From contig OW804094.1 of the NCBI GenBank assembly GCA_942159475.1, positions 132,666,755-132,730,754 of the forward strand: a stretch of 64,000 bases of DNA, in the 5' to 3' direction. A model generated the notes under the pieces. The model worked only from the letters and a program-made list of their open reading frames with translations. It was not told where the DNA came from and made no database searches. The DNA comes from Sthenelais limicola. Its lineage: Eukaryota > Annelida > Polychaeta > Phyllodocida > Sigalionidae. The position numbers were made by a program, and so were the translations under genes. Below are positions 1-64,000 of the stretch, piece by piece (the first letter of the stretch is position 1; every line of letters begins with the position of its first letter).

Positions 1-326
1 GTAAGGGTAAGACGATTGGCGGAACATACCTTTCAGTGGAGCTCCAATGGGATCCCGTAATTTATTCAGAATCGAGTTCAGTCCACACGATACTGTATTT
101 TAACACGTCAACTCTTCGTCAGGCATGTCTTTTCTTAATTCCGTGCAATGTAATTAGAACACTTTGTTAATATTACATTTGGTTGCTCTGTTTGCTCTAT
201 TCTTGTATGTGAAGGCCTGTTCTTGTGTATGAAATGGTGAAAATAAAATAATAAAAAAGGGTCGAGGGAATGAAATATTGATTTTCAGGGGTTTTCACTC
301 AATCCTTTCAATTTTTCTCGTTGCAG

Positions 327-3300
327 AGGAGCCGGAGCCTAAACACAGAAAAGAGCCAAACCGGGTGGCTTTAATTGTATTCATACCCATTCTCATCATT
401 ACTGTGATCATCCTAGGAGTATTATTCTTTTTTTACCACAGAAGGTAATGTCAGATTATTTGATACTTTTTTACTTTCTCCTGTAATTATCAAGATTATA
501 TTTTATAAAACTATTTCAGAAAATCTTTCAATATCTCTACTCGCACACATCTTATTCGATGAATAGTGATCATTTTAAAGTTAATTATTTCTATGAATAC
601 ATATTCATCATGTTGTTAGTTTTTAGCGAGCATTTAATCATATTATTACTATATAGAAGATGCTTTAAAGTGAATTATTATCGCGAATACATCACCTCGC
701 GTATTCAACTATAAGTCTTGCTTGGTTTGAAGCCTGATACTATCAATAATAAGGCTCTGCCCAGGAATACTCGGTGCACTTATCAGTTGCTTCCCCTCTG
801 TCGGTCTCTCCATTCTGCTTTTATTCTCCAAGAACATCATTCATACGTCCCCAAGCATGTTGTATTGATAATCTTTATCATTTGTCACACTCGCCCCTTC
901 ACAAATAAAGGGATCCAGGTACTATGTGATATATCAGTGTTGTGCGGTTGCATCCACTTTTCTCACCTTCTGTCAGTGTATGACTGTGTTTAGTTTAAGT
1001 CAAAATCTATGTGGGGTTGCAAGTATCTGTGCTTTTTTACCTTTTCCCCAAAGCGTTAGTATCGCGTTCCGTCCGCTTGACCTAACAAAACTGACATTCG
1101 CATCGCCGACTGCTACGATGCCTCCGATTCTCTCAGCAAATTTCCCTCTAATCATCTAATGGAATGACTTGGGTTAAGGTACGTTCTACCATTATTTTTT
1201 TTTTTTTTTTTAACACTTTATTTATCCAGGTATTATAAAAGGGCTATGGCATTTGCCAACCCTGATTCATCGGGGAACAAGCATGTCGCCTGATTTACAC
1301 CCCGAGCCTGGCCATGTCAACTTACATAACAGAGTAATGGGGTTATAATATGAACACAGTATTGTGGGTGATGTTGGAATGAGATGAGATGAGATGAGGT
1401 TTATACATATGTTAGGTGATGAGTTTCGATCAAAGTAGTACCATAGTAGATAGCAATAAGTTTATGCAAGGTTATACAATTCATGTGTACAGCTCTAGCT
1501 GTTGTAGATCATTGAAAGTAAGTGTCCCTCAGCCTCCGTTTGAAGACTAAGGGGTCCTGTGTCAACCTGAGTTCAGATGACAGAGCATTCCATAGGCTAG
1601 CACCATGATAGAGAAAGGATTTCTTATACAGGTCATACTTTGGTAATTCTTGTTTTAATACTATAGCATTAAACCTTCTAGTAATTCCTTGGGGTAATTG
1701 GGTGAAAATTGTATTTTCCTGATTCACATGTATGTCTCTATGTATAAGTTTCAGTAAGTTGAAATCCATTTTTTGTTCAAAAGTAAGAATCTTTGTTTCC
1801 CGATGTAATTGCACCGTCGGGTAGAGCCTTGGGAGGCCAAGGGCAATTTTTAATGCCCTATTTTGGATTGTTTGTAGTTTATCTTTATAGTTTTTAGTAA
1901 GTGATAAGTAGCAGAAGTTTATATAGTCAAAATAGCATAAGACCATTGATTTGGTGAGAAGCAATGCGCAGCTTCTAGTTAAACATGATCTAATGAGCTG
2001 TATTGTTCTAAGTCTAACCGATGCTTGAGATACTAGGGCCTTAAAACTGGTCTCAAATTTAAGATCTTGTTGTAGTGTTATACCAAGATATTGGAATTCA
2101 GAGACCCATTCTATTTGTTGGCCATCTGTGAGAGTGATTGGCCTGTCTCTGTCATGTAATTTTAGATGAGCTTTGTTCCCAATAAGCATTGACTTGGTTT
2201 TGTTGATATTTATACTAAGCTTGTTATAGTTACCCCATTGTATAATTTCCTCACAGTCATATGTTACCGATTGGATTAGTTCTTCATATGTATTTTCAAT
2301 GTTGAGAAGGACAATGTCATCTGCATACAATTTCATGGTTCCATTTACCCCAAGGTTGATGATATCGTTTATGTATAGTATAAACATAGAAGGGCCTAGG
2401 ATCGACCCTTGTGGTACACCAGTTGTGATTGTAGCCATTTTGGAAAGTCTACCATTTATTCTTACTTGTTGGCCTCTGCCATGCAAGTAGCTCTGTAGGA
2501 GTGAAATGGTATTTTCTCCAATATTGAAAGTTTTCAATTTATTTAATAGAGGAGCATGGGGCACACAATCGAACGCCTTCCTGTAATCAAAGAATGTACA
2601 GGAAATAAATTTTTTGCTATTAAATGCTGAGAGGATTGGGCTCATAAGCGATGCAACACAAGCAGTGGTAGATTTGTTTTTTCTAAACCCGAATTGCTCA
2701 CTGGTTAGCATATTCCTGTTTTCGATATGTGTCATGAGTTTCTTATTTATGATTTTTTCTACTATCTTTCCACATATATGTGTCAGGGAGATTGGGCGTA
2801 TGTTCTCTACTAACGTATGATCACCTTTCTTTGGTAGGGGTGTTACAATTGCCATTTTCCAGGCCGTGGGAAATGTGTTTGAGTCAATAGCAATGTCTAT
2901 AATATGTTTGAAAACATTCGGGATTGTCAATAGGGCATCTTTGTATACTTTTGCGTTGATGTATTGACATCCAGAGGATTTTCTAGTGTCAATCTCTTTG
3001 ATTAATTTTACAATCTCATCTAGGTCAGGATTGACAATTGTCAGAGGAGGCTGGTCATGGATCTGGTTTTGTAAAGTATTTGGATTCTCTACATCGGGAG
3101 TGTTGTCATTAATGTCTTTACCAATTGACACAAAAAAGTTATTTATTATATCTGGAGTATCAGTAACTGATGCCATGACTTTAGTTACTGGGTTTTTGAC
3201 TTGGCTAATTGTTTTATTATTTTTTGCAGGGATTAAATCATTCACTACCCTCCAGAATTTTTTGGGGTCATTTTTGTTGTTATGCAAGCTTGCTTGTATA

Positions 3301-6300
3301 TAATCGTTCTTGGCCCTTTTAAAGGCCATATTAACATTGTTCCTCAGTAGATTTGCACTGATTTTATCATTTATATCATTGGTTCGAGCATATTTTTTCA
3401 GAAAGTAGTCTCTATCATGTTTCAATTCGATCAGATCCTGTGTAATCCAGGGGGTAGGCCTCATTTTGATGTAAAATGATTTTATTGGGCATAATTCATC
3501 TAGTATTAGCAGGATATTGCGGAATAGAAAATTCCATGCATTGTCTGGATTGTGTTCGTTTATGCAAGGTTCCCAATCCATAGCTAATAGCCTATCTCTC
3601 ATAATTTCAGGTGAGTATCTTCGATAAGATCTTCCTTTTGTTAAAGTCTTTTTGAGTTTGTCCCTACTTTTTTTGTAGACAAAATAGATGGGAAGATGGT
3701 CACTAATTCCATAATATAGAGTTCCTACAGATTTTAGGTTTTTAGAACTACCTAAAATATGATCAATTAGACTAGGGTTATCACTATATCTTGTTGGGCT
3801 TTCGATTAGCTGTTCAAGTCCATTGGTTGTAACCTTATCACGAAGATAATTAGTGTCAGTGTCCTTTAGCAACCAGTTTATGTTCATATCTCCCATTATA
3901 TATATATTTGCTTTAGTGTATTTACTTTCCATTTCTTTATATTTCTGGAAGAGGCTATCAATCGCTGCTTTTTTGTTTCCTGATGGGGCTCGATAGATGT
4001 TTAAAAGTATAATGTCTTTCATTTTGGGGTATTTTATTCTAATCGCTAAGAATTCTAGGTCAGAATCGCTCTGATTTTGCTCAGTTATCACCTCATATTC
4101 GATATTATTGTTAATATAACACAATATCCCTCCTCCCTTCTTTTTCACCTGCCTATCTAATCTTTCTATATTGTAACCTTTTAGGTTGATCACTGTGTTA
4201 TCAGTATTTGCATTTAGCCAGGTTTCAGTGCATGTAATGATTTCAAAATCTGAGTTGTCGAAGTCGGCTTGTAAAAGGTGAATTTTACTAGTAATCGATC
4301 TTACATTCATGTGTAAGAATTTTTTACCTTTTATGCTGGTTAGGTTTTTTAGACTCATTTCTTTCATAATTTTGGGTCAATAGGAAATATTCTATCGAAC
4401 AAGTCTTCTCGTGTGAGAGGATGTAACAAGTAACTTGAGGTAAATACAAAAGGGGAAGAAGATGAATGGCCTTTGCCACTTAGAGTTTTTTGTACCATAT
4501 GTATGGATACCAATACAACACTGGAACGCATATTCCCATGAGAGTGCATGAACTTAGTTTTAATTTTACAACACAGATACGAATTGATATACACTAAAGG
4601 AAAATTAAATGTAGACTTTGCAACAATATTTCTAAGATATGAATCAGTGATTGGCAGGCGCCACACATATGGGGCAATCGTGATATAGTCAAAGTAGGCA
4701 TTTGCCATTTCCATTGCTATATTGTAAGTCTCATATACAGTAAGTATGGAGATATACACAAAATATATGTTTGATGAAGTATTTTCACCAGTAATTCTAT
4801 TATACGATTCGATGAAAGGCATGTGCCACTTATATATGATAATCGTGATATAGTCAAAGTAGGCATTTGCCATTTCCATTGCTATATTGAGTATCTCATA
4901 GACAATAAGTGAAAAGAGGTATTTCACATTTGAGCATAGCCAGTTAATTATACAGAGAAGAAACAGGTTAGATGTAATCGTCCATTTTTCAATTGTTAAT
5001 GAGCGTGTTGAGATACAGCATAGACTATATAGAAGGCATGTAGACAATAGAGAGTAGGCATTTGCCTTGCTCAAGTGTGTAGCTCTAATCAATACAGTAG
5101 TCATTAGTATATGATACAGTTCCTCTCATAAAATCTGGCAATGTTACGCGCCCATTCCATTAATAATCTGTTTCCTGGGTGGAGACCATCCCAAAGGTAC
5201 CCGTAGAAATGCGTCACTTTGGACCTTGTCCTCCTGTGAACTCTGCTAGTTAGAGTTGGAAATACAATTCCCTTGTATACGTGCCATCTAAGTAGTTCAA
5301 GGTTAATCATATTAACTATCTCATTTAATTTGGTTTGTTGCGGGTGTGAGGGTAGATTATTGTAGCGGGCGATATCCATGCCACAAATTCCGGCAAAAGA
5401 AAAGACAATATCAGGAAACTGTTGTTCCGCCTCCAACCACACATTACGAATGGAGTTTAGGACATAATTTGCAGCTGCTGCAATCGCTGGTCTTCTTAAA
5501 ACAATTTTACGATCATCCCATCTTTTAACCGTCACGTCACAGATCCCACCAATAACCAATATGAAATTGGGGGACACTCTCTCATTCAATAGGGTCAATT
5601 TGATTTGCAGGTAGAGATCAATAATTCGAGCACCCGGGAATACATAAACTAATGCATTAGGCATGTTCAGGTAATTGTCTAGGTGTCTGCCTCTAGAATC
5701 AGTGAAAATGAGAAAGTCTATCTTATCTGATCGGCTAGCCATCCTCTCCACTTTCATTTTCTGAATCCACTTGTTCATAGGAGTCCTCAAACTGTTGTCC
5801 TTCTGGGTTCATGTGAGAAAGGTAGTTGAAATGACCAACTCCCAGCGCTCCTCTACCTCTACCTCTGCCAGCAAATGGGGTGCCTGGACGTCCCCCTCCC
5901 CTACCTCTAGCTATGGGCTTTTTGGCAAAACGTGTGACCAATTGGGGGTTTGGTTGGTAACTGCCTGTCCTGACTAACTCAGTGCGTATGCCCTCAAGGA
6001 TTTCTCCTAGCTTATTCTTACCAGGTAGCCTAGCTCTAGGTTTGTTTAGTTTTGGTGAGGAAAGGGACACGCCCCCTCCCCAGTACCTGTCAGTAGTACA
6101 CTCAACTAGATTATGGCCTTTTGTAGATACCAGAAACTCTGCTAGTTTGTCGTTTTGGGCAAACTTTGCTTCAAGAATTTCAGTCATTCTTGCATCCTTC
6201 ATTCCTTCCCATTGTGGGTTCGATCCTATATCCTCTCCAAGCTTTTTGCAAAATCTCGGATCTTTAGTGTCTTTTATTTGATTGGCAGCTGCCTGATTTC

Positions 6301-9300
6301 CCACAATTTTAGCTTTTTGGTGCTGGTAGGCCTGTTCAGAGTTGTGAAACTTATAGCCGTCAAAATTGAATTCACAGCTATAGAAATTGGATAGGGGAGA
6401 GAGCTCACTCTGAAACCCAATGCCCTGGGAAATTGATCTGGTTTTCGTCTCCTCTATAGACAAACCACCTGGTATATGTCCCAGCTGTTTGTAGTTGAAG
6501 GTTTGATTGTTTACAATTACCTTCCCCTTAGCAAGCCTAGCATTTACGTCTTTAGCTCGTGCATGACTAATAATGGCTCTCATATCTGCTTGGGCTTTGG
6601 CTATTTTGGGAGGCAAATCCTGGTTCAAGAAACAATGCTTGTTATTTACCGAATCTTTCAAGCTAGACTTTTTCCTATTCACTCGGTTACAGGCTGAGAT
6701 TGAGGCAAATTTAATTAGAATGTTTCTGGGTCTTTTATTATCGCCTGTAGCTTTTTTGCCAAGCCTGGATACATATTCAATGTCTGTTGGTTGGAAAACA
6801 TCATCTATTTCTGTGAACATATTACACACTAGGTTGTATGTAACCCTACTACCCCTATCGTCCTCTCCCATCTTTTCCTCTACACCAGCAAGAATCATGT
6901 TTGCGTTGCGTTGGTTTGTGTCTAAATTAATACAGTATTCCTCTAGGTATGCTGTATATTTCTCTAACTTTTCCTGTTTTTCTTCCAGCTCTAGTACTCT
7001 CTTTAGGAGATTACCGTCCTCTAGTTTTTTTACTCTAGCATTTAGTTGATCAAGATTCAGATCCTTATTTTCCAACTCGTTTAATTTACCATTAGCAGAG
7101 TCCCTAATATTCTTCATCTCATCTGCATAAGCATTAAGACTGGCTTCAAAAGTATCTTTTTCCATGATTGCCGATGTGTGATTGATAGTAATGTATGGCA
7201 AGGATTTGTGACTAGGCAGTAAACTCAGTTTACACTTCACACAGGAGTCATATATACGATCAGTTGTATCCAATCTACCTGCTAATTTTATATATCCACA
7301 TTTCTCTATAATTGTCAATCTTGGATCAATAGTTGTGGGATCATAGCTCAATGGGCGTAGAAAGATCAATATATTAGCGTTTGTGGGGAGAACCGTTCTC
7401 GTGATTCTACACCTTAGGCCTTTGCCTATGCGTGCACCTGTACCCTATATAAACACACACACCATATGAATGGCGTTTGACATTGCAGATACGCACAACA
7501 GTAATTACAGTCAAAATACAGTGATAAACAATAAACTATACATATCTGATCGGGTGAGGGTGATGTGATGGCTATTGAGAGGTATATGATGACCATTAAT
7601 ATTACTCCACTACTCTTATATTCCTATAATATTGCCAGATAGCGCTAACGATTATACCTCTGAGTACAAGCTCATACCCTCTGTACAGTTAACACTAACG
7701 ATACCTCCACACCTGGTATTTGCTATGATAAATGCCAACTATTAATTAATCCTTTCGATTGGTATGATCGAACTACTTCAATCAATGCATGAACCAATTA
7801 ACCATCTATCCTAATATATAGTGTAACAATGGGTTAACATGCATGTCTTTAACCAGCCATTTTAACAATACACTCTATCATACCTGAAGCAAAGGGATGT
7901 AAGAGACGAGGTATCCATCATCCAATATCTATTGTTGATCACTTGTTCGGCAGGTGCAGACCTTATTGTCCCGTGTTCTTGAAAGGGCGGCCAGGATATA
8001 AGCTAACGGTTGGATATAAGACGACATCAACGGAACCGATATGTCGTGCAGAATGATATCACCATCAAAGGGCTACTATTTATAAACGATGGATGGGGAA
8101 TGCCTTTTACCAACAAAACAATCGTTATGATAATGCATATGCCAAACAACTTGCTATGGAGAGACACCATGTAGATACTGTGTACAAAATAAAGTATATT
8201 AATATATTCTACATTTTTTCTTGCCTCAATCATTGATTTTACACTTTCCTCTGTTAAGAACTGTGTCCCACCAAAATCGATTCTTGAATCAGATGGGAAT
8301 CAGTTGAATCGGGTTGTTATCTGATTGGATTTGTGTCGACATGTTGACATTAAACTTGATGCAGGATATCATTGTATAGTGTTTGCATGTTACACTAAAA
8401 CCAATGTATCTGATCATCGATCGGTTGGGGCAAAATCGATCGGATAGCATCGGTTTTTGTGGCAGACACGCTAGTACATGTACTCCCATCTAAGTCTGGG
8501 ACTAGGGACCAATACCCAGTAAAGGATTATCGAAACAATCATTTGCACTTCTAAGGCACACACCATCACTTATTATCCTTCATTTACTTCTGCGTTTTGG
8601 TTTGTATTATTAAACTTTTTTTTATATCATTATTAAACATTATTTTTGTCCAAACACACCATCCCTCACTCCCACCACCACACATAAATAATGTACATGT
8701 GGGGCGATAGGAACGGGTTACAAATATCCAGTTTCTAAGAAAAAAAGGTTTGCAAAGTCTGGTGTTCCATTACCCCGGATGTCACGTATATAGATGAATT
8801 CATTAACATGTCTTATTATTCTTTTAAGCTATGTAGGTTGGTATCGAACCATGCAATTATACATGTTCTACATATTCTTCTACAACCTTTCTATACATGC
8901 TTATGAATCAAATGGTGGTAGATTTGATTTTCTGCTAGTTCCATGTGCGCACATTGTATCTAACAAACTTGGATCCGTTTGTTAGATATAAATTGCACTT
9001 CACGCAGTCCTTTACAAATCAAATGAATCACGCCCATCTGATTCTTCCACCGTAATATCCCTACCAAACTTTCCTTCCTGTGTTACAATTAATCAACCCA
9101 TCAAGGTGATCTGACGCGGAGGTTTTATCTTTAACGCAAACACAGAAGGACTTCACTCCTTCGACGGTACGCTGTACTGCAGAGTCACTCCCGAGCGGAG
9201 AACGAGGATGACCTTCTGGGGTCGGTCGCCGACGAAGATGACGACCCACCCCTCAGCCCAGACCCTGATTACGACGCCTCCCATAGACGACATGGAGGCA

Positions 9301-9344
9301 ACAACGGACTCCACACATTTGGTACGCATGCATTTGATGCATAG
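327..9344 (+). CDS. Sortilin-like VPS10-family receptor: transmembrane and cytoplasmic-tail exons (3' part of gene)
   Basis: Two exons join in phase. Exon 327-444 follows a TTGCAG acceptor and ends in AG|gtaatg. It encodes an acidic/basic stalk, one hydrophobic membrane segment of about 22 residues (IPILIITVIILGVLFFF) and a basic stop-transfer HRR. Exon 9146-9321 follows CACAG and encodes the cytosolic tail: a basic start, RRYAVLQSHSRAEN, then an acidic stretch. RYAVLQ resembles the RYSVLQ tail motif of sortilin, and YAVL is a YxxPhi sorting signal, so a role in endosome-Golgi cargo sorting is inferred. The second exon either ends at a donor after 9321 or reads through to TAG at 9342-9344. 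The luminal VPS10 domain would lie left of the window. The identification rests only on the tail. Any single-pass receptor with a similar tail is the alternative. Confidence 0.5.
1509..4367 (-). CDS. LINE ORF4: AP endonuclease / reverse transcriptase polyprotein
   Basis: 952 residues, no internal stop, ATG at 4367-4365 overlapping the ORF3 TGA (ATGA). N-terminal apurinic-type endonuclease at about 14-232: NVRS at 21, TETW at 47, LLNIYRAPSG at 121, GDMNINW at 159, SLIDHIL at 199, SDHLPI at 222. Central reverse transcriptase at about 500-760: NIRPISL, EQFGFRKNKST, FFDYRKAFD, GVPQGSILGP, catalytic YADD at 681-684, FQYLGI. A C-terminal region ends with the LWN...L and FKRRLR pattern usual at the end of CR1/Jockey-group ORF2 proteins. 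It would nick target DNA and prime reverse transcription. All visible catalytic residues are kept. Confidence 0.93.
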   Translation of the reverse strand: MKEMSLKNLTSIKGKKFLHMNVRSITSKIHLLQADFDNSDFEIITCTETWLNANTDNTVINLKGYNIERLDRQVKKKGGGILCYINNNIEYEVITEQNQSDSDLEFLAIRIKYPKMKDIILLNIYRAPSGNKKAAIDSLFQKYKEMESKYTKANIYIMGDMNINWLLKDTDTNYLRDKVTTNGLEQLIESPTRYSDNPSLIDHILGSSKNLKSVGTLYYGISDHLPIYFVYKKSRDKLKKTLTKGRSYRRYSPEIMRDRLLAMDWEPCINEHNPDNAWNFLFRNILLILDELCPIKSFYIKMRPTPWITQDLIELKHDRDYFLKKYARTNDINDKISANLLRNNVNMAFKRAKNDYIQASLHNNKNDPKKFWRVVNDLIPAKNNKTISQVKNPVTKVMASVTDTPDIINNFFVSIGKDINDNTPDVENPNTLQNQIHDQPPLTIVNPDLDEIVKLIKEIDTRKSSGCQYINAKVYKDALLTIPNVFKHIIDIAIDSNTFPTAWKMAIVTPLPKKGDHTLVENIRPISLTHICGKIVEKIINKKLMTHIENRNMLTSEQFGFRKNKSTTACVASLMSPILSAFNSKKFISCTFFDYRKAFDCVPHAPLLNKLKTFNIGENTISLLQSYLHGRGQQVRINGRLSKMATITTGVPQGSILGPSMFILYINDIINLGVNGTMKLYADDIVLLNIENTYEELIQSVTYDCEEIIQWGNYNKLSININKTKSMLIGNKAHLKLHDRDRPITLTDGQQIEWVSEFQYLGITLQQDLKFETSFKALVSQASVRLRTIQLIRSCLTRSCALLLTKSMVLCYFDYINFCYLSLTKNYKDKLQTIQNRALKIALGLPRLYPTVQLHRETKILTFEQKMDFNLLKLIHRDIHVNQENTIFTQLPQGITRRFNAIVLKQELPKYDLYKKSFLYHGASLWNALSSELRLTQDPLVFKRRLRDTYFQ
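4364..5104 (-). CDS. LINE ORF3: unknown protein with internal ~55-residue repeats
   Basis: 246 codons, uninterrupted, between the esterase and the reverse transcriptase. I recognise no family. The middle contains two repeat units of about 55 residues sharing IAMEMANAYFDYITI, then a W-x-(M/L)-P segment. A weaker first copy (SKANAYSLLS) sits near the N-terminus. At DNA level a 48-bp perfect match at 4676-4723 and 4841-4888, 165 bp apart, marks the duplication. The protein is rich in I, L, Y and S with hydrophobic stretches. It may be a membrane or structural protein, or a recently expanded segment with little function. The exact stop-start overlaps at both ends argue that it is translated. Confidence 0.6.
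   Translation of the reverse strand: MTTVLIRATHLSKANAYSLLSTCLLYSLCCISTRSLTIEKWTITSNLFLLCIINWLCSNVKYLFSLIVYEILNIAMEMANAYFDYITIIIYKWHMPFIESYNRITGENTSSNIYFVYISILTVYETYNIAMEMANAYFDYITIAPYVWRLPITDSYLRNIVAKSTFNFPLVYINSYLCCKIKTKFMHSHGNMRSSVVLVSIHMVQKTLSGKGHSSSSPFVFTSSYLLHPLTREDLFDRIFPIDPKL
5104..5742 (-). CDS. LINE ORF2: SGNH/GDSL-type esterase
   Basis: 212 residues starting at ATG 5742-5740, which overlaps the ORF1 stop by the eight bases ATGGCTAG. The frame continues upstream inside ORF1, so earlier ATGs exist. The overlapping one is chosen because the domain begins right after it. Motifs: block I IFTDSRGRHLDNYL with the serine nucleophile, LVIGGICDVTVK near the oxyanion block, and block V WDGLHPGNRLLMEWA with the Asp-x-x-His pair. 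Related esterases occur within ORF1 of CR1-like LINEs, where they may act on lipid or acyl substrates during retrotransposition. Here it is a separate frame. The stop TAA shares its last base with the ORF3 start (TAATG). Confidence 0.82.
   Translation of the reverse strand: MASRSDKIDFLIFTDSRGRHLDNYLNMPNALVYVFPGARIIDLYLQIKLTLLNERVSPNFILVIGGICDVTVKRWDDRKIVLRRPAIAAAANYVLNSIRNVWLEAEQQFPDIVFSFAGICGMDIARYNNLPSHPQQTKLNEIVNMINLELLRWHVYKGIVFPTLTSRVHRRTRSKVTHFYGYLWDGLHPGNRLLMEWARNIARFYERNCIIY
5735..7165 (-). CDS. LINE ORF1 protein with coiled coil, NADAR domain and RG-rich tail
   Basis: 476 residues from the first ATG (7165-7163). The frame stays open upstream to 7369 without an ATG but with a CVKC pair. 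Domains, numbered from that ATG: charged heptad coiled coil at about 28-75; a LINE ORF1-like nucleic-acid-binding region at about 80-230 (NANMILAGVEE, PRNILIKF, KSSLK); a NADAR domain at about 250-397; RG-rich segment ARGRGGGRPG...GRGRGRG at about 419-441; acidic C-terminus. NADAR hallmarks present: LSNFY, FDGYKFHNSEQAYQ with the conserved Glu, QWEGMKDARM, AKFAQN, TTDRYWGGG, GKNKLGEILEGIR. NADAR proteins are N-glycosidases linked to ADP-ribose or riboflavin-intermediate chemistry. The first half likely binds element RNA. Stop TAG overlaps the ORF2 start. Confidence 0.88.
   Translation of the reverse strand: MEKDTFEASLNAYADEMKNIRDSANGKLNELENKDLNLDQLNARVKKLEDGNLLKRVLELEEKQEKLEKYTAYLEEYCINLDTNQRNANMILAGVEEKMGEDDRGSRVTYNLVCNMFTEIDDVFQPTDIEYVSRLGKKATGDNKRPRNILIKFASISACNRVNRKKSSLKDSVNNKHCFLNQDLPPKIAKAQADMRAIISHARAKDVNARLAKGKVIVNNQTFNYKQLGHIPGGLSIEETKTRSISQGIGFQSELSPLSNFYSCEFNFDGYKFHNSEQAYQHQKAKIVGNQAAANQIKDTKDPRFCKKLGEDIGSNPQWEGMKDARMTEILEAKFAQNDKLAEFLVSTKGHNLVECTTDRYWGGGVSLSSPKLNKPRARLPGKNKLGEILEGIRTELVRTGSYQPNPQLVTRFAKKPIARGRGGGRPGTPFAGRGRGRGALGVGHFNYLSHMNPEGQQFEDSYEQVDSENESGEDG
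7370..9145. other. Intronic sequence, possible LINE 5' UTR and a hairpin
   Basis: No coding region seen. The part next to 7369 probably includes the LINE 5' UTR. At about 8900-9025 there is an imperfect inverted repeat whose centre is TATCTAACAAAC...GTTTGTTAGATA (8957-8989). It would fold into a long hairpin and could be a small foldback element. Confidence 0.4.
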
Positions 9345-12264
9345 ATATGATATGCACTTGTTTGGAAGAAATATTTTTTAAATAGTGCGCTAATTATAAG
9401 TTATAGTAAGCAGGGTATTATCAAGGATCCATGTAGCCCAAAATATATGGGGTGTTTTCGGTTAATAGTGGCTGAAAACTATAGGTAGGAAAAACATGAT
9501 CCCTGAATGGTAGTAACCATGGAAAAGGAGTAGTAGTCATGGAAAAGGACATGCTTACATAACCGTAAGATTTTGTAACACTAGTTGTTTTAAACAAGGG
9601 AAAATGTACTTTTAACGTGTTTTCTGGTTTTCAGCTTTTATTGTAAATGAAGAAATAATTCAAGTTTAATTGATTTTTTTAAGGCGGGGTACAGGTTTCT
9701 AAGGTTTTATACTTGCCTAGCACAACATTTCCCTGGGTCAGATCATATTTATGCCGAGTATCAATAGTTAAATAATTTGAAACAGAATGCAAATAGTATA
9801 TGGCCCCCTCTAAGTTCTCTTTAAAGAACCTGATATCATCTCGGGTTGGGACAGAGTATAGATCTCATAGGATTCCTCTCAAGACATATCGTTGTTTACA
9901 AATCGCCATCCATGCTGACTCCATATCTGTCATGGCTACGTTTTATCGGAGTGCAGTGCCTCCATTGGACAAGACATTTTATGCATCCTAAAAGATGCTT
10001 TTTCATTCCATTAGTTATGTTTATGGGTTTCCCTACATATGCTATAAGGTGACCGAAATATGCCTATGATATAGATATCCCTACATGTATTTAGAAACCC
10101 GAAGAAAGCATTTAGTGAAAATAAAAATAAATTGTAATGTAATGAAAAATCCAAAAGGAGCAATGCAAACACAAATTTAATTTTGTAATGGCCGGTGTCA
10201 ATTTACTGTTACAATCCTCAGTCGTACTCTTCATGGTGCTTTCACCTTTGCCAGTTGGAGTTTCTCTCCTAATTCAATTGCTCGGGTATAGAATTGCTTT
10301 TATCAAATTGAACACATAGGGCACAATGTGTATGAATGCTTTATAGCTGGAATGGTCGAAAATGGACACATCAAGTTTCATCTGTCTATTTTACATAGGT
10401 CTCTGAAAGTAGCAGGTCACCAGAGTAGGTCGAATTTTCACCTTTTCTTTCGCAAATAAAAATGTGTCATTCTTTTTGAATTGCGGTGTGCTCGTAGGGA
10501 ATATTGTCTGAATAACCTTTTGGTCTATATTGACTATCGCTATTGTTTGGAAGATTGCATGGGAATGCTATTTGGAGTGTAATTTTCTATTACTTTACTA
10601 ATATTCTTTATTCATTGTTCGTCCTTTTGCAAGAACTAGATATCAAGCCATTACACTATCTTAGATTTATTTTCTCTTGTATTTGATATAGTTAGCATAG
10701 TTTAGATGAGGGTATACGTGTTGTTCCCGTACAGGTTTTTGACTAGCATGAATATCATGGCCCTACATATATGTTATTATGTCTTCAGTGACCTTGTTAT
10801 CTGTGTATACATGTTTTGTTACAAGTAATGGATATAGTGACAAGTATGATTATCATGATTACATAGTATGATATAGCGCCCCTTACCACCCCTAGGAATC
10901 TACTTCCATGCAGGGGAGGTCACAGGAAAAAGTCACAATAATAATAATAGTATTTTTCATGAAGGTAAAAATGTGGGAATCCCAAAATTTCAAAACTGAT
11001 TTGTATTATTATTAAGGCTTAATGACATGTTTCCATAAAAGAAAAACCTGTTATGTTTCGTATAGTAAAGACATGAAGTCACCGAATTTTGCAAAAAAAT
11101 ACAAATCCGTCGACCATAAGCACCGTCTCAATGTATACATCAAGAGATATAATTCCGAAGGAAATCCCTATGAAAATATGACTTACTCCTTCTTGCTTAT
11201 CTCAAAGAAGAAAGACGATCTACAGATCCATTAATGGATAGAAATGAGGATGATTTCTTACACTATAGTACAATTCCATTCCCATAGTAACATTTCAAGA
11301 TAGATGGCGGAGAAAGTGACCCTAGGGATATTTGGTGCATTCAATTACCAAATTCATTGATCATCCCCTGTGTCAATGTTTTCAAGACTAATGATCTCGT
11401 GACTCAAGATTTGAAGCCAACTTAATTGATCTCGATCAAGTCATGACCGTTTGGTATGTAACATTACAAAATAAGATCCAAACTAATTATAAACATAATT
11501 ATTATCAATCATCATGAAGCAATATTGTCAAAATAATATTTCAAAAAATAAATCCTCTCTATTTCCTCTTATGATATACAATATACGAGACTTAACACTT
11601 TGGTCTTCTTGAAACCTACGGAACGCATCACAAATCTTACATAAGTTCTTGGGAACTGTTAATTTATTTGACTAATACATAAATAAAAATATACCACAAA
11701 AGTAGATTACCAATATTTTAAGGTCCAATCACAATAATGGTCCATCATGTAGAATATAATGCTTGAGATTTACTGGAAAGAAATTATCCCTAGATAGATA
11801 TCATGAAATGAAGACCATTGATGGTATATGGTCTTGCAGAGAAAGGGCTGAAAATTCCGGATGAATATCATGGATATCATGCATGAATATCATGCATTTG
11901 ACTTTACTATCTACTCTTCCATTGTGCAGATCTCTTGAAGGCTTTTGTGTGTCTACAGTTGTAATATTGGTTTCTCTTTAAGGCTTTCATGTGTCTGCAG
12001 TTCTAATATTGGTTTCAGTAAAGTCGGAAATGTACCTTCAGAATAATAACATGAATTTGAGATTTAAAAGCTTTTAATTATTCAGCAAAAGCTATTTACA
12101 GGCTATACATAGTTCTCAGCCAACGCTGATAACATCGTTAACAAAAGTCTGCAAGCGTTTAAGCGTTCACAGAAAGATACATTGCATTTTTGTTTACCTG
12201 ATGACAATCCTACCACTTTACATTCTAATCTTTCTCATTATCACCTATTCTCTCTTTCATGTAG
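9345..12264. other. Non-coding, AT-rich
   Basis: Only short chance frames are seen and no recognisable motif. It may be the last intron of the receptor gene if 12265-12325 is its terminal exon. Confidence 0.4.
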
Positions 12265-12325
12265 GGAGGAGTCGGCTTCGGGTGATGCCAATGACAGTGA
12301 GATTGAAGATATCAGCGGACAGTGA
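12265..12325 (+). CDS. Possible alternative terminal exon with acidic tail
   Basis: A pyrimidine-rich tract ending in TGTAG precedes an open frame reading EESASGDANDSEIEDISGQ and a TGA stop. It looks like the acidic cytoplasmic end of a membrane receptor and lies downstream of the sortilin-like exons on the same strand. However, joining it to the donor at 9321 puts it in the wrong frame (phase 1 donor, phase 2 acceptor). An unseen small exon would be needed, or it is unrelated. Confidence 0.25.
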
Positions 12326-15300
12326 TACTGCAGAAATGCAAAATGAAATTGTTTGTTAAACGTTTAGCGTTCGTTTAGATAGGTTTCTTTTTTGCGACAG
12401 AATTCTAAAGTCACCTGTCAAAAGGGTCACTTTCTCAGATGCTTCTCCAATGTTTTCACAGGTCAATGGATTTTTACCAAACTTTCTGAAAATCAGATAC
12501 CAAAATTTGTACACTAATATTTTAACTTTCACATAAAAATGGTGATTTGCCTGATGTCATTCACAATTCTCTTTAATCTGATTACATGAGATAGTCCTTG
12601 GAAACTAAACAAAATTACTGGGTATATCTGAATATTGCGTTGGCTCAGAAAATCTGTTCGGTTATATTGAACTGTATTTTGAACCACATATTCTCGTCTC
12701 AAATTTGGGTTATTTGAGAGAATAGGTGACAGCGAATTGCACATTTTCTGGCGCCTGACCCAATAATATAATCTTCTGTGATGACCCATGCACATGTAAT
12801 GTAGTGTAAGCATTCAACGCCCTTTCATGCCATTACTTTCGTCTGCATAATGGCTGTAACGGAAAATATCTAAATCAAATGTTAATAATGAATTGAATTC
12901 CACTTCGCTTTGCGCAAAAAGCTTCGTAATCAGTTCACGCAAATACTTTTATGACCTTGAATACTGTTTTTTCTTGCGGAAATAAGCTCGTTTCTTATTT
13001 AATCGGTGCTGAATTATGAAGATGTTTATCAGACTATTTGTTTCACCTGCCTCTTTTGTCAGACTATTTCTCATTCCATCGCCTTTAGTATTTATCGATT
13101 CTACATTTTATGCTTCGTAGAGTGTATCCAACGTGTCTATGATTTTATTCCAACACATGTGTAATACAATAAAAGCGAGCTTTCTATCTTTATGCCAATC
13201 TTCGGTATCGTGCCCAGGAATATTTTGCTATAACAGATGATTCGCGACTTCTTAAAGCGGTATCTACAGCGAGTATTTTAATGTAAATTCATCCCTATGT
13301 TACAGTCATGCTTCATAATCTATTGCAGTTAAAACATACTCATACAAGACTAATGGACATAATACATTATGTACTGAAAATAAGGCAAGGAAGGTTTACA
13401 TGAACTGAGGGGTATAACTATAAGGGAAACTTGAATGAATATTACCCCATTTTTGATATGTAGACAAATATCAAAAACTCTGGGCAGTCGTTATTAATTT
13501 TGCTTCAAACGATTTTTAAAATGCCTGTGGGTGGTTGTCTGTATAATTATACAACAAACCTACCTGCTGTGTTGAACCCCGTTGTGTGCCGTCAAAAGGA
13601 TATAATCTCGACATTCATCTGTCTGGTAGTGGTATCGATTGGCAATTACGTTTACAATTCACATTGGCCAATTGTGAAGAGAACATTGCTACAACTTGAA
13701 AAGCGGGCCTCCTTTATATAGTTGAATACTAAACCCAGGGAATGTTCAAGCGACACAACGAAGGGCTCATTATAAGCATCTTATTAAGCATGCATGCATT
13801 CAGCGCGCCGACAATTGGGTTATTTATATCTCTAATAAATATTATGCAATCATTTTTCAGAAATAGAATAGAAGCACTTGTATGATTAAACGAAATTAAA
13901 GAAAAGCGAGACTTGGCAAAATGGTTAGTGGGAGTGTGGCGGTGGGGCGGGGTGGGGGGGCGCTAGGACACTGAACAATCCTATTACCATCAACTCAGGA
14001 AGTAATATTGTACCTCAAGTGTATTGCTATAAATAACCAATTGTATCTCAAATAAAAGTATCAAGTTTATCACAAGAAAACAACAAATACGTGGGGATAT
14101 GGTCACTGAGGGAGGTGTAGTTTCACATCAGTTTCATGCTTTGCAAGGTGTGTGTGTAGGCCTACGGGTGTCAATTGAGGTGCTATTGAAACATGTTGAA
14201 AGGTATCAAATGCCAAATTTGAAAATCTCCATTCCTCAGTCCTCATTACCACTAACCCGAGCTGACGAGCAATCACAAATACAGATCTCTCCCATCAATA
14301 TGGAAATAAGCCGATTTGCAGAAAATTAATTTTGTATTGTGTCAAGGCTTATCATGCTCGGCAAGGGTTCAGCTATTCTAATTGGATAGGGAACTTGAAA
14401 ATATTTCAAAATATTAAGTACAAATACTATTTCCCCCGTTAAGCCCGTCCTCCACCAAATTTAATGTTTTTATCCGACCGATTATAATTCGATATTGGAA
14501 ATCGTGCTCCAATCCGATGACCCATATCAGGACCCATCCATTATTATAGGATTGGGTTGAAATCGACTGGCCATCCGATAATTTTTTTTTTAATTATCGG
14601 ATTCCGATTCAATCAATCTAATATAGCCATCCAATTCAAACATTCGGTTTGTCTACTTCATACCAAATTCCGCCCACATAATGTTTCCCCATTTTTATTC
14701 AGGTTTGAGCTGTACATCATATTAATTATTTCAGTTTAATATCAAGCTTCCCAGATCACCGGATAGGTGGTTTTCCTCTGGCCTTTGCACCGGATAGAGA
14801 GAGGCGTTAATAAATTCAGTATCCAGTAAATACTACTCAGATCAGATTTGAAACATTGCTACGCGTTTCGATTCAGGTGGGCCTTCTTCAGGGGTGAACA
14901 TTTTTAGATATATTTGTATGAATTCAGGAACAACAAGTAAATATGCCATAGTAGTAGAGATAATCTTATCCCCCACTTAAATTCTTCAAAAACTTCAAGG
15001 TCAACATTCAAGTTATTCCATTCTTAGCAAACATTTAACTACAGATGTAATGGCGGTAGGGGGGTGAGGGGGAGGGGGAGTGACTACAGACTGGTCTGAT
15101 AACTGGATTTTTAGATTGAACTTTTGTAGAATGATGGGTCGAATCTGCGCTGTTTTATTGTTTATGTCTTAAATTGTCTTAGTATCGAATCCTATATGAC
15201 TATTTTACAAATAGGAATTAATGATGACTTCAAGTTAACGATTTAGAAGTTGTAATTTTATCCACAACTAAACAACAGCTTACAAATTACGATTTTTTAT

Positions 15301-15893
15301 GTTTAATATCAACCCCCCACCCTCTCTCCGCCCCCGCCCCCCACACACACCAATATAGGCTAAAGCACCCCTAGCTACGTACAGTCCATATATATACAAA
15401 TAGTCTGAACCAGCCCGCAGTATCAACGTGAACCATAGAGCATTAGTGGTGAAATAATTATATTAAAATGCCAAGAATATACAGCCTGGGGTGATATGGA
15501 AACACGGTCCGGGAAAGGATCATTGGATTAGCAGTGACGAACATTGTTCACATGAAGTAAAACGCTCTTACTCCCGCTGCGGATTACCAACTGGTAGAAG
15601 AACCCATACAGGGAATGATACATGAACTGGCAGCTTCGATTAAGCCCTCTTTACCAATAGTATAGGACGTGTTTGCACACATTAGATTACCTATACTGCT
15701 GACAGTAGATATGTAAACCAACTAATCGACACTAAAAAATACTTGACTGTTAGTCAGAATTCTGTTGTCGTCGATCCTAGAAGTGATTTCATACTTGAGT
15801 GTGAATAAGGCAAATGCGTAGCACCACATCTCAATTGGATTGAATCATATAGTGTAATCTGTATCTGGGATATTAGTGTCCTTCTTTTCAATT
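12326..15893. other. Intergenic or 5' region of BBIP1
   Basis: No gene found. G-rich runs occur at about 13938-13962 and 15055-15080 and a C-rich run at 15315-15350. The BBIP1 promoter and any untranslated first exon should lie at the right end, but I could not point to them. Confidence 0.35.
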
Positions 15894-18800
15894 ATGAATT
15901 CCGATATTGGATTTGAACCGACGGAAATTCTCCCTCGACAAGGGATGGTTGAACAGGAAAATCGGAATAGCTATATCCTGTGCAAACCTAAACTTATGCC
16001 ACTGAAGTCAGTTTCATTGGCAAGGCTGGAAAAGATGCAGAAAGACGCACAGGACAAGGTAAGTGAAAGTAGTTTAGGTGAGATGGGAGTCAGCCATTTC
16101 ACATACCTTAGCCCTGATGAGGATCAGATGATTATATAAACAAATACAAATTTGTATGTATTATAAATTCATAGATACTTTATAGACCTTTCCTTTTCAA
16201 CAATCGTAAAATTTGTAGTTTTGACACTACCTCAAGATAATGGTTTCTATTGTTGCACTGAGCAATCTATATTATAACTTGAACTTATTAGGAGTCTATC
16301 GTTTGCCATGAATCCCATGACGTTTGCCATGAATCCCATGACGCACAAAGGCGTAATATATAGGGACGTCATTATTCAAGTACTGCAACACCGCAAACCC
16401 TCTCCTCTCCTCTGATACTTACTCCCATTAATTGCTCCTATCATCTCCCATAAAATATTTTCCCCTGCTCTTCACACTGGTAACACCTTCGAAGCTCTTC
16501 ATCACACACAGCCTCCCAACCTTCGAAGCTCTTCGACATATATAAGGCCTAAGTCCACTGATCCGTTTTTGCAGTCGTTGTTCTTTCAATGGTTGGTAAC
16601 TGAAGCGGGAGATTGACTGAAAGACCTGGGAAAACCAGACATGCACAAAATTGTTTTCTATAGCCAGAGGAGTCAGTCGGCTTATAAGTGTCTCTTGTGT
16701 CATCAGGTGGGAAATATAGAAATCCTAATGCTTTTACAAACAAAAGATAAAAAATGCAAACATCATTATTGTTGAAATTCAGAACCACTGTTCTATCAGA
16801 AAATATGATACTCTCTGTCATGTAGGAATTAACACTGATGTTAATTCCTCGGCATTTCAACAACTCGATCATCTTTCTCTTTCTCTCTACCTCCTAAGCC
16901 AATCACGTCTCTCCTCCTCCTAACCGTCACTTCCTTCCTTACCTCCTCCACGCTTATCCTCTTTCACTTTCACTTTCGCTCTCTTTTATCCTTCAGGCCC
17001 AAGCTATTAATATAAACACCATCATTATGATTATTATAATTAATTAAATTATTACCAGACCAGACAAAATGATGGACCCACCCTAAACCTGCCTAGATAT
17101 AGATCAAAATTGGGTGAAAAAACCGTGCAAGCTAAATGTGCTAAGGCATGGAACGAGCTAACACCCAGACAACGTAACATAGGGACAATAGAGGCATTTA
17201 AACCCAACCAAAAAGACTGGCTGAACTCACTTTTTGTTATAAACAATATAAATTGACAACAATAATCTGCACATTAAAAATGAAACAGCTAAACACAGAG
17301 TAATGAGTATACACATGTGGCATAGCTGTAGGAATATTGATATCACAGAAGAAAAGTATCTTTGTATGCCTTTATACAAACAAAGGCAAAGTCTCTCTTA
17401 TATATATTTTTTCTCAGGATAAGACATTAACAATAAGTGAACTCATAATCACTCTACTAAATTTATGGAAGTGGCAAGTGAGTCTGCACACAGGATGTTA
17501 CTCTCAGAAGATTATATATACATTGTACAATTGATAAACTGTAATTAGTAAAGTATTACCAACACTTCTTGAAAGAGAAAGTGGCAAGGTAAGTACTCAG
17601 AGTACTGTATATTTTTCTCTTATCCCAAACTGTAAGTATCGAGGAATATGTGAACACACCTCTCACTAAGTTTGGATCGTCTGTACATATCTGTATATAA
17701 GAAAAAATCAGAAGAACCTTGTATTATACCACCTATATCTTGGCCCGACAGACCTAAACCCGAAAAGGGGAGTCGGCAACCAAGTATAAATAAAATCTTT
17801 AAAAAAAAAAATATTCAAGGACTCAAACAACAACGTCCCCTTACACACCAGAGACAATATTATGCCCCAAATAAAAAAACTTCAACTTAACAAATGCTCA
17901 TATGATGTAATGAACATAATCATTATGATCATGATTAAACAAGCTGCCCCCTGTATGGATTGTTCGTTTCATGGAACCTTTAGGCTGCTGTTTACCGAAA
18001 ACACAAAATCATACATATGATGAAATTGTAGATCCGAAATACAAAATTACAAGAAGTTATTTATCAAAATACATTATTAGCACCTGACTATTAAAGCTGC
18101 ACTTTCAACTATTATGACAAAACAAATCTTACCAAATTTACTCATATTAAGAATTAATCAATATTCTGCTACTGTTATGTGTTTATATATATATGAATTG
18201 GAAGTGGAATAGGCTGAGAGAAACCGGCCGCCGATGAGCGATAATCAGTGAAGTCATCATACTCATAGGAAGGGATTCGGGCGGGCCCTCCAAATACATT
18301 GGGGACGTTTTAGAAGCACTCCAAAATCCTCAAAACTTTGGTCAAATGACGTTGAGATGGATTGGAAAAGAATGGGACAAAGAGTAGAACATATTTACTT
18401 TTTTACCTAAGGTAGCTGAGAGTGCAGCTTTAAGAAACAGAATACAAAATCAGACATTGAAGTTTACTCCCAACTGTAATCGGTTGGTTTGTATAATGTA
18501 AATTGCAATGGTAAGAAATGTGGTGGAAAGGAAGGGGGAACATAGAGACAGAATGGGTGGGAAAAGAATATAGGTTAAAGGAGACAAGCTAGCCAAATAA
18601 TCTAAAAACTAATCCCTTATATTAACGTACAGGTCTCAGTAATGGCAGTTATTCTACATTCTCTGACTTACGTACCGTTGGATAGATAATACATATCCTC
18701 CTGCTTTGAATACACTCCTCTATAAGATGTGTATCGACTATAAGTTAAATAATTTCTACAATGATCAAATCCCTTATATCTTGGAAACGTTCATACAAGC

Positions 18801-21800
18801 ATTAAACAAAAATTCAGTGGGAGCTTTTAAAGAGAGTCGAAGTGGACCATTAAGAAAACTTGATTGATTCTCTATAGATCTTTTATCAGTAAATTGTCAC
18901 ACATATAGTAAGGGCGAGATAACAATTGGATGTGTTAACCTCCCAACCTACTTACAAACCCCAGTATCTAATCACACACAGCCTCCCAACCTGATCACAC
19001 ACAGCCTCCCAACCTGCTTGCACCTCAATATCTAATCACACACAGCCTCCACAACCTGCTTGCACCTCAATATCTAATCGCACACAGCCTCCCCAACCTG
19101 CTTGCACCTCAATATCTAATCACACACAGCCTCCCAACCTGCTTACACCCCAGTCTCTAATCACACACAGCCTCCCAACCTACTTATATCCCAGTATCTA
19201 ACCTGTAACCCAACCTGTGTCAGTGTCCCTATTTTATCTAAAGGTGTTTATTGTCATACCTGTTTATTCAAATGGTGTTACTTGTTTATTTATTTATATT
19301 ATTGGTCTATCGGTCGAGAGGTGGTGGGGAGGGGGTCTGACCTTTGGGGAGAGCAAGCTGATGCAATGGAGCTGGATGATGAAATCCCCGAGCAACATTG
19401 CATGCGAGCTACTCCACCATTAACTTGGAGGCTGATGCAATGGGCAGTGCCCACTCAGCAACGTGAGTTGACTCTTTATCTACTTACATCACAAGCCAAA
19501 GTCCCATTCGAGACAACAATCCATTCAAGTTATCCACATATATATATTGAAAGCATCAGTTGCGTTTTCGGGAGAGCCCGGATCAGAGGGGCCAATCCCT
19601 CTTCCCGGATTGATAGTAATTGATACAGGGTGCACTACTGCTTCTCTGGATGTGGTAGCGTCCGATAATGCAAAAGCCATAGCCAGCCCCAATATGCCTC
19701 TGGTCCCCTCTCTCTCTCTCCACCCCGGTGTCCAGTGAAAACCCGTTAGGCCAGCGCGAGGCGGGCTAAGTAACGACTAAACCAGGTAGTGAGGCTATGT
19801 AATCCTTTATTCGCCGCATCTTCGCCAGCTTAATCTCGGCCCAGTAGATGTTGACAGCGCGCAGTAGTTCCAGCATCTCTCTACACGTGGAGATGGGCTA
19901 CTCTTTTATACCCAAGCGACTCTCATTAAATATGCAATCTGTGGCACGGATGGTTTAACAGTTATACAATTACTAACACTTACAGAATTACGATGAGACA
20001 CAGAAAAATACCATAGACACGTGGTCTGGAGGGGGGGGGGGGGGTCTGAGCTGCTTCCCCGACCTACCCGATTTCCATACCATCCCATCCTTGGCACATT
20101 GCCAGGACCAAGTAGTCAGTCTTATCATAAGGCAAGAGTAGAGAGAGAGAGAGCACGAGGCCCCTCAAACCCAACCGGCCGGGGACCCTAGTGAAGAGAG
20201 GGGGGCAGCAGGAGAGAGGGACAAGAGGACCCCCCTTATCCAGGGACAGTTTGCCTCCCCATATATATATATATATGCCAACAATATACACCCCAGTCTC
20301 TAATCACACACAGCCTCCCAACCTGCTTACACCTGAGTACCCCTGGTATAGGGGTCAACTATATATAGCACACAATCATGCCAAAATAGTTCTAGCTTTA
20401 AATACTGTGCAGATAAAAATTTTCCTGGTACTAAATTTGATGGCCCAAACATATTCTAAATAGGTTAGATGAGACTGCTATTTCTGAAACTAATGCATTG
20501 TTTTTCTACGACCTTGGTCTTCGGCCGCAGTTATAGAAAAACATCAATGCTCTTGTGTCAGAAATAGAAGTGTAAACTAACCCCTAAGTATAGTGCCTAG
20601 AAAATCGTTGGCAAAAGACATGCAATAATAACATGCAATTCGTGATATATCATGCTTTGAGAGAAAGGGTTTAGTGGTTTATATGTAAATACTGACTAGG
20701 CCTAGAACCTTTTAGGGTCACCTTTCCTAATGGGTATGAAGAGTAGGCCCAGTGTTGTGTGTTACTGTTGGGAATATGTAGAAACTGTAGTAGCTCACTC
20801 ATTAGTGCAATGTGCCCTGCTACTTACATTGCACTGCGACGTGCCACCAGAGACAGGAGCAGTGTCCAGTGAATTGTATTTCCAAGGTGAAATGTAATGA
20901 TGTAAACGGTGACCCGAGGTAGAGCACGTTCTGCACAGGTCTTCGGTGTAAACTAGTTGAATGGAGGTTGATATAATGGGTTCATGTGAGGGCATGCTGG
21001 ACGATGGACGAAATCAACCTTAAATCAACGCCCAGCGAATGAAATAGGTAAGGGTTATTAGTAAACGAAATATGAATTGAAGATACTTAATTTGCCAAGT
21101 TAATACATACCGTATCGCACCTAAATAATGCCAGGCACTTATGTTTTAAGCCACCCTTGCCCCCAGCCTTTATTCAAGGCAGGCGCTTATAAATATATAT
21201 ATACAGGGTCAGTGCTTATTGCAATACAGGAATAAATACACATTCAGAAATACAATTTTAATAATATTGATGCTTTTTGTATTCTTATGAGAGTCCGATC
21301 CTTATACACACAGAGTGATATTGGCGAGAGCTCACTGGAACTTGTCATTTAGTGGATGTGTAATATTATCACAATCATATGCGCCTATTTCACGTCTGTA
21401 TCATTGAAATTGATGACCATTTATTGAGACATTACTCAGACAATCATAATCACAATCATAATTATAAGACCCTGCAGGTTTTGGGGGCTGGCGTTTATTT
21501 CATTGTTAAGGTTAACTGACTTGGCGGTTTTTTGAATACGGTATATGTGGAAAGATTGACAAAAAAGGTATAATAATTTCAGAGCAGCGATGGAAGAAAC
21601 GTTGTGCACTTCCTCCAGACTACTTATAGTCATGTGTAAAGGAACTACCATTGGAATTATAAAGTCTTTAAATATTAGATGCATCACCGGATAAAAGGCT
21701 TATACAATGTTTAAAGCACTCAGTGGGATGACAGCAAAATATAAATACCCAGAAATTATCCTGCTCATTGTTTTACACTTTGTTCTGAACAACAAGTATC

Positions 21801-23347
21801 TACCATGCAGCTCAAAAGCTTTCGCGGGCAAATATTTCGCGGTTGGGGATTTGTATTCATGAAATACTATTACGCTGTATATATATAGAGCTGGTCCAGG
21901 AAGAAAAATGCCGAAGACACCATATAGGACTTAAGTGCTACCAAGCAAACGAACTCCTCCCCAACACTCTTCCTTGCCACACATACAACCCTAACTCCTA
22001 TTCATTTTCATCTATTATTTACATTTACGTTTACACATGAATTTATTATTTATCTACACAATTTTACTACAATTTTATCAAAACAAATCATTTTATTGAA
22101 CCAAATCAAATTTTACCACTTTATCCCCAAAAGCAATCTTTCATCCTATTGTCTTTTGTTATTCAGTAATATTGTAACCAAGTGTGCAATCACAATGAAT
22201 TATTTTTTTTAAGAAATTTTATTGCGCGGCAGTTTCAGACAGGCTGATAATCTCATGTGCACAATAGTGGTATGCATTTTTGCTATTCTCCAATATTGAC
22301 ATATCTAGTTAGAACTACTTTAGGATATGTTCTGCATTCACATACATTTACTGAATATTATTTTCATTATGAAGTGATTTCTTTTCGCAAAATCTACTCC
22401 TAACCCTTTATATTGACTGACTGGTATACAGCGCAGACATATATTTCGGTTTATAATTTGTTTCTATGATCTCTCTTATCCTCGTGCTTACTCAATGCTA
22501 ACAATCATGTGACACATGGTGACCATGCGTTTATTGAGCCCCACTGGGATTGGTCCAATCCAATTGGCTGTAACAACAACAGGGCTATTACAGAATTAGT
22601 TAATATGAGGCAGTGGAGCAATAGAGTCTATCCAAGACTCAGCACATGCTGCCATGTGGTTGGTTAATTCAGCTGGTGGCACCATGGTCATGTCTTTTTT
22701 TTTGTTCAAATTTTTTATTCAGTCTAACCACTCTATTGCCATTGTTGGAGCAGTGACCCGCATCCTTCAATTTCCCCACTTTATTCTGTTTGCATGCGAG
22801 AGCATCCGAGTAGAATAATGAAGCGAGATGTTTTAATTACTGGGGTTAATCAACGAGAATACTCCAGTATATTCTCGTTGGGTAAATGTGATGAAAAGTT
22901 GGGAATTGTTACTGTCAACATGTGGCAGAAATTCCCTCAGGGTTAGATTGATAATATCATTGTCAAATTATATAATTATAGTTGGTTTATAGTGACCAAT
23001 TCTAGGAGATTGCACTTTTTTGTGAAAGGGTAAAATTTATTCTTGCTAGGGTCCGGCCAGTGGACATGCATCGCCGCCTAGCTCCTGGCCAGTCTCTTCC
23101 AGTTGTGTCATGCGTTCGCCGGTTTGGCGGCCAGTCCTTATTAGTCTGCCCAGTGGATACCTGGCTTTATGCCACTTGATTTACTACACTCGCTTTGTTT
23201 GCTTTGCAGATAAGGGAAGATGAAAAAGCTGAACAAGCAGCATTTTTCTCCAGTATGGATGCTTCAAATTTTCCCACAAACTCATCATACATGGGTCAAG
23301 AAGATGACTATGCAGCTTTAATGACAGAATATTATGAAGCCCAGTAG
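15894..23347 (+). CDS. BBIP1: BBSome-interacting protein 1 (BBIP1/BBIP10)
   Basis: Two coding exons. Exon 15894-16058 starts at ATG and ends AAG|gtaagt. Exon 23210-23347 follows TTTGCAG and ends TAG. The join is phase 0 and gives about 100 residues (vertebrate BBIP1 is 72-92). The core EILPRQGMVEQ, LCKPKLMPLKS, LARLEKMQKDAQDK and IREDEKAEQ matches the family pattern E(V/I)LPKQG, LCKPKLLPLKS, LEKLEKM and IRQQEMAE. BBIP1 is a small subunit of the BBSome, which carries membrane proteins in cilia. The C-terminal half (ending EYYEAQ) is not conserved with anything I know. AATAAA lies at 23635-23640. The first exon also reads on past the donor, so an unspliced frame is possible but loses the conserved end. 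Confidence 0.85.
17040..17258 (+). pseudogene. LINE ORF2 C-terminal remnant
   Basis: One frame reads LNLPRYRSKLGEKTVQAK, then AKAWNELTPRQRNIGTI and EAFKPNQKDWL before a stop. This is the pattern at the extreme C-terminus of many LINE polyproteins (basic R-x-R, G....F..A....WN.LP..IR, then FK..LK). Nothing upstream keeps the frame, so this is a 5'-truncated copy. It differs from the intact LINE at 1509-4367. Confidence 0.5.
18960..19210. repeat. Minisatellite, units of about 37-46 bp
   Basis: About six units sharing TCACACACAGCCTCCCAACC followed by CTGCTTGCACCTCAATATCTAA or close variants. Single copies of the core also lie at about 16503-16523 and 20299-20330, so the unit has spread over 4 kb of the same intron. 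Confidence 0.85.
20023..20045. repeat. G homopolymer run
   Basis: A short homopurine stretch with about 15 consecutive G. A GA-rich run follows at about 20138-20152. Confidence 0.8.
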
Positions 23348-23909
23348 GGAAGGATTATGCGTTATTATTAGTATGTATTTCATCATTGCATCAATTACAA
23401 GTACAATGGTCGAGAAAAAGGGTGATTTGACAACTTTCGCATTAGCCGTGTGGTTCTGGTTGTACCCTAAAACTAAATCATAATTTGAATAATTTAATTT
23501 GGTTTTCACATTAAGTAGTATTGTAATTTGAGTGCGGTAAAATCCATTGAAACCACATACATGACTCGGAGATAAGCTGGGAGTACCATTTTAAAACTTT
23601 ATCTTCATTGTATTTGTTTTTAATAGCTTACAAAAATAAATAGATCCCGTACGGATCTTTATGATAAATGCATGTTTTAAATCTGATCCAATATAAGAAA
23701 TCCTGACATTAGTTACCTTTAAGCTTGGATCTGCATTTGTCTGCATTTATTAAAATGCTTTCTAACATAATAATTATGCTCTCATGCAGAAATGCTACAA
23801 AAATAAATAGATATTCACTGCATGTTAAAAATCTTACACAATGGTACCAGTCATAAAATTATTATTTGCATTTTGTATCCTTGATACTTCTTAATCCTTC
23901 TTGGGGAGG

Positions 23910-24060
23910 GAGATTGTTGGAGTCATGGTTTGGGCGTTGGATTGTAGACCGTGATTGTAGTCTGGATTCGAATTCCGCGAGCGCCTTGCCACAGCATCAT
24001 TTCACATCCCACATGCACAGCGCACGCCGACTGGGTTACAAAGACCGCCCCTGTGAATAG
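23910..24060 (+). mobile_element. Possible tRNA-derived SINE head
   Basis: A stretch with tRNA-like pol III boxes: TGGTTTGGGCGTTGG (A-box-like, about 23926-23940), an anticodon-arm-like TTGTAGACC, and GGATTCGAATTCC (B-box-like, about 23963-23975) at the expected distance. The 3' limit is unclear. It sits between the tail-to-tail ends of BBIP1 and the transporter. No second copy was found in the window, so the call is tentative. Confidence 0.35.
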
Positions 24061-24490
24061 CTATCTATGGTTATACGTATTTTGTAAAAGTACCATTGCT
24101 GATAATCGGAAGGAGCAGGGTATCTATCGCATCCCGTTAATACACCAAAGATATATAAAAGCATTGTTTTAAATTGGGTGCAAAGCAACCCCACTTCTTA
24201 TCAGATACCATGGCTTAAAAAATGATAAACCTGTGTTATATGATTATACTTTGATATTAAGATTTAGTTGTTTCAGTCATGCAGTAACACCACAAGAATT
24301 CATGTTATGTATTGAATTTCATGTCATATGTATATTGTGTATATTAATATATATGATTGTGAAGTGATTACCGAATCATGAAATCCCAGGATGGCATAAG
24401 TTCATAGACACATTGCACAAATTTCACAGAATAAACCATTGAATCTATATTTTTATTCACAGAGAATATAAAATTGACGGTGTGGATTAT

Positions 24491-27400
24491 TTATTTCTTG
24501 ATTTTATGATGACGCCACAGCACCGATATGGGATGTACAAACGTGGTAATTGCCAAGATGAGAAGTGCAATGTTAGGCTGAAATATCAAGACAAATGTTT
24601 CTGTCAATCGTAAATTTGCTGTCCCTTTAAATGTATGCCAACTATCATACTAGTATCTTGAAACAATCAAGGACGTGGGCTCAGAGTTGCTGCGCACATG
24701 TGGCAGGGCCAGTGTCAAATAATTTAAAAGATATTAAAGCTGCATTATAAACCAGCATTTTGATCTTTTTAAAGAAAAAAACAACTTTGGGGCCTGTCCT
24801 TTCCCAACCCATATGCAATTTAAGTCTCACATCTGGCCAGAATATTTGAAGAGCTTGAGCTTGTCCGAATCATTTCTAATACGCAGAAACTCATGGTTAC
24901 TTTTACTTGACTGTTTACATTTTTTAAACTTCTGTTTAAGATTACTGTATACATCAAATTCTAAGGATTATTTATATGTATATATATAAATTCATATATT
25001 TATTACCTATATGGAAAAATAGAGATAGAGATGCCCACCGGCTGCAATTTTCATTTGCAGCCTGCCCATAAGAATAGGCAGAGGATGGTGTTCCTGGGTC
25101 CATTTCTAATTAATTAATATTCAAGAAAGGACAACTTTTTCGAATGAGACTTTGCGAATAAAAACTTGCCAGGCTGATTCGACACTGATTAGACTTTGGG
25201 GCAATCTGATCACGATGCAAAAGATGTGGCGAAAGGCTGCATCCTGACAATTGTGTACGTCTTAGAGATTTGAATTGAAATTTGACGAGTGTAAAATTTA
25301 ATGTAAATGTGATAAAAAGAGGGAATTATACGAGACGCCTGTAATCGGAAATTTATGGAACGAGAGAATGAATGAAACCAATCAAAAACAGACGAAAGTT
25401 TATTTATTGAACTTGAAGCACTATATATGGGCAACACGGTGGGATTCCGTAGTGAGAGTAACTCGAATTATTATGGTACGTGTGCCATACGGGCACATAC
25501 TAGATACACTGTGCCGGTTTACTGATTTCTTAAGACTTATGTAATAAGTGAAATTCAATATATATATTTAGTTGTAATATGTAATGTGATTTCCACAATA
25601 ACTCTTTGTGGAAATGTTTTCATCAGGGATGTTCAGCGCTCTTAGTCGTATGAATACATTACTAAATGTCATGCCTGTGTATTGAATGTATCTATATATA
25701 TGTATATATCTATTTCTTCGGTCATCCTTAGGTATATAATTATATTTAAAGTACTTTACTAGCGATTTTCCATCCAGAAATATCCATAATATAAAATATA
25801 GATATACTCAGAAAATTACCTAGTGTGGAGAATCGTTGGAATCTATTGATTTCATTTTTTCTTAACATTTTTTTAGAACCTGTGACTTACCTGGATTTGA
25901 GAACGAGTTGCGTTTGCCCAAGAGAGCAGAGCGTATTGCAGGAAGTTGGCTAGGCCCCCGGTCATATACGTCATTCCGAGAAGCTTACCAAAATGTGCCT
26001 GAGGGAAACTGAAAAAAGGAATTCGTGAAAAATACAAATAAATATATCGATTCCGTATACGTTCATGTTTCATTTGCCTTTCCCCAGTATTTTCACAACG
26101 AGAAAATGCTTACTTACTTATAGGCCTTTGATGTTACATGACAGCAACTCTATATGGATGGGTGGTTTTGAACTCTTCATTAAATGCTTTTTGATAGTTT
26201 AACACGTAGATGCATTATATTGTTATTGTACACGTGCAATAAAAATCGTATTTTAATATTTTTCTCCGCTAATATAAGGGCATACAATTGAATACATATT
26301 GGGTGACATTCCGGAGCTGTCGCACCATTGTCGCACCATTGTCGCACCATTCTCACACCATTGTCTCACCAGTGGCCACCTTATTAAGAATGATCAATTA
26401 GTCACCTACACCAGACCAATGAAGGTGAATGCCGATGCATAGAAGAAACCTCTGGTAATGTGTATTACCACGGTGGAGATGTATGCCATGGGTAGCCAGA
26501 CCTCAGCCAGTAATACACAGATGGATAACACCAATTGCGATATGCATGTGATAATAAGAGGGATGATATCTGCGATGCCTCGATATATTCCATGAATCCC
26601 AGAATCTGTAAAAAAAAAAAAAAAAAAAAAACTCAATTCAAAATTGGGATAGGGTCTTAAACCCCGCGTCGACTGATCAGATTTACTCATATGGGACAGT
26701 CGGGTGACGGATGAAAAAAGCGACCTGGCGATTGGATGAATCCAATCTTGATGCGAGGCACTTGGCTGACAGCCGCCAGTCAGCTACCTTCATCTCCACT
26801 GACCGGACTGCCCTCCGTTTCTCCCCCGACTCTCCCCGTTGAGATATAATCCGCTCAGTGGCTACGGGGCCTTATGAATTCCAACCCAAAACGTCACAAA
26901 GTGCCAATAAAAACATATTTTTAACACATAGTTTAATATTAAAATCTATATAAAATCTACAAAAGTATTTTTATGGCATCACGAAATATCGGTGGGATTT
27001 TCTTATGTAGTGACCACAACTACATGTAAATATTTGCAAATGATGCTGAGAAACAACAAACAAGTGCTGCTGAACAAGTGTTAAGTACTATGTCCAATAC
27101 TAACTACAACATGATTTCAGACGACGGAGAAGAAATATATTTCTAGATTAATTGAGATTCTCACCGTCCATGGACTTCTTTTTTCTGTCAATAAGCATAC
27201 CAACAAGTGGTGCCATTACGAAGGTGGCCGCATTGGCAAAACCAAATAGGTCGGTTAAAAGACTAACTGAAATAAATATGTCATAAAAGCCTAATTAATA
27301 ATTATGATATACATATAATATTAACCAATATTAATCCAGGAATCGAACCAATTCATTGACTTTATCCATTGACATATTATGACTTCTATCAGTACAGTAC

Positions 27401-30400
27401 TTCCACAGTATCTCTTCCAACATTCTCATCCATAACGACAATACGGATTTATCCATTATTTAAAGGCCATTGTCCACTAAGCCGATTCTCATGCGATTCT
27501 CGTACGATTTAGTGGACAAGGGCCTTCTACGGTGCAAAATCGCATATATAAAATGAGAATCGACCTAGTGGACAAGGGCGAAAAGGCAACACACGGAGAG
27601 AAGAGGGAAGGACAACTTTAGTCCATAAAATTGTATTTATAAAATTTATATTTCATTTTAAAAAAATGTTTAAATACTTTTGTTACATTAAAATTATGAG
27701 GAGAAGATTCGAGTGAGACATACGTGATTTGATAAGAATGGGTAAAAAGAATATATATTTTATAAGGTAGACGTGGCAACAGACACCCAACCTGTACAAT
27801 GTTGTAGGAGGTGTTTACTGAAAAGTTTGCATATATAATTATAAAGTTTGTGAAATTATGAACAGTTGAGAGGTAAAATAAGACGTTGAGTAATGGGATA
27901 CGTGTTGGGTGGGAATGGCGGTGAGGCGAGAGGAGAGGAAGAGGAACAATGGCAGATAGGTGGTGTGTACCAGATCACTAACTCCCTCTGGTGTCAAAAT
28001 GACTCAATGGGAGAACCATTTGCCCTAACATTATGCTTATATCGCTGTCTAAGTTGAAGATCTAATTGATTTTACCACTAAAGCGAATAACTATGTTCAG
28101 CTATGGCTAAATCACTGCAGTAGCTAGAGTTTGGGTGGACGCGATGTAAGTAAAAGACTCGTCTTACCTTGACTCTTGTTATTATTAAATACTTGATTAG
28201 CCCATTGATTGAACGTGGCGATGAAATATAAAACTTTAAGGTGATTTACTGAGAAATAATACAAATGCATTATGAATGTCAGGGACAGTGCAGAGTCCAT
28301 GAAAGTGTTCTTTTCAGCGTATGTCACGGATGGTGGAAGGGGGATTGCCCCTGTGGCTACATCTGCAGAAATAGTTCTAATCTGTATGACATTGCCAACT
28401 TTATTTTCGTTATAGTCAGGGTGAAAATATGGTTCAGATATATTGCCACCACTGATGCCACCCTGATGTAATTCCAAAGGTACAATTGCTGCTTGGCTAT
28501 GTGGTCCTACTTTGTATCTCGGGAGAAGTATAGTTGTGAGGAAGACTAATACCCACAAGAAAGTGAGAAATAGGAGACATGCTTTCCTATCAATTCCGCC
28601 GTCATGTGCCAACTGTTTGTAAATAAAATACAATAAAAAAATTAAATCAAAATTATATGACGCTAACGATGAATTGTGAGTAGGACTGTTATATCAAGTT
28701 TCAATAACTTATGTTTGAACTGCTCTGCTCCAAACAACGAATACTATTTTATTATCAGCTTCTAGCTTGGTCTCCTTGTACTCGGTTAGGGTAATTCACT
28801 AAACACTTCTGTTTGTAAAAATAGTAAGTAGCCCATAACCGAATACCAGAAGAAGGGGTCTCATATGGTAAAAATAGGTTTATACCTAAAGGTATTTGAA
28901 TGTCTCTTCAAGGGGTGTTGTCATTTATCAAAATTTTAAAAATGATTACATGATATTTTAGATTTTACTTTAAGATAGAAACTGATGTTTTCCCTTAGTT
29001 GGCGTTCCCTTTTTATGATAAGGTCTATTTATTTTTGTCTACAATCTAAGACAGGTGTAATAAAACAACAATAGAATGATAACATATAGAAGTATAATTA
29101 GTATATACTTATGGCAACATACTTATATTGACAATATGAATACTGGTAGGCCTATTTATTTATTATATTGTATACACATTTGAGAGACGAATGTACGTAT
29201 ACCACTAAGTGATATACGCAACCTGCCACCTGAACCACTTTTGGTAAAAGTTGCTTTAAAATGGTCCCTTTTATATCATCAAAGACTTTTATAAACTATA
29301 TAATTATATATGTCTCTTTCAATATCATCGATGTACAGAGGGAATTATATTAAATACCTTGACAAAAAGAAACACCATTCCTGAGGAAGACACCCCACCG
29401 CTGTAGAGTGCAAGGATAGTGGCTGTTTTAGCACCAGCCAGATTAGCCACCTGTAGAGAAAAACAATATGTACATGTACTGTTTAATTAATATCTATCGA
29501 TATCTAAGAGTTTTATCTAGAAAGGGTGCAGAATTACGTCCTGCATGTTAGCATATTATTATATATGCACAATCCATTTGAGAGGTGCGATAAATGGGGT
29601 GCAATAAAAATATTTTTATCATTATGTGTACGATAAAAATTCGAATTGGGTTATCTTTTAACTTTTAGATAATTTATGACGATTATATAGAAACCAAAAG
29701 CAAAGGTTTATATATCAATATTTGTCTATGCTAGGGGCTTATAATAATAAATAGTGAATAGAACTCGGTACTAGTAATTGAATATTTATTGGAATAACAA
29801 TTACTAGCACCTCGTTCCATTCTCTCTATTTTAATAGAAAAAGATTGCAGACGCAAGATATACTATTTGATTGATTTGAATCATTAAATCGCCTGTGGCT
29901 AACACAGGGGGGGGTTTCATGGATAATTTATTTCCCCATTCCCCTCAATTACCATGAGGAGAATGGGGGATTAAAGTAAATCTGAAATGTGATGAATCAA
30001 TATGTAGTGTTTAAATATATGCATGTCCCATATGTGTTCTATATGGATACATATATATATATATGGACTGACGCTAGATGTCGCCACCTCCCGGCCATGT
30101 ACCAGTGACTCTGCCTGCAGATCGCCAGTATCGTTCGAGCCGTCAGACCATACACATCTCCAGTTGTTTTTTGGGTTGTGATTTTGGTAAAATTTGGCAA
30201 AATGCCTGAGTGTGCTGGTTGCCAACGTACTCACAAAAGGCCTTGTGGAAAATCTGTCTGTTATTATGTACAAACAGCAGTCAAATATTGCAAGGATAAT
30301 GGCTTGGACGCTGCTGATTATCTTGACCATTTGGAGGACATAGCTGATCATGATGTCGAGAAGGCAGATGCCGGTGCTGAGTTGTCTATGAAAGACTTTA

Positions 30401-33400
30401 TGAAGGCTCAGGAGCAACAATTTTTGATGCAACAGGCTACGATGGATAAAATGGTCAAATCCCTGGGTGCTATAGCCATTACTGTGTCTGGAAAATCGCC
30501 GGGTGGTCCTAACACTCAATCTGGTTTTGGCGGGAAGCTGCCATTGTTTGGTGGTGGCCCCAACCCCTATTCACAATCACGGGTCGCCGCCTCTGATCTC
30601 CTAACTGCGGAGTACACTGACGCCCTCAGCCTTCTCTCCACGGCTCTTGATCCCGCGCAGAAGGCCCGTCAGTTAGGTAATTATCTAAGGCCCGAGTTTT
30701 ATGTACAAAATATCGATAAAGGGACTAATGTTAAACAGATGGACTATACGAAATTGGACAAATCAGACCTATGGTACGGCCAAACTAGGGTCTTGAAGGA
30801 AATGATCAAGCGCGGGGAGGACATTATTGGATATGTAAATCACATGGTATATGTTGCTAAGCATGCCCATCTCAAAACATATAAAGATTCGGCCCTCGTG
30901 AAATATGATCGTGAAGTTGTTAATAGAATTCTTGACGGTGAACTAGAGGCTTTCGTTGCGGCTGACCACGAGTCTCAGAGTGTGGCTTTACATCCCGGCG
31001 CTATGGCCACGCCCCCTTCTCCGTCTGCTACGGACGAGGAGAAGAAGAAAGGCAAGAAGGCGGCGAAGACAGCTAAGAAATCTGCTTCTGTTGTTCCCTC
31101 GGATTTTCCCGAGGACATATGCTACTACTACAATTTCAAAGATTGCAATGGCAAATGCTCCAGATCCCATATCTGTCGTTTTTGCAAGGGCCAGCACAAA
31201 GCGCCAACTTGTTCTTCTCGTCCCAAGACTGACTGACTACGCTTGTGCCATAGTGACCCGGATGTGACCTCTCACCGGAAGTCTGGGTTCCAAAATGGCG
31301 GCTTGGTCTCTTGTTTACCGGAGCTTGGGCTTGGCTGCATTACGAAATTTGCTCCTATGGTTTGGAACGACCTTTCTCCTTCATCTAGTTTGATACAAAG
31401 AGTTCATAACAACGATACTGACCTTCTTCATAAGTTTGATGGTTGTGCATTTGGGGATAAACGTGTGATTGACGTTAGTTGCTTGCGGCACAAAGAGTCC
31501 GCCAGTTCACCTTGTCACTCGCCCTCACCCGATGTTGTTGTTGATATCGTTGATGATGGATGTGTCAGTGTCGACCCTTTCTCGCCTGAAACTAGTCCGG
31601 ACTCTACAGTACCTTCGCCTCTCTTTGCTACCTTGGGATGTGATATGGATTCTCCTAATAGTCGCATCCAGGACTTTCACTATGTTAATGGGTGTCGATC
31701 TCAGATGAAGTGGGGTAAATGGGTCACCGAGCTCTCATATGAATCTGATACTAAATTGAAACAGTTCCTTCTTGACGGGATCAAGAATGGTTTTATGGTG
31801 GTTGATGACGTGGACAAGGTGCCTCCATACAAATGTTCGAACTATTGTACCGCTCTTCAACCGGATGCTTATAAATTTATTTGTGAACTACTCACTCAGG
31901 AAATTTGTGAGGGAAAATACATCAAGGCTCCTTACAGCTCTCAGTGCACTCATGCCATCGGTGCAGTCCCTAAGGGAGATAATGCTTATCGTCCTATTAC
32001 TGACTGTCGGAGGCCCCTGGGCTATTCAGTCAATAACTTCCAGGATGAGACATGTGAGAAGTTCTCGTTTACTGGTATGGACACGGTGACTGAAATGCTT
32101 CGTCGTGGTGATTTTCTAGCAACGATTGATATAACTGCGGCTTATAGATCCATTACTGTGCATCCGTCTTGTTGGCCCTTGATGGGTATTCAGTGGAAGT
32201 TCCCTGATGACTCTTCTGAGCTTCCCTACTGGGATACGAGGCTTTGTTTCGGGGTAAAATGCGCCCCTTACATTTTTACCGAGATAAGTCGCTTTGTTGT
32301 CAGATGTATGAATAGGAGGGGATTTCATCGCGTTAACGCCTATCTCGATGATTATCTGGTGGTCGGTGATACCTTTGAGTCCTGCCAGCATGCTCAGGCG
32401 GTTTTGGTAGATCTTCTCGGCTCTTTAGGCTTCTATGTGTTGTGGAAGAAGTGCCAATCCCCTGCGACCCGTCTTCAATATTTGGGCATTATCATTGACA
32501 CTGAGATGATGGTATTGTCCTTGCCTCATGGTAAATTGGAGAAACTGCATTACAACATCGCCTTCTTCGATGGGAAGAATTCTGCCACTCTACACCAAAT
32601 TCAGAGGTTGTGTGGTTTATTATGCCATTGTGCCTTAATTGTCAGAGGTGGGAGAACATTCTCGCAAAGAGTCATTGCATTGTTGAAAGGCCAAAAAGGC
32701 AATAATGCTCGAATTGTGTTGTCTGATGAATTCAAAGAGGATCTCTTATGGTGGCAACGCTTCTCAAAATTCTTCAATGGCTCTGCAGTGATAGTCAGAT
32801 ATGACCCTTCATCGGCTGTGTGCATTTACTCTGACGCTTGTGCTAATGGGTATGGGGCAGTGTGTAATGGTGACTGGTGCGCTGGTTACTTTAATTCAGC
32901 CCTCCTTCCCAATGGAGCTCACAAAATCTACCCCTCGCATATGCATTGGTGTAATGTGGATATCCCCCTCTTGCTTGACCGTGATGATAATGTGAACCTA
33001 TGGGAGCTAGTTGCTTTGTGGCAGGCTCTCATGCGGTTTTTGCCTTCACATGAGAACTCGCAGGTTATTTGCTACACAGACAATAGTCAAGTGGTCTTCA
33101 TGGTCAACAAAGGGAAGAGTTCAAACTCGTCTTGTATGTCGATACTGCGAGATATTTTCTGGGAGTGTGTTTGTTATAACGTGTATATATCTGCAAGACA
33201 CATCCCTGGCTGCTATAATATAGTTCCTGACATGTTATCGCGTGTTGGTGCTTCTAACTCACTGGATATGATTTCTGATTATGATTGTCTATGTTGCAGT
33301 GAACGTCTCTGCCCTTGATGATGAAGTTGCCTCAACTTTGGGTCATGCTTGGGCTACTAACACCTTGAAGACTCGCAACGTCCAGTGGAGGAAGTTTATC

Positions 33401-36400
33401 CAATTTTGTGACACTATTGGTGCGGTCCCTATTCCAGCTGACCCGCGTACGGTTATTAGATTCCTGGTTTGGCTAGCCAGGCATATGAAGTTCTCGTCGA
33501 TCAATAATTACCTCTCAGCTGTCTCCAACTTGCAGCGCTTCTACGGGTATGAGCCCAATTATCGGGAGATTTTTGTCGTGAAAATGATTTTGTCAGGACT
33601 GCAACATCAGTTAGGTTCTCCACAACCTGTAAAAATGATAGTTACTCCAGCTGATCTTCGCTTGATGTTTAAGAGGATGGTCAAGTCAGATTACAATGCT
33701 GCATGCTGGGCTGCTATCATCCTAAGTTTCAGATCATTACTTAGGAAGTCAAATTTGGTGCCTGATGTTAATTCGACCCACACTATTCGTCGTTCTGATG
33801 TTACTTGGTCTGACTCGGGCCTTGTTCTTCACATTTCTTCAACGAAGACTATTCAATCAATGGAAAGATCTCTTCAGATCCCCATTTCAGAGGTGTCGGA
33901 TCCGTGCATGTGCGTAGTGTCAATGCTACGTTTACATTTTCTGCAATACCCTGCTGCTGCATCGGAGCCATTGTTCATGAATCCTGATGATCCTTCTACC
34001 GCTTTGTCTTATCGTCAAATATTGAAGTTCTTCAAGTCATGTGTCGAATCTATTGGGTTGGATCCCAACCTGGCTGGCATACATTCGCTTAGACGTAGCG
34101 GAGCATCGTATCTTCATTCTCTGGGTATCCCTCTAGAGGATATACGATTGATGGGAGACTGGCAGAGCCTGTCGGTGTTGACTTACCTTGTCTCGACCTT
34201 CGACAGGAAATGTGCGGTTGAAGCTAAAGTAGTGTGTGACCTCCAGAATTATGCTTAGTTTGCTTTCCTCTCCTGTGTCAAGTGTTTTCCCTCCTGGGAT
34301 GGAGTTGTGACCAGGGCCTGTTCTGGCGTGAGGTTAAGTTCTAGTTAATATAAAAAGTATAGTTCATTGGAGTTTTTGGGCGTCTACAAGGTCGCCGGCT
34401 ACTTGCCGCAACAACAAACACTCGTTCAATTATGTGTTGGGGAATATGTGTTCTATATGGATACATATATATATATATGGACTGACGCTAGATGTCGCCA
34501 CCTCCCGGCCATGTACCAGTGACTCTGCCTGCAGATCGCCAGTATCGTTCGAGCCGTCAGACCATACACATCTCCAGTTGTTTTTTGTTTTTTTGTTTTT
34601 TTTTATTTTTTTATTTTTTATGTTTTTTTTTTTTAAATAAAGGCGTCTACAAGGTCGCCGGCTACTTGCCGCAACAACAAACACTCGTTCAATTATGTGT
34701 TGGGGAATATATAGTCCCCTATAGACAAGTGGTTACAGTGTTAGACTTCCAAACTTTACATTGTGGAGCCGAGTCTCAGAGCAGACAGCCTTTTTACTTT
34801 TGTCTCATTTTTGAGTCATTTTATTTTTTAATTTCAGTAATATCTTCACATCTGGGGCTTGGTTTTCTTTTAAACTCACTCATTTAGTTATTGATGTTAT
34901 TCTCTTCGATTGGTGAAAGAATTAGAGAGGCTAAGATCGAATTAAGCGAGAAAAGTAAGTGAAACGGGTTCGGGGTACTATGGTTCTCCGGATCAGAGGC
35001 ATGGGCGGCAGTACCAAGCCTGTTTATTTTCGTCAAAAATGCTTTTCACACGGGGTCACGACTCGTCTAGAGTAGTAGACTGAGACACATTAGGCAACTA
35101 AATGGCTCTGTAGGCCTATGATTGGTAAATCGTTGACAAGGCACTTTGAAACACGGTTCTGTTATATTGGCAGCAACAATAAAACATATTATTACAAAAT
35201 ATACTTGTCAGTTCTGTATACTACTATTATTATACCGTACTCGTTGTTGTTTTTGACAATAATAAAAATCAGCTTCACTATACCTACTTTTCAGTCGGTT
35301 TAAACAGGGAACACAGCTATTTGTTTTGCCTAATTTTAAATAATGACAAAATAATGAATGTTTATCATTTCGTAATGTAACCCTTAATATGATAAATAAA
35401 CTAAATAATACATTGATTATATAACACTTTAATGCAGAAGTGATTAAATTTCTTTTTTGGACGAAAGATCATTGTGTGAGTATCATTTTTATGATGATGT
35501 GGTGTCATTCTGCAGTGATCAGATGCGAATGAAGGCTATTGACCGGATACATGCTGGAAGATCTGATTCCCCATATGTCAGATATATGTTACCTGTTTTT
35601 TCGTTGCTTGAAGCTTGATAAATAAAAATTAGCGTTATCATTGTTGCACGGATGATCTAACTGGTAAACTGGTAAACGGGCGGTGATGGGCATTAAAGTT
35701 ATTATTTCCTGATGAGGGAGAAATCCAATTTAATGATGTTTCAAGATTGAGTCTTTTGCAAATGGTCTGCCCTTCAAGTTACAGAATATAATAGTGAAGT
35801 AGTATCAGTAACCTCTCCTCCCCCACCATCCCGGCCACCATCTCATGTAGTATCAGTAACCTCTTTTCCCCCACCACCCCTGCCACCATCTCATGTAGTA
35901 TCAGTAATAAACTTCTCCTCCCCCACCATCCCGGCCACCATCTCATGTAGTATCAGTAACCTCTTTTCCCCCACCACCCCTGCCACCATCTCATGTAGTA
36001 TCAGTAATTAACTTCTCCCCCACCATCCCTGCCACCATCTCATGTAGTGTCAGTAACCTCTCCTCCCCCACCATCCCTGCCACCATCTCATGTAGTATCA
36101 GTAATTAACCTCTCCTCCCCCACCATCCCTGCCACCATCTCATGTAGTATCAGTAATTAACCTCTCCTCCCCCACCATCCCTGCCACCATCTCATGTAGT
36201 ATCATTAACCTCTTTTCCCCCACCACCCCTGCCACCATCTCATGTAGTATCAGTAATAAACTTCTCCTCCCCCACTATCCCTGCCACCATCTCATGCAGT
36301 ATCAGTAATCTCTCCTCCCCCACTACCCCTGCCACCATCTCATGTAGTATCAGTAATTAACCTCTCCTCCCCCACCATCCCTGCCACCATCTCATGTAGT

Positions 36401-39400
36401 ATCAGTAATTAACCTCTCCTCCCCCACCATCCCTGCCACCATCTCATGTAGTATCAGTAACCTCTCCTCCCCCACCATCCCTGCCACCATCTCATGTAGT
36501 ATCAGTAATTAACCAGGAGGTGACACAGTGTTCGCCAGAATGCTACTCACCGACTGGCTACAACACCCCCATGTATCAACAAAAGCATAAAGAAGTACTG
36601 TACTGTACCAGACCTCAGTTAAAAGTGAGGAGGTAGGCAAACTACCAAGAAACTAGACCATCATAGCACTGGCTTGCCCAACCTATTATTGTTTATTGTA
36701 TTTGTCCTGTTTATGTTATTATTACTGCCATAATAGTTTATCATATTAATGTAGTCGCAGCATCAATCTATATATCAACTACTACTGTATAAATTTAATA
36801 ACGTAACTCCATTTTTTCCAAAGGGGGCCCTCAGGAAGATCTATGGTTTCATAGAGGAGACCCACCCCCTTTTTCGGTGTTGAAATTTGTTATATTATTG
36901 AAAATGTACACTTCCGGAAATAAAAACCTATACATACAAATACATACATACAACCTCTCCTCCCCCACCATCCCTGCCACCATCTCATGCAGTATCAGTA
37001 ACCTTTCCTCCCCCACCACCCTTGCCACAGTTCCATGTAGTATCAGTAATTAACCTCTCCTCCCCCACCATCCCTGCCACCATCTCATGCAGTATCAATA
37101 ACCTCTCCTCCCCCACCGCCCCTGCCACCATCTCATGTAGTATCAGTAATTAACCTCTCCTCCCCCACTATCCCTGCCACCATCTCATGTAGTATCAATA
37201 ACCTCTCCTCCCCCACCGCCCCTGCCACCATCTCATGTAGTATCAATAACCCCTCCTCCCCCACTATCCCTGCCACCATCTCATGTAGTGTCAGTATCCT
37301 CTCCTCCCCCACCACCCCTGCCACCATCTCATGCAGTATCAGTAGCCTCCCCCCCCCCCCCACCAACACCTCTAGCTGCCACCATCTCATGTAGTGTCAG
37401 TAACCTCTCCTCCCCTCCACCCCTGCCACCATCTCATGTAGCATCAGTAACCTACCCCCTCCCCCGCCACCACCCACCACCACCACCTCTAGCTGCCACC
37501 ATCTCATGTAGTGTCAGTAACCTCTCCTCCCCTCCACCCCTGCCACCATCCCATGTAGCATCAGTAACCTATCCGCCCCCCCCCCCCCCGCCACCACCCA
37601 CCACCACCACCTCTAGCTGCCACCATCTCATGTAGTGTCAGTAACCTCTCCTCCCCCTCCACCCCTGCCACCATCTCATGTAGTATCAGTAACCCCCCCC
37701 CCTCCCTCCAGTTTATGGAAAACACCCAAGAAATGTGACCGCCCTTCATGTCCCACTGCGCTTAAAGGGCCCTTTTCACCTAGGCTTGAGACAGAGTATG
37801 TCTATGGGGACTTCGGGAACAATCGAAGGAACAACCAACTTTGTACAATAACAAAAGATACTTACATGGTAATTGGTCACCATTATGGTGAATGCAACGA
37901 GAGCAATCATCGATGCAGCAGGGTAAATCATCACGGACGTTTCTGTTATAAGTAAAAGCAAAATACTTTATATATGATTTGGCTTGCCAAATTATGTCAG
38001 GAACACTGAATTATGTAATGGAAAGAACTGAGATTCAAAAATGGCATTATCAATGCTAACTGTATGATTAATTATTCATATCTTTATCTAACACACTATT
38101 CCTGCACCCTTATAATTTTGGGGTGTGTGCATACATGTCATCTTTTTCCCCAATGATAGGATTCCTTCTTTATTTAATTTAATCCTAAAAACCAGGTTGG
38201 TTGATAAATCAATATCTCTATTCAGATACTAAAACTTTATTGCAGTAAACTAAAAAAAAAGAGCCATACCTGGAGTCACGAATGCCAGCATGAGGTAGGC
38301 AGGAATGGCAATCACTCTGTTAAGGAACAAAAACAAAGAAAGGTATTTTACAATGCACATCTTTCTCTGTACTCTGTGGCACAGTAGACATTGGTATTAA
38401 TGCTACTAGGAAAACGGCCATCTTCCACAATCGGTTCCCTTATCCACTCTCGACAAAGCAACGAGTTCAATATTATTCTACACGAATTGGTGAACAGGAA
38501 AGTGTTTCATCAATGAAATGAGAGTTTACTCTGGAGTTAAAAGTCCTGCTGTGCCCTCCTTTGGCACGTTATGCTATACACGACCGGTCAGGTTCCTACA
38601 AAGAAATCTTGATTGGTAGATCACCAGACTTCTAATACTCTGACCTATCACATTTCTAGTGTTGTGCTGGGAAACGTTTTTCAAAAAAGGGGCGAAGAAC
38701 TTTTACCCTGTCAAACATCGTTGTCTTCGACTCAACAATGGCGTGAGCTAGAATTTAACTTTGCGGATACATTATTTGAATAAAGGTGAAAGACATACCC
38801 ACAAAAGGTATTTACCAAGAAATTTGAGCATATTTATCTAATCGTATCCCGAAAAAGTCAATTTACTTAAGAGTCTCAAAAGAAGATCCTTTACATTTTT
38901 TTATCTACTTCATACAGAATGTTTCTCTTGGAAGTGAGAGGCCCACATACGTGTTGTTGAAGTGAATATTTAATTAAAGCTGCTTTCCCTACCAAATCAA
39001 ATCCTTAACTATTTTTCTCATTTTTCCCACTGATCCTTAACGCTGTAGAATGTAAGAGTTGAATGCTGAAGATCAAGAAAAACTGGTATTCCCCGTGTTT
39101 CGTGAATTAGTGGATTTTTAGTGGATTAGATTTTTTTAGTTTCTGTTCTACGGCTGCTATTTGGAGTGAAAAGCATTGACATGTTTGACATGATTGTGCC
39201 ATATTTTGGTTTACACCGGATTGAATAATTTGGAAGATGATTTACTTTTAGAAGAGACCCAAATTCTTTAAGAGGCCACAAAATTATAAAGACTTTTTTT
39301 AACTGAAATTAGCTGGCAATGAAACTCTAACACCATGTTGCCCATTGGAACAAAATCTTGAAAATGATACTCACGAGACAAAGATTCTCGTGGCCAACAA

Positions 39401-39704
39401 AACCAGTCTTGTCAAAAAACCAACCCAACGGAAGAGCTGTGACTCCCATGAGAACAGTTGCAATCGTGAAGGAGAGGGAAAAGTGACTTGACCGAGCGTT
39501 GCATTCGACATTGTTGTCGGATTCAATGTAGGAGTCAAGTGATGTATTTGTTGAGTTGTTAGTCACTAGACATGCGTCCTTGTATATGCCATCTGCCTTC
39601 AAGGTAAACACTAAAACATTCCAGCCGAAAATGGTTCCACCGAATATGAAGCATTCCAGAAGACACAGGAATAATATCAATCCCGTTACTTTCGATGATG
39701 CCAT
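24491..39704 (-). CDS. SLC43A3: SLC43-family transporter, closest to SLC43A3 (nine coding exons, one apparent frameshift)
   Basis: Exons in transcript order: 39704-39375, 38316-38270, 37942-37866, 29450-29358, 28612-28168, 27266-27165, 26605-26410, 26008-25891, 24577-24491. All joins are GT-AG and phase-consistent, giving about 497 residues (human SLC43A3 is 491). Features: first membrane segment LILFLCLLECFIFGG then FGWNVLVFTLKADG; an Asn-rich glycosylation loop; HFSLSFT; LGWFFDKTG (MFS loop 2-3 signature); and the family mark FPQAHFGKLLG in exon 7/8. The family moves large neutral amino acids (A1, A2) or purine nucleobases (A3) by facilitated diffusion at the plasma membrane. Length and the first loop favour A3. 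Start ATG 39704 is used; a GTG-initiated extension lies just upstream. Exon 1 is one base out of frame near 39399-39404. A polyadenylation signal lies at about 24452-24457. Confidence 0.85.
27466..27579. mobile_element. Short MITE-like inverted-repeat element
   Basis: The 114-bp segment begins GCCATTGTCCACTAAGCCGA and ends with the near inverse complement (ATGAGAATCGACCTAGTGGACAAGGGC region). The terminal inverted repeats are about 27 bp with few mismatches. There is no coding capacity. It lies in an intron of the SLC43 gene. No convincing target-site duplication. Confidence 0.6.
30031..30173 (+). repeat. Ngaro repeat A1
   Basis: Left split direct repeat, from TATGTGTTCT to CAGTTGTTTTTTG. 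It matches A2 at 34445-34587 throughout as far as I can read. Confidence 0.93.
30202..31236 (+). CDS. Ngaro gag-like protein
   Basis: 344 residues from ATG 30202 (an in-frame GTG lies upstream at 30178). The N-terminus has a Cys/His cluster (PECAGCQRTHKRPCGK...CYY). The middle holds helical segments (KDFMKAQEQQFLMQQAT) and AARQL-type capsid-like sequence. A Lys-rich linker (EEKKKGKKAAKTAKK) precedes a C-terminal Cys/His region, CYYYNFKDCNGKCSRSH then CRFCKGQHKAPTC, likely nucleic-acid binding. It probably forms the particle that packages element RNA. The frame ends in TGA at 31234-31236, followed directly by CTA, and continues open into the RT frame. Confidence 0.8.
   Translation: MPECAGCQRTHKRPCGKSVCYYVQTAVKYCKDNGLDAADYLDHLEDIADHDVEKADAGAELSMKDFMKAQEQQFLMQQATMDKMVKSLGAIAITVSGKSPGGPNTQSGFGGKLPLFGGGPNPYSQSRVAASDLLTAEYTDALSLLSTALDPAQKARQLGNYLRPEFYVQNIDKGTNVKQMDYTKLDKSDLWYGQTRVLKEMIKRGEDIIGYVNHMVYVAKHAHLKTYKDSALVKYDREVVNRILDGELEAFVAADHESQSVALHPGAMATPPSPSATDEEKKKGKKAAKTAKKSASVVPSDFPEDICYYYNFKDCNGKCSRSHICRFCKGQHKAPTCSSRPKTD
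31237..33318 (+). CDS. Ngaro reverse transcriptase - RNase H
   Basis: Same frame as gag directly after its TGA. The first ATG is only at 31357, so expression as a gag-RT readthrough fusion is plausible. Motifs, counted from codon 31243: RPITDCRRPLG at 250; FLATIDITAAYRSI at 291; FGVKCAPYIF at 346; catalytic YLDDY at 367-371; KCQSPATRLQYLG. RNase H follows with YSDACANGYGA, NLWELVAL, CYTDNSQVV and HIPGCYNIVPDMLSR, giving the D-E-D-D set. It makes element cDNA. The 3' end overlaps the recombinase frame by 38 bp (33281-33318). Confidence 0.93.
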   Translation, partial: LRLCHSDPDVTSHRKSGFQNGGLVSCLPELGLGCITKFAPMVWNDLSPSSSLIQRVHNNDTDLLHKFDGCAFGDKRVIDVSCLRHKESASSPCHSPSPDVVVDIVDDGCVSVDPFSPETSPDSTVPSPLFATLGCDMDSPNSRIQDFHYVNGCRSQMKWGKWVTELSYESDTKLKQFLLDGIKNGFMVVDDVDKVPPYKCSNYCTALQPDAYKFICELLTQEICEGKYIKAPYSSQCTHAIGAVPKGDNAYRPITDCRRPLGYSVNNFQDETCEKFSFTGMDTVTEMLRRGDFLATIDITAAYRSITVHPSCWPLMGIQWKFPDDSSELPYWDTRLCFGVKCAPYIFTEISRFVVRCMNRRGFHRVNAYLDDYLVVGDTFESCQHAQAVLVDLLGSLGFYVLWKKCQSPATRLQYLGIIIDTEMMVLSLPHGKLEKLHYNIAFFDGKNSATLHQIQRLCGLLCHCALIVRGGRTFSQRVIALLKGQKGNNARIVLSDEFKEDLLWWQRFSKFFNGSAVIVRYDPSSAVCIYSDACANGYGAVCNGDWCAGYFNSALLPNGAHKIYPSHMHWCNVDIPLLLDRDDNVNLWELVALWQALMRFLPSHENSQVICYTDNSQVVFMVNKGKSSNSSCMSILRDIFWECVCYNVYISARHIPGCYNIVPDMLSRVGASNSLDMISDYDCLCCSERLCP
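33281..34258 (+). CDS. Ngaro tyrosine recombinase
   Basis: 325 residues from ATG 33281, in a different frame from RT. It has a SAM-like N-terminal helical domain (NTLKTRNVQWRKFIQF, INNYLSAVSNL) and a catalytic domain with the first Arg in SFRSLLRKSNL, HSLRRSG (H-x-x-R), GDWQS, and a C-terminal Tyr in VLTYL. The R-H-R-Y set appears complete. It integrates the circular cDNA in place of an integrase. It shares 38 bp with the RT frame, so reinitiation or a spliced message is likely. Confidence 0.9.
   Translation: MIVYVAVNVSALDDEVASTLGHAWATNTLKTRNVQWRKFIQFCDTIGAVPIPADPRTVIRFLVWLARHMKFSSINNYLSAVSNLQRFYGYEPNYREIFVVKMILSGLQHQLGSPQPVKMIVTPADLRLMFKRMVKSDYNAACWAAIILSFRSLLRKSNLVPDVNSTHTIRRSDVTWSDSGLVLHISSTKTIQSMERSLQIPISEVSDPCMCVVSMLRLHFLQYPAAASEPLFMNPDDPSTALSYRQILKFFKSCVESIGLDPNLAGIHSLRRSGASYLHSLGIPLEDIRLMGDWQSLSVLTYLVSTFDRKCAVEAKVVCDLQNYA
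34379..34447 (+). repeat. Ngaro repeat B1
   Basis: 69 bp from GGCGTCTACAAGGTCG to TTGGGGAATAT. Matches B2 at 34642-34710 and overlaps the first three bases of A2. Confidence 0.92.
34445..34587 (+). repeat. Ngaro repeat A2
   Basis: Second copy of A1. It is followed by a T-rich spacer of about 54 bp (34588-34641) before B2. Confidence 0.92.
34642..34710 (+). repeat. Ngaro repeat B2 (right end)
   Basis: Right terminal copy of B1. It ends in GGGGAATAT, which marks the element boundary. Confidence 0.92.
35812..37700. repeat. Large minisatellite in SLC43 intron, interrupted by a unique segment
   Basis: Units of about 42-52 bp built from CCTCCCCCACCATCCCTGCC, then ACCATCTCATGTAGTATCAG and TAA or TAATTAAC spacing. 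First block about 35812-36513, second block about 36953-37700. The second block drifts into C-rich and CCACCACC-rich variants, including runs of more than nine C. About 30-40 units in all. The block carries long shadow reading frames on both strands that are repeat artefacts. Confidence 0.92.
36514..36952. mobile_element. Segment interrupting the minisatellite, possibly a LINE 3' end
   Basis: A non-repetitive stretch of about 440 bp splits the tandem array. It ends in a short tail of TACATA-type repeats (about 36931-36952) immediately before the array resumes, as a 3'-end LINE or SINE insertion would. No coding frame is recognisable. Identity is inferred from position and tail only. Confidence 0.4.
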
Positions 39705-42700
39705 CTGCTGCACCTATACCTTGAAGTGTAAAGTAGCGTTCGATTATGAGCGATCATGCAATTAGAAAATGTAAGAAGTATATATATATTCATGCAAACT
39801 CATTGTAAACTAGATATACAACCAGCATGTAATTTATTGGGAGTAAAAATACACGAATGCCATAGTTACAGAATCTATATGTACTGTAATGTTTGTAATA
39901 TTTTCAATATTTGCGTTTTTTAAGTCTGAAAAATTGTGTGAATATTAAGAGGATTTAGGATTGTAATTTTTAAGGATTTTAAGGATCTGCTATTTTATTT
40001 TACACAAAGGAGATACATATAATTAGTGTTGAATGCGATAGAATTCGGAAGTAAAATAATGTCCGTAGAAGATCTTGGGGTTATGTTATTTGGGGAGGAC
40101 AAAAGGCTAGGTAGGTATTAATATTGACTGATACTTGTGGACCGAGAGATTATTTTCTGTATGTCAGTTGTGCATATATGATGACGGTGATCTGCCTCAT
40201 GATTCTAATGAGGTTTGTGCAAAATAAATTGTTGATCACGCGTAGAAGGGAAATAAGTTGAAAGGAAGGTTCAGTTCCGAACGCCATTTACCCTAAACAT
40301 TAAGCTTTGAATCAGTTGGGCTTGCGCCAGCACGCAGGTAACATGGAAATGAAATTAAAATTTTAGATATGACTTCTTATGTAACCATAAGGTATAACAA
40401 TATACTTTATAAGTTTCATATATTTGTATTCAAACATTCAATACATTTGTAAAACATTACTTCAGTTTCGGTTCCAGTCTAGGCTCACAGCCTCACAGAT
40501 CAGATACAAATGGCCAGTGATTTGGATTCTAATGGCGTTTTGTGGTTTAGCGCGAAAGGCTTTCCCAAGGTTTGTGTGTGGGAATCTCTCAACTCTGAGC
40601 CAGACTGGTTCTAATATTTGAAACATAACTCCCGATAGAAAGTTTTAACATATGTATGATTTCTTGTATTTGATATCGTGTAACAAGATAAGCAAGCAAT
40701 CCTAAACACTCCTAGGACCATTAGTATGACATGGATAAAGGCTATCTGGATAAATTGATACATACTGACAACTGACAATGTATTTGATCGGTCGTTGATA
40801 ACTTTTCCAGATGTATCATATCGTATCGTATCTACCATAAATCTGACTGACAGAATCAGATAAACCGCAATACAAACATGGAGATTCTGCTATCTTAGGA
40901 GTTTTCAGCATATAAATTGTACAAGAATGTGGACATGATTTATTCATTTTAAACATAAAGTGTTAATCAGCATATATACATATGCAACTATGTATGGTGA
41001 ATATTGACCCCAACAAATATAATAATTGATGTTGACGAAAGGTGAAAGGAACTTACCCTATCCCCCGGACCGTTCCGCCCAGGGGTCTTGTCGAGTCAGG
41101 ACGTTAAATTTCCCCCTAGGACCTTTCCCCGCTAGCTAGGACATTCACCCATAGACACATTGAATATCAACTACTATCACCAATAATAGAATGGATACAG
41201 ACTTTAGGAAACCATAGATCTACTAAGAAAGATTAGATAAAAGCTGTCATATTAAATGTTTAATTATAGCTAACAAGTGATTTAGATGTTTATCATTTTG
41301 ACGTTTCCCTCCTTTGATTTAGCATTACAGTGGAATTGATGAATATAAGCATATAAGAGGCCTATTCGCAGAAAACAGATTGCAAAACAATCTGAATTTT
41401 CGGTTTCCCTTTTTTTCCTGCAGTCCCTCTCTTAAAACTTGTATACATATAGCATGCATGTGTTGGCCATTTCCACCTAAGATTTACATAAAGGTCCGGG
41501 GGGAGGGGGAGGTCCTGGGGGAAGGTCCGGGGGCGCATTGTTTAGCGGAGAAGGTCCAGTACAGGGGGAAGTGCACCGATGTGGCGAAAGGTGTTAAAAG
41601 TTGACACTATAAGCACAACGGGTCCATGAAGGGTTATGATAATAGGGGAGGACACACATTTATGGCTCAGTAAGTATAACATAGAGTCCAAATTAGGGAA
41701 AGAGTCACAATTGAAGTCGCCAAAATTAATAGATATTTATCAAAGGGATTTATTTACAAGAACCATTTGCTCTCAATGTTTTCATATTTCGGGTGTTTAG
41801 TGCTCTTAGCATAAATGAATGTTCCAAATTTGAAGACTAGAACTAGTGCTAACTCCCCACCCGCCATAAATATAGAAAATATAGAAGTATCTATTAAAAG
41901 TGTTAATGTTTACCATCGTTGGAAGCCGCTTGATTTCAAGTTTTCATATATGAGTATGTCTCAAATTTCTTTTATGCTACTGGTGACTCATTTCTCTGTA
42001 ACACATCACATATGACACTAGTCCATGATGCTCCCCATCATTACAAAACATACACGTGTGCATGCCATAGGGAAAAGCAAATAAAACTCATATCTTAACC
42101 TCCTCGCACATGGACTATGTTGTGCATATATACATAGGCCAATGTTCTCATCCTGATTAAATCCAAAATGGTGTAATTCTGAGTTGTTTTTTGCCCAGAA
42201 GTCGACTGAAGTAAAAGTCTACCCCGTATTTCCGCACATATCGTCCAGGAGTCCTTGATAAGAAATAAAACAAACTTCACCGTCCTTTGAACATCTCCAG
42301 AACATTGAATGTAATTCCTAACAAATCTTTCTGTTTAGGACATCATGAACAGAGAAAAGATTAGAGAATCTATAGCAATTAACGATTGCAACCACTCAAA
42401 AATCGAGTACAAGTGCTACGTCAACTCCCTATCCAAAAATTCAAACTTATCATTTCCCTTATCGGCTGTCAACACATGCACCGATATATATATATGCGTG
42501 CGTTCCTGTATTAAAGTTCTATTAGTATTAATAATGGGATGAGATAAAATAACCGATACCTTCCGCCGTAATAGTAACCTGAAATATGCACGAAAAGAGG
42601 ATTTATTCCAACGAACTGGATCCGATAGTTATGTCCCTGTTCTGCCGATCTCAGCTAATATGTCCATGAGAATTTCGTTAACGACGTTAAGGGTATGGAA

Positions 42701-43978
42701 CCACCATAGTCGTATCATTCATACCACGTCACTTAATACCGTAATGCTTAACATGTCGATTACTTCAGCTATATCTCTTCTCTTGTGTGCGAGAGAGGGA
42801 GGGAGGGAGAGATCCTGTATCCGCTAAGCAGATCCAGGCCGACATCTTCATGCATGACCATAATATAAGATAATCGAAAGTACCGCTGACAGTTTTTAAG
42901 CTATAATTATGTACAATATGCATAATATATAATAGGAAAAAAATATTGTATATATATATTATGTTGTGGTTAGTTCTTGAACCTATTGACAGATATAATT
43001 GGACTCATCTTGTTATCACCACTTAAACAATCGGCATTGACAGCTGTTTTCCCCAACTTCCGTATTTAGTTGAACTAAATATACTCTTCACTTATATCGA
43101 ATCATATCTCTGATGTCACAATTCACACACAACAGGATTTAATACAATTATAGTTATAATTTTGATTTGGATGTATATCACGACATGATGAAAAAACGAC
43201 ACGCATAATATCCATTTATCAATTGACCGATGGGAAAATTGTTAATACAAACCTGATATGGATAGTAACGTATTACAGTATATGTCATAACCATCCCAAA
43301 ATATGAATAATCCATTGATGTAGATATAGGTTATCCTCATTAAAAGATAAGTGACATACCAAGTCAGCTTAGTAATGGTGAAAAAAACTCATTGAAACAA
43401 ACCTACTGTGTTAACATTAGAGATTGGTATCGCGGATCTGACCATTCACAATAAAAAAAACTCTCACCTGATTACACTTAATTGTGGTTTGAAGAGACTG
43501 CGAAAATCTGTGCTGCGAAAGAAAACTAACTTTTCTGCACAGGATGGATGGATCTCAGGTCCCTCCCAACTGATTGTCAAGAGCCGAGTATGGATGCGTA
43601 TATGGATTACAGCCTCGCATGGGAAGATAGTAAATAAGCGATGTCATTGTGCATGAATATTCATTACATGTTTGGGGCCAGTGTAGTAAGCTTTTATATT
43701 TAATGCAGATATAAAATCAAATCAAATGCCCTAGGGCTTTGGTGAATGGGGACTGTATATCGTTTTATCGAAATATCGATACAGTGCCGTGTTTGATTGT
43801 GGTCTGAAGACGTTTATTGGTTGACCAATCGGGTACATCTAGGATTAGATATGCGGGATCTTACATGCTTTGTTGATAGTTGCCTTGGTAGAGCAGGAGC
43901 AAAAGGTACAAATAGACGCAAGGACGAGGAGCTCAAGACTATATGTGAGGGCAAGTTGGGCTGATATATAGATAGAAC
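39705..43978. other. Non-coding, upstream of the SLC43 gene
   Basis: No supportable gene. The transporter promoter and any 5' UTR exon should be in this stretch: a TATAG acceptor-like site directly precedes the first coding bases at 39713. A short GA-rich run lies at about 42789-42811. Confidence 0.4.
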
Positions 43979-44116
43979 ATAGCAAGCTATAGCAAGGGGG
44001 AAGTCTGTACACTTGTTAGTGACCGAGGGAGTGCAGGAAGTTAGAGGGCGTTAGCCCGAGATCTTCTGCGCTCCCGAGGTCACTAACAAGTGTACAGACT
44101 TCACCCGAGCTTTGTT
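43979..44116. repeat. Inverted repeat / foldback
   Basis: A 25-base perfect inverted match (44000-44024 with 44078-44102, core GTCTGTACACTTGTTAGTGA). Weaker pairing extends outward (AACA.AGC...GCTTTGTT) and inward (CGAGGGAG/CTCCCG). It could be a MITE or foldback element. No coding. Confidence 0.7.
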
Positions 44117-44495
44117 CCATATTTATTATACCCCATTAATAAATAAAAATAAAAATAAATAAAAATAAAAGAAGTAATTGCAGTTTTCTGCTATTTTGTA
44201 TGCTGTATGCACCAAGGGTGGCATAATTTACATGTTATGCACCACCTTGGCCAAGTGTGGCATACAATGCTGAAGGTATAGGCAACTACAGCACAGGGGT
44301 GTAATAAACATGTACATGTATGTACAGGAATGGGGGTTAATGTAGGCCTATGTGTACATCTAGAAGACACACAATTAAAGTATAATTATATTTTGAGAAT
44401 TCAATGGCAATTTGCCCAGAGATTCAGCGTATTCTAGTATAAATGATGTAGTCAGAGAAGTCGGTTGGATGATCGTCACGAGCCAGGCAGCAGGG

Positions 44496-44555
44496 TGTGT
44501 CCATCGCTTGGCTTGCGCCTTTATTTATTAATTTATTTATTTATTTAGGTTAATT
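44496..44555. repeat. 60-bp direct duplicate, copy 1
   Basis: Starts TGTGTCCATCGCTTGGCTTG and ends in a TTTA-rich part with GGTTAATT. It repeats at 44982-45041 without visible difference. Confidence 0.85.
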
Positions 44556-44981
44556 AATTCATTAGGAACAAAGGATTCTAACAATGTGTTTCGAACTAGG
44601 GGGTTTGCTCGAGAACATAAAGAATTTAATTTAATAATATATATCGCGCGTGTTCAATACTGACTAAAATACAGAGTATTAAATAGCCAATGTGACTCCG
44701 TTTGATAAATAAGTCCAATTTGTGTTTATTCTATATTTTGGTTTATTTGTAAGCAATAAAGATCCCATTGCAGTTACAAAGGCAGTGTACAACTCTTAGG
44801 TAAGTTCAGACAGGCTGTGATGGATACAGGCCCTATAATTGATGTGTCACTTGTAGCTCACACATTATCCATGGAAAGTGGTCACGCTCAGCTGCTCCTG
44901 ATAATAGTTTGTCCCAGTTTCTTCCATCGATAGAGATGCGGGTAGTGGTGGTGGGTCAATGGTCCATGTCAGCCTCCGCGT

Positions 44982-45041
44982 TGTGTCCATCGCTTGGCTT
45001 GCGCCTTTATTTATTAATTTATTTATTTATTTAGGTTAATT
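44982..45041. repeat. 60-bp direct duplicate, copy 2
   Basis: Second copy of 44496-44555, 486 bp downstream. The conserved TTTA-repeat end suggests either the ends of two insertions of one family or a local duplication. Confidence 0.85.
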
Positions 45042-48000
45042 TAGGTCTGTCCTGCCTTCATTTAGAGTTCTCTATATATACCTTCTTCCTGTACACTGTT
45101 ATGAACGTTGATACCAGTGCATGCACTTGTATATGGGGGCATGCAGGATTATGATTAATTCTTCCTACCAGTGTCCTGGCCTCTGATTGGCCCTCAATAC
45201 ACTTACTCCCTAGAGAGTGAACATTTACATGTGGGTTTATGTATGGTTATAACTATGGTTATAGAATACACATGTATGGATACATTAGTGACACACATAT
45301 ACAGTCAATGGGGGTGGTTGTATATATAGTTATCATTGACACTGCCTATGTAAGGATATATATTCCTAGGGATTATACATACACATATATATATAGGGGC
45401 TATATTGATATACAGGTGCCTACATTGGTACATACACATATATGGGGTTATATTGGTATTCAGGTGCTTACATTGACCAGTACAAAAGTTGTAACAACTG
45501 TCATGCAAATTAAACTGGTACCTAGTAACTATATTCATGGCATGAATATAACATTCCCATATGTCTATATATGGGCAGATCCATATAAGGATCCTTTCTC
45601 CAGGTCAGTTGAGTACAGGAACTATATTTAGTGTGACTAGGAAACATACACACGAGTGGTTATATATATATAGCTAATGGTTACAAGCAGGATATATAGT
45701 ATGCTAGTGATTTCACATATATAGTAATTAATGATTACTGTTTATAATATAATAAATATATTCATGGCATGAATATAACACAATGCTCTCCTGGAGCTGT
45801 CCCCTTTTAATTGGCTGCGAGGGATCCCTCTATCCAGTGGACTTGACCCTCCAGCTCTCCTCCATGCTAAGGTCATGCATTGTCCATGTGATAGTTGGTC
45901 CTTGGCCTCAGCCCCCCCCCCCCTCCCTTTTCTTACCCTTGACCCAGGCATATAGCCCCCCTCCCTCCCCAGAGCCCCTTCCCCCCACCCGCTGATTAGA
46001 TTAGCGCAGGGAACAATAACTAGATCGGACAAGTTGCTAGGACAACAGGTTTACACATACAACAAGTGTCCAAGCATTTCCCCCCTCCCCCTTCCCAACC
46101 AGACCCTGCATGGCGGCCGAGATCCAAGCAAAGGGGGGGTAGGGAGGGAGGGCGGCCAAGGGGGCTGGTAAACCAACCCAAAAGAATGCAATTCTTTACA
46201 ATAGTGTGTACCCATCATTTGCACCAAGGATGGAGCTGAAAGGGTATCACGCATGTTTCGGACAACTTTCCACTTTCTATTTGTTCCCATTAATGTGATG
46301 AAGTTCCTCTTACAACTTAAAAGTTTATTCAATAATTCAATATAAAAATAGCCTGTTAAAGTGGTGAGGGAGAATAATCACAGCAGGGTGCCACTGGAGC
46401 TGCATCCAGGCAAAACATGGTAGTTTGTGACGTCATGTGTGGTAGTTGTACAGCTGGTCCTGCAAGGGCCCAGTGCTATACACACTGACAGGAGACTAAG
46501 GGTAGGAAAACCCTTGATTTCCCAAGGAAAGCCTCCATGTTTTTATTGCCAATACCTACAGTATGGTGGGCACAAGTGTAGCTTACTCTCATATGAATGG
46601 CTTATTCATAAACGAATTGTAGACATGATTTCTAGGGTAAAGAAAAAGTTATTTACATATTCACTGACCATTCTCAAGACAGTTCTGAACACGGAATTCT
46701 ATCTTAATACGAGTTGTCTGAATTCAGATTTGGTGACTAGTGGAGAGGGGCCAACGCAGAGGGTCTTGGGTAAATTTGACTGGAAGAGGGGTCAAGCCAC
46801 CTGTGTTTACATTATGTGGGTGCAGGTTCCAATGGACGCAGAGAGGTACCCTTAATAAAAGTCATTTTAGAGACAGAAAAACATCTAATATTGCCACCAA
46901 ACTTGAGGATATATGAGACAACACCATGCCCTATCTTCATATTTATTTATTTTCCTTAGATTATTATGGAAAACAATTATTAGAACAAATGTCTAACAGG
47001 TCATTGGATGCACTGTATGTAGGTGCAGGTTGAGGGCATAATGCATGTGCCTACCCCGTGGGTGACAGGGTGTATGGAGGCACATACCTACAGCTGTGGT
47101 CAGAGCCCCACCCACCCTCAGACTGGCCCCACTCTCTGTAAGAAATGAGTGCCAGCTGTTCCTAAATGGGGCTAAATAGATAATTCGGATGTTCCGTATT
47201 GGGACTAACCACAATTATGTGACACCTCTGCATGGTGCCCCATGTCCAAATCCCCCTTATCTCCAGTGGTTCAAAGCATACATATATGAGTAGCAGCTGT
47301 TGGTCTCATCCTGGAGCTGGGCTCAGTGGGGGGTGAAACCACAACATCCCTCTGTACAGGGTCCTGACCACTATATGTTATTAATTAGTGGACCACTCTG
47401 TCTGTGAGCCAAATTTTATTATCCCCCACATGCCGTCACAAATATGGACCCAGGATGATTCTCCAGAGTGTGGGGGCATTGCCTTTTAGCCCATATAAAT
47501 TGAGTCATGTTGTTTATTTTGGTCATGTCTAAAAAAATATTGAGGAAAATCAGTTACAGCTAAGTCGCAAAGATGGATTTTGATATATCCTCATATTTGA
47601 AAATATGAGACCTAGGGGATTCCAATAATGGTAAACACAAGGACATCTAATACATACTTCTATATTTTGTAATTCATGAAACAAAGTTAGCAATGTTTCT
47701 TGAGGGTCCATGCTAGTATATATAAAGTAGTTAAAATATACTCCTTAGAATAACCTCGGATATGCATGGTAATTTGGTACATCTTCTCATGCCATCATTA
47801 GGCGTAAGCACCCCACAAATTACAACATTCCAAGGAAGAGATTCTGTGAATAAAAAACTTTCAATTTTGGGACTTATTGTAAGTTGTTTTCCTGTGACAC
47901 ATCACATATATAATATAATATATACATGTATATGCCTTTAAATTACAATGCTAGTCAAATCTATAGTGTTGATAATTTCAGTGGCTGCATTAGCGTGGCG

Positions 48001-49177
48001 CCAATTGATTGATGTATATGCATGGTATCTGTCTGCCATATGAATGGATAGTGGGTGAAATATCTCCCTATTATGATCAACTAGTGAATAGTTTCACATT
48101 TTGATTTCAAATTAATTTCATTTTCATCTTGATTTTGCGATGCTAAAAAATTTCGCCATTCTAAAATATTTCCAAATCATAATGAAAATGGTACATCTAA
48201 CAATTGAAGTTTGTATTCAAATGATGTTAAACTTTTGATCCCCATAGTCTGGTTATGAGGAAGAATGTAGACAGACAATGGTATAGAAATTAGAAACCTG
48301 TAGTATGTAGTATTATAAATGAAAAATTTATTTAGAGATATAATTGTATTAAAAAGAGGCATTCAATAAGTGTAGCCTACGTGGTTTCCTGACAGGGTAT
48401 GGATGACATGGTTTGATTCTTTTCTAGTATTGGAGAAGGTAATGCAAATAAATGCAAATTCAAAACTTGTTGGGCAAAAATGTTCAGCATGGAGAAAGGT
48501 TTTGCCCCCAATTTTTCATCTGTATCATTGTGAATTTTTCGTACGGTACAAAATGCCTACATTTCAAAAGATTCAGATTTTTATACAGATGTTATTTTAC
48601 CTCTTATCACTGGACTAATATCCGTAATTCAGATGGGTTTTGGTTTCAGGCAGGCGAGGGCGCCACCGTTGCAAAAACTAAGAAGTTCTAAATAGCATGA
48701 TATCCTCCGAAGTAAGTGCTGTTTGTGGGTGGCAAGCGCCGTTTATGCTCCAGGCTACACAGCCACTCATATCAGAGACTCCAACTTGCAAAGCTGTCCA
48801 CACAAATGATGTGTACTATCTCTATCCCCATCTACACACATATATATATGTACACCATATATATGTACACTATCGGGGTGGGGGTGGGGGTGGGGGTGTA
48901 GGACCGGTAGGTGTGAGAGCGACTTATTGCGACATACAGCTACATACGGATTAACGTGGAGACAGAGGACTCCTGAACATTCCGTTATAAACATCGTCAA
49001 CACCTGCTATCATATGCTGCATATTTTTTTTAAATATGTTTTATTCTCAAAGAATGTCTAATGTATTTTCACATGTATAGCACTTTCTAATACCATTATT
49101 GGGGAGAGAAGGTGGGAGGCGGGGATTGAGAGAGGGTGAAAGAGAGCAGAGTGGGGGGGGGGGGATCTGAAAGGATC

Positions 49178-49209
<32 letters not shown>

Positions 49210-49850
49210 AGAGAGAAAGGAGAGAGGGGAAAGGATCGAAGGAGGGTTGGTGGAAAAGGAGAGGGGGGGGGGGAGAGAGACAAGAGTGGACGGGGAGAGA
49301 GAGGGGGTGAGAAGACGGGGTAAGCGAGGAAGCGAGGAAGTGAGAGATTTCTATTTAAACAGTTCTTGGGTCAAATCTTCAGAAAATGTACCTTCACCAG
49401 TCCCCTCAAATATCCAAAATTAAAGACGGAAATCAGGTTCAAAATACAGTTCAACATATTTTTAGTGACCCGCCAAGCAGAAAGGTACCTTCCCGCGGGA
49501 GTTATAGTTCCTGGGAATTCCCACTAGGAGTCTCATCATATTCATAACGTCACTGTCACACATGTTTATATTAGTAATTCTGGGTGGCAGGTAACTTTCA
49601 AAATCTGTAACTTCACTAATTTTTAGAGTATCAACAAAATTCTCTCACTTTTATAATGCTCATTTCCCCTTCTGTACATCCCCGTCAGTTTTTATCTTTT
49701 TTGATATTTATTTTTTGTACATGTGACGTGTCATAGAAATGAGTCACTCCAACCAATCCAATCAATTTGAGATCATCTACTGAACATTGACAAAACTTTA
49801 GCATTTAATATTTTGCATAGCTGGGTGATAATATTGCTTCGAACATAGAA
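45042..49850. other. Non-coding, rich in simple sequence
   Basis: No gene supported. Contains TATA/ACATATA-type repeats at 45230-45480, C-rich tracts near 45909-45990, a GGGGGT-type run at 48876-48898, and a G/GA-rich tract at 49140-49345. A frame ending AGEGATVAKTKKF at 48650-48691 follows a TTTCAG and could be a terminal exon, but nothing upstream supports it. Confidence 0.4.
49140..49345. repeat. GA-rich purine tract
   Basis: A nearly pure A/G strand with GAGA and G runs. The predicted frames across it on both strands are low-complexity artefacts. Confidence 0.9.
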
Positions 49851-51560
49851 CCGGCCCCTAAGCCAATAGCTGTACAATTCGATATCGAGGACGATCTAAA
49901 TAAAAAGGAGGTATTAGCCGAGAAAGAGAAAATAAATGAAAATAAGAACTCAGGCTTGGTATACGTGAGTAATAGGATATTATGTGCAGCTTTAAAGGCA
50001 AATGTGGACTTTTTTTTACAAAGCTACTGAATAAGTGTCTTAGAACTCAGAGGCTCCCATTAGAATGGAAGACTTCAGCTATAAAATTGCTCCCCAAGCA
50101 GGGTAATATCAGAACTATAGACAACATAAGGGCCATTACTATTGTACCAACTATGAGTAAGATCATCGAAAAAATTATTTATAGAAGGTTGTACGATTTC
50201 TTAGAAGAGAGTGAATTTTTCACTAAATGCCAATTCGGATTTAGAAAAAATCGCCCAACTCTGGGTGCAATTCACGAGAATTTAGAACCTATTTATGGGA
50301 ATTTAGAGCTAGGAAAGAAATGTCTGTCTATATATTTCGATATAAGAAAAGCTTTTAACACTGTATCTCACTGCATTTTCATGAGGAAACTGAAACTGAT
50401 CTGAATCGGCCCTACTTTATGGGTGGGGCTCCCGAAAATGTCCATTTTGCAAAAATCACCCATTTTAATTCCATAATTCATTCGGATTTCATCCCACACT
50501 ACTGATATTTCAGTATTTTGTACCTTCCCAAGTGTATAATGAGGGCATATTGAGAAATATATATAAAAATTCCTTTTTATGCAAAATAATCATATTTTTA
50601 TGTTAGAAAATGTCCCTAAATGCATGTCCCTGGTGTAAATTATTTTTTGTTTCAATGTAAAGTTATATAAAACTTATTAATTTGTTATTTGTCTTTAATT
50701 CTTCATAAAACACATGTAAAAACCTCCTTCTGAATTTATTTTTTAATTTAATTTTGTTTCATTTATCTTATTATTTTCTGTCTTTTCATTCACATCTCTC
50801 CAAATAGCTTATGAAGATTATTGATAAAATGATAAAATCCACAATAATGGTTCTACCTAGAAAATATTTTGCTTTCGGTCTCTTGTTATTGATATAGTCC
50901 CATATCACATTAAACTTTGAATTTTTATTTTTTTTCCAATTTTGACCATACTCATGGTTCCATAAAGTTGAGACATAGAAATTCCGAGTTTGACAGCCTT
51001 TTCTTCTCACAGTGATAAAGTGCATTTTTATTCAAATATTCATGAAAATACAGTTGTGATTATGCATATTTTGTACCACTGGCTATGACCAGGAGAAGGC
51101 TCAGATAAATTGAAATAAAATAAAAAATTTGACCTTATTTTTTTGAAAGTGGACATTTTCGGGTGCCCCACCCTTATGTGGGATCTTGGGAAATTTTCTT
51201 GAACAACGTTACCAATTTCTGAAACAAGATGATTTATGTTCCTCAAGTCAAGCTGTAAATAATGGTGTCCCCCAGGGAAGTATTTTAGGCCGCTTAATGT
51301 TCCTAATCTTCTGTAACGACCTAGGTGATATAGATTTCGGTGGGAAATTGATATTATTTGCTGATGACGCTGTGATAACAGTATAATGACTGGTGTAAAC
51401 TAAATGGTCTGGTATTAAATAAAAAGAAAACAAAATATCAGATGTTTAGTAATGGTCGATCTGTTACCAATGTGGTTTTGAAATGTGAAGACAATGTACT
51501 GAAGGATGACTACAATTTCTTTAGATTTTGTGTCTCTTATAAATTATAAAAGATTGTAGT
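49850..51560 (+). pseudogene. Decayed LINE reverse transcriptase, split by an insertion
   Basis: Frame 49982-50404 encodes RT motifs WKTSAIKLLPKQG, NIRAITIVPTMSKIIEKII, FGFRKNRPTLGA and FDIRKAFNTVSH. The RT resumes at 51186-51386 with NNGVPQGSILG and LFADDAVI. About 780 bp of unrelated DNA separates the halves. After 51386 the sequence decays with a frameshift. It is a non-LTR element distinct from the intact one at 1195-7369. Confidence 0.8.
50411..51182. mobile_element. TIR element inserted in the LINE RT
   Basis: The ends are imperfect inverted repeats of about 44 bp: left end GGGTGGGGCTCCCGAAAATG, right end inverse complement GGGTGGGGCACCCGAAAATG. The interior is AT-rich with no transposase, so it is non-autonomous. 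Its limits match exactly where the RT frame breaks and resumes. No clear target duplication. Confidence 0.75.
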
Positions 51561-51659
51561 ATGGAAGATGTCATTATCATTAGTTACATCAATTTGTTTT
51601 CGGTAATAGGTGGCCTAGACCATAGGTGTTTAATTATTCATGTAATAAATTGTGTTTAT

Positions 51660-52590
51660 TCTGAGTTTTTTGATGGGTAAGATAATATGGTTCACTCCTG
51701 TTGGCCTGAATGTTTTTGCCACACGATTCATAAAGTATATGGAAGTTTTTGTGATTTAGATTTTAAAAATATTTTATTCGGGTCATTGACCAATTTCCAT
51801 ACATATAGCACGAATATTCTCAGGACAGCCATTCTGTGGTGGAAAAACGTATTGTATGTATATTATGTTGTTTTTATAACGCGCGCTCGGCCGTATCTAT
51901 ACCTGCGGGTCATAATGTGTAACAGGAATGTCGATGTATCAACGAGCAGAGGTGTCAAGGGGATATGTTTTAAAGTATGTAGTTTGTATAGTAAATTGGA
52001 TTATATGAAAATGGAATATTTAAATGGCATGTATGACATCTTTGGCTTTGCTATAGTAGAAAGTTGACTATGTAAGGATATATAATAACTGACAGTATGC
52101 TATATGTGAAGGGTTTTTAATTTATAAGGCAAGATAGATCTGGAAAAAGAGAAGGTGGTATCATACTATACTATATGGATAACTATATGGTTAATGAAGT
52201 TACTGAAATGACCCAATTAGACCCAGATATAGAAGTATTGACATGTAAAGTCAAGCCAGGTATGAATAAGTCCACTATTATATCTGTTTTGTATAGGCCA
52301 CCTATTGGATCGGTTAATGGATTCTTCAGGAAATATGGAAATGTACTGGCCTGTAGTGAAAAGAGATGTTTTTAAAAAAAATGCGCTGGTGTTTGATTTT
52401 ATACATCGATGTTTTTTATTTCATTTTTATTTTTCATTTCTTTACCTTTCATTACGTTTTTTGTGATACAACATCTTCGAATGACTAGACATTTGTATAA
52501 ATACTTGTTAAATTAGAGTCAGCAAATTCTGAGAATAATGTACTTGTTGCACAATGCTTTTGACTGAATAAAAATCTTTAAATACAAAGT
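51660..52590 (+). pseudogene. LINE endonuclease fragment and 3' end
   Basis: Broken frames read CSLYSKLDYMKMEYL...YDIFGFAIVES, then GGIILYYMDNYM, then ISVLYRPPIGSV. These are the start, middle and LYRPP motif of a LINE AP endonuclease, with a stop after VES. The endonuclease should precede RT but lies after it here, so this is a second, internally deleted copy or a rearrangement. It ends with a 3' sequence (about 52518-52590, CTGAATAAAAATCTTTAAAT) that recurs at about 61488-61550. Confidence 0.6.
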
Positions 52591-55500
52591 AACTAGTGCG
52601 GTATGTAATTTTTAACCGACGAACACAAGATTCGTCTCTGCATGAGGACCAGTATTCATTGATTTGTGCAATATATTGGTTACATTTTGGTTACGAAATA
52701 AAACAACTATTGAAGCTGGAGTGATGTTATCAAATAGCACATAATATATAGGATGGTACTCGGTGCCGGTAATTGCAAATTTATGGAATTATAGATTCCA
52801 TAATTTCCAATTATAGACGCCGATATCTATATCTTATGTATAGATACAACTAACCTAGTTTCTCCCCTTTCGCTCGTTCACTGGTGGCAAGCAATATAAT
52901 AGGAGGCAAACTGGAGGTCTACTGGCAGGCCTCGGGTGGTTCACCGTTTTTTTAATCTACTCGTTTATGATTAATTTCAAGGTGAAATAATAATAATTCC
53001 TAATCCTGAATAACACCAATCCCAACATTTATTTTAATCAAAATGTATTTAAAACATTCCAACAAAGTTGCATCCTTGAGTTTGCTTTTTATTTGCACAA
53101 TCACTAGTATATAGGTGAAGCTGGACAGCTAATAACACAGTTGTCATCTATTGACATTGACTTAGCAATGATGTCACAATGCTGCCCAGGATCCCTCTAT
53201 ACTGTGTGCCCTGCAGATAGATGAAAACAGGGGTCCGGAATACCGGGGGCCCCGGGTGATTTTCTGGGGCTGCATGGGCTTTCTTCACTATAATTTCCGG
53301 ACGAGTATCGTGACCTACGTGTAGATGAGACTGTATTAATGTTTTCAGAACGTTCGATCTCTACACATGAATGGTCCATCTTTGAAATAAATCACAAGTA
53401 CAATTTACATTTTTGGCGTGGGCGAATATAATAGTATCATCGTTCTGATAATGAATGGTATTATAATATACCAGCTCTTATCTGCATGAGCACATCCATA
53501 ATATGCCGTACATAGAGTGTTATCAGTTTTAATACATGCCCACACTCATACTAACGCTTATTCTTAAGAAGGACTAAGTTGTGCACACACTCAACACGCA
53601 TAATCTTACGACTAGCACCAATAGACAAGGTAGGTGTTGTTCTCTAAACAATCGGGTGGTCAGCGGTCTAATCTTAGGCTAGAGGAAGCTAGAAGACAAT
53701 GCCAATATAACCACCAGACTTGTCTTACGTTCATCAATGAAGCATCCTCTTATATAACACCCATCTGTTTTTAAACCATGAACGAGTTGACTCACAATTA
53801 TATACGTCGATCCAATGTGATTATATTATAATATTTTCAATATAGGCATTAATTCATATGTAACCTCTTGTCCACGGACTCAAACATGTCCATGCTAATG
53901 TAACTGAGCTAAATGAATTGCACACCCAACATACTAAATAATATCGAGTACCATTTATATATATGGGCCAAAATGGAAAAACAACAAACTACACTTGGCA
54001 AATTAAATATTGTTCAATGCTTGTCGTTACTGAGCTCCAAATGTGTGACTACTTATGTTTGTATTGCACTTGACCTAAAAATACAGTATGTAGTTGATAT
54101 GTGATAACGTTAGAACATATTATATATATATTGGGCGTTCAAATGTTTCAAATATGTCAACGAGCTCCATGTCACTTCTGATATTTATGTCTAATATAGG
54201 ATATAGGAGCTTTGCAATCATACTATAGGGGCCTAGCCGAAGGAACTGAGCAGATAAGCCGCAGAATTGGAGATCAGATATATGTAGTTAGGTAATTAAT
54301 AACCTACAATCTATCTAATAGACTACTGTAAAACAAACAAGTTAGACATGAAACATATAGCAGGACAAACAGTTGGGATGGCCAGTCAGCGAATTTTTCA
54401 ATTCATTTAGTTGATGTCGGAGTTGCTTTACTTGTTGGGCCAGAATGAAACAAAGTTGTTGTGAAAGTTGTGTCAGCAACTCGTTGTGGGCGACTGATGG
54501 TTCTGTGGACGGTGTTGTGTCCCAGGACGACTGCAAATCCATAGTTACCAATTTCACAGTCTTTTGTAGTCTTCTTGGTTCGTCTTCTTAAGTTCTCAAG
54601 TTGTTATGAGAGAAGTCCAGGACTGTTTAGGTGTTCTCTCCTTATAATCCATGTATTGAGGTACTGGAATCTTAAGAGGTATCTACCAATATGTTATAGC
54701 TATGCATGCAGTAACCTTAAAAATCAAGATTTAACATATATACATCTAATAGCATAGGGTAAACCCTTGTACGACACAAGGAGGTATAACAAAATTATGA
54801 ATACAAGATAGCATAATACAATTTATACATTATGTTACCTAACCGTAACGTAATCATCATAAAGTAATCACACGATTGTGAAGTCATAGAAAGGTGAATA
54901 AGGACGTCATTTATAGGATTATGCAAATAAATATGCATAATACATTTGACGCAATGCATTACGTAGGCCTAATCGTTACGCAATTGCCATAAAATAATCA
55001 CATTTGAAAATCTAAGGAGGACAAATAAACATGCTATATGTAAACTTTGGAGATTCGACATACAACATGACACAGCGTCAGATTTAGGTGGTAACAGTAC
55101 AATTGACACGTAATTAAATAAACAGCCAAACATTCGAAGTTTGAAACCTATGACAATCCACGTACGCGCGGAGAAAGTATGATGGCTGCCGTGGTGAGTG
55201 CGGTTAGGCGGAAACGTGGTTACTCTCACCTCGGGAGCTGTCCTACTGACCACTTGAGCAGGAAGCAAATATAATTATTGTTATGAAGGTCTAATACAGT
55301 GAACGAAGAGGCGGCTAATTACCATAACTATTATGGAATAGTTTAAAATTAAAAGTTCATCAATGTTACACACTTGGGAATTGCGTTACAGCAGATATAT
55401 GTTTTGCCGGATGTTTTGTAAACATATTTAACAAAGATACACGCGGTTAGAAACACTTCTACTCATTTACAAAGTAATGATCTTACCCATAATAGATCAA

Positions 55501-55810
55501 TCTAACATTCTTCATGATTCACATCGAGCAATCAATACCCACCGATTATAAATTATTCAGAACAAAATCTTAAGGATTATATACAAACTGCCACCCAGGG
55601 CTAGCGTAAAACATTTACATGCTATTAAGAACTTATTACACTTAAAGTAACGACGAAGGTTACATCTCTTAGGCAGGCCACCGTCTGGCTAGAAACCTCA
55701 GGAATATAGATCTGCGAGCCATAAATACAGATATTGTGCACTAGTTCACATTGGATATGACAAGGTCTAATATCTAGAACATGGTTTATTTTTGAAACAG
55801 GTAAACAACA
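52591..55810. other. Mostly non-coding; two weak minus-strand frames
   Basis: No gene I can name. A minus-strand frame at 53197-53379 reads like real protein (Ser/Pro/Arg-rich, RSRYSSGNYSEESP) but has no clear splice donor. The frame at 54342-54557 is listed separately. An acceptor TTTTTGAAACAG at 55789-55800 belongs to the actin gene and implies an untranslated first exon in this stretch. Confidence 0.4.
54342..54557 (-). CDS. Small unrecognised ORF with amphipathic helix
   Basis: The frame opens at 54557 and includes an internal ATG giving MDLQSSWDTTPSTEPS, then a Leu/Gln-rich helical stretch (LLTQLSQQLCFILAQQVKQL, RHQLNELK) and a Cys-containing end. The composition is more protein-like than the surrounding chance frames. 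It could be a short coiled-coil protein or an exon of a minus-strand gene. I do not recognise a family and see no splice partner. Confidence 0.25.
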   Translation of the reverse strand: MKLVTMDLQSSWDTTPSTEPSVAHNELLTQLSQQLCFILAQQVKQLRHQLNELKNSLTGHPNCLSCYMFHV

Positions 55811-58750
55811 ATGGATGGATTTCGGGAGCCGCCTCTAGTAATAGACCTAGGCTCTGGAACTGTGAAAGCAGGTTTTGCAGGAGAGGAAGAACCATGCTCA
55901 GTGTTCCCATCCATTATTGGCTATCCTTTGAGAGAGGACGATACAAGCAAGGGGACACACGTAGGAAGAGATGCGAAGTATAGAAGAAATATGCTGACTC
56001 TCAAAGTAAGAACACACATCTTCCTTTATGTGAATGATCGTGATTGATTGACAAAGATTTTAGAGTCACTGTTGTTGGTGGCTAATCCACAGTCTCTAGG
56101 GGGACCAGGTTGCCATACCAATGCACGGGCAGTCCCATCTATTTAGAGCCACACTGTGACACGCTGGTACAGAAAGAAAAAGGAAGAAAAAAAGGGTGAC
56201 TGACGCTAGAGGAGGGTTAAACACTGATATTAGAAAGCATAGATATAAGAATTAAAGCATCCGTTGAAAATAGCGCTGGATGGATGAGGTACGCAGATCA
56301 GATTCAAATATTAAAGATGTGCATATTAATGGTCTTTCAGGAACCAATAAAACATGAAGTTATGAAAGACTGGAAGGAAGTAGAGATGATACTGGACCAC
56401 TTATTCCATACAGAACTACGGGTGGATCCAGCACGGTACCAGATTCTCATGACTGAGGCTCCCCTCAGTCCAAAAATCAATAGGGAAACTATGGCAGAGG
56501 CAAGAGCTTGAATTACTGTATTTGACCCATGCAGGGCGTCAGTAAATGTACACTCAGCAGCTCCACACAATATTTAATCAATTCTGACAATTTCGCTGAA
56601 AATCCGTTTGCTTATGTTGAAGTGATTTTTTTGTCTCATTTTATCTTAAATTTGGGTTGCTCAAGATAATAAGTGCAGGCAACCCCTACATTTTCTGGCG
56701 CCCTCACCCAATTGATTGAAACTCTGATCTAATAAGTATCTCAGGTTTCTAGTATTATGATAATACATTTCCTAATTTTCCGTTTCAGATTTTGTTTGAG
56801 AAGTACACTACACCGGGTATGCACTTTGCATTACAAGGAGTTTTATCAATGTACGAGGCAGACAAAACAACAGGTGTAGTTTTAGACTCTGGTCATGGTA
56901 TAACACAAATAATACCAGTGTATGAAGGTTTTGCTTTAGAACATTCCATATACAGGACAGAGTTTGCTGGGGCGCATTTGACTGATTTCTTAATTCAAAT
57001 GTTGGGAGACAGAGGACATGATTTCACTACTTCTGCAGACAGATATATCATAGAAGACGCAAAGGAAAAAGTAAGTGCATAATATATCAAGGTTTTAAAA
57101 TGTGAACCTGGTAAAGGGAAGTGTTTGGGCAACAAAAATTATACCTCCTAGACGGACTGTAAGCACCTCTCTTGGATGAATTTTTTTGCCTTAATATTTT
57201 CTGGAAATATCATTCAAACCACTGAAAAAAAATATAAAAGCAAATTACACAAAAGACAAATTTCACGAAAATTGCAAAGAGTTTAGATATAATTGCATTA
57301 TTCGACATTATATAGGATACCATCCTGGTTCATGTGAATTAATTAATCCCCGTTTTATATAATGTAAGAATTATAGTTACCAATACAAGGGCGTCTTAAA
57401 ATGTATAATCGGCAGCTCGATCTAAACATTTAACAAATTCTTCGAAATTTCAAAATATTATGATGTCACACATCACTCTCAGTACCCGCTTGTGCTAAAT
57501 AGATCTTTTCACCTAAGCTTTCTCCTGTGAGCGACTATAAGTTAGACATAAATGGAGGTAAAAAATTGGGACTTGGGTGTTGTTCTTATGGATCCATAAA
57601 GTTTGTTGTCCTGAAAGTGACCATAAACCCGTTTAGTGACCCTTTAAACTTGAGTTATCTGAGAGGATTTATAAAGGTGAATTGTACACTTTTTGTCGCC
57701 CTGATCCAGATATCTAATTGATATTGAGCCGATAGTACAGTTGTTGTGTTGTGGGGAATGTCTGTGTATCAATAATTAGCATAATATAACTGCGCTGAAA
57801 GTATACTTTCTACTCCTTTAGTATTGCTATGTGGCTGCCAATTATGAGACGGAATTGGCATCTCTTAATCATCCGGGTGATCCTCAATCAGAGAACATAG
57901 CTTCAATTTCAATTGAGCATGGCGATAGTCTAACTTTAGAAAAGGAGCGATTTGTTTGTCCAGAGGCATTGTTCGCTCCCGAGTTGAGGGGTAAGTCATT
58001 AATATTCCGTGAGGTGATGATTATGTATCATGCCAAAAACAAAACTTTAAAATGTATTTTGAAATTACCACAATATTTTGTTGTTCTCGTGATAATAGAA
58101 CTTTGTGAAAGGAATCAACAATTGGATCATTTTGTTGAATTTTGCATTGCTGTTAGCAATCGATATTTATTGCTGCGAGGTTGCAATTCCTCCCTTTGTC
58201 CGTTCACATATCCACGCAAAACAATTATATTCAAGATAATATTTCAGAAGCATAGAGAAGCAAATCCTAATTATGTAATGCAACATATCTGCCCCTTTCA
58301 GTTACCAATTAAGACCACATTTCTGCGGATCACTGCATTGACACTTATAGTTTTCCCCCAAGTATAAAATTTATGGTTTGTGAAAAGTACAATGGGTTAT
58401 AAATGTATGCTCTATAATTTTCAGGCATGGAGTGTAAAGGTATCCACCAAGCACTTCACGATGCCATATCCAGGTGTGAGATGGACATCCGTGGAGCCCT
58501 CTATCCCAACATAGTTCTTTCAGGTGGCAGCACCATGTTTCCTGGTTTGCCAGCTCGTCTTGAAAGGGAAATGGTCGCTTTAAATCCATCTGCCAAGAGG
58601 ATACGTGTCCACGCCCCTTCACGTCGAAATCATTCTGTGTGGAATGGGGGATCGATCCTCGCAAGTCTAGGTACATTCCAGAAAATGCTCATTACAAAGG
58701 AAGAGTATGAAGAAACTGGAATATCTGTGGTTCATGCAAAATCCTTTTAA
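55811..58750 (+). CDS. Divergent actin / actin-related protein, complete (five exons)
   Basis: Exons 55811-56005, 56341-56499, 56789-57070, 57822-57990 and 58425-58750 join in phase to 376 residues, the length of conventional actin. Clear actin blocks: VIDLGSGTVKAGFAG (phosphate loop 1), PSIIGYP, LTLKEPIKHE, ELRVDP...TEAPL, DSGHGITQ (phosphate loop 2), VYEGFALEHSI, ERFVCPEALF, NIVLSGGSTMFPG, SVWNGGSILASL, and a KSF end. Divergent points: the DNase-I loop is about four residues shorter, phosphate loop 2 has His and Gln where actin has D157 and H161, and LAGRDLTDYL reads FAGAHLTDFL. It is not a processed copy. The second intron uses a GC donor. A 5' UTR acceptor directly precedes 55801. AATAAA lies at 58803-58808. 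It does not fit any numbered ARP I can name. Confidence 0.92.
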
Positions 58751-59030
58751 ATATGCAAATGGATGATGGATTTTGAAGAATCATGTGGTTGGATAAAAGG
58801 AAAATAAAAAATGGTATATAATAAACCACACCACTGGCACATATTAATCAAAGAAGGCATTCGCTCATTCGAATAATATTTGGAATTTTAATTCTAAAAT
58901 CCAATTTAACCCTTGAAACTATGTTGTAGCAGTGTATATTTAGACAAGTGAAAGAGTAAAGTCAATAGAGCTGCGGTTGGACAACCCCATATATATCAGA
59001 TCGGATTGGTTCAATTGTTTATAACATTAA

Positions 59031-60133
59031 AGGCAAACGCTACTATCTAGTGGAAAATGAAAATAAATGTCATTTTTCTGAAACTTTGAAATTTGATTCT
59101 TGAAGTGTTTCTGGTCATAAAGATGGAAAAAAATCAATGGGTCACCGTGCTCAATTTTTAATTAGAGTGCTTCAAAAGTTGGTATCTCAAAAGAACCAAT
59201 GAGGATCAAAAGGGGGGCTCATTTTGGAGTACCTCGACTTCATAGTTCATATTTGCTATTTATATTCCCTCAATTTAAGTAAGGTTAACAGTTTTAGAGA
59301 GAGTATTATTTTGCCAATAATTCTATGCCTCTTTTTTATAGAATGCATGGTTATTTTTATTCTGAAAACAAAAAATATGAAATGCAAATTTTAAATTAAA
59401 AACTCAAAAAAACCCACTTTTTTTTCACTAATTTAATAAAAACATTTTTTTTCTCTCATCGAAATTAAATGTCATTTTTCTGATTCTTTAGAATATGGTT
59501 CTTGAAGTATGTGTGTTCATAACACTGAAAAAAAAATAATAGGTCACCGTGCTAGTTTCTGAATTATGGGGCTTTGAAACATGGCATGACAACCATAAAA
59601 TCTGCTGTTTCAATGTGTTCTACGTTTCCTAAACATGTCTATTTCAAACAGCTACAATTATTTTTTTAGCATGATGACATACATTTTTTTCCCTATATAT
59701 GTGTAGAATATTACCTGCACTATGTGTAGAAAATTTTGGGACATTAGGAGTTTTCATTTTTGTTTTATTCCCAAAACCGTGAAAGAAAAATGCAGCACTT
59801 CCCAATAGACTTGCATACTAAATGGGTACAACTGAGGGTATCCACAGGTAGCTCAGTTCCCCAAACATGTCTATTTCAGACAGCTAGAAAAAAAAATCTA
59901 ACTCGATGACATATGTTTTTTTTCCTTTTAATATGTAGTATATAACCTGCACTATATGTGTAGAAAGTTTTGGGACAGTAGGAGTAGCCATTAATTGTTT
60001 GTTTTATACTATAAAACATGAAAAAATGGGCCGTTTCCTCATAGACTGCAGTGCTAAAGCAATAGTACGTAAAATGCCCGTATATTTGGTATATGGAAAA
60101 GGGGGGCGTGGCAGTGAATAGTAGCGTTTGCCT
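59031..60133. mobile_element. 1.1-kb non-autonomous TIR element with TTAA flanks
   Basis: Ends AGGCAAACGCTACTAT (left) and its inverse ATAGTAGCGTTTGCCT (right), flanked by TTAA at 59027-59030 and 60134-60137. The TTAA target is typical of piggyBac-like transposition, but the ends do not start with CCC, so the superfamily is open. The interior has no ORF. It contains diverged internal duplications: a segment at about 59080-59160 resembles 59475-59555, and one at about 59640-59760 resembles 59865-60000. Confidence 0.75.
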
Positions 60134-60137
60134 TTAA

Positions 60138-61811
60138 TTGATTACAGTTCTGGTGCTAGTCAGGGTGAAGGCAAGCAGAAGGTGGTGTTGTGAGAGCCTC
60201 TGTTAACCCATTTGGAGTGCGTGGGAAACTGTGTTGTCCGGTCAGAACAGACGACAGCAATGTGCGTCACTATGGTTGCAATATTCTCCATGCAATGGCG
60301 TCAATCCTGACATCAGTCATGCCCGGCTAGGAATGATGCACATTGACGTCACAATGAAAAAAAATATCTATCGATTCCCTATAATTCCTTTATTTTATTA
60401 CCAAATAAAACTTTACTTTGTAATTCGGAATTATAATGGAGGAGTTACTACTTTTTTCTGAATTTTGAATAAGATGTACATGGATTAATGGATTTGTGAT
60501 GAAATATAAGGTAAAACTTAGATGTGAGAAGCAAATGAAAGGGAATGAACAGAAAAGAATCCAACCATGGGAGAGGAAACCCAGTTATAATGAGCCCAAT
60601 CCAGAGTCTCTCGTAGCAATAAATACCACAGTGTGCATGAAAAGACAGCGATGAAGCTTTTTTCCCTTCAGCAAAGCTACCTTCCAGAAGTAAGTTTACC
60701 CACTACAGTGTTGCATGCTGGTACTCGTTGCCTAGGCTATGGTGGTCGAGCTCAAATAGTGGTGGTAGTTCGACAACCAACTCATAAGAGCCCAGATCAG
60801 CTTTAGTATACCACAACTGAAATAATTCCTCAAACAAAAGTCGCTCAAAAACACTGGTACTTGTAATTTTGGGGGAGGAAAATAGGCAACATGGATAGAT
60901 TACGGTAAGAACAGGGCAATATGGATGGGATCTCCTTCTATTGGGCGAGGACCGGGTTGGCAGTGCAACAACACTTATTTTTATGAGAAGCTATAATTAT
61001 ATCTTTTTTAACGAAAAAGCAGGGTCGGGGTGGGGGGCGGGGGGTTGCTTTTCCTTCATATTGAGATATTGGGCGGTATAAAATATACAGATTTAGATAT
61101 TGGACGGTATAAAATATACAGATTTAGATATTGGACGGTATAAAATATGTGGCTAACCATATACAGGAGCCGTGGAGGAGCAAGAAGGATAACGATAGCA
61201 AGACTCAGTTTATTCTCTCAAAGCCCAGTACATATGGCAACATGCCAGATTAGATGCCCAGTCCTAATAATATTAGGTGCGCCACCGAGAACATGGTGGC
61301 AATTTACATAATAGTAACATCAAAACAACTGGTTACAACATTATACAATTTTCATTAAGATGATATTTCAATAGTTGCATTTGTGTAAATACCCGAGGTT
61401 AGAATACGGAAATTAAAAGGTATGTGAACATCTTGTCACTAAAAATCTTTTGAAGCTGTAAAATAGATAGAAACCATTAGAAATCAGCGAATTCTGAGAA
61501 TACTGTACTTGTACACAATGTTTTGTCTGAATAAAAATATCTTAAATACAAAATACATGTACATGTAAATATCCACATAAAAGGTAAAATATCACTCTTG
61601 CCTATGCAAGATAAATTAGCACAGACAGATTAGATTTAATTCATAACATTGAAAAATATTTTGAGCTGTTAGAATTAAGGAGATTAGTAGTTGTTTTGTA
61701 ATTGTATAATGAAAGAGAAATAAAAATACTTATATAATTATATATATCATTATCTCATTTTAAGGCTTCCTTAAATATTCAACTCATAGGGGCAGTCAGT
61801 AACAAGTTCAT
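60138..61811. other. Non-coding, with a short tandem repeat and LINE tail
   Basis: No gene seen. At about 61064-61148 a unit of about 31 bp (GATATTGGACGGTATAAAAT core) occurs three times. At about 61488-61550 there is a diverged copy of the LINE 3' end also seen at 52518-52590. Confidence 0.55.
61064..61148. repeat. Short tandem repeat, about 31-bp unit, three copies
   Basis: Three adjacent copies of TTAGATATTGGACGGTATAA plus AATATACAGA. The third is truncated. Confidence 0.8.
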
Positions 61812-63461
61812 CTAAGGCATGAAAACGTGGTATGTCCTCTCAATCTTCTTTCTACAGAAAGGACAGAACTCTAACTTGTCGGTACACTGGTCACAACACG
61901 CCAGATGGCCACATGGCAAGAATAGCTCCGTGGCTAATCGATCATCACATACCCGGCACAAAGTCTGCTGGCGGAGGTTTTCATTTTCTTTTTCGAGTTG
62001 CTTCAATCGGTCTGAAACACAGGGAATTTGTTTTATAGAAAATATATTCCATGAGAGAATTGAGGACAATTATCGGTTAAACAAAGCCAAAGAATATATG
62101 GAAGTACGAAATAAGCTAACATTTTGTGTTGATCAGTTGTACTTCTAAGATGTCAAAGGTGGATTTATGTGTAGGGCCAGAGACATATAGCAATTTCCCT
62201 ATGCTACTTACATTGGTATAGTGCGCAAGCTACGCGCGAAAGGATGCGATTATTGTTGTTTAAATGATGTCCTCAAGTTGGAGCTTAGTGTTATATGTCA
62301 CTATTGTTTTACTATTTCTTCTTTTACCTCTTTATATGTTGTACCAGATCATGTTCAACACGAATTAATCTGTTTGTTTGAAATAATGAGAACTCTCTCC
62401 AAGGCTGAATAAAATTAGAGTATTTATAATCTGGATTCGTTCTAGTTGTTTTTATTCTCCTCATCAACGCAAACTAGGGTCATTACGTACAATATTGACA
62501 TGCCTTCGTTAAAATGTACATGATCAGATATTCGAAATTTCAAAGATGTATTTATGTGTAGTGCCAGAGACATATAGCAATTTCCCTATGCTACTTACAT
62601 TGGTATAGTGGTATTATTGTTGTTTAAATGATGTCCTCAAGTTGGAGCTTAGTGTTATATGTCACTATTGTTTTACTATTTCTTCTTTTACCTCTTTATA
62701 TGTTGTACCAGATCATGTTCAACACGAATTGGTCTGTTTGTTTGAAATAATGAGAACTCTCTCCAAGGCTGAATAAAATTAGAGTATTTATAATCTGGAC
62801 TCGTTCTAGTTGTTTTTATTCTCCTCCTCAACGTAACCTATGTACAATATTGACATGCCTTCGTTAAAATGTACATGGTATTCGAAATTTCAGAAGTATT
62901 TCTGATTTTGGTTCATTAAAATAATGTATATATTGCTAGAACAGTGGTGTTAGAGTACAGAAATCTTACCAGAAGCTGCTAAGGGGGCGGCCCCTGAATT
63001 GGCTCCTTTATCATCGAGGCTATGAGACATGACTTGACACTCAGCCTCGGCACTGTCCTCGTGACTTTCGTTATCCGGAACAACCACTTTGGCTTCTTGA
63101 GAATATGTAAACACCGAATTGTTGTTAGTATAAGCAATGATACAAAGTGGTAATGTAAATTTGGTTAGCTTAGCACCATTATATATATGGAAGTATTCCA
63201 GTGCCGGAAGGATGAATATCAATAACAACAAGCAACATTCATACAATTCAATAAATTCATTGATAAATCTACTAAATTATCATTGTTATTAAAAGATTGA
63301 TATCCAATATATCTTTCTTCTACTCTGAGAAAAGATAGAGAAGTAAATGTATAATATACATGTATAGAACAATTCAAATAAGATACGTTTACCTGTGCGC
63401 TCTAAACCCTCAAGCGTTTGTACAGCATCAAGTAGTTTTTTGGTGGTGATATCTGTCTCTC
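61812..63461 (-). CDS. RING-finger protein of IAP type, last three exons
   Basis: Exons 63461-63393, 63095-62970 and 62011-61812, all phase 1, join cleanly and end at TAG 61814-61812. They encode a short helical piece (TKKLLDAVQTLEGLERT), an acidic linker, a short coiled coil (RLKQLEKENENLRQQ) and a C-terminal C3HC4 RING: CRVCDD, LFLPCGH, CCDQC, CPFCR, ending close to the stop. A C-terminal RING with the PCGH...CP.CR pattern is typical of inhibitor-of-apoptosis E3 ligases (BIRC family) and of some other E3s. BIR domains, if any, lie beyond the right edge, so the IAP assignment is an inference from the RING. Confidence 0.7.
62150..62475. repeat. Intronic ~300-bp tandem duplication, copy 1
   Basis: Closely matches 62541-62840, with a small deletion in copy 2. 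Both copies lie in the last intron of the RING gene. The duplicated frames are not coding. Confidence 0.85.
62541..62840. repeat. Intronic ~300-bp tandem duplication, copy 2
   Basis: Copy of 62150-62475, lacking about 30 bp after TTGGTATAGTG and with few substitutions elsewhere. This suggests a recent event. Confidence 0.85.
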
Positions 63462-64000
63462 CTGCAATTAAAAGCTTTTATTTGAGAATGATATGCGAGG
63501 GACGGAATCATTTAAGATTGTAGTTACTTGTCCATTCAATATCCAAGTACTAATATGATTCATGAGGTGCGAGACGAAGCGTAGAGGTGACACCAACACT
63601 ATTACATTAACAAAAACCAAAAAAAACAAACAAATACAGTTGTCTCAAAATAACAGGAGGGGCTCAGGGTAGTACATTTACTGTCTCCCCCATGCAAAGA
63701 ATTTGAGGCAATAAACTAATATGATCTATATCAACATTAATACTAAATTCGATCCAGACATATAGAAAGTAAATAATAGAATTGTTTAGGGTATTCTCCA
63801 GCCAAGGAGACCGTCGTCTAACAAGGGCTCGAGGTTATACCTATATTACAATACGCATGGAGAATAATGGAAACATCTCAAGAATCGTGGGAAGATTCTT
63901 TTACAATTCATACTAACATGAGCGAGTAATTTTTAGATATAGTTGGGAGAAAGTTCAACAAATGGGTCAGATTTTCAGAGAATGTACAATTCAACTTCCC

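Follow-up and report, generated by a model that had tools for sequence, protein, structure and literature searches.

The 64,000-nt stretch of the Sthenelais limicola genome analysed here (the window) encodes, on its minus strand, a non-LTR retrotransposon whose ORF1 product is a LINE-1-type RNA-packaging protein, with coiled coil, RRM and CTD, to which a YbiA-class NADAR domain is fused C-terminally. A sequence-only reading of this DNA had proposed that a NADAR domain was fused into a LINE ORF1 protein, and profile, structure and alignment evidence bears out its fusion to a genuine ORF1p.

Results

The element extends at least from the start of ORF1 to the poly(A) tail (positions 1195-7165, minus strand) and comprises ORF1, an ORF2 with a probable endonuclease and a reverse transcriptase, and a 17-A tail (1195-1211) accompanied by an AATAAA signal (1217-1222; together 1195-1222, minus strand). 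These four features uphold the earlier description of an intact LINE in part. Neither its 5’ end nor any target-site duplication could be placed: a 5’ leader probably extends to coordinates higher than 7165, and matches between the element ends were either A-rich or very short, none being convincing as a target-site duplication. No further copies of the LINE were found within the 64-kb window, apart from an internal duplication in the third ORF, and neither Rfam (at the gathering threshold) nor a tRNA scan returned a match.

ORF1 (476 aa; 5735-7165, minus strand) lies in a frame that is unbroken over 5735-7444 on that strand, with its first ATG at 7165, and that contains the interval 5975-6418 to which the NADAR domain had been assigned. 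The domain is indeed there, with a slightly wider extent of residues 243-398 (about 5972-6439, minus strand), and every NADAR motif quoted in the earlier reading occurs in the translation. ORF1 matches both Pfam PF08719 (E=5.7e-30, 105 bits, cut-off 35) and NCBIfam TIGR02464 (E=6.2e-31, 108 bits, cut-off 74) above their curated cut-offs, the latter being its best named match, and by sequence it also matches the PDB chains 8bau (P. nicotianae NADAR; 4.9e-11) and 2b3w (YbiA; 2.4e-8). The domain has the YbiA-like fold of the NADAR superfamily, and structure comparison with YbiA shows agreement in both fold and catalytic positions. The YbiA class is described as having a Glu in the last strand, while the DarT1-associated (BC4488) class has a catalytic Asp two residues ahead of the Glu, D171 and E173 in the E. 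coli C7 enzyme (PMC11125620; PMC11543638). In ORF1, E355 (6101-6103, minus strand) aligns with the Glu of the YbiA ‘LVEHT’ segment and is taken, from its position, to be the class-defining residue; going by residue numbering, the Asp position of the other class would fall on L353, which is not an Asp.

The part of ORF1 upstream of NADAR had been called an ordinary coiled-coil region. A coiled coil is present, and the region is more than that, being a full LINE-1-type scaffold: a coiled-coil helix at residues 38-86 (6908-7054, minus strand; AF2 model), an RRM of the LINE-1 ORF1p type at residues about 88-184 (6614-6904, minus strand) and a CTD of the same type at residues about 186-240 (6446-6610, minus strand). 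The structure match to the L1 trimer begins at residue 41. The protein thus shows both marks of a type II (LINE-1-like) ORF1p, a coiled coil and an RRM followed by a CTD. This order is common to human LINE-1 ORF1p (2yko, 2ykp, 2ldy, 2w7a), from which the window’s protein differs in having NADAR and an RG-rich tail after the CTD; LINE-1 ORF1p is not known to carry a NADAR. The tail, also noted earlier, is present in the translation (5738-5947, minus strand) and is probably disordered, judging from a modelled pLDDT below 50 from residue 407 onwards.

Positions in the ORF1 NADAR were assigned, through alignment and motif spacing, from catalytic or ADP-ribose-binding residues reported for other NADARs (PMC11543638; PMC9303266). 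In the alignment, E277 (6335-6337) takes the place of the catalytic Glu conserved across NADARs, and K284 (6314-6316) that of K50 in the P. nicotianae enzyme (K95 in E. coli C7), given an inferred offset in the 8bau numbering; W319 lies at 6209-6211 and the D-x-x-W motif, D359 to W362, at 6080-6091, all on the minus strand. Among 22 aligned proteins, the window’s included, E277 and W319 are kept in all 22, K284 and W362 in 21, E355 in 19 and D359 in 17, the column median of the alignment being 6. The window’s ORF1 has all six. Elsewhere in the set, P0006 has no Lys, P0009 no Trp of the D-x-x-W motif, five proteins (P0009, P0010, P0011, P0014 and P0019) no Asp of that motif, and three (P0003, P0012 and P0013) no last-strand Glu. 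Two of the three outcomes that the sequence-only reading had named as grounds for giving up the assignment, a missing NADAR match and loss of catalytic residues, are therefore not what we see, as the profile matches are strong and E277, K284, D359 and W362 align with the reference NADARs. Fold and catalytic positions are shared with YbiA and the P. nicotianae NADAR, neither of which is fused to an ORF1p, but three ADP-ribose contacts of the latter are not preserved in ORF1: other residues stand in place of R79 (pyrophosphate) and D86 (ribose), and the alignment has a gap at Y84 (adenine). A conserved Glu does not by itself show that the enzyme works, because an E88A substitution had only a minor effect on E. 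coli C7 NADAR in vitro, where E88Q was inactive (PMC11543638).

The second ORF (212 aa; 5104-5742, minus strand) starts at an ATG that overlaps the ORF1 stop, and its in-frame codon score stands out. The motifs DSRG, PGA, GGICD and DGLHP, picked out by eye, follow the order of an SGNH hydrolase, with Cys at the Asn position. Searches with this ORF gave no significant match, and its structure model, at a pLDDT of 40, was too poor for a fold search to carry meaning; we regard the ORF as a possible, weak SGNH-like candidate. The third ORF (246 aa; 4364-5104, minus strand) is a putative coding sequence. It contains an in-frame 165-bp duplication whose units differ at codon positions in an 11/15/11 pattern, and with 4 synonymous against 23 non-synonymous codons they give no indication of purifying selection. 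The codon score of this ORF is unremarkable, and it had no match in Pfam; none of 20,000 random sequences held as long an open frame, a figure that overstates the case since duplicated sequence is not random. A membrane protein was considered and rejected, as no 19-residue stretch exceeds 1.6. The LINE may have a four-ORF layout, with three stop/start overlaps between successive frames.

ORF2 (952 aa; 1509-4367, minus strand) contains a reverse transcriptase domain (2073-2834, minus strand; PF00078, E=2.5e-35), and among PDB chains it is most similar to 8c8j_A (E=1.6e-12), an ‘RNA-directed DNA polymerase’ that we take to be human L1 ORF2p. The probable endonuclease domain (3696-4307, minus strand) matches PF03372 just below the cut-off of 24.5 (E=1.3e-4, 22.2 bits), at the N-terminus, where an APE-type endonuclease is expected; a match to NF008733 (E=2.8e-5) stays far under that model’s cut-off.

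Proteins from other data sets show the same domain order as the window’s ORF1. NADAR also occurs on other scaffolds (P0010, P0011, P0012, P0013 and P0022), which is what one would expect if the module has proved useful again and again, and in P0023 it is joined to an mRNA cap guanine-N7 methyltransferase, a protein that does not resemble a LINE protein. Phage (510) and plasmid (55) records match NADAR as well, with a best identity of 38% among the matches listed (30 of 510 and 20 of 55) and none of the 565 reaching 60%. A search of viral and genome contig sets found no relatives except two viral contigs (L010 and L011), which match over NADAR alone. When the predicted ORF1 structure was compared with viral protein models, the matches included NADAR-bearing proteins of positive-strand RNA viruses.

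In a tree of the NADAR domain (32 rows; P0021, being truncated, was excluded), the 17 type II proteins fail to group as a single clade: five changes are needed, and a single change sufficed in 0% of 200 bootstrap trees. Only 8 of the 29 inner branches are well supported, however, and the supported branches are compatible with one origin. Divergence of NADAR and of the ORF1 core correlated by rank at 0.29 across the 17 proteins (11 of 5000 permutations as high), falling to 0.11 (1372 of 5000) among the 12 left after removal of five members of one tight clade; because the signal disappears in this way, co-inheritance is left without evidence. The window’s NADAR is closest to that of P0009 (43%), whose ORF1 core is the least like the window’s (15%), a contrast that fits domain swapping but also saturation.

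Discussion

LINEs with NADAR are already in print: a single sentence reports the domain in ORF1s of Tx1 LINEs of Crassostrea gigas (PMC12477816, Genome Biol 2025). Those elements share with ours a LINE ORF1 protein bearing a YbiA-family NADAR; the scaffold in the window is of LINE-1 type, possibly in a four-ORF layout. The same paper describes NADAR in brown-algal Gypsy retrotransposons, which are LTR elements with the domain N-terminal in Pol rather than in a LINE ORF1p. A parallel for an enzyme in the LINE ORF1 region is the SGNH esterase of ZfL2-1, CR1 and RTEX, whose ORF1ps were called ‘unique among ORF1ps in harboring an enzymatic function’ in a 2013 account that found no esterase ORF1p with an RRM in RepBase (PMC3905857). 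In the window the enzyme-like domain is a NADAR, it adjoins an RRM, and the possible SGNH-like ORF follows.

From what was computed (the fusion, its two folds, the conserved positions and the ORFs), we infer an activity, a substrate and a counter-defence benefit for the ORF1 NADAR. We tentatively favor, at somewhat short of an even chance, an active N-glycosidase on the RNP. The domain would stay attached to the retrotransposon ribonucleoprotein through ORF1p and remove ADP-ribose from the element’s own RNA or cDNA, or from RNP-bound proteins, and the RNP would thereby be shielded from host ADP-ribosyltransferases; we know of no such host enzyme acting on this LINE. Reversal of an ADP-ribosylation defense, or processing of ADP-ribosylated nucleic acid, as the sequence-only reading suggested, would be compatible with the conserved active site. 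Guanine is the known nucleic-acid target of NADARs, which can undo its ADP-ribosylation in DNA; this was shown in vitro for an enzyme of the YbiA class from Chondromyces crocatus, which also saved cells from the toxin it is paired with (PMC11543638; PMC11125620). NADARs within polyproteins of positive-strand RNA viruses of invertebrates have likewise been read as targeting host ADP-ribosylation (PMC9503650). Two reports count against a de-ADP-ribosylase: riboflavin-pathway intermediates are also YbiA substrates (PMC9303266), and NADARs outside DarT operons were not efficient against DarT1 in vivo (PMC11125620).

Several other explanations deserve weighing. The domain might instead process the 5’ end of the element’s RNA (for example an NAD-type or ADP-ribose cap, or an RNA-repair product), and so help the RNA to be translated or used as template instead of countering defense. 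The nematode NADAR protein SNA-3 acts with the trans-splicing snRNP and CBC-ARS2 and is impaired by mutation of its NADAR residues (PMC9303266), the Ectocarpus paper also proposes processing of RNA intermediates (PMC12477816), and the methyltransferase fusion of P0023 points the same way; yet P0023 is unlike a LINE protein and the literature cited reports no action of NADAR on an RNA cap, and we consider this explanation unlikely. Less likely still is a non-catalytic ADP-ribose reader that, in the course of target-primed reverse transcription, would guide the RNP to nicks in DNA or to ADP-ribosylated chromatin. Target-primed integration produces nicks, PARPs act at nicks, and about ten members of the set are missing one or more of the six residues (P0003, P0006, P0009-P0014 and P0019), but a pure binder would be expected to drift at the catalytic Glu, and the window keeps all six, E277 and W319 being invariant.

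That NADAR is a captured metabolic-repair N-glycosidase, held inside a needed ORF1 with no role in transposition, seems to us quite improbable. YbiA does have N-glycosidase activity on riboflavin intermediates (PMC9303266), and TIGR02464, the best named match, is the equivalog for that activity. A passenger should decay, however, and proteins with 15-26% ORF1-core identity to the window mostly retain the NADAR catalytic positions. The abundance of NADARs in phages and bacteria raises the thought of a bacterial gene joined to the LINE by misassembly or contamination, which we hold to be a negligible prospect given the continuous frame, the low identity of the phage and plasmid matches described above and the same domain order in other data sets; with E values of about 1e-30, chance matching can be set aside on similar grounds.

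ORF1ps are usually regarded as RNA-packaging proteins. If the N-glycosidase reading holds, a LINE RNP might carry its own nucleic-acid de-ADP-ribosylase, a retrotransposon counterpart of viral macrodomains that different ORF1 scaffolds of retroelements have recruited repeatedly, in some cases next to an SGNH enzyme, a broader scheme that we think doubtful as a whole. A conserved NADAR active site on an ORF1p of LINE-1 type would add a second enzyme to the SGNH esterase, described in 2013 as the only one on an ORF1p (PMC3905857), and would suggest that ADP-ribosylation serves to control retrotransposition.

A NADAR domain fused to a LINE ORF1 protein

Our analysis establishes the fusion of a NADAR domain to a LINE ORF1 protein, the folds involved and the conservation of catalytic positions. 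The ORF1 frame, on the minus strand, is open from 7444, and the ATG nearest its start, at 7165, gives a protein of 476 aa in which a LINE-1-type coiled coil, RRM and CTD are followed by the NADAR domain (6439-5972, minus strand; ORF1 residues 243-398) and an RG-rich tail. The domain matches the profiles PF08719 (5.7e-30) and TIGR02464 (6.2e-31) and, by sequence, two solved NADARs, from P. nicotianae (8bau, 4.9e-11) and YbiA (2b3w, 2.4e-8). The sequence-only reading, which had placed NADAR in ORF1 at 5975..6418, is right in both its coordinates and its motifs.

Residues from the literature were transferred to ORF1 through alignment and motif spacing. In the E. coli C7 NADAR, K95 is described as essential and E88 as catalytic, the enzyme being inactive in vitro as E88Q and not as E88A (PMC11543638); a last-strand Glu is given as the mark of the YbiA class (PMC11125620), and nematode SNA-3 is described as impaired when mutated at Glu, Asp and Trp positions that were picked mainly as equivalents of YbiA's critical residues (PMC9303266). 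The ORF1 counterparts are E277 (22/22), K284 (21/22), W319 (22/22), E355 (19/22), D359 (17/22) and W362 (21/22), with conservation counted in an alignment of the window protein and the public NADAR proteins P0001-P0020 and P0022 (excluding P0021, which is truncated, and P0023, a fusion with a cap methyltransferase); at the median column, the window residue is kept in 6/22 proteins. Counting against conservation are the absence of the Lys (K284 position) in P0006, of the second Trp (W362) in P0009, of the Asp (D359) in P0009, P0010, P0011, P0014 and P0019, and of the last-strand Glu (E355) in P0003, P0012 and P0013. Among ADP-ribose contacts of the P. nicotianae NADAR, R79 and D86 are changed in the window protein and Y84 is a gap, which likewise counts against it; the numbering of 8bau appears to be offset by two from that used in PMC11543638.

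The element and its open reading frames

The non-LTR retrotransposon spans at least 7165 down to 1195 on the minus strand, a minimum extent with the 5' end not fixed, and its 3' side ends with AATAAA and a 17-A tail. We found no convincing target-site duplication at the LINE and no further copy within the 64-kb window. ORF2 (4367-1509, minus strand, 952 aa) contains a reverse transcriptase (PF00078, E=2.5e-35 in a Pfam profile search) and, in the expected place, an endonuclease match just below the Pfam cut-off (PF03372, E=1.3e-4); its match to the NCBIfam exonuclease III model (E=2.8e-5) is likewise under the cut-off. We take its size and C-terminal ending to be reminiscent of the CR1/L2/Jockey group.

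Two additional frames lie between ORF1 and ORF2, making a four-ORF layout possible. One second-ORF ATG overlaps the ORF1 stop (ATGGCTAG, 5742-5735; earlier ATGs occur in its frame from 5778), the third ORF's first ATG overlaps the second-ORF stop (TAATG, 5106-5102), and ORF2's first ATG overlaps the third-ORF stop (ATGA, 4367-4364). In some LINEs, translation is known to be coupled through stop/start overlaps of this kind. At 0.153, the codon score of the second ORF (212 aa) stands out from those of the remaining five frames, which lie between 0.023 and 0.086; by eye this ORF has the motif order of an SGNH hydrolase, but with Cys at the Asn position, and it gave no significant match in sequence searches and no usable structure model. 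The candidate third ORF (4364-5106, minus strand, 246 aa) contains an in-frame 165-bp duplication; its open frame is unlikely to be due to chance, yet shows no signs of selection.

Elsewhere in the window, another retroelement, different from the LINE and also with open frames, lies at 30109-34258 (+). Its arrangement is DIRS/Ngaro-like: a gag-like ORF (by eye, without a Pfam match), an ORF for a reverse transcriptase (PF00078, E=3e-11) and one resembling a tyrosine recombinase (PF00589, E=1e-5, slightly below the cut-off). A fragment of another reverse transcriptase, LINE-like by eye, lies at 49976-50404 (+; PF00078, E=5e-10), C-rich tandem arrays with units of ~50 bp occupy 35809-37710, GC skew is strongly negative across 36001-38000, and an open frame at 57822-58367 (+) has an actin-like stretch by eye (ERFVCPEALF) without a Pfam match.

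Relatives and other scaffolds

Two protein searches gave 23 distinct relatives, all listed with PF08719, a set biased towards the ORF1 type since the queries were ORF1 or its alignment: 13 of 5487 candidates in one search and 12, including two repeats, in another that scored only the 8000 candidates with the most shared words. Sixteen of the 23 align to the window protein across the pre-NADAR region, at only 15-26% identity there, and five carry NADAR on other scaffolds: with zinc-knuckle-like cysteines seen by eye (P0010); between SGNH, above the Pfam cut-off, and a zinc-knuckle-like segment (P0011); after RNase H and PHD and before SGNH, the latter two both below cut-off (P0012); together with an SGNH-like segment seen by eye only (P0013); and between a zinc-knuckle-like segment and SGNH, below cut-off (P0022). 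From their architecture, these 21 are probably retroelement proteins, in which NADAR may have had one origin or been captured repeatedly. The pairing of NADAR with SGNH-like segments in single proteins (P0011, P0012, P0022 and, by eye, P0013) echoes the window, where the ORF with NADAR neighbours a possible SGNH ORF.

Discussion

By analogy with DarT-NADAR (PMC11543638) and with RNA-virus polyproteins, in which NADARs are described (PMC9503650), the ORF1 NADAR would most likely be an RNP-tethered de-ADP-ribosylase, acting on nucleic acid of the element or on proteins bound to it. Rival explanations are that the domain processes an RNA 5' end, that it reads ADP-ribose, or that it is a metabolic passenger. 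In the public protein P0023, from outside the window, NADAR is joined to a guanine-N7 methyltransferase domain of the mRNA cap type, a hint that some NADARs may be involved in chemistry at RNA 5' ends.

The NADAR-ORF1 fusion is already known in kind, because one sentence in PMC12477816 states that in several Tx1 LINE families of the Pacific oyster the ORF1s appear to carry YbiA-family NADAR domains; the same source places NADAR also in brown-algal Gypsy elements. Among the papers listed in literature searches there is no further such report, and the main text of an ORF1-type study (PMC4120745) contains no word starting with 'ADP'. Unless the oyster elements share these features, the window LINE adds to this a LINE-1-type scaffold, an active-site analysis and an ORF layout.
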